From: Planctomycetaceae bacterium
GTDB lineage: Bacteria > Planctomycetota > SZUA-567
Length of the DNA stretch: 33,989 nucleotides
Assembly (NCBI GenBank): GCA_021201355.1
Contig: JAJQFC010000088.1
Span: 1 to 33,989 of the forward strand
Direction of reading: 5' to 3'
The stretch's first letter is position 1, and each line of letters opens with the position of its first letter. A program made the position numbers and the translations under genes. A model generated the notes under the pieces. That model was not told the origin of the DNA and made no database searches. It saw only the letters and a program-made list of their open reading frames with translations. This document shows positions 1-33,989 of this stretch, one piece after another.

Positions 1-227
1 TCAATAATCTGAATCTGTTGCTGGACATTCACTTCGCGGTCGGGGGAGAGGATGGAGAGATCGATATCCGGGTTTTCCCTGGCGGCTTCGAGGGCGCCGT
101 TCTTGACGGAAAGCCAGAATTCCGAGTCCATGGCCTTGGTGACAAAACCGATACTGACCTGGCCAGCGAAGGCGGGAGCGACCAACAACAACGCGGTGAC
201 GACGAGTGACGAGAAAAACCTGTTCAT
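1..227 (-). CDS. Ribose-type periplasmic sugar-binding protein, N-terminal part (cut by window edge)
   Basis: The minus strand reads in frame from an ATG at 227-225 to the window edge, 75 codons with no stop. A good ribosome site (AAAGGAG, about 5 nt upstream) fixes the start. Residues 1-21 form a Sec signal peptide (basic start, hydrophobic core, AFA cleavage site). The mature start, GQVSIGFVTKAMDSEFW followed by SVKNGALEAA, matches the first beta-strand and helix of the periplasmic binding protein 4 family (RbsB type). It resembles the complete binding proteins at 3048 and 11862 in this window. It presumably delivers a monosaccharide or polyol to an ABC transporter encoded beyond the left edge. 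It is divergent from the LacI gene at 625, which is its likely regulator. Substrate unknown. Confidence 0.85.
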   Translation of the reverse strand, partial: MNRFFSSLVVTALLLVAPAFAGQVSIGFVTKAMDSEFWLSVKNGALEAARENPDIDLSILSPDREVNVQQQIQII

Positions 228-381
228 GCCTACTCCTTTGAAAGAGAAAAATTCCAGCCTCATCTCGGCTGCCGGTGAATGGAACGAACGGCACGATGCA
301 TGCGTACACATATGGCGATGCTTCGAACTTCCGTCATATCGTGGGCGTTACGCGTTAATCGCAAGAAGAAGTAAAAAATCG

Positions 382-410
382 GTGACTGAGGTCATGGCGA
401 GGTGTATAAT
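382..410 (+). promoter_or_regulatory. Candidate sigma-70 promoter for the LacI gene
   Basis: A perfect TATAAT (405-410) lies 17 bp after GTGACT (382-387, 4 of 6 matches to TTGACA). Transcription would start near 417, directly before the palindrome at 419-439, an arrangement typical of autorepression. Confidence 0.5.
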
Positions 411-418
411 GAGTTTTG

Positions 419-439
419 TGCATCAGTATTTTTGATGCA
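419..439. promoter_or_regulatory. Inverted repeat TGCATC-N9-GATGCA, putative repressor operator
   Basis: Perfect 6-bp arms (419-424 and 434-439) sit just after the TATAAT at 405-410. The half-site GCATCA recurs further downstream before the LacI gene. The link to the LacI protein is inferred from position only. Confidence 0.45.
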
Positions 440-447
440 TATTTTCC

Positions 448-471
448 TTAAGCGTTGCTTTATACGCTTAA
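448..471. promoter_or_regulatory. Inverted repeat TTAAGCG-N10-CGCTTAA, putative operator
   Basis: Perfect 7-bp arms (448-454 and 465-471) lie immediately downstream of the minus-strand TATAAT (478-473). The position is right for a repressor site controlling the binding-protein gene that starts at 227. Confidence 0.45.
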
Positions 472-472
472 T

Positions 473-499
473 ATTATACGATGAAATACTGCTGGTCAA
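473..499 (-). promoter_or_regulatory. Candidate sigma-70 promoter for the leftward binding-protein operon
   Basis: On the minus strand TTGACC (499-494, 5 of 6) is followed 15 bp later by a perfect TATAAT (478-473). The spacer is short. Transcription would begin near 466 and run left through the palindromes toward the start at 227. Confidence 0.4.
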
Positions 500-529
500 A
501 TAGATTTACTCAATTTTTACGCACTTTTT

Positions 530-590
530 ACGCATCAATCCACGCATCAAAAGGGTAATGACCTGTTGATGTGCCGAATGCGATGCGTGG
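530..590. repeat. Cluster of ACGCATCAA / GATGCGT half-sites in the LacI leader
   Basis: ACGCATCAA occurs twice in direct orientation (530-538 and 542-550). CCACGCATC (540-548) and GATGCGTGG (582-590) form a perfect 9-bp inverted repeat separated by 33 bp. TTGATG at 567-572 is a further half-site. The shared core is the same GCATC seen in the palindrome at 419-439, so this may be a multi-site operator array. Confidence 0.4.
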
Positions 591-624
591 TAATGTTTCT
601 GGGAATTGCTATCGGGAAGGCAAT

Positions 625-1659
625 ATGATCACGACTCGCGAATTGGCCCGGCTGGCCGGCGTCAGCCAATTCACCGTATCCCGGAGCCTCAACAACCATC
701 CCGCCATTCCGGTAAAAACCCGGGAGCGGATCGCCGAATTGGCCCGGGAACACGGCTACGAGCCCCGCGCCACCATCAGGAAGCAAACCTCGCGACGCGG
801 AAAAAAGGCTATAGCCGTCCTCATGACCGGGATACCATACACGAACCTCTATCTTGAAAGCATGTTTATAAAGATTTTCAGCGAGATTGAAAAGGCGCAT
901 TACCTGGCGTTGCACGTGAATGATGCGGATTTAACTGTGAATTACGACCGCGTGGCCGAACTGGTGGAAACGGGTATAATCGCCGGTTTTATTATTATCA
1001 ATTTGCATTACAATCCGCATGTCCACGACTACCTGGTCGCCTCGAAGATTCCTCACGTCTACCTGCATTATTTCGGCAAGAATTCCCTGGAGGCCCTGGA
1101 CATTATCGACACGGACAATTACCTGGGCGGCCACCTGGCGGCCAGCCATCTTCTCCAACTCGGGCACAAGAAGATCAAAGTCCTCACCTCCTCCGCCTCC
1201 TCGGACAAGCTCGACAGCCACACCTTCGTCGACCGGACAAGCGGCTTCCGGGAGGCGATCCGCGCGGCCGGCATGACGCTTCCCGACCGGGATTTAGCGT
1301 GGATTCAGGATCACAATTTCGAAAAGGCTTATGAATATGTGTCTAAACATCTCGACCACGTCCGCGCCTACGACGCCGTGTTCGCCCAGACAGACACGAT
1401 GGCCATGGGCTACATAAACGCCTTTCACGACAACGGCATTTCGGTACCGGACGAGATATCGGTTATGGGGTACGACGGTATCGAGGAAGGGATATTGTGC
1501 CGGCCGGCGGTGACGACAATCCGTCAGCCCATATCAGAATTGGCCGAAGAAACGCTGGCGCGGCTTCTCAGCCTTATTCATAACCCGGTCCAAACCACCC
1601 GGCGAAGCTTTATCCAGCCCACCCTCCTTATCCGGCAGTCGACCCGTTCAATCCTGTAA
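625..1659 (+). CDS. LacI-family transcriptional regulator
   Basis: This is a 344-residue repressor/activator with a LacI DNA-binding head and a periplasmic-binding-protein-like sensor domain. The head is at residues 1-50 (TRELARLAGVSQFTVSRSLN, then KTRERIAELAREHGYEP). The ligand-binding and dimerisation domain follows from about residue 60, with family landmarks such as LGHKKI, a TD(T)MAMG segment and a PDEISVMGYDG segment near 280. The start at 625 is preferred over an in-frame ATG at 571 because the helix-turn-helix begins directly after it and AGGAAGG-like purines precede it. It is divergent from the binding protein at 1-227 and probably controls that operon and itself. The effector is unknown, likely the sugar carried by that transporter. 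Confidence 0.9.
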   Translation: MITTRELARLAGVSQFTVSRSLNNHPAIPVKTRERIAELAREHGYEPRATIRKQTSRRGKKAIAVLMTGIPYTNLYLESMFIKIFSEIEKAHYLALHVNDADLTVNYDRVAELVETGIIAGFIIINLHYNPHVHDYLVASKIPHVYLHYFGKNSLEALDIIDTDNYLGGHLAASHLLQLGHKKIKVLTSSASSDKLDSHTFVDRTSGFREAIRAAGMTLPDRDLAWIQDHNFEKAYEYVSKHLDHVRAYDAVFAQTDTMAMGYINAFHDNGISVPDEISVMGYDGIEEGILCRPAVTTIRQPISELAEETLARLLSLIHNPVQTTRRSFIQPTLLIRQSTRSIL

Positions 1660-1884
1660 TCCCGTCGTCGACATGGTACGATACGGGTCCACGCCATCTG
1701 TCAACCACATGGTTTTCACCACATATCAGGCCTAGCCGGCCAACAACCAAACGCGTGCCTGCCTCACAGATTCTACGCAAATTTTACCCTTCCGTTCACC
1801 TTAGATGTATTTATCGTCTCGGGGGCTGATGCGTCCCGGACGTGTTGTTTTATGAATTGTTTTGAAATTTTTATTTATTTGTAC

Positions 1885-1913
1885 TTGACTATGTCCCTTT
1901 TAGATCATATTGT
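1885..1913 (+). promoter_or_regulatory. Candidate promoter for the SDR-ABC operon
   Basis: TTGACT (1885-1890, 5 of 6) and TATTGT (1908-1913, 4 of 6) are separated by exactly 17 bp. They lie in the A+T-rich 405-bp gap (1660-2064) between the LacI and SDR genes. The start would be near 1920, leaving a leader of about 145 nt. I see no gene, RNA or convincing terminator in the rest of that gap. Confidence 0.5.
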
Positions 1914-2064
1914 ACCTTCATGCAAAAATAAACACAGACATATCACTGCACATATCACGGAATCACTACCCCTCTCACACTTGAATCACGACGCAATACG
2001 GTTTAAAAACAGAACAATTCGTCATACAATCTAATTCACACACTTGGCTCCTGAAGGAGGATCT

Positions 2065-2841
2065 ATGGCTCTGTCTGGGAAGGTGGCGCTGGTTACCGGG
2101 GCGGCCCGGGGAATCGGCAAGGGGATCGCCCTCGAGCATGCGAAAAGCGGTTGCGACGTGTCAATCGCCGATATCGACGTCGACACGCTCGGCAAGACGG
2201 CGGATGAAATCCGCGCCCTCGGGCGAAAATGCATCCATACGAAATGCGACGTCGCCTCGGTTACGGACGTTGACGCGCTTGTCGCCGAGACGGTACGGGA
2301 ATTCGGCCGGGTCGACATTCTGGCCCACGCCGCCGGGATTTTGCGGTCCTGTTCGGTGGTGGAACAGAATGTGGAGGATTGGGACCGGGTCGTCGCCGTC
2401 AACCTCCGGAGTTCCTTTCTTCTCGGAAAAGCGGTGGGACGCCACATGATCGACCAGAAATACGGAAAAATGGTGTTCATCGACTCCTGCGCGTCAAAGA
2501 CCGGAGAAGCCTTTAACGCCGGCTACTGCGCCGCCACGGCGGGCGTCCGCCACCTCGACCATTCCCTCACCCTGGAACGGGCCGAACACAACATCAACGT
2601 GAACAGTATCGCCCCGGGAACCATCGATACCGAAATGATACAGTCCTGCCTGCGCGACCGCGCACCCCTCTACGGCCTCACCTTCGAAGAATACCTCGAC
2701 CAGTTCAATGAATCGACCCCGCTTAAACGGATGGGTACGCCGGAGGAGGTAGGCAAACTCGCCGTCTTCCTGTCCTCGGACGGTTCGGCCTTCATCACCG
2801 GAACATCCGTGAACATTTCGGGCGGACGAGAATCACACTAA
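2065..2841 (+). CDS. Short-chain dehydrogenase/reductase lacking the catalytic lysine
   Basis: This is a 258-residue classical SDR-fold protein. An N-terminal Rossmann dinucleotide site is visible (TGAARGIGKGIA, from about residue 11), with D36-like acidic residues after beta-2 favouring NAD(H). The structural Asn is N113 and the catalytic Ser is S141, 13 residues before Tyr Y154. The C-terminal NVNSIAPG and substrate loop are normal. The YxxxK motif reads Y-C-A-A-T: the lysine expected at 158 is threonine (ACG), and the NNAG motif reads HAAG. A strong ribosome site (GAAGGAGG) precedes the ATG at 2065. It heads an operon with a ribose-type ABC transporter, so it was probably a sugar or polyol dehydrogenase. 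Without the lysine, oxidoreductase activity is doubtful. Confidence 0.88.
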   Translation: MALSGKVALVTGAARGIGKGIALEHAKSGCDVSIADIDVDTLGKTADEIRALGRKCIHTKCDVASVTDVDALVAETVREFGRVDILAHAAGILRSCSVVEQNVEDWDRVVAVNLRSSFLLGKAVGRHMIDQKYGKMVFIDSCASKTGEAFNAGYCAATAGVRHLDHSLTLERAEHNINVNSIAPGTIDTEMIQSCLRDRAPLYGLTFEEYLDQFNESTPLKRMGTPEEVGKLAVFLSSDGSAFITGTSVNISGGRESH

Positions 2842-3047
2842 TTAACATTGTCTTGCCCTGATCAGGCAGCCTTGTCTGAATAATGCGTACTCCAAATTAT
2901 AACATTTGGCCGTGACCCGATGCCGGCAGCGTCGCGTCCAGACAAAACGTACCACGTCACCCGTGTTCTCACCCCAGTACGAGGCCAACGCATTTGGCCG
3001 CGTTGGCGCATGACTATTCTCATCGGACCGCACAATGGAGACTACAA

Positions 3048-3998
3048 ATGAAAAAACGCATGAGCATCGCCCTTTGTTTTATGGCCGTCCTCGCCCTGGC
3101 CGGCGCCTCGCCGGCTGGTGAACGCCCGATTCGCATCGGCTTCAGCCTGAAGACGGTGAACAATCCCTTCGTCATCAGCGTCAAAAACGGCGCCGCGCGG
3201 GCCGCCGCCGACCTCGGCGCCGACATCAGCATCACCGATTCGCAGATGAATTCGCAAAAGCAAATGCAGGACGTGGAATCGTTTGTCCAGCAGCGGATGG
3301 ACGTCATCCTCATCGACGCCATGGACTCGCAGGCCATCCTTCCCACCATTGACGACGCGGTCGCGGCCGGGATGAAAATCGTCACCGAAGACGTCCGCAT
3401 CCCCGACGCCGGCGACAAGGTTCTTTCCCACATCGGCATCGACAACCACGCGGCCGGCGCCCAGCTCGCCCGCTGGCTCGAAGCCAAGCTTAAGGCCGCC
3501 GGCAAGCGGAACGTCATCATCATCGCCGGCATCCCCGGGAACGAAGCCACGGACAGCCGCGCCAACGGCTACCGGGAAGTCCTCATGAACAATCCGAACA
3601 TCGACGTCCTCGACATCCGCCTCGCCGGCGACAAGCGGGAGGAAGGCCTGACCGTCATGGACGACATGCTCCAGCGCTTCGCGAAAATCGACGGCGTCAT
3701 CTGCTCGAACGACGAACTGGCCCTCGGCGCCATTTCCGCCATTAACGAAGCCGGCCGGGCCGACGACATCCTCGTCTGCGGCTTTGACGGGAATGTTTAC
3801 GCACTTGAAGCAATCAAGGCGGGCGCCATGGCCGCCACCATCGACCACGCGCCGTACAACATGGGGTACCTCGCCATCGAGACCTGCGTCAAGGCCGCCA
3901 AGGGCGAGCCGGTGGAAAAGCTGACGGTCATGGACGTCGAAATCGTCGACGCGACCAATGTGGACGCCATCATCGCCAAACACGCCGGCGAAAACTAA
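3048..3998 (+). CDS. Ribose-type periplasmic sugar-binding protein
   Basis: This 316-residue protein captures a sugar or polyol in the periplasm for the ABC transporter encoded next to it. A Sec signal peptide (KKRMSIALCFMAVLALAGASPA) spans about residues 1-23. The mature protein begins RPIRIGFSLKTVNNPF, the typical first strand and sugar-contacting loop of the RbsB family. Other family landmarks are VDVILIDAMDSQAI-like and CSNDELALGAISAI segments, and GFDGN near residue 246. There is no lipobox cysteine, so it is soluble and periplasmic. The ATG at 3048 has GGAG upstream; longer in-frame starts would put extra residues ahead of the signal peptide. The substrate cannot be read from sequence. 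Confidence 0.92.
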   Translation: MKKRMSIALCFMAVLALAGASPAGERPIRIGFSLKTVNNPFVISVKNGAARAAADLGADISITDSQMNSQKQMQDVESFVQQRMDVILIDAMDSQAILPTIDDAVAAGMKIVTEDVRIPDAGDKVLSHIGIDNHAAGAQLARWLEAKLKAAGKRNVIIIAGIPGNEATDSRANGYREVLMNNPNIDVLDIRLAGDKREEGLTVMDDMLQRFAKIDGVICSNDELALGAISAINEAGRADDILVCGFDGNVYALEAIKAGAMAATIDHAPYNMGYLAIETCVKAAKGEPVEKLTVMDVEIVDATNVDAIIAKHAGEN

Positions 3999-4009
3999 CA
4001 GCCGCCCTC

Positions 4010-4043
4010 GCCGTCGGCGACGCCCAGAATGCGCGCCGGCGGC
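4010..4043 (+). other. Stem-loop after the binding-protein gene
   Basis: GCCGTCGGCG (4010-4019) pairs with CGCCGGCGGC (4034-4043), ten pairs including one T-G wobble, with a 14-nt loop. No T-tract follows, so it is not a classical terminator. It lies between the binding-protein stop and the ATPase start, a place where such hairpins protect upstream mRNA. Confidence 0.5.
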
Positions 4044-4072
4044 GACCAACGGTTCCGCAAAAGGGAAAACCG

Positions 4073-5587
4073 ATGGATCAAAACTCCGACATCATCCTCA
4101 GGATGAAACATATTTCCAAGTCCTATCCCGGCGTCAAGGCCCTGAGTGACGTCAATTTCGACCTCCGGCGCGGCGAAGTCCACGCCCTCCTCGGGGAAAA
4201 CGGGGCGGGAAAGTCCACCTTGATGAAGGTGCTGAGCGGCGTTGTTCAGGCCGACTCGGGCGAGATCATCATCGACGGAAAACCGGTGCACATCACCGAT
4301 GTCAGTGATGCCCGGGAGTGCGGCGTCAGCATTATCCATCAAGAATTGAACCTGATTTCGGAAATGGATGCCGCCCAGAATATCTTTCTCGGCCGCGAGC
4401 CGAAGATATTCGGGAACGTTATTGATTCGAAGCGCATGTACCGGGAAGCGGCCGACATCATGCGCCGCCTCGACTTCTCGATGGACCTGAAAATCCCGGT
4501 GAAAAATTTCAGCGTCGCCACCCGGCAGATGGTCGAAATCGCCAAGGCGCTGTCCCTCGACACCAACATCCTCATCATGGACGAACCGACCGCGCCCCTG
4601 ACGAGCGTGGAAATCAACGAGCTGTTCAAACTCATCCGCACCCTGAAGGAACGGGGCATATCGATAATTTACATCTCCCACCGCCTGGAGGAGATTCCGG
4701 AAATCTGCGACCGCGCCACCGTCCTCCGGGACGGTCACTACATCGGGACGGACGACGTCAAGAACCTCGACCGCGCCACCATCATCCAGATGATGGCGGG
4801 AAGGGTCTTGAAGGAACTGTTTCCGAAAACAGAGGTGCCGATTGGCGAAACGCTCCTCGAAGTCAACAACCTGACGACGCCGCTCCTGCAGGGCGTTTCA
4901 TTTACCGTGCGGCGCGGGGAAATTCTCGCTCTTACCGGCCTCATCGGGGCCGGCCGGACCGAAACGGCCAGGGCCATTTTCGGCATCGACCCGATACAGG
5001 CCGGCACCATCGCCATCGGCGGGAAGGCGGTCTCCATCCGGAGCCCGGCCGAGGCTATCCGCCATGGCATCGGCTTCCTGACTGAGGACCGGAAGGCCCA
5101 GGGATTTGTGCCGGACATGAGCGTGAAGGAAAACATATCGCTCCCGACCCTCAAGTCCATGCAGAAAAGCACCGTCATCAGTTCCCGCCGCGAACGGGCG
5201 GTGGTGGACAGGCACGTAAAGGAACTCAGGATAAAAACGCCGAGCACCGGGCAGAGCGTCCGGTTCCTCAGCGGCGGCAACCAGCAGAAGGTCGTGCTGG
5301 CCAAGTGGCTCAACCTCGACCCGGACATCATCATCCTTGACGAACCGACGCGCGGCATCGACGTCGGGGCCAAGACGGAAATCTACACCATCAAGACGGA
5401 AATCTACACCATCATGGGGGATATCGCCAGGCGGGGAAAGGCGGTCATCATAATCTCTTCCGAAATGGAAGAGGTGATGGCCATATCGGACCGGGCCGTC
5501 GTCCTCTTCGAGGGACGAAAGACGGGAGAGGTGGAACGCCGGGAATATTCGCAGGAATTGTTGATGCACTACGCCATGGGAGGTTGA
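4073..5587 (+). CDS. Ribose-type sugar ABC transporter ATPase (RbsA/MglA family)
   Basis: This is a 504-residue double-domain ATPase that powers sugar import with the neighbouring binding protein and permease. Domain 1 has Walker A GENGAGKST (41-49), a HQELNLI Q-loop, and Walker B with LIMDEPTAPL. Domain 2 has the family's degenerate P-loop (GLIGAGRTE), signature LSGGNQQK and Walker B IIILDEPTRGID, as in RbsA/MglA. Residues 434-440 and 441-447 are an exact repeat of KTEIYTI, caused by a 21-bp tandem duplication just after the GIDVGAK segment of domain 2. The family has only one copy, so this protein is seven residues longer than expected in a helix behind the second ATPase core. The permease gene begins 4 nt after its stop. 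Confidence 0.92.
   Translation: MDQNSDIILRMKHISKSYPGVKALSDVNFDLRRGEVHALLGENGAGKSTLMKVLSGVVQADSGEIIIDGKPVHITDVSDARECGVSIIHQELNLISEMDAAQNIFLGREPKIFGNVIDSKRMYREAADIMRRLDFSMDLKIPVKNFSVATRQMVEIAKALSLDTNILIMDEPTAPLTSVEINELFKLIRTLKERGISIIYISHRLEEIPEICDRATVLRDGHYIGTDDVKNLDRATIIQMMAGRVLKELFPKTEVPIGETLLEVNNLTTPLLQGVSFTVRRGEILALTGLIGAGRTETARAIFGIDPIQAGTIAIGGKAVSIRSPAEAIRHGIGFLTEDRKAQGFVPDMSVKENISLPTLKSMQKSTVISSRRERAVVDRHVKELRIKTPSTGQSVRFLSGGNQQKVVLAKWLNLDPDIIILDEPTRGIDVGAKTEIYTIKTEIYTIMGDIARRGKAVIIISSEMEEVMAISDRAVVLFEGRKTGEVERREYSQELLMHYAMGG
5371..5412 (+). repeat. Perfect 21-bp tandem duplication inside the ATPase gene
   Basis: Bases 5371-5391 are repeated exactly at 5392-5412 and the identity runs two bases further. 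The reading frame is kept and seven residues (KTEIYTI) are added. It looks like a recent slippage event, since the copies have not diverged at any codon. Confidence 0.95.
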
Positions 5588-5591
5588 GCCA

Positions 5592-6575
5592 ATGAAATTC
5601 GCCAAAACGGAAGCGTCCAGCTTCGAAGGAATCAGTTTTTGGAAACGTTTGTTCGCGTAACGGGAATTCGGCGTCTTTTGCGCCCTCGTCATTATGGTCG
5701 TCCTTGTCACGCTGTTCTCGCACAGCGGAACATTCATGACCTGGCCGAACATGATAAACGTGCTCCGCTCGATTTCCACAAACGGCATCATCGCCATCGG
5801 CATGACATTCGTCATCCTGACGGGCGGCATCGACCTGTCGGTCGATTCGACCCTGGCCCTGTCCGGGGCCTTCGCGGCGCTGACTTTCAACAGTACCGGT
5901 TCGTCCGAACTGGCGTTTTGCGTCTGCCTTGCCACCGGCCTCGCCGTCGGGCTCTTTAACGGCGTCATGGTGGCGCACTTCAACGTGCCGCCGTTTATTC
6001 AGACCCTCGTCACCATGACGGCGGCCCGGGGGATCACCTTCATCGTCACGAACGGCACGCCGATCGGGAAGGTCGGCAGCTTCATCACCTTCTTCGGCCG
6101 GGGAACGATACTCGGCTTTCCCGTGCCTATCCTTCTCATGCTGGTGGCGTACGTCATCGGCTGGTTCATTCTCACCCGCACCACCGTCGGCCGCTATACC
6201 TACGCCATCGGCGGAAGCGAAGAGTGCACCAAATTGTCCGGCGTCAGTGTACGGAAGTACAAGACCCTCGTCTACGTCATCGGCGGTTTGACAGCGTCCA
6301 TCGGCAGCCTCATCCTCATCGCCCGCCTGAATTCGGCCCAGCCGTCCATGGGGGACAAATTCGAAATGGACGCAATCGCCGCGGTCGTCATCGGCGGGAC
6401 ATCCCTGGCCGGCGGAACCGGTACAATTGTTGGAACATTCATCGGTACGCTCATACTCGGCGTACTGATGAACGGCATGAATATGCTCGGGGTGGACTCG
6501 TTTGCCCAATATGTGGTGAAGGGTGGGGTCATCCTGTTCGCGGTTCTCCTCGAGTCCCGGAAAAAGGCGCGGTAG
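5592..6575 (+). pseudogene. Ribose-type ABC permease (RbsC family) interrupted by a nonsense codon
   Basis: Reading from the ATG at 5592, four nt after the ATPase stop, gives MKFAKTEASSFEGISFWKRLFA, then TAA at 5658-5660. The same frame continues REFGVFCALVIMVVLVTLFS and on through a normal RbsC-type permease to 6575. FWKRLFA-x-REFGVF is the usual start of this family, and the expected residue at the stop is Gln (CAA), so a single C-to-T change explains it. Restored, the protein would be 327 residues, the normal family length, with about eight to ten membrane segments and the conserved TGGIDLSV and GG(T/A)SLAGGTGT segments. Re-initiation at ATG 5694 would give 293 residues, but no ribosome site precedes it and the cytoplasmic lead into the first membrane helix would be missing. 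Confidence 0.85.
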
Positions 6576-6687
6576 CCTGTGCTCGGAATCCGGTCCGCCC
6601 TCTGTAAGAATAAGTCTTTCCATAACAGCGAGTTGAACCAATTTTTCGGCGTCACCCGGCGTGCAGCAGGCAAAGCCAATATTACCA

Positions 6688-6715
6688 TTGCGTCCCGATC
6701 CCGGCCCGGTATAAT
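6688..6715 (+). promoter_or_regulatory. Candidate promoter for the fused GntR-LacI regulator
   Basis: A perfect TATAAT (6710-6715) lies 16 bp after TTGCGT (6688-6693, weak). A transcript from about 6722 would have a 130-nt leader containing the terminator hairpin at 6777-6817 before the regulator start at 6854. Confidence 0.35.
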
Positions 6716-6776
6716 TTGTTTAGCGGTTGGTGTGTAAAAACTTGAGGGCTGAAAAAGCCATTCAACGATACCGATC

Positions 6777-6817
6777 ATCGGGATACCGTGGTGAAAGGTA
6801 TCCCGATTCTTTTTTCC
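6777..6817 (+). terminator. Intrinsic terminator, possibly a regulatory attenuator in a leader
   Basis: ATCGGGATACC (6777-6787) and GGTATCCCGAT (6797-6807) form a perfect 11-bp stem with a 9-nt loop, followed by TCTTTTTT. It would end the SDR-ABC operon 200 nt after the permease. Because it sits only 37 nt before the regulator start and downstream of a TATAAT, it may also control read-through. GATACC occurs again at 6767-6772, so the 3' arm has an alternative partner. Confidence 0.8.
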
Positions 6818-6853
6818 TGTGGCGCGGTATCACCATGGCGACGGAGCAGGCTT

Positions 6854-7963
6854 TTGGCTAATTTTAAATACGTCCAACTCGCAAACCGTATCCGGGAGGA
6901 GATTTACTCCGGATTACTGGCGCCAGGAAAACGTATTCCGACGGAAGAGCAGCTGTCGGAACGGTTTGCCGTGAGCCGGAATACCGTCCGGCAGGCCTTG
7001 AAAATGCTTGAGGAGGAAGGGTATCTCGCCGGCATACAGGGAAGCGGAACCTTTGTCTCGGCCGAGTTGCCGCGGCCGCCGAGGGCGCTCGAGCCACCCG
7101 CCGAAAAACGCATCGCAGTCGTTATGAACAACTTCGGAAGTTATATCTTCCCAAGCGTCCTTATGGGTATAAGCGACCAACTCTTTGAATCCGGCTATTC
7201 GCTTGTTCTCCGCATCGCCGGAAATCATATCGCGAAAGAGGAACAAATTCTCGTCGATGTTCTTCAGTCAAAAGTGGCCGGGCTCATTATCGAACCGGCC
7301 AGGGCCGCCTGGCCCCGGGCGAATTACGACCTGTACCGGGAAATCGAACGGAACATTCCCTGCGTCCTGACCCACAGCCGGCTGCCCGGCTTCCGGTTTT
7401 CCACCGTCGGCGTCAGCGATGTCGAAGGCGTTGCCCTTCTCGTCGACCACCTGGTGGCGAACGGACACCGGAATATCGCCGCCATCTGCAAGGCGGACGA
7501 GCAAACCGGCATGAACCGCTTCGTCGGATACACCGCAGGGCTCAGGCGGAACAACCTGGTCCTCAGGGAGAAGCATATACTCTGGTACGTGGACGACGAA
7601 AATGAAACCATGTTTACGCCGCAGAATGCCCACCGCGTCTTCGCCGTCCTCGAGGGGTGTACAGCGGTTGTTTGTTTTAACGACCAACTGGTGAACCACT
7701 TCTATCCATTTTTGGAACGAAACAACGTTCGCGTCCCTGAAGACATATCTGTGGTCGGATTTGACGATTCCATCGAACGAGCCGACATTAAACCTCTCAC
7801 CACGGTGGTCCACCCGAAAGAAAAACTTGGCCGGGCCGCCGCCAGGGCGCTCCTCGATCTTATACGCGATCCCGAAGCAGACGCATCCATGCAGTTTCCG
7901 CCCGAACTTGTTTTCCGGGAAACCGTTAAGAACCTTAAACTTCCCTGTGCGGCTGAAATGTAA
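6854..7963 (+). CDS. GntR/LacI fusion regulator (AraR type)
   Basis: This 369-residue regulator joins an N-terminal GntR winged helix to a C-terminal LacI-type sugar sensor, the AraR architecture. Residues 1-75 hold the winged helix (FKYVQLANRIREEIYSG, SERFAVSRNTVRQALKMLEEEGYL, GSGTFV). From about residue 90 comes the periplasmic-binding-like domain (KRIAVVMNN, GLIIEPA, VANGHRNIAAI, PEDISVVGFDDS). The start is a TTG at 6854 with GGAG seven nt upstream; there is no ATG in this frame near the start of the domain. It is closely related to the protein at 15726-16817, which also starts with TTG. It lies just after the first ABC operon and before the IolG operon, and may control either. Confidence 0.9.
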   Translation: MANFKYVQLANRIREEIYSGLLAPGKRIPTEEQLSERFAVSRNTVRQALKMLEEEGYLAGIQGSGTFVSAELPRPPRALEPPAEKRIAVVMNNFGSYIFPSVLMGISDQLFESGYSLVLRIAGNHIAKEEQILVDVLQSKVAGLIIEPARAAWPRANYDLYREIERNIPCVLTHSRLPGFRFSTVGVSDVEGVALLVDHLVANGHRNIAAICKADEQTGMNRFVGYTAGLRRNNLVLREKHILWYVDDENETMFTPQNAHRVFAVLEGCTAVVCFNDQLVNHFYPFLERNNVRVPEDISVVGFDDSIERADIKPLTTVVHPKEKLGRAAARALLDLIRDPEADASMQFPPELVFRETVKNLKLPCAAEM

Positions 7964-8095
7964 GAGCTGCAGCCCTGCCCCATACCGGCGTTGGTGAATA
8001 CAACGCTTGAACCCTTTATGTACGGCAGCATCGCGTGCAGTCCCTCCTCGATCCGCGTGCATTTTCACGACAAATCCAGGCGCTAGAACTGACTT

Positions 8096-8221
8096 TTAAG
8101 TACCTATGGTCACTTAATTGATAAATTAAGACATTGCATCTTTTTTCTGTACAACCACTTACATAAATTTCGAGTATTTAATGAATTTTTTTAGTGCAAA
8201 TTCAGCGTAATGTGGCATAAT
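8096..8221. promoter_or_regulatory. Operator-like palindromes and extended -10 upstream of the IolG operon
   Basis: The 443-bp gap 7964-8406 has no gene I can support. It holds two linked inverted repeats: TTAAGT-N10-ACTTAA (8096-8117) and CTTAATT-N4-AATTAAG (8113-8130). About 80 bp further is TGG-CATAAT (8213-8221), an extended -10 element. A start near 8228 would give a leader of about 180 nt before the ATG at 8407. No convincing -35 is present, in keeping with an extended -10 promoter. The neighbouring fused regulators are the obvious candidates to bind here. Confidence 0.4.
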
Positions 8222-8406
8222 GAAAATGTAATTTATTCCTGCGCCATTCCTAATCCTGGTTGCCGCCGCTGCCTTTGCTGGTGATTGTTCCTATTCCCGT
8301 TTGCGGCTTGCCCCTGCGTTTACTGCCTATTCATTTATCAATGACGTCCCTTGTTGTGTGCACAAGACCTTCTTTGTTCATCTTTTGACCATTTTGGGGT
8401 ACTACT

Positions 8407-9420
8407 ATGACGAAAAAGCTTTCCGTTGGCATCATCGGCGCCGGGCGCATTGCCTCCGTGCACGTTCAGAGCCTCGCCGCCATCCCCGAAGTCCACATCG
8501 CCGCCATTGCCGATATTGTCCTCCCTTCCGCCCAAGCCTACGCCGATCAATTCGGCATCGCCAAGGTCTATGACGACTACCGGAAAATCATCGACGATCC
8601 GGCCATCGACGCCGTCTATATCATTTCCTCCACCGATACCCACACGGAAATCATGACAGCGGCGGCGCAGGCGAAAAAGCATATCTTCTGCGAAAAACCC
8701 ATCGCCCTCGATCTGAAAGAAATCGATACGGTCCTGGACGTTGTCAAAAAGAGCGGCGTTACCCTCATGGTCGGCTTCAACCGGCGCTACGACGCCGGCA
8801 ACATGGAGCTCCGCAAGGCAGTGATGGACGGCAGTATCGGCACGCCGGAAATGTGCATCATCAACAGCCGCGATCCGGCGCCGCCGCCCATGGAATACGT
8901 CAAGGTCTCCGGCGGCATCTTCCTCGACATGATGATCCACGACTTCGACCTGGCCCGTTACCTTCTGGACGACGAGCCGGAAGAAATTTTCGCCCAGGGC
9001 GCCTGCCTCATTGAACCGGAAATCGGCAAGTTCGGCGATTATGACACCGCCATGGTGACTATCCGCTTCAAAAAAGGCGCGCTCTGCCACATCGACAACA
9101 GCCGCCGCGCCGTTTACGGCTACGACCAGCGCGCCGAAGTCTTTGGCGAAAAAGGCAAGGTCTATACCGCCAATATCCACGAGAACAACGCGGTCAAGGT
9201 CTCCGTCGGCGGGTACAGCCAGCCGCCCATCCAGAACTTTTTCCTCGAACGCTATCTCGACGCCTACCGGCGGGAGGCGAAGTGGTTCGTCGACTGCGTC
9301 ACAAAGGGCGAAAAACCGCTGGCGGGCGGGCTCGACGGCAAGGTATCCGTCTGCATGGGCTATGCCGCCATCAAGTCGGCCAAGGAACATCGTCCGGTTC
9401 TCCTGAGTGAAATTTGCTAG
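8407..9420 (+). CDS. iolG: Inositol 2-dehydrogenase-like Gfo/Idh/MocA oxidoreductase
   Basis: This 337-residue NAD-dependent dehydrogenase probably oxidises a ring hydroxyl of an inositol or pyranose to a ketone. The N-terminal Rossmann domain has GAGRIA (11-16). The EKP motif gives K97. The catalytic pair of the IolG branch is visible as D174 and H178 in GGIFLDMMIHDFD, matching the spacing in Bacillus IolG. The C-terminal part is a normal beta-sheet domain. It opens an operon with a second Gfo/Idh/MocA enzyme, a TIM-barrel epimerase and a ribose-type ABC importer, so it likely acts on the imported compound. myo-Inositol is the best-known substrate of such proteins, but a glucoside or hexose 3-dehydrogenase role is equally compatible with the neighbours. 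Confidence 0.82.
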   Translation: MTKKLSVGIIGAGRIASVHVQSLAAIPEVHIAAIADIVLPSAQAYADQFGIAKVYDDYRKIIDDPAIDAVYIISSTDTHTEIMTAAAQAKKHIFCEKPIALDLKEIDTVLDVVKKSGVTLMVGFNRRYDAGNMELRKAVMDGSIGTPEMCIINSRDPAPPPMEYVKVSGGIFLDMMIHDFDLARYLLDDEPEEIFAQGACLIEPEIGKFGDYDTAMVTIRFKKGALCHIDNSRRAVYGYDQRAEVFGEKGKVYTANIHENNAVKVSVGGYSQPPIQNFFLERYLDAYRREAKWFVDCVTKGEKPLAGGLDGKVSVCMGYAAIKSAKEHRPVLLSEIC

Positions 9421-9425
9421 CGCGC

Positions 9426-9482
9426 CCGAAATAGGAAAGCGCTTCGCGCGTCGGCCAGGCGCGTCCCCCCGCGCTGTTTCGG
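9426..9482 (+). other. Intercistronic stem-loop
   Basis: CCGAAA (9426-9431) pairs with TTTCGG (9477-9482) and AGCGC (9438-9442) with GCGCT (9471-9475). The nested pairing lies between the two dehydrogenase genes with no T-tract. Weak, and it may be chance in GC-rich DNA. Confidence 0.3.
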
Positions 9483-9570
9483 CAGTCAAATCGCCAAGTG
9501 GGCGCCGCCATCATGAGGCCGCGTGAAAATCAGACACAATGTCAAACGACCACATTCTGGAGACTTGTTC

Positions 9571-10752
9571 ATGAGTGCAGACATCAATGATCGCCAGCTC
9601 CGCATGGCCATGATCGGCGGCGGTCCCGGTTCGGGTATCGGCGACATCCACCGCAAGGCCGCCCGCATGGACGGGCAGATCGCCCTGGTGGCCGGGGCGT
9701 TTTCGACCAACCCGGAAAAGAACCGGGAACAGGGAAAGATGCAGTTCGTCGACCCGTCCCGGGTGTACGATTCCTGGAAGGACATGCTGGACCGGGAAGC
9801 GGCGCTGCCGCCGGACAAGCGGCCCGACATCGTCAGTATCGTGACGCCGAACCATGTTCATTTCGCGCCGGCGAAGATGGCGTTGGAAAAGGGCTTCCAC
9901 GTCATTATGGACAAGCCGATGACGCTGAACGTGGACGAGGCGCTGGAGCTCCGGGACGTCGTCCGGAAAACCGGCGGGGTCCTCGCCGTCACCCACGCCT
10001 TCGCCACCAACGCCATGGTCAAGTGCGCCCGCGACCTGGTGCGGCAGGGAAAACTCGGGAAACTCCGGAAAATCGTGGTCGAATACCCGCAGGGCTGGCT
10101 CCATGCCCTTATCGAAAAAGACAATCATAAACAGGCGTCGTGGCGCACCGATCCAAAGCTGGCCGGCGCCGGCTGCATCGGCGACATCGGCGTTCACGCC
10201 TCGCACCTGTCCGAAACCGTCACCGGCCTCCGGGTGATCGCCGTGGCGGCCGACGCCGCCGCCGTCGTCGAAGGCCGGACCATAGACGACGACTTCACGG
10301 CCCTGGCGCGCTGGGAAGGCGGCGTCCGCGGTTCCATCGAGGCCAGCCAGATTTCCTTCGGCGAAGGAAACGGCCTCGCCATCCGCGTCTACGGCGACAA
10401 GGCCGGGCTTGAATGGCGTTTCGACAACATGGACTTTCTCATAATTAAATATCAGGACCAGCCCTGGGAAAAATGGGCGCGAGGCAGCACCTACGTGGCC
10501 GAAGCCAGCCCCTCCGCCGCACAGGTCACCCGGTGCGACAAGTACCACGCCGAAGGCTATATCGAAGGTTTCGCCAATATCTACCTCAACTTCGCGAAAA
10601 CTGTTCGGGCGGTCATCGCCGGCCGAAAGCCGTCCGAACTGGATCTGGACTTCCCCAATGTTCTGGACGGAGTGCGCGGCATGGCCTTCATCGACGCCAT
10701 GCTCAAGTCGTCGGCCAATGGGGGAGCCTGGACCGACGTGGCCCAATATTGA
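9571..10752 (+). CDS. Gfo/Idh/MocA-family oxidoreductase (sugar/polyol dehydrogenase)
   Basis: This is a 393-residue NAD(P)-dependent dehydrogenase of the larger Gfo/Idh/MocA branch. The Rossmann start carries GGGPGSGIGDIH (17-27), with the usual insertion for this branch. The EKP motif reads DKP with K115, and D205 and H209 (GDIGVHASH) form the expected catalytic D-x3-H pair. A ribosome site GGAG sits eight nt before the ATG at 9571; an in-frame ATG at 9523 would only add unconserved residues. It lies between the IolG-like gene and a TIM-barrel gene, with gaps of 150 and 36 nt. A set of two ketone-forming dehydrogenases and one epimerase suggests oxidation, epimerisation and reduction of a sugar ring. 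Exact substrate not readable. Confidence 0.85.
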   Translation: MSADINDRQLRMAMIGGGPGSGIGDIHRKAARMDGQIALVAGAFSTNPEKNREQGKMQFVDPSRVYDSWKDMLDREAALPPDKRPDIVSIVTPNHVHFAPAKMALEKGFHVIMDKPMTLNVDEALELRDVVRKTGGVLAVTHAFATNAMVKCARDLVRQGKLGKLRKIVVEYPQGWLHALIEKDNHKQASWRTDPKLAGAGCIGDIGVHASHLSETVTGLRVIAVAADAAAVVEGRTIDDDFTALARWEGGVRGSIEASQISFGEGNGLAIRVYGDKAGLEWRFDNMDFLIIKYQDQPWEKWARGSTYVAEASPSAAQVTRCDKYHAEGYIEGFANIYLNFAKTVRAVIAGRKPSELDLDFPNVLDGVRGMAFIDAMLKSSANGGAWTDVAQY

Positions 10753-10788
10753 AATACTCTCAGCACCGTACGTGAGAAGGAGTCGATA

Positions 10789-11613
10789 ATGAGCGGGTTT
10801 AAATTGGGAATTTGTGAATGGGCCTTTCCCCTGCCCGGCCCGGCCGGTTTAAAAATCGCCGCCGAACTCGGGTTGCAGGGAATGGAACTGGATTTCGGCG
10901 ATTACGAGAAAGGCTTTCCCCTTTCCAACTCCCGTATCCAGGACCACTACCTCGAATGCGGCGCCAAGCACAACATTGAATTTCCTTCCATCGCCTTCAA
11001 TGCCCTGTGCGCCCACGGCCTGTCGAAGCCGATGGAAAGCGTGGACGGCATGATCGCCATGGAATGCCTGAAGAAAGGCATCGTGGCGGCGGCGGCCATG
11101 AAGATCCCCGTCGTCCAGCTGCCGAGTTTTGAAAACGGCGCGATCAACTCCGAAGCCGAATTCCGGAATACCTGCGAAAAACTCCGGTTCGCCTGCCGGC
11201 TCGCCGGCGAACACGGGCTGATCGTCTCGTCTGAAAACAACCTGTCTCCGGAAGAGACGGACCGCATGGTCGCCGAAGTGGCGGCCGACAACTTCCGCAT
11301 TTTCTTCGACACGCAGAACTACCTTTTGAATCGCGGCTATTCCCAGCCCGATGTTCTCCGCCGCATTCACCGTCACATTGTCCAACTGCACATCAAGGAC
11401 GGCTACAACGGCCATCTCAGTTCCTCCCTTCTCGGGCAGGGCGACGCGCTGTTCGCCGAATCGGCACAGATCATCAACGACGTACACCCTTGCGAATGGC
11501 TGATTCTCGAGAATTACTACAATGTCAAGCCGCTCAGTGAACTTCATCCCGATCCCTTTGAACTTCTCGCGCGCGATATCGCCATCGCCAACTCATTCTT
11601 CTCCTTTAAATAA
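10789..11613 (+). CDS. TIM-barrel sugar isomerase/epimerase
   Basis: This 274-residue protein of the xylose-isomerase-like TIM-barrel superfamily (AP endonuclease 2 fold) is a metal-dependent isomerase or epimerase acting on keto sugars. The four metal ligands are visible at the expected strands: E149 (SSENN), D174 (FFDTQN), H201 (QLHIKDG) and E241 (ILENYY). The LLGQGD motif (214-219) is typical of IolE and YcjR-like enzymes. A strong ribosome site (AAGGAG) precedes the ATG, 36 nt after the second dehydrogenase. By analogy with the E. coli ycj cluster, where YcjR epimerises a 3-keto-glycoside, it could act on the ketone made by its neighbours. Keto-inositol processing is the alternative. Confidence 0.82.
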   Translation: MSGFKLGICEWAFPLPGPAGLKIAAELGLQGMELDFGDYEKGFPLSNSRIQDHYLECGAKHNIEFPSIAFNALCAHGLSKPMESVDGMIAMECLKKGIVAAAAMKIPVVQLPSFENGAINSEAEFRNTCEKLRFACRLAGEHGLIVSSENNLSPEETDRMVAEVAADNFRIFFDTQNYLLNRGYSQPDVLRRIHRHIVQLHIKDGYNGHLSSSLLGQGDALFAESAQIINDVHPCEWLILENYYNVKPLSELHPDPFELLARDIAIANSFFSFK

Positions 11614-11639
11614 GCGTTCTCCATGGTTTGGCCGCGACG

Positions 11640-11708
11640 CCGCGTCGGCTTCAGGCATACCCCTTCCCCTCAGGTACTCGGGGTATGCCGTCTCGAAGCC
11701 GGACGCGG
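11640..11708 (+). other. Long imperfect hairpin between the epimerase and binding-protein genes
   Basis: Three successive stems stack: CCGCGT (11640-11645) with ACGCGG (11703-11708), CGGCTTC (11646-11652) with GAAGCCG (11695-11701), and GGCATACCCC (11654-11663) with GGGGTATGCC (11680-11689). That is 23 pairs with a 16-nt loop and one asymmetric internal loop. No T-tract follows. A smaller hairpin, TGGCCG-TCC-CGGCCA, is at 11761-11775. The 248-bp gap holds no gene. Confidence 0.6.
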
Positions 11709-11861
11709 GTCGGGCCGAACATGAACGCGATACCACCGCCGTGGCTCCGCCTACGCATCGTGGCCGTCCCGGCCACCGTCCGTCACGGCCGGCAACCCGC
11801 AAGTGACTGTTCCTCTTCCGGGGATTGAACCATTTCTTGTGTTTTAACGAGGAGATGAATT

Positions 11862-12821
11862 ATGCGTAAAGGTCTTACTCTTGTTATGGCTCCGTGCATC
11901 GCGGCGCTTTTTGTCCTTACCTTCGCCTACCAGGCCGTCGCCGGTGAAGTCACCGCGTCGAACTTCAAGGTCGGGGTGATCATGAAGTCGTTCGACGAAT
12001 TCCAGAACGCGGTCATCGAAGGCGCGGAAGCGGCGTGCAGGGAACTCGGCCTCGAAATCATGGCCACCGCCCCCGACGCGGAAACGGAAGCGGCGCGCCA
12101 GGTGGAAATGATCGAGGATATGGTGACGGGCGGGGTCAATGTACTTCTCATCGCGCCGACCCTTCTCGATACCGTCAGCGAGCCGCTGACCCGCGCCATC
12201 GACAAGGGCATGAAGGTTATCTTCGTCGACTTCTCCGATCACAGCGCCTTCCCCGCCATGCTTTTCGCCATCGGCACCGGCAACTACAACGCCGCCGAAA
12301 CGATGGCCAAGCACTACCTGACCTATTTCGACGATCCGAAAAACTCCTCGGTCGCCATCGTCCGCGGTCTCCTCGGCGCCGAAAACCACAACCAGCGCAC
12401 CCAGGGCTTCGTCGACGTGATGGAAGCGGCGGGCGTCACCATCCTGGACATCCAGGACGCCGGCAACAGCGCCGACCGCGCCGCCACCCTTGTGGAAAAC
12501 TGGATGCAGAAATACGGCGTCGACGGCCTGAACGCCATTATCGCCACCTCCGACTCCCAGGCCCTCGGCGTGATGTCGGCCGTCATCAACGCCGGTGCCC
12601 TCGGCAAAGTCATGACCCAGGGCTTCGACGGCAACACCGCCATCATCGAAGCCGTCCGCGACGGCCAGATGACCTTCACCGGCGCCCAGCGTCCCTACAA
12701 GATCGGCTACGACGCCGTCATGCTGGCCCGCGACTACCTGTCCGGCAAAAAGCTCGACACCTACTACGACACCGGCGTCGACATCATCACCAAGGAAAAC
12801 GCCAACGATTTCCTGAAATAA
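11862..12821 (+). CDS. Ribose-type periplasmic sugar/polyol-binding protein
   Basis: This 319-residue soluble binding protein serves the second ABC importer. A Sec signal peptide covers about residues 1-27, ending QAVA before GEV, with no lipobox. The mature domain starts NFKVGVIMKSFDEFQNAVIEGAEAA, the first strand and helix of the RbsB fold. Later landmarks are VNVLLIAPT, AIGTGNYNAAETM, ATSDSQALGVMSA and TQGFDGNTAII. A clear GAGGAG ribosome site precedes the ATG. The gene follows two dehydrogenases and an epimerase and precedes the ATPase and permease genes, so its ligand is probably the substrate of those enzymes, such as an inositol or an unusual hexoside. Distinct from, but paralogous to, the protein at 3048. 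Confidence 0.92.
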   Translation: MRKGLTLVMAPCIAALFVLTFAYQAVAGEVTASNFKVGVIMKSFDEFQNAVIEGAEAACRELGLEIMATAPDAETEAARQVEMIEDMVTGGVNVLLIAPTLLDTVSEPLTRAIDKGMKVIFVDFSDHSAFPAMLFAIGTGNYNAAETMAKHYLTYFDDPKNSSVAIVRGLLGAENHNQRTQGFVDVMEAAGVTILDIQDAGNSADRAATLVENWMQKYGVDGLNAIIATSDSQALGVMSAVINAGALGKVMTQGFDGNTAIIEAVRDGQMTFTGAQRPYKIGYDAVMLARDYLSGKKLDTYYDTGVDIITKENANDFLK

Positions 12822-12853
12822 CCGCGCCCGACCCGCAGTGGCGGGGGCATAGT

Positions 12854-12890
12854 GGAAAATGCCGCGGACCAGCGGTTTCGCGGCATTTCC
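12854..12890 (+). other. Stem-loop after the second binding-protein gene
   Basis: The arm at 12854-12866 (GGAAAATGCCGCG) pairs with CGCGGCATTTCC (12879-12890), 12 pairs with one bulged A and a 12-nt loop. There is no T-tract. It lies in the 253-bp gap between binding protein and ATPase, where the rest shows no gene. Confidence 0.6.
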
Positions 12891-13074
12891 GCTCGCGTTG
12901 CGTCCAAGAACATTGCCGAAATATCGTGCATGCCCGAGTACGCCCCACCCCTTCTTGTTGCGCCTACACATTCCCATCGCCGGGCTTATTCCTGAGCATT
13001 CAATCAAACCCGCGCCCAAACTTCACCATTCACGAATTTTCTGACAATGCCATAGCTGTCGGAAGGAGCATATC

Positions 13075-14592
13075 TTGGGAGAGATAATCGCGGAACTGAA
13101 GAACATTTATAAGGTTTTTCCCGGCGCCACCGCCTTGAAAAACATGGCGCTGCAACTTCGGGCCGGCGAGATTCACGGCCTTATTGGAGAAAACGGCGCC
13201 GGCAAGTCCACCTTGATTAAAGTCCTCACAGGCGTCCACAAGCCGGATGGCGGCGAAATTTTCATCCGGGGCGAAAAGACAAAACTGGACGGCCCGCTCG
13301 ATGCCAAATACAAGGGCATCAGCTGCGTTTACCAGGAACTGAACATTGTCAAGGAGATGTCCGTCGCCGACAACCTGTTCCTCGGCAATTTCACACGGAA
13401 GCCAAATTCCCGCATTCTGGATTATGACACCATGAATGCCACGACCCGGGACATCATGAAGTCGATGAACCAGGACGTCGACCCCACCGTCAAGTGCGGC
13501 CTCCTCGGCATGGGCCAGCAGCAGATGGTGGAAATCGGCAAGGCCATTCTCCAGAAGGCTAAGGTTCTCATTCTGGACGAACCGACGTCGAGTCTTGGCG
13601 AACAGGAAGTCAAAGAATTATTCACCATCCTGAGAAAACTCAGGGAGGACGGGCTGGCCATTCTCTACGTGTCCCACCGCCTCGAAGAATTGTTCGAGAT
13701 GTGCGATACGGTGACGGTGATGCGGGACGCCAAGCACATCATTACCGCGCCCATGAACAGCATGACGAAGGACGACCTCATCACCCACATGGTCGGCCGG
13801 TCCCTCAACAACCTGTTCCCGAAACAGGACACGACGCCCGGTCAGGTCGCCCTCGAAGTCGCCAACCTCACCAGTCGCGGCCGGTTCAAGGACATCAGCT
13901 TCACGGCACGGCGCGGCGAAATCCTCGGATTCGCCGGACTGGTCGGGGCCGGAAGAACCGAATTGTTCCGCGCCATCTTCGGCGCCGATCCCATCGACTC
14001 CGGAAAAATTCTCATTAACGGCCAGCCGGTCAAGATTCGCGTGCCCAAGGACGCCATCGAACACGGCATCGCCCTTCTCACCGAAGACCGGAAAGTCCAG
14101 GGCCTTGTCCTCGCCCAATCGGTGGAACAGAATATTTCCCTCGCCACCCTCAAGGCCACCAGCCACCGGGGATTCCTTAACATTAAATTGATGGAGAGCA
14201 AGAGCAACAAATCGGTGCGGCTTCTCAACATCAAGACGCCCTCCATCCATTCCACCGTCAGCCAGCTGAGCGGCGGCAACCAGCAGAAGGTGGTTATCGG
14301 CAAGTGGACAAACGCGGAAATGGACATTTACGTCTTCGACGAACCGACGCGCGGCATCGACGTCGGCGCGAAAATCGAGGTCTATAACGCCATGAACCGG
14401 CTCCTGTCCGCCGGCAAGTGCGTCATCATGATCTCGTCCGAATTGCCGGAGCTCCTTGGCATGTGCGACAAACTCATCGTCATGCGGCGCGGACGGATCA
14501 CCGCCACCATGACCAAGAACGACCCGTGCTTTAATCAGGAAGATATTATGAAGGCAGCCTGGGGAGGAGTGATTACCAATGAAGCAATCTAA
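13075..14592 (+). CDS. Ribose-type sugar ABC transporter ATPase (RbsA/MglA family)
   Basis: This 505-residue tandem ATPase drives the second importer. Domain 1 has Walker A GENGAGKST (about 39-47), a YQELNIV Q-loop, GMGQQQMVEIGKA as signature region and VLILDEPTSSL as Walker B. Domain 2 has the family's degenerate P-loop GLVGAGRTE, LSGGNQQK and VFDEPTRGIDVGAK. Unlike the first ATPase, there is no duplication after GIDVGAK, where the sequence runs on IEVYNAMNRLL. The start is TTG at 13075 with GGAAGGAG upstream; no better ATG exists. The 3' end overlaps the permease start by 14 nt, a sign of translational coupling. Confidence 0.93.
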   Translation: MGEIIAELKNIYKVFPGATALKNMALQLRAGEIHGLIGENGAGKSTLIKVLTGVHKPDGGEIFIRGEKTKLDGPLDAKYKGISCVYQELNIVKEMSVADNLFLGNFTRKPNSRILDYDTMNATTRDIMKSMNQDVDPTVKCGLLGMGQQQMVEIGKAILQKAKVLILDEPTSSLGEQEVKELFTILRKLREDGLAILYVSHRLEELFEMCDTVTVMRDAKHIITAPMNSMTKDDLITHMVGRSLNNLFPKQDTTPGQVALEVANLTSRGRFKDISFTARRGEILGFAGLVGAGRTELFRAIFGADPIDSGKILINGQPVKIRVPKDAIEHGIALLTEDRKVQGLVLAQSVEQNISLATLKATSHRGFLNIKLMESKSNKSVRLLNIKTPSIHSTVSQLSGGNQQKVVIGKWTNAEMDIYVFDEPTRGIDVGAKIEVYNAMNRLLSAGKCVIMISSELPELLGMCDKLIVMRRGRITATMTKNDPCFNQEDIMKAAWGGVITNEAI

Positions 14593-15589
14593 AACCAAAA
14601 AGTCGATGCCGGCGTGGTTCGGCCCCTTGATGGCCCTGATCATACTCACCGCCATCCTCGCCGTGGTGACGGACCGTTTCATCTACCACGACAATATCAT
14701 GAATGTATTGCGGCAGTCATCCATCAACGCCCTGGTGGCGCTCGGAATGCTGTTCGTCCTCCTGACCGGCGGCATCGACCTGTCCGTCGGTTCCGTGGTG
14801 GCCCTGTCCGCCTGCGTCATGGCCGTCGTCACAAAGGCGACCGGCATCACCTCGGCCATCGTCCTTATTCCCGTCGGCCTCCTCTGCGGCGTGCTGGTCG
14901 GCACCATTAACGGCCTCCTCTTCACCAAGGCCAAACTGCCCCACCCGTTCGTCTCCACCCTCGGCATGATGATGATGCTCCGGGGCGTCTGCCTCCTCAT
15001 CACCGGCGCCAGGCCCATCACCGGCTTCAGCGGTTCGGTCCTCTGGCTCGGCCGCGCCAATTTCATATTCCCGATATGTTTCATTCTCGTCATCATTATG
15101 TGCATCCTCTACTCGATTCTTCTTAACCGGACCACCCTCGGGCGGCAAATCTATGCCGTCGGCGGCAACAAGGAAGCGGCGCGCCTGTCCGGTATCGATG
15201 TCGACAAGACCGTGTGCTTCGTCTACATCGTGTCCGGGTTCATGGCCGCCCTCGCCGGCATCGTCCTTCTCGGCCGGATCAGCACCGCCTACGCCCTGTC
15301 CGGCGACAAGTACGAAATGGACGCCATCGCGGCGTGCGTCATCGGCGGCGCGTCGTTCAACGGCGGCGTCGGCACAGTCCTCGGGACGCTTATCGGCGCC
15401 ATGATGATCGGCGTTCTCCGGAACGGGCTTAACCTCCTTGGGGCGAAATCCGACGTCACCCAGGTGGTTATTGGCGCGGTAATCATCCTCGCCGTCTACA
15501 TCGACGTCATGCGGGCGAGAGCCGCGTACAACCTCGAACGCAACGAACAGGCCAGAGCCATGGAAGCCGAAGAAGCGCAGCAGGCCTGA
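14579..15589 (+). CDS. Ribose-type sugar ABC transporter permease (RbsC family)
   Basis: This 336-residue integral membrane protein forms the channel of the second importer. It has the usual eight to ten hydrophobic segments and the family motifs GGIDLSVGSV (about 63-72), LPHPFVSTLGMMMMLRG, GRQIYAVGGNKEAARLSGI (the cytoplasmic coupling region) and ACVIGGASFNGGVGTVLGT. The N-terminus before the first membrane segment is intact, unlike the first permease at 5592. A GGGAGGAG ribosome site inside the ATPase gene precedes the ATG. It is the last gene of the operon, with a strong terminator 29 nt after its stop. Confidence 0.93.
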   Translation: MKQSKTKKSMPAWFGPLMALIILTAILAVVTDRFIYHDNIMNVLRQSSINALVALGMLFVLLTGGIDLSVGSVVALSACVMAVVTKATGITSAIVLIPVGLLCGVLVGTINGLLFTKAKLPHPFVSTLGMMMMLRGVCLLITGARPITGFSGSVLWLGRANFIFPICFILVIIMCILYSILLNRTTLGRQIYAVGGNKEAARLSGIDVDKTVCFVYIVSGFMAALAGIVLLGRISTAYALSGDKYEMDAIAACVIGGASFNGGVGTVLGTLIGAMMIGVLRNGLNLLGAKSDVTQVVIGAVIILAVYIDVMRARAAYNLERNEQARAMEAEEAQQA

Positions 15590-15617
15590 TGCGGAAATAT
15601 GGTACATGTCAAAGTCG

Positions 15618-15660
15618 CGCCCCCTCAACCGTCGTCACGGGAGGGGGCGTTATTTTTCTT
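15618..15660 (+). terminator. Intrinsic terminator of the IolG-ABC operon
   Basis: CGCCCCCTC (15618-15626) pairs perfectly with GAGGGGGCG (15641-15649), followed by TTATTTTTCTTT. It lies 29 nt after the permease stop and before the convergent regulator gene. Confidence 0.9.
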
Positions 15661-15725
15661 TATTCGTCTTTTACCGGCCCCGCCCGACAGTGAAGAAATG
15701 CTTCTCAAAATATTCGGAATGGCCG

Positions 15726-16817
15726 TTACGACCTGAGGTTCTTGACCGTGTCCCGGAAAATAAGCTTTGGCGGGAACCGCATGGAGACGTCGGCCTCAGG
15801 GTTGGCTATGAGCGCCAGGAGCGCCTCCACCGCCTTTTTGCCGAGTATGGATTTCGGGTTTTCGATGGTGGTAAGCGGTTTCATGTCGTGCCGGTTGAAG
15901 GAATCGTCAAAGCCGGCAATGCTGATATCATCGGGAATGCGCCGGTTGTGGCGTTCGAGGAACGGATAGAGCCGGCTGACCACCTCGTCGTTGTGGCAAA
16001 ATACCGCCGTGCACCCATCCAGCGCCGAAAAGACGCGGTGGGCATTCTGGTCGGTGAACAGGCTGTCGAAGTCTTCGTCCATGAACCAGAGAACGGCGTT
16101 TTCGTCCATGGCCAGATTATTCCGGGCCAGTCCGACGCCGTAGCCCTTGAACCGTCCGGTGCCGGTCTGTTCGTCCGACTTGAAGATGCCGGCGATGCGT
16201 TTGTGGCCGTTGGCGACGAAGTGGTCGATCACCAGGGCGACGCCGTCGACATCGCTGACGCCTATTGTCGGGAATCTGAAACCGGGCAGAACGGCGTGGG
16301 TGAGAATGCAGGGCATTCTCTCTTCTATCCGCCTGTAGAGGTCCTCGTTCAGGAGGGGCCAGGCGGACCGCGTCGGTTCGATAATTAGGCCGGCGAGATT
16401 GGTCGACAGGAGTTCCGTGAGGATCTGCCGCTCTTTCGCTATCCGGTTCGAGGTAATCCGGTACACCATGGTGTATTCGTGCTCGAACAAACTTTCACTG
16501 ATTCCCATCAGCACTTCCGGATAGATATAAGCTGTGCAGCGGGGAAGGACGACGCCGATACTTTTACTGGCGGCCGGAACGGACGGGCGGGGTGCCTGAA
16601 CGGCCCGCTCCGCCACGTATGTGCCGCTGCCCTGAACCTTGACGAGAAAGCCCTCCTCGACCAAAAGGCCTATCGCCTGGCGTACGGTATTGCGGCTGAT
16701 GGAATAGCGGATGGCCAACTCTTCCTCGGCGGGGATCTGCTGTCCCGGGGCGCGGACGCCCAGTTCGATTTCGCTCTTCAGGCGGTCCGCCAGCAATGAG
16801 CATTTAAATCGAGGCAA
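15726..16817 (-). CDS. GntR/LacI fusion regulator (AraR type), paralogue of the one at 6854
   Basis: This 363-residue regulator has a GntR winged helix (FKCSLLADRLKSEIELG, ISRNTVRQAIGLLVEEGFL, GSGTYV) followed by a LacI-type sensor (SIGVVLPRCTAYIYPEV, GLIIEPTRSAWP, VANGHKRIAGI, PDDISIAGFDDS). Long stretches match the protein at 6854-7963, for example PC-LTH, GVSDVxGVAL and KxDEQTG. The start is TTG at 16817-16815 with AAGGA seven nt upstream, mirroring the TTG start of the paralogue; farther in-frame starts would precede the winged helix with unrelated residues. It is convergent with the second ABC operon and has its own promoter (16894-16866), so it is the likely regulator of that operon. 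Confidence 0.9.
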   Translation of the reverse strand: MPRFKCSLLADRLKSEIELGVRAPGQQIPAEEELAIRYSISRNTVRQAIGLLVEEGFLVKVQGSGTYVAERAVQAPRPSVPAASKSIGVVLPRCTAYIYPEVLMGISESLFEHEYTMVYRITSNRIAKERQILTELLSTNLAGLIIEPTRSAWPLLNEDLYRRIEERMPCILTHAVLPGFRFPTIGVSDVDGVALVIDHFVANGHKRIAGIFKSDEQTGTGRFKGYGVGLARNNLAMDENAVLWFMDEDFDSLFTDQNAHRVFSALDGCTAVFCHNDEVVSRLYPFLERHNRRIPDDISIAGFDDSFNRHDMKPLTTIENPKSILGKKAVEALLALIANPEADVSMRFPPKLIFRDTVKNLRS

Positions 16818-16865
16818 GAGATTTTCCTTGAGGTGATTTGGAACATTTCTACTTCCACTTCTATA

Positions 16866-16894
16866 AGTATATAACGTAATAATAAGGTTGTCTA
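16866..16894 (-). promoter_or_regulatory. Promoter of the second fused GntR-LacI regulator
   Basis: On the minus strand TAGACA (16894-16889, 5 of 6) and TATACT (16871-16866, 5 of 6) are separated by exactly 17 bp in an A+T-rich stretch, about 50 nt before the TTG start. It lies downstream of the uxaA terminator, so the regulator is transcribed separately. Confidence 0.65.
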
Positions 16895-16956
16895 GTGTGA
16901 GTATTAAAAAAATAGTACAACTTTTTCCGCGGGACTCTTTTCGCTCCCGACAGAAG

Positions 16957-16988
16957 AAAAAACCCTCCGGCCCGATGGCCGAAGGGTT
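16957..16988 (-). terminator. Intrinsic terminator of the TRAP-uxa operon
   Basis: On the minus strand AACCCTTCGGCC (16988-16977) pairs with GGCCGGAGGGTT (16972-16961), one T-G wobble, with a 4-nt loop. TTTTTT follows (to 16957). It lies about 120 nt after the uxaA stop. Confidence 0.9.
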
Positions 16989-17105
16989 ATTTGCAGTTTT
17001 GACTGTATTCAGGGCGAAGACGCCATGCAACAACGCGAATTACCACCACCTCTGTTTCAGCGTTCACTACTGTTCTCCGTCCTGTCCATATTTCCCATCG
17101 GCATC

Positions 17106-18595
17106 TTACAGCGTCACGCCTTCTTTGAAAATGGTGAAGTCATGGAAACTGTGCTCTTCGCTTTTGGTCTGCCGGCCGGATGTTACCGTGAGGATAAGAT
17201 CGGCGAAGCGGTCGACCATTTCGTCCATCGGCGTTCCGGAGGCTAGAGGACTGGCGTCGAAATCGATCCAGTGTTTTTACGCATTGCGAGATCGGCGTTC
17301 GACGACACCTTGACGACCGGCACCGGGCCGCCCAGCGGGTTGCCGCGGCCGGTGGAAAACAACACAAGGTGCGCGCCGGCGGCGGCCATTGCGGAGACAG
17401 ACACAATGTCGTTACCGGGGCCGGACAGGAGGGTGACGCCGCTCTTCGTCACCACACCGCCGTAAGGAAGAATGTCGACGACGGGACGGCTGCCGGCTTT
17501 TTGGGTACAGCCGATGGACTTGTCTTCCAGCGTTGTGATGCCGCCCTGCTTGTTGCCGGGACTGGGATTTTCGTAAATGGTCTGATTGTACCGGACGAAG
17601 TATTTCTTGAAGTCGTTTATCATGTCGACGCCACGGCGAAAAACATCCCCGTCCACCGCCCGGTTGAGAAGGGATCGTTCGGCGCCGAACATTTCCGGAA
17701 CCTCGGTCAGCACCACCTTGCCGCCACGATCGACCAGCCAGTCGGCGAAAGCGCCTAGAAGCGGGTTGGCGGTGACGCCGGACAAGCCGTCCGACGCGCC
17801 GCACTTCATGCCGACGCAGAGTTCCGACACCGGGACGTCCACCCGCCGGGCAGTTGCCGCACCGGCCAGGACAGCGTCAAGAAGATCCCGGCCCGCCGCC
17901 AGTTCATCGTCGACATCCTGTGCTATGAGGTAGCGGATGTTTTGGTTCCTGGCCGGGTTCGATTCCACCAGGGTCTTGAAATCGGCCATGGTGTTGTTTT
18001 CGCAGCCAAGGCCGACGTAAAGAATGCCGCCGCAATTTGGATGGATCGCCATATCGGCAAGGATGGTGCGGGTGGCTTCGTGGTCAGAGCCGAGCTGGCT
18101 GCAACCGAACGGGTGCGGAAACGCCACCACCGTCTCGACGCCCTCGGGTCGGACGGCGTTGCCGTGCGCGGCCAGCCGTTCCACCAGCCAGTTCACGCAG
18201 CCAACGGTGGGAATGACCCACACTTCGTTTCGGATACCCGCCATGCCGTTCGCTCGCTGATAGCCACGGAACGAGGGAATGGCGGCGGCCGGAACCGGCT
18301 TCGGCGGGGCCGGTTCAAAGGTGTACTTTTCCTCGCCGGAAAGGTTTGTTTTCACGTTATGAGTATGGACCCAGGATCCGGCGGGAATGGCCGCCGTCGC
18401 CTGTCCGATGGGGACGCCGTACTTCTGGACCAGCCCGCCGGCGGGGATGTCCCGTACGGAAAATTTGTGTCCGGCCGGCACGTCTTCCCGGAGCGGCCCG
18501 CCGGCGGCGGCGACATCGACAGATTCGCCTTTTTTCAGAGCCTCCAGAGCGACCGCGACGTTATCGTCCGCTGAAAGCATGATGTATTTCTTCAT
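17106..18595 (-). pseudogene. uxaA: Altronate dehydratase with a frameshift near the C-terminus
   Basis: UxaA dehydrates D-altronate to 2-keto-3-deoxy-D-gluconate. The ATG at 18595 begins a SAF-type N-terminal domain (about 1-95, with HTHNVKTNL), then the large dehydratase domain (FRGYQRANGMAGIRNEVWVIPTVGCVN, HPFGCSQLG, MKCGASDGLSG, GCTQKAGSRP). The frame ends early at 17243 after residue 450. One nucleotide out of phase the sequence continues HWIDFDASPL and on to FTIFKEGVTL with a stop at 17108-17106, the normal family ending. The break is at a run of five A (minus strand, 17278-17274); one more A would give AMRKKHWIDFDA, as in E. coli UxaA, and a 496-residue protein. Without it about 55 residues are replaced by nine unrelated ones. 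Confidence 0.88.
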
Positions 18596-18674
18596 TTTTC
18601 GATTCCTTCTGTGCCTTGCTTCTCGATGCGGGCGCGGATGCGGACGGGACTTTTTTTTCGGCGAGCCGCAGTAT

Positions 18675-20159
18675 TCAAACAGACCGCAATGCCGCCCTGA
18701 CCCCTTTCCCGGCAATGCCTTCCAGACCGGCCGCGACCTTTTCGGCCAGACCCGGAATAGCGGTCAAATCTTCATCCCAGAGCGTCGCGTCGGCGAGGAT
18801 GGTTCTGGTCAGTCCGGAAAAATCGGCGACATGGCTGTTCCACGCCCTGGCGAAGGCGTCGAGGACCGGCTTGTCATCACGAATCGGGTATGTGCCCCGC
18901 TCTCGTGTCCCGACAAATTGGCCGTCCGCCCATGCACCCCGGTAAAAGGCGATAAGGCACGACAGTGAAAAAGCCAGCCGCGCCGGGACGGTTCCCGTTT
19001 CCGCGTAATAGTCCTTGAGGGACGGCAGCACCCGCACCTTCCATTTTGAGACCGAATTTAGGGAAATCGACAGGAGTTCGTGGCGGACGAACGGGTTTCG
19101 AAAGCGTTCGAACACCGCCCGGGCATATTCCTTTTTCTCGTCGTCCGGGAGTTTGACGCCGGGAAGTATTTCTTCTTCGACCATGGCCCGAAGGTTGCCG
19201 CCCAGGTCCGCGTCGTCCATCATCTCGCCGACCGTGTCGACGCCGGACAGGTAGGCGCCAAGGACGTTCCCGGTATGGGCTCCGTTCAAAACCCGGACCT
19301 TCCGGTCGCGGTACGGCGTCAGGTTGTCTGTGACGACAACGTTCAGGCCGGCGTCGGCGAATCGGAGCTCGTCCTTCAGGCTCGGCTCGCCCTCTATGAC
19401 CCAGAGGTGAAAGTATTCCCCGACGTCCAGGAGTTCGTCCCGGCAATCGTTCGCGGCCCATAGCACCTCTGCTTCATCCCGGGGATAGCCGGTGACGATA
19501 CGGTCGACCAGGGTGTTGTAGAATAGGCAGCAGTCCGCCACCCAAACGCCGGCCGAGTCAGCGAGTCCCCAGTCGGCCAAGTGACGGAGGACCGCTTCCT
19601 TCAACCGTTCGCCGTTCTTTTCGATAAGTTCGCACGGCAGGAACACGAGGCCCTTGTCAGGAGCGCCGCGCCATTTTTCGTACCGCGCCGCCAGCATGGC
19701 GGCCGCCTTGGCCGGGAATGTCTCCGGGCAGCCGTCCGGCCGGGCCGTTGCAACATAGACAATGCCCGCCTCCGTAGTGTTGGAGACGACGTACCGCAGA
19801 TCCCCGTCCCCGGCGGCGGCGAGGAAGCGGTCCCATTCCGTGTAGGGATTGAGGCCGTCCCGGATGACATCGATGTACGACGGCACGTCCATCACCTCGC
19901 CGTTGTCCCGACCCCGCAGCAGCAGGCTGTAGACGTAATCCTGTTCCTTCAGCCGTTCGACCATGCCTTCCGGAATCGGCTGGACAAGGCGGACCGTTCC
20001 CCGGAACAACCCGCTGTCGTTCAGCCGCTTGAACATCCAGTCGACAAAGGCGCGGAGAAAATTCCCTTCGCCGAACTGCATAATGCGGACGGGGGTGTCG
20101 CCCGGAATGATCGGGCAATCGTGGTCGACAAGCCATTGGCGGGAAATCGGGGCTGGCAT
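18675..20159 (-). CDS. uxaB: Tagaturonate reductase (altronate oxidoreductase)
   Basis: This 494-residue cytoplasmic NADH-dependent enzyme reduces D-tagaturonate to D-altronate. It belongs to the polyol-specific long-chain (mannitol) dehydrogenase family. The N-terminal Rossmann part has MQFGEGNFLRAFVDWMF (about 27-43). The C-terminal part has DNLTPYRDRKVRVLNGAHT, with the catalytic Lys and the N-x2-H of this family, followed by RFRNPFVRHELLSISLNSVSKW, highly typical of UxaB. Length matches the family and no break is seen. The ATG at 20159 has AAAGG upstream. It lies between the LgoD-like gene (53 nt upstream) and uxaA (79 nt downstream), fitting the order of the pathway. Confidence 0.92.
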   Translation of the reverse strand: MPAPISRQWLVDHDCPIIPGDTPVRIMQFGEGNFLRAFVDWMFKRLNDSGLFRGTVRLVQPIPEGMVERLKEQDYVYSLLLRGRDNGEVMDVPSYIDVIRDGLNPYTEWDRFLAAAGDGDLRYVVSNTTEAGIVYVATARPDGCPETFPAKAAAMLAARYEKWRGAPDKGLVFLPCELIEKNGERLKEAVLRHLADWGLADSAGVWVADCCLFYNTLVDRIVTGYPRDEAEVLWAANDCRDELLDVGEYFHLWVIEGEPSLKDELRFADAGLNVVVTDNLTPYRDRKVRVLNGAHTGNVLGAYLSGVDTVGEMMDDADLGGNLRAMVEEEILPGVKLPDDEKKEYARAVFERFRNPFVRHELLSISLNSVSKWKVRVLPSLKDYYAETGTVPARLAFSLSCLIAFYRGAWADGQFVGTRERGTYPIRDDKPVLDAFARAWNSHVADFSGLTRTILADATLWDEDLTAIPGLAEKVAAGLEGIAGKGVRAALRSV

Positions 20160-20212
20160 ATAGTGCCTTTCTATGGGTTCGGGAGGAGCGGCAAATACCG
20201 GCTCGGCTGCGG

Positions 20213-21241
20213 CTATTCAGGGAATTTCACGAGAACCTTGAGCATGTCGTCGCCGTGGGCGGAAAAATCGGCAAACGCCGCCGCGACATCGGCGAAATCA
20301 TAGGTGTTCGTGACGATGGCGTCGGCTCCGATACCGGTTTTCTTCATCATGTCGATGACTTCGAGAAAATCCTGTTTGACCGCGTTCCGGGAACCGAAGA
20401 CGGCGATTTCCTTTTTCTGGATGACATTGAAATTGAAATCGGGCAGGGTCGTTTTCGAAATACCGATGACCGCCACCCGGCCGGACGAGGCGACGGCGTC
20501 GACGGCGTTCTGGAAGGTGGACGGCAGGCCAACCGCCTCCACGGTCACGGCGAAACCGTCGCCTCCGGTGGTGGCGGCAACCCATTCGGCGAAATCATCG
20601 GGCGAGGAGTTGACGAATGTTCCGCTGGCTCCGAGATTCTTCGCCCGCTCCAGCTTGCCCGGCGCCACGTCGCAGACGTAGACGTCCGCGCCGAAATGGC
20701 GGGCCGAAAGCATGGCGAGCATGCCTATCGTCCCGGCGCCGATGACCAGAACCTTTTCACCCGGCCGCACCCCGGCGCGCTTGACGCCGTGGTAACTGAT
20801 GCAGAACGGTTCTATGAGAGCCGTCTCCCTTGGGGCCAGGCCCTGTGAATCATAGAGGCGTTCGACCGGCACGGCCAGGTAACGGGAAAAGCCGCCGTCC
20901 CGCTGCGCGCCCATCGTTTCGTTATTGACGCAACAATTCTGCTTGCCGTGGCGGCAGGGATAACAATTCCCGCAGTTGAAGTAAGGGTTGACGGTGGCCA
21001 GCATCCCTTTCCCGACGCCAAGGGAATTTTCCGGAGCGGAAATCACTTCCACGGCCAATTCGTGGCCGGGTACGCGCGGGTAGGAGGCGTAGGCAAAGGT
21101 TCCCCGGAAGGTGCCGAGGTCGGAACCGCAAATGCCGCCGTACAGCACCTTGACGAGGGCTTCGCCGTCTTTGGGTTCCACCATGGGCGCGTCCTCGACG
21201 AGGACCAGGCCCGGTTCCGGGATAAGCACGTGCTTGTTCAC
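20213..21241 (-). CDS. lgoD: Zinc-dependent dehydrogenase, LgoD (L-galactonate 5-dehydrogenase)-like
   Basis: This is a 342-residue medium-chain zinc dehydrogenase. Catalytic zinc ligands are C38, H60, E61 and E144. Four structural-zinc cysteines lie at 90, 93, 96 and 104, and GAGTIG (168-173) is the NAD site. GGFSRYLAVPV, ALIEPFCISYHGVKRA and FGSRNA match segments I recall in E. coli LgoD, which oxidises L-galactonate to D-tagaturonate, the substrate of the UxaB encoded next. A different sugar acid or alcohol cannot be excluded from sequence. The start is GTG at 21241 with GGAG eight nt upstream; no ATG fits the N-terminus. It follows the TRAP permease in the same operon. Confidence 0.75.
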   Translation of the reverse strand: MNKHVLIPEPGLVLVEDAPMVEPKDGEALVKVLYGGICGSDLGTFRGTFAYASYPRVPGHELAVEVISAPENSLGVGKGMLATVNPYFNCGNCYPCRHGKQNCCVNNETMGAQRDGGFSRYLAVPVERLYDSQGLAPRETALIEPFCISYHGVKRAGVRPGEKVLVIGAGTIGMLAMLSARHFGADVYVCDVAPGKLERAKNLGASGTFVNSSPDDFAEWVAATTGGDGFAVTVEAVGLPSTFQNAVDAVASSGRVAVIGISKTTLPDFNFNVIQKKEIAVFGSRNAVKQDFLEVIDMMKKTGIGADAIVTNTYDFADVAAAFADFSAHGDDMLKVLVKFPE

Positions 21242-21290
21242 TGCGGTGTCTCCATGGGTGCCGCTTGTGGAAAGCGGGAGCGGTTCGGGG

Positions 21291-22580
21291 TCAATAAAAG
21301 AGCTTCAGGATCCCGGTAGTGACGCCGGGAACAAAGGTGATGAGCAAAAGGCAGAATAGCATGAGGCAGAAGTAGGGAACGGCGCTGACGAGGAAATCCC
21401 TAATCTTGCACTTCGTAATGCTGCAGGTGACGAACATCAGCGTTCCCATGGGCGGTGTGATGGCGCCTATGGCCATGTTGAAGATGAACACGAAGGCGAA
21501 CTGGATGTCGTCGATGCCGTAGGCCCGGGCAATAGGGGCGAGAAGCGGAACCAGGATGACGGTGGCGGCGTTTCCTTCGATGAACATGCCGACGATGAGG
21601 AGAAACAGGTTGACGAGAATAAGGAAGAGGTACTTGTTGTCGATAGTGTTCACCATCCAGAGCGTCAGGTTCTGGGGGATTTGTTCGCGGGTAAGAACCC
21701 ACGCCAAGGCCGACGCCCCGCCGACGATAAGCATGATGGTGGAGGTGATGGTCACCGTTTCCTTGACGCTGGTGATAATTTTGGACAGGGAAAGTTCCCG
21801 GTAGAGAAGGCCAAGGAAGCCGGCGTAAAGGACGGCCACCGCTCCGGCCTCGGTCGGCGTGAAAACGCCGATTCTGATGCCGCCGATAATGATGACGGGA
21901 AGGCAGAACGGAAGAAACGCCGGCCTAAATGCGGTGAATAGCTCGCTCAACCCGGGCATGGCGGCGCGGGACGGGCCGTACCCAAAGCGGCGGGATAGGA
22001 TCGAGGTGAGAATCATCATCGACAGACAGAGAACGGCGCCGACGGAGATGCCGGCGATAAAGAGTTTGCCGATGGAGACGTTGGCGATGGAGCCGTAAAG
22101 AATCATGCCGATACCCGGCGGAATGAGCGGCGTGATGGTCGAGGAAAACGCCGTGACGACGGTGGAAAACGGTTTCGACATGCCCTGCTTTTCCATCTCC
22201 GGCACAACCATCTTCGATTGCATAGCGGCATCGGCGAGGTTTGATCCGGAAAGACCGCCCATGAGGGTGGAAAGAAGGATATTGACCTGGGCCAGCCCGC
22301 CCCACATCCTGGCCGTCACCACGTTGCAGAATCCCATAATGCGGGCAGTCACGCCGGAGGAGTTCATGAAGATCCCGGCGCAGACGAAGAAGGGGATGGC
22401 GAGAAGCGGTACGCTCTCGAGACCGGCGGCGAAGCGTTGCACCATGACCATCTGGTTGGCGTTCGGGCTCAACATGAAATAGGTGATGGAACCGGCCAGG
22501 AGAGATATGAATACCGGCACTTTGAGAAACAGGGACACCAGGAGGACGGCTATGGCCAGACCAACCAACGAAATACTCAT
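21291..22580 (-). CDS. TRAP transporter large permease (DctM family)
   Basis: This 429-residue, very hydrophobic membrane protein is the ion-coupled transport subunit of a TRAP importer. About eleven to twelve membrane segments are evident. Family motifs are PLLAIPFFVCAGIFMNSSG, GGLSGSNLADAAM, TPLIPPGIGMILYGSIANVSIGKLFIAG and GAITPPMGTLMFVTCSI. The ATG at 22580 has AAGGAGG upstream and overlaps the DctQ stop as ATGA. The genes around it (LgoD-like, UxaB, UxaA) point to a sugar acid such as L-galactonate, a hexuronate or an aldonate as cargo. The gene is intact, but its binding protein at 23174-24163 is not. Confidence 0.93.
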   Translation of the reverse strand: MSISLVGLAIAVLLVSLFLKVPVFISLLAGSITYFMLSPNANQMVMVQRFAAGLESVPLLAIPFFVCAGIFMNSSGVTARIMGFCNVVTARMWGGLAQVNILLSTLMGGLSGSNLADAAMQSKMVVPEMEKQGMSKPFSTVVTAFSSTITPLIPPGIGMILYGSIANVSIGKLFIAGISVGAVLCLSMMILTSILSRRFGYGPSRAAMPGLSELFTAFRPAFLPFCLPVIIIGGIRIGVFTPTEAGAVAVLYAGFLGLLYRELSLSKIITSVKETVTITSTIMLIVGGASALAWVLTREQIPQNLTLWMVNTIDNKYLFLILVNLFLLIVGMFIEGNAATVILVPLLAPIARAYGIDDIQFAFVFIFNMAIGAITPPMGTLMFVTCSITKCKIRDFLVSAVPYFCLMLFCLLLITFVPGVTTGILKLFY

Positions 22581-23083
22581 TCCGCATCCTCCTTGTTTTC
22601 CCTGGCTATCCGCCGCTTGCCGACAGCGCGCCCGATTTCCGCAATCCAGAAGTTCACCAGCATGCACGCCGCGCCAACCGGGACGGCGGCGTAGGTCAAG
22701 GCGTAGGGAATTCGGAGGACATTACTGACCCTCCTTCCGGACGCCAACCGCGCGACATATTCGTATCCCCGACAGGCGATGAAAATGAGGACGGCGGTGA
22801 CGACGAGGAATACAAGCACTTCCACCGCCTTCCTGGCCCAAGCCGGCATGATGTCCACGAGAATTTCAATAGAGACGTGGGCGTGAAGCCGGAAAGCGGC
22901 GCTACCGCCGAAGAATACCAGCCAGACGATGAAGAGCATCTGCGCCTCTTCCAGCCAGGTGAGCGGGCTGTTCGCGAAGTAGCGCATCACGACGCCGAAT
23001 GCCGTTGCCCCGAGAAGAAGCACCATGCATACGCCCGCCACTATCAGGTCGAGGTTTTTCAATTGTCGGACAAATGAGTTCAC
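22577..23083 (-). CDS. TRAP transporter small permease (DctQ family)
   Basis: This 168-residue membrane protein has four membrane segments, the standard DctQ topology. MRYFANSPLTWLEEAQMLF is the typical loop after the first segment (R-Y-F, W-x-E-E), and LRIPYALTYAAVPVGA is the typical fourth segment start. It pairs with DctM to form the membrane part of the TRAP importer. The start is GTG at 23083 with GGGAGG seven nt upstream. Its stop overlaps the DctM start by four nt, indicating coupled translation. Confidence 0.92.
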   Translation of the reverse strand: MNSFVRQLKNLDLIVAGVCMVLLLGATAFGVVMRYFANSPLTWLEEAQMLFIVWLVFFGGSAAFRLHAHVSIEILVDIMPAWARKAVEVLVFLVVTAVLIFIACRGYEYVARLASGRRVSNVLRIPYALTYAAVPVGAACMLVNFWIAEIGRAVGKRRIARENKEDAE

Positions 23084-23115
23084 GAATTATCCTCCCGGGG
23101 CAGGTCGGTCCGCCG

Positions 23116-23156
23116 TCCCCATGCGGCACGACGCGCCACGCGTCCCGTCATGGGGA
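23116..23156 (-). other. Stem-loop between the TRAP binding-protein and DctQ genes
   Basis: TCCCCATG and CATGGGGA (23156-23149 and 23123-23116) form a perfect 8-bp outer stem. Inside it GACGCG-TGG-CGCGTC (23144-23130) forms a second perfect hairpin. No T-tract follows. It lies in the 90-nt gap after the binding-protein stop. Confidence 0.55.
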
Positions 23157-23173
23157 TGACGTCCGAACTATTT

Positions 23174-24163
23174 CTATTCGGCAATGATTTTCTTGATGGT
23201 TTCATACAGGCCCGGGGTCCAGTAGGAAAATTCGGGATAACTGTAGAAAGCTTCAACGGCAGCCTTGTAGTCTTCGTAGTTGATGGGAGTGACGGTGACG
23301 CCATCCGCTTTCATTTTTTCCAGAATTTCCTCTTCGAACTCGACCAGAATCCTGTTCTGGTATTCCCCGGCCTCCCTGGCGGTCCTGACGAGAATGTCCT
23401 GCTGTTCGGCGGTCAGCGTATCCCAGAAGGCGGTGCCGCAGACGAAAATATTGATGGTCTTCATGTGGGCGTCTAAAAGGAGGTTTTTCGCGACTTCGTG
23501 GTACTTGCCGCCCCAGATGGTTCCAAGAGGATTTTCAAGGCCGTCGATAACGCCCTGTTAGAGGGATGTATAAACTTCGCCCAGGGCGAGAGGCGTGGCC
23601 GAAGCCCCGATGGCCTCGAAAGCCTTGACGAAAATCATGCTTTGGGGAACGCGAATCTTTAGACCGGCCATGTCCTTCGGCGACATCACCGGCTTGACGG
23701 TCAGAGTGTGGCGGTCGCCGTAGCGCCAGTTGGAAGCGATGACCTTGAAGCCTTTTTCTTCAAGGAGTTTTTCCTGCCCTTTCCACCAGTCGCTGGCGAA
23801 CAACTTTTCCATCTGCTCCCAGGTCTCGCAGAGGTACGGCGCCTGCAGGATGCCGATATCCGGGACGCCCAAGTCGGCGAACATGGCGGTGTCGGTGGAG
23901 TGGACGACCGGATCGCCCATCCATGCCTGCTCAATCTGGTCTTTGCCGGATCCAAGCTGGTCGTTCGGGAACAGGTTCAGCCTGATGGTGCCGTTACTTT
24001 GTTCCTCGACGAGCTTGGCCCAGTAGACATGGCCCCGACCGTACGGCACATCGATGGTCGGTCCGAACCCGACGTTGACCTCCACGACCGGTTGGCCGGC
24101 GCGGGCCGGGACATTCAGCGCGCATAGCGCCAGGAGAGCGCACACCGCAAACATCTTCTTCAT
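23174..24163 (-). pseudogene. TRAP transporter substrate-binding protein (DctP family) with an in-frame stop
   Basis: From the ATG at 24163 the frame gives a Sec signal peptide (about 1-22, ending ARA) and a DctP-type binding protein (HVYWAKLVEEQSNGTIRLNLFPNDQLG, KIRVPQS with the substrate-binding Arg, ALGEVYTSL). TAA at 23560-23558 stops it at codon 202. The same frame then reads QGVIDGLENPLGTIW and continues to a normal end at 23174. The family motif is EVYTSLQQGVIDGxENP, so the stop replaces a Gln (CAA to TAA, one C-to-T change on the coding strand). Restored length would be 329 residues, normal for DctP. The truncated product lacks the second lobe half and would not bind ligand. No ribosome site is seen for restarting downstream. 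Confidence 0.88.
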
Positions 24164-24228
24164 AACCTTCCTCCATTTTTTCCGAATGGAACAGTAATCG
24201 GACGGTCAGGAAACCGCCGAATGAAATT

Positions 24229-25035
24229 CTATAAAAGCGGCCTTAACGTCTTATAGGACTCAGTCGCGGACGTCAGCGAATCCGGGAATTTATACGACTC
24301 GACGGCCAAAGCCCGGTCATAGCCGATTTCCCGTAATGCTCCGATCGTTTCGGCAAAGTCGTAATGACCGTGGCCGGCGTACCAGCGGTCGCTGTCGGCG
24401 ATGTGGCAATGACCGATCATACTTCCGGCGCGTCGGATGCTGTCCGGAATCGACGCTTCCTCGATATTCATGTGGAAGGTATCGATATGCAAGAGGAGGT
24501 GCCGAGAGTTAAAGGGCGTCAGAAACTCGAGCGCTTCATCGATAGTGGTGAGGAAATCGCTTTCGTACCGGTTGATGACTTCGAACACCAACGGCACGTC
24601 GTCGGCCTCGGCCTTCTTCACCAGCTCCGTGAGGCTTTCTCCAAGATTCCGTACGCACGCCTCTCGGCTTGAGCAGTCTTTTATCTGTCCTTTGACCAGG
24701 CCGACGATAACGACGGCGCCATGCTCCATCGCGGTGTCGATATGATCTTCGATTCGGCGGATGGCCTTACGGCGAACCGTCACATCCTCGCCGGCAAGAA
24801 ACAACCTGTCCTGCGAATAGGCTGTACCGGTGCCAATGGACGACAAGCCGATACCGCATTCATCCAGGAGACGCTTAATGTACGGGCGGTCCACTTCGGC
24901 CGAATCGTCGATATGGAGTTCTATGGCGTCGTAGCCGATTCGCGCCGCCGCGGGGATAATTTCTTCATACGGACCCCGGAGGACAAAAGGCGCCTTCTCC
25001 AGAGCCGTCACCTTGCCGGTAATTGCCAGTTTCAT
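24229..25035 (-). CDS. TIM-barrel sugar epimerase/isomerase (D-tagatose/D-psicose 3-epimerase-like)
   Basis: This 268-residue protein of the xylose-isomerase-like TIM-barrel superfamily has metal ligands E152 (FEVINRYESD), D185 (LLHIDTFHMNIEE), H211 (HCHIADSDRW) and E246 (LAVESYK). ExxNRYE, DTFHMNIEE and the HCHIADS-NR-like segment are hallmarks of the ketose 3-epimerase branch. The ATG at 25035 with GGGAG upstream is chosen because the first barrel strand (KLAIT) begins there. It is the first enzyme gene after the GntR regulator and directly precedes the TRAP genes, so it probably isomerises or epimerises the imported sugar acid or its keto form before the LgoD-UxaB-UxaA steps. The exact reaction is unknown. 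Confidence 0.82.
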   Translation of the reverse strand: MKLAITGKVTALEKAPFVLRGPYEEIIPAAARIGYDAIELHIDDSAEVDRPYIKRLLDECGIGLSSIGTGTAYSQDRLFLAGEDVTVRRKAIRRIEDHIDTAMEHGAVVIVGLVKGQIKDCSSREACVRNLGESLTELVKKAEADDVPLVFEVINRYESDFLTTIDEALEFLTPFNSRHLLLHIDTFHMNIEEASIPDSIRRAGSMIGHCHIADSDRWYAGHGHYDFAETIGALREIGYDRALAVESYKFPDSLTSATESYKTLRPLL

Positions 25036-25104
25036 TACGTCTCCCAAAATGAGTTTTTGTCCGGAAACCGGCCGTTGATGCCGTCTTCCAGATACTACTT
25101 TAGA

Positions 25105-25149
25105 CATATATCTTTGATATATGATTGAAATACGACATATATATCTGTC
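25105..25149. promoter_or_regulatory. Paired palindromes, putative GntR operators
   Basis: CATATATC-TTT-GATATATG (25105-25123) is a perfect 8-bp-armed inverted repeat. A second, near-perfect 16-bp palindrome, GACAtATATATcTGTC, lies at 25134-25149. Both are in the 128-bp gap between the GntR gene and the epimerase gene, directly upstream of the TRAP-uxa genes. Confidence 0.55.
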
Positions 25150-25163
25150 TGAGTCGGGAAAAA

Positions 25164-25868
25164 TTATCTACGGAAATACCGCACGGAAATTGAGCAGGAC
25201 CGCTTGACATGCATTGACACGATAGAGTCGATGGCTTCGTAGTCTTTCTTAATGGAGGCTTCTATTATACCGACATGCTCCTCCACGGAGTTGTCGCCTT
25301 TACGCGGACGCGGGTCGGAGACTATCAGCCGTATGCGGTGGTTGTGATCGTAGACGACCGACATGATGTTTTGGAGAAACCGGTTGTTGCAATATTTAAG
25401 AAAGCCGAAATGGAGATCCCGGTCCAGAAGCATAAGGTGGCGGCGCTGTTCCATGGGCGGAAGTTCGGGCGGATTAAGAAACTGCCGTTTTTTCTCCTCC
25501 AACCACTCATATGGAATGAAATTACTGGCCTGCTTGACTATATACGCTTCGTTAAGAACGCGCATATGGAAGATTTCTTTAATCAGATCTTCCGTCACCT
25601 CAGCGACGATGGTACCTTTACGGGGATATATGTAAACAAACCCCTCCTTTTGCAAATGCTGCAGCGCTTCGCGTATGGGGGTGCGGCTGACCCCCAGCTC
25701 GTGCTGGAGTTCATCCTCGGATATGTCCATTAAGGGCGCCAGCTCGCCTTCGATTATCTTGTTCTTGATAATCTCGTACGCGTGGGCTTTCTTATCGGTG
25801 TTGACCGATAGCGTGGGTGAACTGTTCAAAGGCCTCTCACATAACATTGACTGATATATCTCTTGCAT
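25164..25868 (-). CDS. GntR-family regulator with FCD domain
   Basis: This 234-residue DNA-binding regulator is of the FadR/FCD type common for sugar-acid operons (UxuR/ExuR relatives). The winged helix is at about 28-95 (AYEIIKNKIIEGEL, LGVSRTPIREALQHLQKEGFV, PRKGTIV). The alpha-helical FCD sensor follows, with the metal-binding pattern D/H seen in LLDRDLHFGFLKYCNN and EEHVGIIEA. It heads the TRAP-uxa gene set on the same strand and is likely its repressor. The start is uncertain: ATG 25868 or ATG 25847, neither with a good ribosome site. A GATATATC palindrome overlaps the start region, consistent with autoregulation. Confidence 0.88.
   Translation of the reverse strand: MQEIYQSMLCERPLNSSPTLSVNTDKKAHAYEIIKNKIIEGELAPLMDISEDELQHELGVSRTPIREALQHLQKEGFVYIYPRKGTIVAEVTEDLIKEIFHMRVLNEAYIVKQASNFIPYEWLEEKKRQFLNPPELPPMEQRRHLMLLDRDLHFGFLKYCNNRFLQNIMSVVYDHNHRIRLIVSDPRPRKGDNSVEEHVGIIEASIKKDYEAIDSIVSMHVKRSCSISVRYFRR
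25853..25860. promoter_or_regulatory. GATATATC element at the GntR gene start
   Basis: This 8-bp palindrome shares its core with both sites at 25105-25149. It would overlap the 5' end of the GntR coding sequence or, if the start is at 25847, its leader. Short, so only the recurrence gives it weight. Confidence 0.3.
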
Positions 25869-26001
25869 ACTACATCATGATTGAGTAAAGTCAAGCCGGG
25901 AAACGCGTTTTTTCATTCTTTTTTTTACAAATATCTGTGTGCAATAAAAAGATACGGATTCACCGATTTGCAGCGAAGTACAGACAAAACCGATAAAACG
26001 T

Positions 26002-26028
26002 GAGGACGCCCCTGCCCGGAGCGTCCTC
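26002..26028 (-). terminator. Probable terminator of the alpha-galactoside operon
   Basis: On the minus strand GAGGACGC (26028-26021) pairs with GCGTCCTC (26009-26002) around an 11-nt loop. GTTTTATCGGTTTTG follows three nt later, an imperfect T-rich tail. It lies 35 nt after the GH4 stop. Confidence 0.6.
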
Positions 26029-26063
26029 GTGAAGTCCGAATAGATTAGATCCTTCAAGTATTT

Positions 26064-27563
26064 TTAGACGTTTACCTTCTCCTTCGCCGCCTTGGACACC
26101 ATGTGCCGCATTGCTTCGGTGTGCTCGGAAAGTTCCTCGATGGTCCGGGTTTTCTGTCTCGTCGACCCGGTGTACGGTTTCGGCGGGATAAGCGTACCGG
26201 CCTTTTCCTTTTCAGCCCAGCGCTGTTCGGCCGCCGCGATGGCGTCGGCGTACTGCGGCAGCCAACGCTTTTGGGCAATGAGCATTTCATCCACCATCTG
26301 CCAAACTTCCTCAGGGTCGCACACCGCCCCGGTAAGCGGGTCGAGAAGCGCCGCCTGGCGGAGAAGGACGTCGTCTCCCGACACCGCCGCTTCAACGGCG
26401 AGCCGCTGCACCGCCACCGACTGGCCGAGGACGGCGGCGCAGCCGGCGGGGAGATTGCCGATTCGCGGCACCGAAACGCCGTTGCCGTCTATGTAACACG
26501 GGACCTCGACAATGCAGTCGGGCGGTAAATTTTCGATGCAGTGGTGGTTGATGACATTCAGCGTGCCGCGGTAGATCCGCCGGGTCTTCATGGCCTCGAT
26601 GATATGCGACGTATGCTCGACCGACCGGTTGGACCCGTCGTAGGTCCAGGGCGGTTCCTTAAGCCAGTTGGGGTAGTCGGTTTCAAACCAGTTGCGGCTT
26701 TCCTTGCAAATACGGAGGTACCCGCAGGTCTCGCCGTTGATCCAGCTTCCCATCTGGATCCATTTCGGTATGTCGGCCGTCCGTTTCCGGTACCAGGGGA
26801 CATATTCGGAAAGGTGGCCGTTCGATTCGGTTGAATAGTAACCGAACCGGCGCAGCATATCGATACGGACTTTCTCTTCCTGAGAATAGACCTCGTGTTT
26901 TAGAAAGGCGTCGAGAAGCGTGTGCCGGAGTTCCTTCCCGTTGTGCTTCACAGAAAGATACCATGTCTGATGGTTCAGGCCGGCGCAGATGAAATCCAAT
27001 TCAGACCGGTCGTAGCCGAGGATTTCGGCGATCTGCTCCTCGCCGTGTATCTCGCCGTGGCACAGGCCGATGGTATTGACCTTGCCGTAGTGGTTGCATG
27101 CCCACGTCACCATGGCGTTCGGATTAGAATGGCTGAGGTGGACAACATCCGGTTTGGCGACTTCCCGGATGTCCCTGCACATGTCAAGCATCATGGCAAT
27201 GACCCGCTGGCCGTACATGATGCCGCCGATGCACAGGGTGTCGCCGACGCATTGGTCGATGCCGTATTTCAGGGGAATTTCAACATCGGTTTCGAACGCC
27301 TCGAGGCCGCCGATGCGGACGCTGTTGATGACGAAATCGGCGTCTTTCAACGCTTCGCGCCGGTCCGTAGTCGCCCGGATCTTCAAATCAATTCCGTTGG
27401 CGTCGACGTCGCGCTGGCACAGCTCCCGCACCATGTCCAGGTTCGTGGCATTGATGTCCATAAAGACAATCTCGGAGTCGCGAAGTTCCGGAACCGTCAT
27501 GATGTCGGTGAAAATCTGTCGGCAAAAGCCGATGCTGCCGGCGCCGATAAACGCAATTTTCAT
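26064..27563 (-). CDS. Glycoside hydrolase family 4, alpha-galactosidase-like
   Basis: This 499-residue cytoplasmic NAD- and Mn-dependent glycosidase uses the GH4 oxidation-elimination mechanism. The Rossmann start MKIAFIGAGSIGF holds the NAD site (7-12). SHSNPNAMVTWACN (144-157), C168 in GLCHG and H198 in GLNHQTW are the substrate and metal ligands, at nearly the same spacing as in Thermotoga GH4 enzymes. GLCHG and GLNH point to the alpha-galactosidase/alpha-glucosidase (MelA/AglA) branch rather than 6-phospho-glycosidases. The ATG at 27563 has GGAG just upstream and begins the first beta-strand. It is the last gene of an operon for an ABC importer, so it would hydrolyse the imported galactoside, such as melibiose or raffinose-type sugars. 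Confidence 0.9.
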   Translation of the reverse strand: MKIAFIGAGSIGFCRQIFTDIMTVPELRDSEIVFMDINATNLDMVRELCQRDVDANGIDLKIRATTDRREALKDADFVINSVRIGGLEAFETDVEIPLKYGIDQCVGDTLCIGGIMYGQRVIAMMLDMCRDIREVAKPDVVHLSHSNPNAMVTWACNHYGKVNTIGLCHGEIHGEEQIAEILGYDRSELDFICAGLNHQTWYLSVKHNGKELRHTLLDAFLKHEVYSQEEKVRIDMLRRFGYYSTESNGHLSEYVPWYRKRTADIPKWIQMGSWINGETCGYLRICKESRNWFETDYPNWLKEPPWTYDGSNRSVEHTSHIIEAMKTRRIYRGTLNVINHHCIENLPPDCIVEVPCYIDGNGVSVPRIGNLPAGCAAVLGQSVAVQRLAVEAAVSGDDVLLRQAALLDPLTGAVCDPEEVWQMVDEMLIAQKRWLPQYADAIAAAEQRWAEKEKAGTLIPPKPYTGSTRQKTRTIEELSEHTEAMRHMVSKAAKEKVNV

Positions 27564-27610
27564 TCTTTCTCCTAAAAGAGGAAACAACGGTAACAAGGTT
27601 TGAATGCTTT

Positions 27611-28423
27611 TTATTTTCCGGCGCTGTCGATCATTCCCTTGACGAAGTACCGCTGAAGCGCCAGGTACGCGACTATAACCGGAACCACCGCCAACAACGC
27701 CCCGGCCGCGGCTGCACCGAAGTTCGCGGCCGACTGCCCGAAGAACGACGCCACCGCCAGCGTCACGACGCGAATTTGATTCGACTGGAGCAGGTAAAGG
27801 GAGAACTGGTAATCGTTCCAGATGAACACGCCGGTCAAGATGATGACCGTCGCCGTGACCGGCTTCAGGAGAGGAAGGATAATGCGATAGAAAATCATGA
27901 ACCGGCTGCAACCGTCGATTTCCGCCGCTTCGTCAAGTTCCCTCGGGATGGAGTCGATGAAATTGACATACATGAAGATACTCAGGGGCAGCTGGAAGGT
28001 GACGAGGACGCAGATAATTCCCCAGTAGGTGCTCACGCCGCCCAACCGGCTCATCAGCGTCACCAGGGGAACCAGCATGCTCAGGGGCGGGATCATCATG
28101 ACGCCGAGGACAAGCTTCAGGATGGTGCTGTTGAAGCGGTGTTTCATTCGGGCGAGCGGGTATGCCGCCATCGCGCCGAGAAAAGCGACAACAACAACGG
28201 AGACGGCCGTAATCAGGGCGCTGTCCCGCATGGCGTTCAGGATTTTCGCCCGTTCGACCGCCTGGACGAAATTGTCGGGATCGATGGTTGTGGGAAACAG
28301 CCACCGCGACGACATATCGGTTTTCGGTTTCAACGCGACAGTGACAAGAATGTAGAACGGGATAAAATGCGCCATCGATATGAGGACGGCGACGATATTG
28401 TATATGGTGTTTTTTATCTTCAT
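27611..28423 (-). CDS. Sugar ABC transporter permease, MalG type
   Basis: This 270-residue inner-membrane protein has six membrane segments. The coupling motif EAAEIDGCSRFMIFYRIILPLLKP (EAAxxDG) contacts the ATPase. LALQRYFVKGMIDSAGK is the usual C-terminus of MalG/LacG-like carbohydrate permeases. The start at 28423 is preferred because it begins a basic stretch and the first membrane helix, with GGAG upstream. It is the second of two permease genes following a family 1 binding protein and precedes the GH4 gene by 47 nt. Confidence 0.93.
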   Translation of the reverse strand: MKIKNTIYNIVAVLISMAHFIPFYILVTVALKPKTDMSSRWLFPTTIDPDNFVQAVERAKILNAMRDSALITAVSVVVVAFLGAMAAYPLARMKHRFNSTILKLVLGVMMIPPLSMLVPLVTLMSRLGGVSTYWGIICVLVTFQLPLSIFMYVNFIDSIPRELDEAAEIDGCSRFMIFYRIILPLLKPVTATVIILTGVFIWNDYQFSLYLLQSNQIRVVTLAVASFFGQSAANFGAAAAGALLAVVPVIVAYLALQRYFVKGMIDSAGK

Positions 28424-28463
28424 GACATGGACTCCGGAACGCCTGGCTGCATGTGCGGTTGGT

Positions 28464-29348
28464 TTAATATTCAAATTTCCGCCGGTTAAAGAACCTGAGC
28501 ATGAGGAGGCTGACAATGAGAATGAAGACAAACAGGACAATGCCCATCGCCGCCGAATACCCGGCCTGCTGGGAGCGGAAATAGGTGGCGTCGATCAACG
28601 TCGACATGGAGTGCGATTCATAGCCCGGGCCGCCGTTGGTGAGCGCCTTAATCTGATCAAACAGTTTCAGCCCGCCAATGAGGTTTATGGTGACGCTCGT
28701 CACGATGGCCGGCTTGAGGAGAGGGAGGGTGATATAGAAGAACTGGCTTACCGCGCTCGCCCCGTCGATGTCCGACGCTTCGTAGAACGACTTCGGAATG
28801 TTCTGCAACCCGGCTAAATAGATGACCATGGATATACCCACGAACTGCAGGGTGTTGATTAACATTATAATGACGATGGCGCGCCTGCCGTCCGCCAGCC
28901 AATCCACCGGCGACATTCCCACCAGTGCCAGGATGTCGTTCAGGGCGCCGTTGTTGTATTGGAAAAGAAAATACACCATATATCCCATAATCACCCCGGC
29001 GATCATCACCGGCATGTAGATTATGGTCCGAGCGAAATTCCGCAGTTTGAATGAGTGGTTCAACAACACCGCATACCCGAGGCCGATGCACTGCTGGAGG
29101 ACCGTGCAGCCAAAGCCGTAGATAAGCGTATTGATCATGGCCTTCCGGACATTCGGGTCGGAGAAGAGTTGCCGGTAATTGTCGAAACCGACATTGTTGC
29201 TGCTCTGTGAAAACCCGTTCCAGTCGGTAAAGGAAATGCCGATGCCCATCACAAATGGATAGAAAACAAACAGGGCGAACAGGAGTAACGCCGGGAGGTA
29301 GAGAAGATTTATCGCATGCTTTTTCCAGAAGTCCGTCAAAGTCTCCAT
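28464..29348 (-). CDS. Sugar ABC transporter permease, MalF type
   Basis: This 294-residue inner-membrane protein has six membrane segments and starts METLTDFWKKHAINLLYLPALLLFALFVFYP, the first helix of MalF/MsmF-type permeases. The coupling loop reads SFYEASDIDGASAVSQFFYITLPLLKPA (EAxxIDGA). LFDQIKALTNGGPG is a family hallmark before the last segments. ATG 29348 has GAGGA upstream; further in-frame starts would add a stretch unlike this family. It pairs with the MalG-type permease 40 nt downstream to form the channel for the presumed alpha-galactoside. Confidence 0.93.
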   Translation of the reverse strand: METLTDFWKKHAINLLYLPALLLFALFVFYPFVMGIGISFTDWNGFSQSSNNVGFDNYRQLFSDPNVRKAMINTLIYGFGCTVLQQCIGLGYAVLLNHSFKLRNFARTIIYMPVMIAGVIMGYMVYFLFQYNNGALNDILALVGMSPVDWLADGRRAIVIIMLINTLQFVGISMVIYLAGLQNIPKSFYEASDIDGASAVSQFFYITLPLLKPAIVTSVTINLIGGLKLFDQIKALTNGGPGYESHSMSTLIDATYFRSQQAGYSAAMGIVLFVFILIVSLLMLRFFNRRKFEY

Positions 29349-29369
29349 GTTGTCCTCGTTTGGATCCGA

Positions 29370-29401
29370 CGCCGCGGCAAACCCGCCGGAGTGCCGCGGC
29401 G
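29370..29401 (-). other. Stem-loop between the family 1 binding protein and permease genes
   Basis: CGCCGCGGCA (29401-29392) pairs perfectly with TGCCGCGGCG (29379-29370), ten bp with a 12-nt loop. No T-tract follows. It fills most of the 64-nt gap after the binding-protein stop. Confidence 0.65.
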
Positions 29402-29412
29402 CGGGATGAGGG

Positions 29413-30660
29413 TTATTGTTTAATAAGACGGTTGTACTCCGCTTCGAACCGCTCCAGCGCCTCGTTTTCATTCATGCTTCCCGCCAGGATCGCTACGCCG
29501 ATTGTTCCCAGGGTGTCCCACATGCCGCTCGGGAGGTAGGCGCGGTCAAAGACCGGGAAGGTTTGAATATCGGCATACTTCGCATAAAACGGTTTAAGGA
29601 CGCCGGTGTCGCTCGTCGTTGTGGTCAGGCCGGCCGGATTGCCGCCGGCGCTCGCGACGGCGAATATGCTTTCCGGCCTCGCCAGGAACCCGATAAAGGC
29701 GAGCGCTTCCGCCTTGTTTTTCGAATCTTTCCACACGCCTATGGCTGCCCGCTCGCCGGTCATCAGCGTCGGTTCGGTATCTGGGCGAACGGAGGGAATG
29801 GGGATAAAGCCGAGTTTGGCGTTCGGGTTGTACGTCATTGCCTCGACAATAACCGAGTTTGACGCCTGCATGACAAATCCGCAGCTGCCCTGCGCGAACA
29901 TCTGGATGGATTCGACCTGTGAGGCGGTGACGGCGTTCGTGTTGAAATAACCCTTGTCCCGGTACCTGACGAGAAGCCGGAGCATTTCACGCCACTTCTC
30001 CGACGGGAACGTGCCCGCCACTATTTGTTTCGTTTCTTCCTGAGCCTGCGGATCGCCGGAGATGAACGACTGCCCCGTCCAGATGAAAAAATAGCCGAGC
30101 GGGTGAATGTCCTTTCCCCCGACCATCATCGGCGTCACTCCGGCCTCCTTCAGTTTTGCGAACGCGTCGTCGAGATCGTCCCACGTGCGGATGGCGTCGG
30201 GATCGACGCCGGCTTTTTCCAGGACGTCCGCGTTGTACGCGAGGCCGGACACTTCCATGTCCATTGGCAAAACGTAGAAGTCGCCGCCGGGGCCTTCTAT
30301 GGCTGGACGAATGAGAGGATTGACGTCCTTCGCCCAGGGCTGGGTCTGCATCGGTTCAAGATATTCCCGGTACCGCATGTACGACCAGCCGTGCGTCGAC
30401 CAGAGGTCGCTCAGGTCGTTGGCGGCCATCTTTGTCTTGAGGACTGCCTCGGTATCGGATCCGAGCGGCATGATTTCTATTTCAATGGACCCAACCTCCT
30501 TGGCGTACTCCTTCGCCAGCTTTTCCAGGGCCAGAGTCTGAGGTTCCGTCGTGTGCATGGCGATAATCATGGACAGCGATTTCTTTTTTTCGCCCTGAGT
30601 CATGAAATAGATTCCGCCAACGACGACAACCGCCGCCACTACGAGAAGCGCCTTGTTCAT
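29413..30660 (-). CDS. Extracellular solute-binding protein, family 1 (sugar)
   Basis: This 415-residue binding protein of the MalE/MsmE-like family carries an oligosaccharide to the permeases encoded next. The N-terminus (NKALLVVAAVVVVGGIYFM, then TQGEKKK) is one hydrophobic segment with no lipobox Cys and no clear cleavage site, so it may stay anchored in the inner membrane. The mature part has MIIAMHTTEPQTLALEKLAKEY, the DLSDLWSTHGW hinge region, GLAYNADVLEKAGV and ALAFIGFLARPE, all typical. ATG 30660 is preferred over GTG 30663 on spacing from AGGGG. The upstream ATPase gene ends 14 nt before. Confidence 0.92.
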   Translation of the reverse strand: MNKALLVVAAVVVVGGIYFMTQGEKKKSLSMIIAMHTTEPQTLALEKLAKEYAKEVGSIEIEIMPLGSDTEAVLKTKMAANDLSDLWSTHGWSYMRYREYLEPMQTQPWAKDVNPLIRPAIEGPGGDFYVLPMDMEVSGLAYNADVLEKAGVDPDAIRTWDDLDDAFAKLKEAGVTPMMVGGKDIHPLGYFFIWTGQSFISGDPQAQEETKQIVAGTFPSEKWREMLRLLVRYRDKGYFNTNAVTASQVESIQMFAQGSCGFVMQASNSVIVEAMTYNPNAKLGFIPIPSVRPDTEPTLMTGERAAIGVWKDSKNKAEALAFIGFLARPESIFAVASAGGNPAGLTTTTSDTGVLKPFYAKYADIQTFPVFDRAYLPSGMWDTLGTIGVAILAGSMNENEALERFEAEYNRLIKQ

Positions 30661-30674
30661 CACAGCCCCTTTTT

Positions 30675-31784
30675 CTAGGTGTCAAGAAAGATGCTCTGTT
30701 CCGTTTCCTTGTCGAACAGGTGACAATGCGCCATGTCGAATTCGAATTCCTCCTGATCGCGAATGGGGACGACATACCCCCGATCCGATGTCAGGCGCGC
30801 TATCATCTGGCCGCTGTCTTGTTCGTTGAAATAGACGATAACCTCGTGTCCCATCTCCTCCTTGACGAGAATTCGGCCGCTCACCGACGATCGGTTCGGC
30901 CGGTCCGTCAGCCGGATGTGTTCGGGTCGGATCCCGAGAATCAATTCTTTCCCGAGATAGGGCTTGATCAGTGGAATACGTTCGTTCGGGACGCGCATAA
31001 CGTGGTTGTTGAATAATAGCGCCGGCTCGCCGTGGTCGGCGATGACCGTGACGTCGACAAAGTTCATCGTCGGCGATCCGATGAAGCTGGCGACGAACTT
31101 GTTCGCCGGGCGGGTGTAGAGATTGAGCGGCGTGTCGACCTGCATGATCCGTCCGTCCTTCAGAACGGTTATCCGGTCGCCCATGGTCATAGCCTCGGTC
31201 TGGTCGTGGGTGACGTAAATCATCGTGGCGCCGAGATCCTTGTGGAGCTGACTGATTTTGACACGCATGGACACCCGGAGTTTGGCGTCGAGATTGGACA
31301 ACGGCTCGTCGAAAAGGAAGACGTCCGGTTCCCGGACCATGGCGCGGCCAAGCGCGACACGCTGGCGCTGACCGCCCGACATCTCTTTCGGGCGCCGCTC
31401 CAGGAGTTCGGTGATTTCCAGTTTTTCGGCCGCCTTCCGCACCCTGCTTTCTATCTCGGCCGGCGGGGTTTTCCGCATTTTGAGACCGAAGGCCATGTTT
31501 TCGTACACCGTCATGTGCGGGTAGAGGGCATAGTTCTGAAAAACCATGGCGATGCCCCGCTCCTTGGCCGGTACCTTGTTCATCACCCGGCCGCCGATGG
31601 AAATAGTGCCGCCCGTCAATTCCTCCAAGCCGGCAATCATCCTGAGCGTTGTGGACTTGGCGCACCCGGACGGCCCGACCAGCACCATGAATTCGCCGTC
31701 GCGAATTTTCAGGTCGATGCCGTGCACAGCCTCAAATCCGTTCGGGTACCGTTTTTCCACTTTCTGGAGCGTCACTTCGGCCAT
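30675..31784 (-). CDS. Sugar ABC transporter ATPase, MalK/MsmK/UgpC type
   Basis: This 369-residue ATPase energises the MalF/MalG-type permeases. Order of motifs: Walker A GPSGCAKST (37-45), Q-loop FQNYALYPHMTV, signature MSGGQRQRVALGRA, Walker B FLFDEPLSNLD and the H-loop YVTHDQTEAMT. The C-terminal OB-fold regulatory domain follows from about 240 (FIGSPTMNF, LGIRPEHIRL), as in MalK. In Walker A, residue 42 is Ala where the consensus has Gly (GCC for GGC). It is the first gene of the operon, unusual for this transporter type, where the ATPase is often elsewhere or last. Divergent from the LacI gene at 32304. Confidence 0.93.
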   Translation of the reverse strand: MAEVTLQKVEKRYPNGFEAVHGIDLKIRDGEFMVLVGPSGCAKSTTLRMIAGLEELTGGTISIGGRVMNKVPAKERGIAMVFQNYALYPHMTVYENMAFGLKMRKTPPAEIESRVRKAAEKLEITELLERRPKEMSGGQRQRVALGRAMVREPDVFLFDEPLSNLDAKLRVSMRVKISQLHKDLGATMIYVTHDQTEAMTMGDRITVLKDGRIMQVDTPLNLYTRPANKFVASFIGSPTMNFVDVTVIADHGEPALLFNNHVMRVPNERIPLIKPYLGKELILGIRPEHIRLTDRPNRSSVSGRILVKEEMGHEVIVYFNEQDSGQMIARLTSDRGYVVPIRDQEEFEFDMAHCHLFDKETEQSIFLDT

Positions 31785-32035
31785 GATTTCCTCCCTGCAT
31801 GCCTGCAGACAAAAATGCGCACGGAGCCGCGCTGCTCCGAGAGCCGCCTAGGAGCGCCGGATAAATGCATCAAATGGTGGCGCGCTATTCAGTAAGCTTT
31901 TGGGTTGGTGAAACCGTACCGGTGCGGCCGGATGTTAATAAGAAGTTTTCCGATCCCCATGAACACAAGAATCGTACCTGCTGACCTGCCGCTCTGATCA
32001 TTACCGGGTACGACGGGCGTTACGGTTGTCGTTTA

Positions 32036-32061
32036 TTGGTTAAACCCGGATCTTTAACCAA
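32036..32061. promoter_or_regulatory. Inverted repeat TTGGTTAAA-N8-TTTAACCAA, putative operator
   Basis: Perfect 9-bp arms (32036-32044 and 32053-32061) lie in the 519-bp region between the divergent ATPase and LacI genes, 252 bp upstream of the ATPase start. Related TGGTAAA runs follow at 32091, 32106 and 32137. A repressor site or a leader hairpin are both possible. Confidence 0.45.
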
Positions 32062-32176
32062 AACGTCTGAAACCTGAATCGCATGGATTATGGTAAAACA
32101 GTTCGTGGTAAAAAGTGGCTTATCGCGAAAAAGCGTGGTAAAGTACTAGAGGATAGTGAAAAAAGCATTGGCAAGG

Positions 32177-32273
32177 TGATGATATCATTATTTCATCATA
32201 CCGCGTGTATTAGGCTATTCAACCGGTTTTTGCTTATATTCTTGCTTAAATTACACTTTAAGCACAAGCTTGT
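32177..32273. promoter_or_regulatory. Set of palindromes upstream of the LacI-fold regulator
   Basis: Four elements are visible: TGATGA-N10-TCATCA (32177-32198) with ATGATATCAT (32179-32188) partly inside it, TGCTTAAA-N6-TTTAAGCA (32243-32264), and ACAAGCTTGT (32264-32273), which ends 30 bp before the ATG at 32304. The last, a perfect 10-bp palindrome with a GC centre, is placed like an autorepression operator. The rest of the gap 31785-32303 has no gene; no strong promoter consensus could be fixed. Confidence 0.4.
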
Positions 32274-32303
32274 CTAAAACTTTATCAAAAATAGGGATCA
32301 GGA

Positions 32304-33290
32304 ATGTCTATTACGAAAATAGCGAAACTGGCCGGCGTCTCCATCGCCACCGTCTCCAACGCCCTCAAGGGGACCGGGCGCGTTTCGCCGGCGACGGCGA
32401 AGAAAATCAAGGCTATCGCAAAAAAAGAAAATTACACCGTCCGCGCCAAAAAGACCGCGGCGCCACGGGAGACGAAGCAGGTGACGTTCGTCCTTGCCGA
32501 TCATAAAACGCATCTTCGCCATCTCAGCTTCAACATGCGGATTTTTGAAGGCGTTCAGGAAAAGTGCGACCGGCTCGGCTACACCGTGGTGCTTCATTCC
32601 CACGCCAGCCGAACCGACCTGGTCAAACAATCCCAAGGATCCGTCGGCGTGCTCATACTTGGTCATATTCCGCAGCCGCAAACATTGATAGACGCGGCCC
32701 GGAAACCGGTTGTCTGGGTCTCCCGCTACGAAACCGGTAGTGCCGACGCCGTCCTTGAGAACAATCGCGAAATCGCCCGCCTCGCCGCCGCCCACCTCAT
32801 CGCCCGCGGCCATAAAAGCATCGGGTATATTGACGATCAATATATCGGCACCGTCTCGGACAGAGGCTATTACTTTGAACGGTTCTTGCGGGAAGCCGGG
32901 GTCAAGCCGGTTATTTTTCGCGACACTATTCTCTTCGACCTTCTCGGGAACGATCCGATTATCAACACGGACAAGCTCTACCGGATACTGACAAAGATGT
33001 TCTCCGGCAAGGATAAACCAACCGCCCTTTTCTCTCCCGGCGACAGCATGACGCTTTCCATGTATTCCTTTTTTAAGCAACACGGCATACGACCGTTGAA
33101 AGACATCGACATCGTATCCTGCAACAACGAAATGCCGTACATCGCCGAAATCCGTCCGCGCCCGCCGACCATCGACTTCAATCTGCGGGAGATGGGCGTC
33201 CGTGCCGTCGAATCCCTCCTCTGGCGAATTTCAAACCCGTCACGGCCGGCCCAGAAAATTCTCGTTGAGCCGTTTCTCGTGTTGCCATAA
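32304..33290 (+). CDS. LacI-family transcriptional regulator
   Basis: This 328-residue regulator has an N-terminal LacI head (SITKIAKLAGVSIATVSNALKGTGRVSPATAKKIKAIAKKENY, residues 2-45) and a periplasmic-binding-like sensor (VTFVLADHK, GVLILGHIP, LIARGHKSIGYID, DIDIVSCNNE, RPRPPTIDFNLREMGVRAVE). The start at 32304 directly precedes the helix-turn-helix and has AGGGA upstream. It is divergent from the MsmK-GH4 operon across 519 bp of palindrome-rich DNA, so it is the likely regulator of alpha-galactoside uptake. It is not closely similar to the LacI protein at 625. Confidence 0.92.
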   Translation: MSITKIAKLAGVSIATVSNALKGTGRVSPATAKKIKAIAKKENYTVRAKKTAAPRETKQVTFVLADHKTHLRHLSFNMRIFEGVQEKCDRLGYTVVLHSHASRTDLVKQSQGSVGVLILGHIPQPQTLIDAARKPVVWVSRYETGSADAVLENNREIARLAAAHLIARGHKSIGYIDDQYIGTVSDRGYYFERFLREAGVKPVIFRDTILFDLLGNDPIINTDKLYRILTKMFSGKDKPTALFSPGDSMTLSMYSFFKQHGIRPLKDIDIVSCNNEMPYIAEIRPRPPTIDFNLREMGVRAVESLLWRISNPSRPAQKILVEPFLVLP

Positions 33291-33332
33291 CACACCGTAA
33301 CTATCGTTAACAGGTTAGATGCCTATCTAAAC

Positions 33333-33380
33333 AAACCGTCCGAAACCCCGCAGCCCTGCCGGGAGGTTTCGGACGGTTTT
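33333..33380 (+). terminator. Strong hairpin terminator after the LacI gene
   Basis: AAACCGTCCGAAACC (33333-33347) pairs perfectly with GGTTTCGGACGGTTT (33365-33379), 15 bp with a 17-nt loop, ending in TTTTACGTTTC. The T-tract is short but the stem is very stable. A small TTAGAT-N4-ATCTAA hairpin precedes it (33315-33330). Confidence 0.8.
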
Positions 33381-33483
33381 ACGTTTCGACACTGTTAAAT
33401 GGTAAAATCGAGTAATCTTTTTAGTTGCATGTTCGGCCGGGATTGACCGCGTCACAACCTTCTCCGAAATGCCGAGAAATGCC

Positions 33484-33511
33484 TTGATTAACGCTATGCG
33501 TTATGTGTAAT
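33484..33511 (+). promoter_or_regulatory. Candidate promoter for the secreted protein gene
   Basis: TTGATT (33484-33489, 4 of 6) and TGTAAT (33506-33511, 5 of 6) are 16 bp apart. The predicted start near 33518 gives a 40-nt leader to the ATG at 33558. Confidence 0.45.
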
Positions 33512-33557
33512 CTGGGTTCCGCTTCGAGGGGGGACAGTGGCGGCAAGGTGATCCACG

Positions 33558-33989
33558 ATGAAATGCTCGACAACGGCCGTTTCTACGGAAGTGCTCCGTC
33601 GGTTCGCGCTCCTCCTCCTCGCGCTCCTGCTCAGTTCCGGCCATGCCCTAACGGAAGACGTCGCTCCGGCCGGAGAAGACATCGCGGCCTATATCAACAG
33701 CGGCCACTACCAATTCAGCCTCGGCGGCGATGCGGAGTGGAACTCCCAAATTTTTATCAATACCGCCAACAGAGGCCGCCTGGCGATAAACGGAAACTTC
33801 AACACAATCGCCCTCCGCGCCGGCGGCATAAGCCTGCTGCGCGATTTTACCGTGGACAACGATATTTCCATTACGAACACCATATTCCGCCCAGCGGACC
33901 CCCATCCCGCCGCGAACGACTACCTCATCGGCATCGCCACCGCCAACGTCAACACCACCCTGCGCCTGGCCGGGACCACGTTCGACGGC
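33558..33989 (+). CDS. Secreted, probably beta-helical or autotransporter-like protein, N-terminal part (cut by window edge)
   Basis: The frame is open from ATG 33558 to the window edge, 144 codons, with AAGGTG seven nt upstream. Residues 1-31 form a Sec signal peptide: basic RR at about 14-15, a leucine-rich core (FALLLLALLL) and SSGHA as the likely cleavage site. The mature part alternates hydrophobic residues with Asn, Thr and Gly (QIFINTANRGRLAINGNFNTIALRAGG is the pattern, with ITNTIF and TANVNTTLRLAGTTFDG later), typical of right-handed beta-helix or autotransporter passenger domains. No catalytic motif is visible. It probably ends up outside the cell or on its surface. It is not linked by operon to the regulator upstream, which has its own terminator. 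Confidence 0.75.
   Translation, partial: MKCSTTAVSTEVLRRFALLLLALLLSSGHALTEDVAPAGEDIAAYINSGHYQFSLGGDAEWNSQIFINTANRGRLAINGNFNTIALRAGGISLLRDFTVDNDISITNTIFRPADPHPAANDYLIGIATANVNTTLRLAGTTFDG

Follow-up and report, generated by a model that had tools for sequence, protein, structure and literature searches.

In SDR enzymes, the catalytic lysine lowers the pKa of the catalytic tyrosine and holds the nicotinamide ribose. Replacement of this lysine by alanine abolishes or weakens NADPH binding in two SDRs (PMC7320009, PMC7973133). In BPSS2242, the equivalent K166A variant is inactive, with disrupted NADPH binding and an altered conformation (PMC7320009). E. coli FabG K155A, on the other hand, keeps about 50% of its kcat/KM, and loss of the lysine thus need not kill an SDR; the K155A, K155R, K155I, and K155E variants are active in vivo, and K155A is also active in vitro (PMC7973133). 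The FabG mutants show no activity with acetoacetyl-CoA, which makes this tolerance substrate-dependent (PMC7973133).

Other proteins carry the SDR fold without the canonical lysine. These include (i) SimC7, which has IxxxH and for which a structure-backed mechanism has been proposed (PMC5039031), (ii) an SDR of Mucilaginibacter (loci L067 and L076) that reads YAAAN in place of YxxxK and, being conserved between two species, represents a natural Lys-less lineage, and (iii) an SDR (loci L059 and L065) that reads SNTAR, lacks both the tyrosine and the lysine, and is conserved between two MAGs. The protein described here likewise lacks the lysine, but it retains the tyrosine and is a singleton, unlike cases (ii) and (iii), in which the substitution is conserved between species.

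The gene lies in a stretch of 33,989 nucleotides, referred to here as the window, which is contig JAJQFC010000088.1 of the Planctomycetaceae bacterium assembly GCA_021201355.1. Its relevant features are as follows:

2065..2841, + strand: classical SDR-type oxidoreductase gene, as assigned with Pfam (258 aa; ATG at 2065, ends with TAA at 2841; GGAGG site upstream)
2326..2337, + strand: HAAG (residues 88–91) where NNAG is usual; a clade feature, present in both orthologues
2524..2526, + strand: codon TAC, the retained catalytic Tyr154
2536..2538, + strand: codon ACG, Thr158 replacing the catalytic Lys (YxxxK to YxxxT)

On sequence and predicted fold, the protein is assigned to the SDR family, while as a working classical SDR it is only a candidate. 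It scores 189.3–189.8 bits against PF13561 (adh_short_C2; cut-off 27) and 175 bits against PF00106, both in Pfam; no NCBIfam equivalog reaches its own cut-off with this protein. The TGxxxGxG cofactor motif is present as TGAARGIG at residues 11–18, and T11, G12, G16, and G18 are invariant among 32 aligned relatives. AlphaFold2 predicts a Rossmann SDR fold with a pLDDT of 94.5, and Foldseek matches the model to FabG (4jro) with an E value of 6e-27. Classical SDRs of the FabG, 3-hydroxybutyrate dehydrogenase, and sorbitol dehydrogenase type (PF13561; PDB 4jro, 2uvd, and 1wmb) share this fold at TM-scores of 0.87–0.91, as well as TGxxxGIG, N113, S141, and Y154. The window SDR is 34–37% identical to them and differs in the absence of Lys158.

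Three residues of the usual SDR tetrad, N113, S141, and Y154, are therefore present, and the fourth, the lysine, is T158. The sequence-only reading that first drew attention to this gene had placed Y154-C-A-A-T158 where YxxxK is expected, and its codons and register agree with ours: positions 2524–2538 read TAC TGC GCC GCC ACG, S141 lies 13 residues upstream, and NVNSIAPG follows the motif, which leaves the register unambiguous. Column 158 is Lys in at least 90% of the 32 aligned relatives. In a wider set of 120 SDR stretches, more distantly related, Lys occupies the site in 116, Asn in two, Arg in two, and Thr in none, and the Asn and Arg cases differ from T158 in belonging to lineages whose species share the unusual residue. 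A literature search for Lys-to-Thr cases in SDRs found none.

Orthologues were sought in 29 genomes of the class and in 174 relatives' contigs, and none was found there beyond two, both from Planctomycetaceae MAGs of the same genus: G007:C73, JAJQBO010000157.1 (L011, L092), and G008:C93, JAJPXZ010000059.1 (L012, L091). Their SDRs are 76–77% identical to the window SDR over 258 aa. Both read YCASK with the Lys codon AAG, one base away from the ACG of the window, just as the earlier reading had supposed. The alignment of nearest homologues that it had called for thus returned Lys in both orthologues and Thr in no homologue found, and T158 is private to this genome. Its remark that HAAG departs from NNAG is correct as to the motif and fails as an argument for lost function: both Lys-bearing orthologues also have HAAG, so HAAG was rejected as a sign of functional loss. 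The C-terminal SGGRESH, too, is common to all three proteins.

The earlier suggestion of a transporter operon is right; genes resembling RbsB, RbsA, and RbsC follow the SDR:

3051..3998, + strand: RbsB-like sugar-binding protein, intact
4073..5587, + strand: RbsA-like ATPase of a sugar ABC transporter; its second nucleotide-binding domain has seven inserted residues
5372..5413, + strand: exact 21-bp tandem duplication in the ATPase gene (AAGACGGAAATCTACACCATC, twice), absent in both orthologues
5592..6575, + strand: RbsC-like permease frame, interrupted by a stop
5658..5660, + strand: in-frame TAA at permease codon 23; CAG (Gln) in both orthologues
6863..7963, + strand: regulator with a GntR-type DNA-binding and a LacI-type sensor domain (AraR-like layout)
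8407..9420, + strand: inositol 2-dehydrogenase-like Gfo/Idh/MocA protein (TIGR04380, 428 bits, cut-off 355), not syntenic in the orthologous loci
10789..11613, + strand: TIM-barrel sugar-phosphate isomerase/epimerase-like protein; a homologue lies directly after the permease in both relatives

The order SDR, RbsB-like, RbsA-like, RbsC-like is identical in the window and in both orthologous loci. A second AraR-like regulator of the GntR-type plus LacI-type layout, at 15726–17033 on the minus strand, is an apparent paralogue of the one at 6863–7963 (+) in opposite orientation. The orthologous loci have no IolG-like gene, and the one at 8407–9420 lies downstream only in the window locus. It could make the SDR dispensable, but this is a guess, because the sister genomes also carry IolG-like genes, at other places.

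In the assembled sequence, four consecutive genes hold three apparent faults, namely K158T, the permease TAA, and the ATPase duplication. None occurs in the two orthologous loci, where the SDR reads YCASK, the permease is uninterrupted, and the ATPase has no duplication. The duplication adds seven residues (KTEIYTI) just beyond the segment with Walker B and the D-loop (LDEPTRGIDVGAK). Restart of the permease at ATG 5694 would yield a 293-aa form that has lost its N-terminus and, with it, most of what is likely the first membrane segment. The operon shows no frameshift.

The best explanation, to which we assign a probability of about 0.58, is that a small sugar/polyol uptake-and-oxidation operon is in recent decay in this genome, with its SDR impaired or dead, while sister species keep the operon intact. 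A classical SDR would have served an operon made up of itself, the RbsB-, RbsA-, and RbsC-like transporter, and then a regulator and an epimerase. Selection on this operon would have been lost recently in the lineage of this genome, and under that loss Lys158 would have become Thr, the ATPase gene would have gained its 21-bp duplication, and the permease gene its stop codon. The fold and the Ser-Tyr pair would be retained; without the lysine, the pKa of the tyrosine would not be lowered and the nicotinamide ribose would be held less well. Such a protein would hence be expected to have little activity or none. Decay is supported by the combination of a private T158, a permease stop in the same operon, and the ATPase duplication; we infer that the organism itself carries these lesions and that they share relaxed selection as one cause. 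The high pLDDT counts against it, but such models seldom register point defects. The dead enzyme proposed by the sequence-only reading is accordingly plausible and gains from the permease nonsense codon and the ATPase duplication, and death of the SDR is likely, as the loss of activity in BPSS2242 K166A (PMC7320009) suggests, though the residual activity possible after lysine loss, as in FabG K155A, makes it less than certain.

The same three differences could instead be metagenome assembly faults, through consensus error or a mixture of strains, with a normal operon in the organism. The genome is in 372 contigs and 83% complete, metagenome contigs of the relatives have coverages of only 7.6 and 9.6, the T158 codon is a single base from that of the orthologues, and an exact tandem duplication can arise as an assembly fault. 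Against such an origin, the operon is free of frameshifts, and the private F25H change in the SDR and the permease TAA (vs CAG) would each take at least two base substitutions. Moreover, of about 200 sampled domain matches in this genome (SDR 18, PF02653 47, PF00005 114, PF01408 14, and DctP 7 matches), just 5 (~2.5%) are interrupted by an in-frame stop, which argues that the assembly is not generally error-ridden. Assembly error is an unlikely account, if the strongest of the competitors.

Scattered interrupted genes are present in this genome and are not rampant, and at this frequency they indicate that decay of single genes does occur in it. One is the substrate-binding protein DctP of a TRAP operon at 23174–24205 on the minus strand, with a TAA at 23558–23560 within LGEVYTSL*QGVIDG (asterisk, stop). 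Another is a second SDR (L115; G000:C248:20753-21448), whose frame is broken by a TAA (DVTDE*SVDAAF) and whose catalytic motif, YNASK, is normal. The stops in the permease, DctP, and this other SDR fall at likely Gln positions, and a reading of TAA as Gln was considered and rejected. TAA terminates the window SDR immediately behind its conserved RESH end, and this genome has genes interrupted by TAG and by TGA as well, so that no reassigned code is implied.

Pairwise dN/dS between the SDR and its orthologues is 0.12, an estimate from three sequences only with dS near saturation at about 1.5, and as such it speaks neither for nor against a recent relaxation; the transporter and regulator neighbours give similar values (0.10–0.15). 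The intact frame and the low, neighbour-like dN/dS count against decay, in that the SDR can have begun to decay only recently, if at all. In favour of decay, against PF13561, the SDR scores 22–25 bits below its orthologues (189.3 vs 214.1 and 211), whereas the permease shows no comparable drop (149.3 vs 150.9 and 145.8). A profile built from 120 relatives registers no net loss for the SDR (401 vs 392 and 393), which weighs against decay; the three worst positions on it are F25H, L172R, and K158T, and the first two, which favour decay, are private changes at sites where relatives almost always have a hydrophobic residue. V153G, L163H, and A165D were considered as a cluster of damage near the motif and mostly rejected: many family members have H163, and the profile score rises there. 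Together, the scores and dN/dS fit a gene that would have been long constrained and has acquired a few recent unfavourable changes.

The strong overall constraint on the gene is also what would be expected if the SDR were still active, with Thr158 and a water network, or the substrate, taking over the role of the lysine. The activity of the FabG K155 mutants (PMC7973133) and the interspecies conservation of Asn and Arg at this site in the YAAAN and SNTAR lineages point the same way. T158 occurs in a single genome beside an interrupted transporter, BPSS2242 K166A is inactive (PMC7320009), and the failure of the FabG mutants on acetoacetyl-CoA ties their tolerance to the substrate (PMC7973133). 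Retained activity is rated as unlikely too, slightly behind assembly error. Its more specific form, a newly evolved active-site variant that keeps the tyrosine, uses Thr for Lys, and relies on a compensating substrate or water network, is improbable.

The least likely outcome, and a very improbable one, is that the SDR has become a sensor that binds NAD(H), or a binding protein, acting with the transporter operon; a sensor or binding protein had also been offered by the earlier reading. The fold and the glycine-rich TGAARGIG are intact, and regulators with an SDR fold exist, although the example at hand, MAT2B, keeps its triad (PMC3793261). No relative found has T158, and both orthologues have Lys; dedicated regulators already flank the operon, and the permease to be served is interrupted. 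Cofactor binding is precisely what suffers from loss of the lysine in the two tested SDRs (PMC7320009, PMC7973133), which leaves a cofactor-binding sensor as the poorest fit, and this part of the earlier proposal lacks support.

Nothing in the window SDR or its operon departs from known kinds. If the decay is true, it is the ordinary loss of a catabolic operon in one species whose sisters retain it. The locus would then serve as a modest natural experiment on whether an SDR can do without its lysine, which FabG K155A has made a live question again. A further lesson is that neighbouring genes should be checked before one private change in an active site, seen in a metagenome assembly, is taken for a new function.
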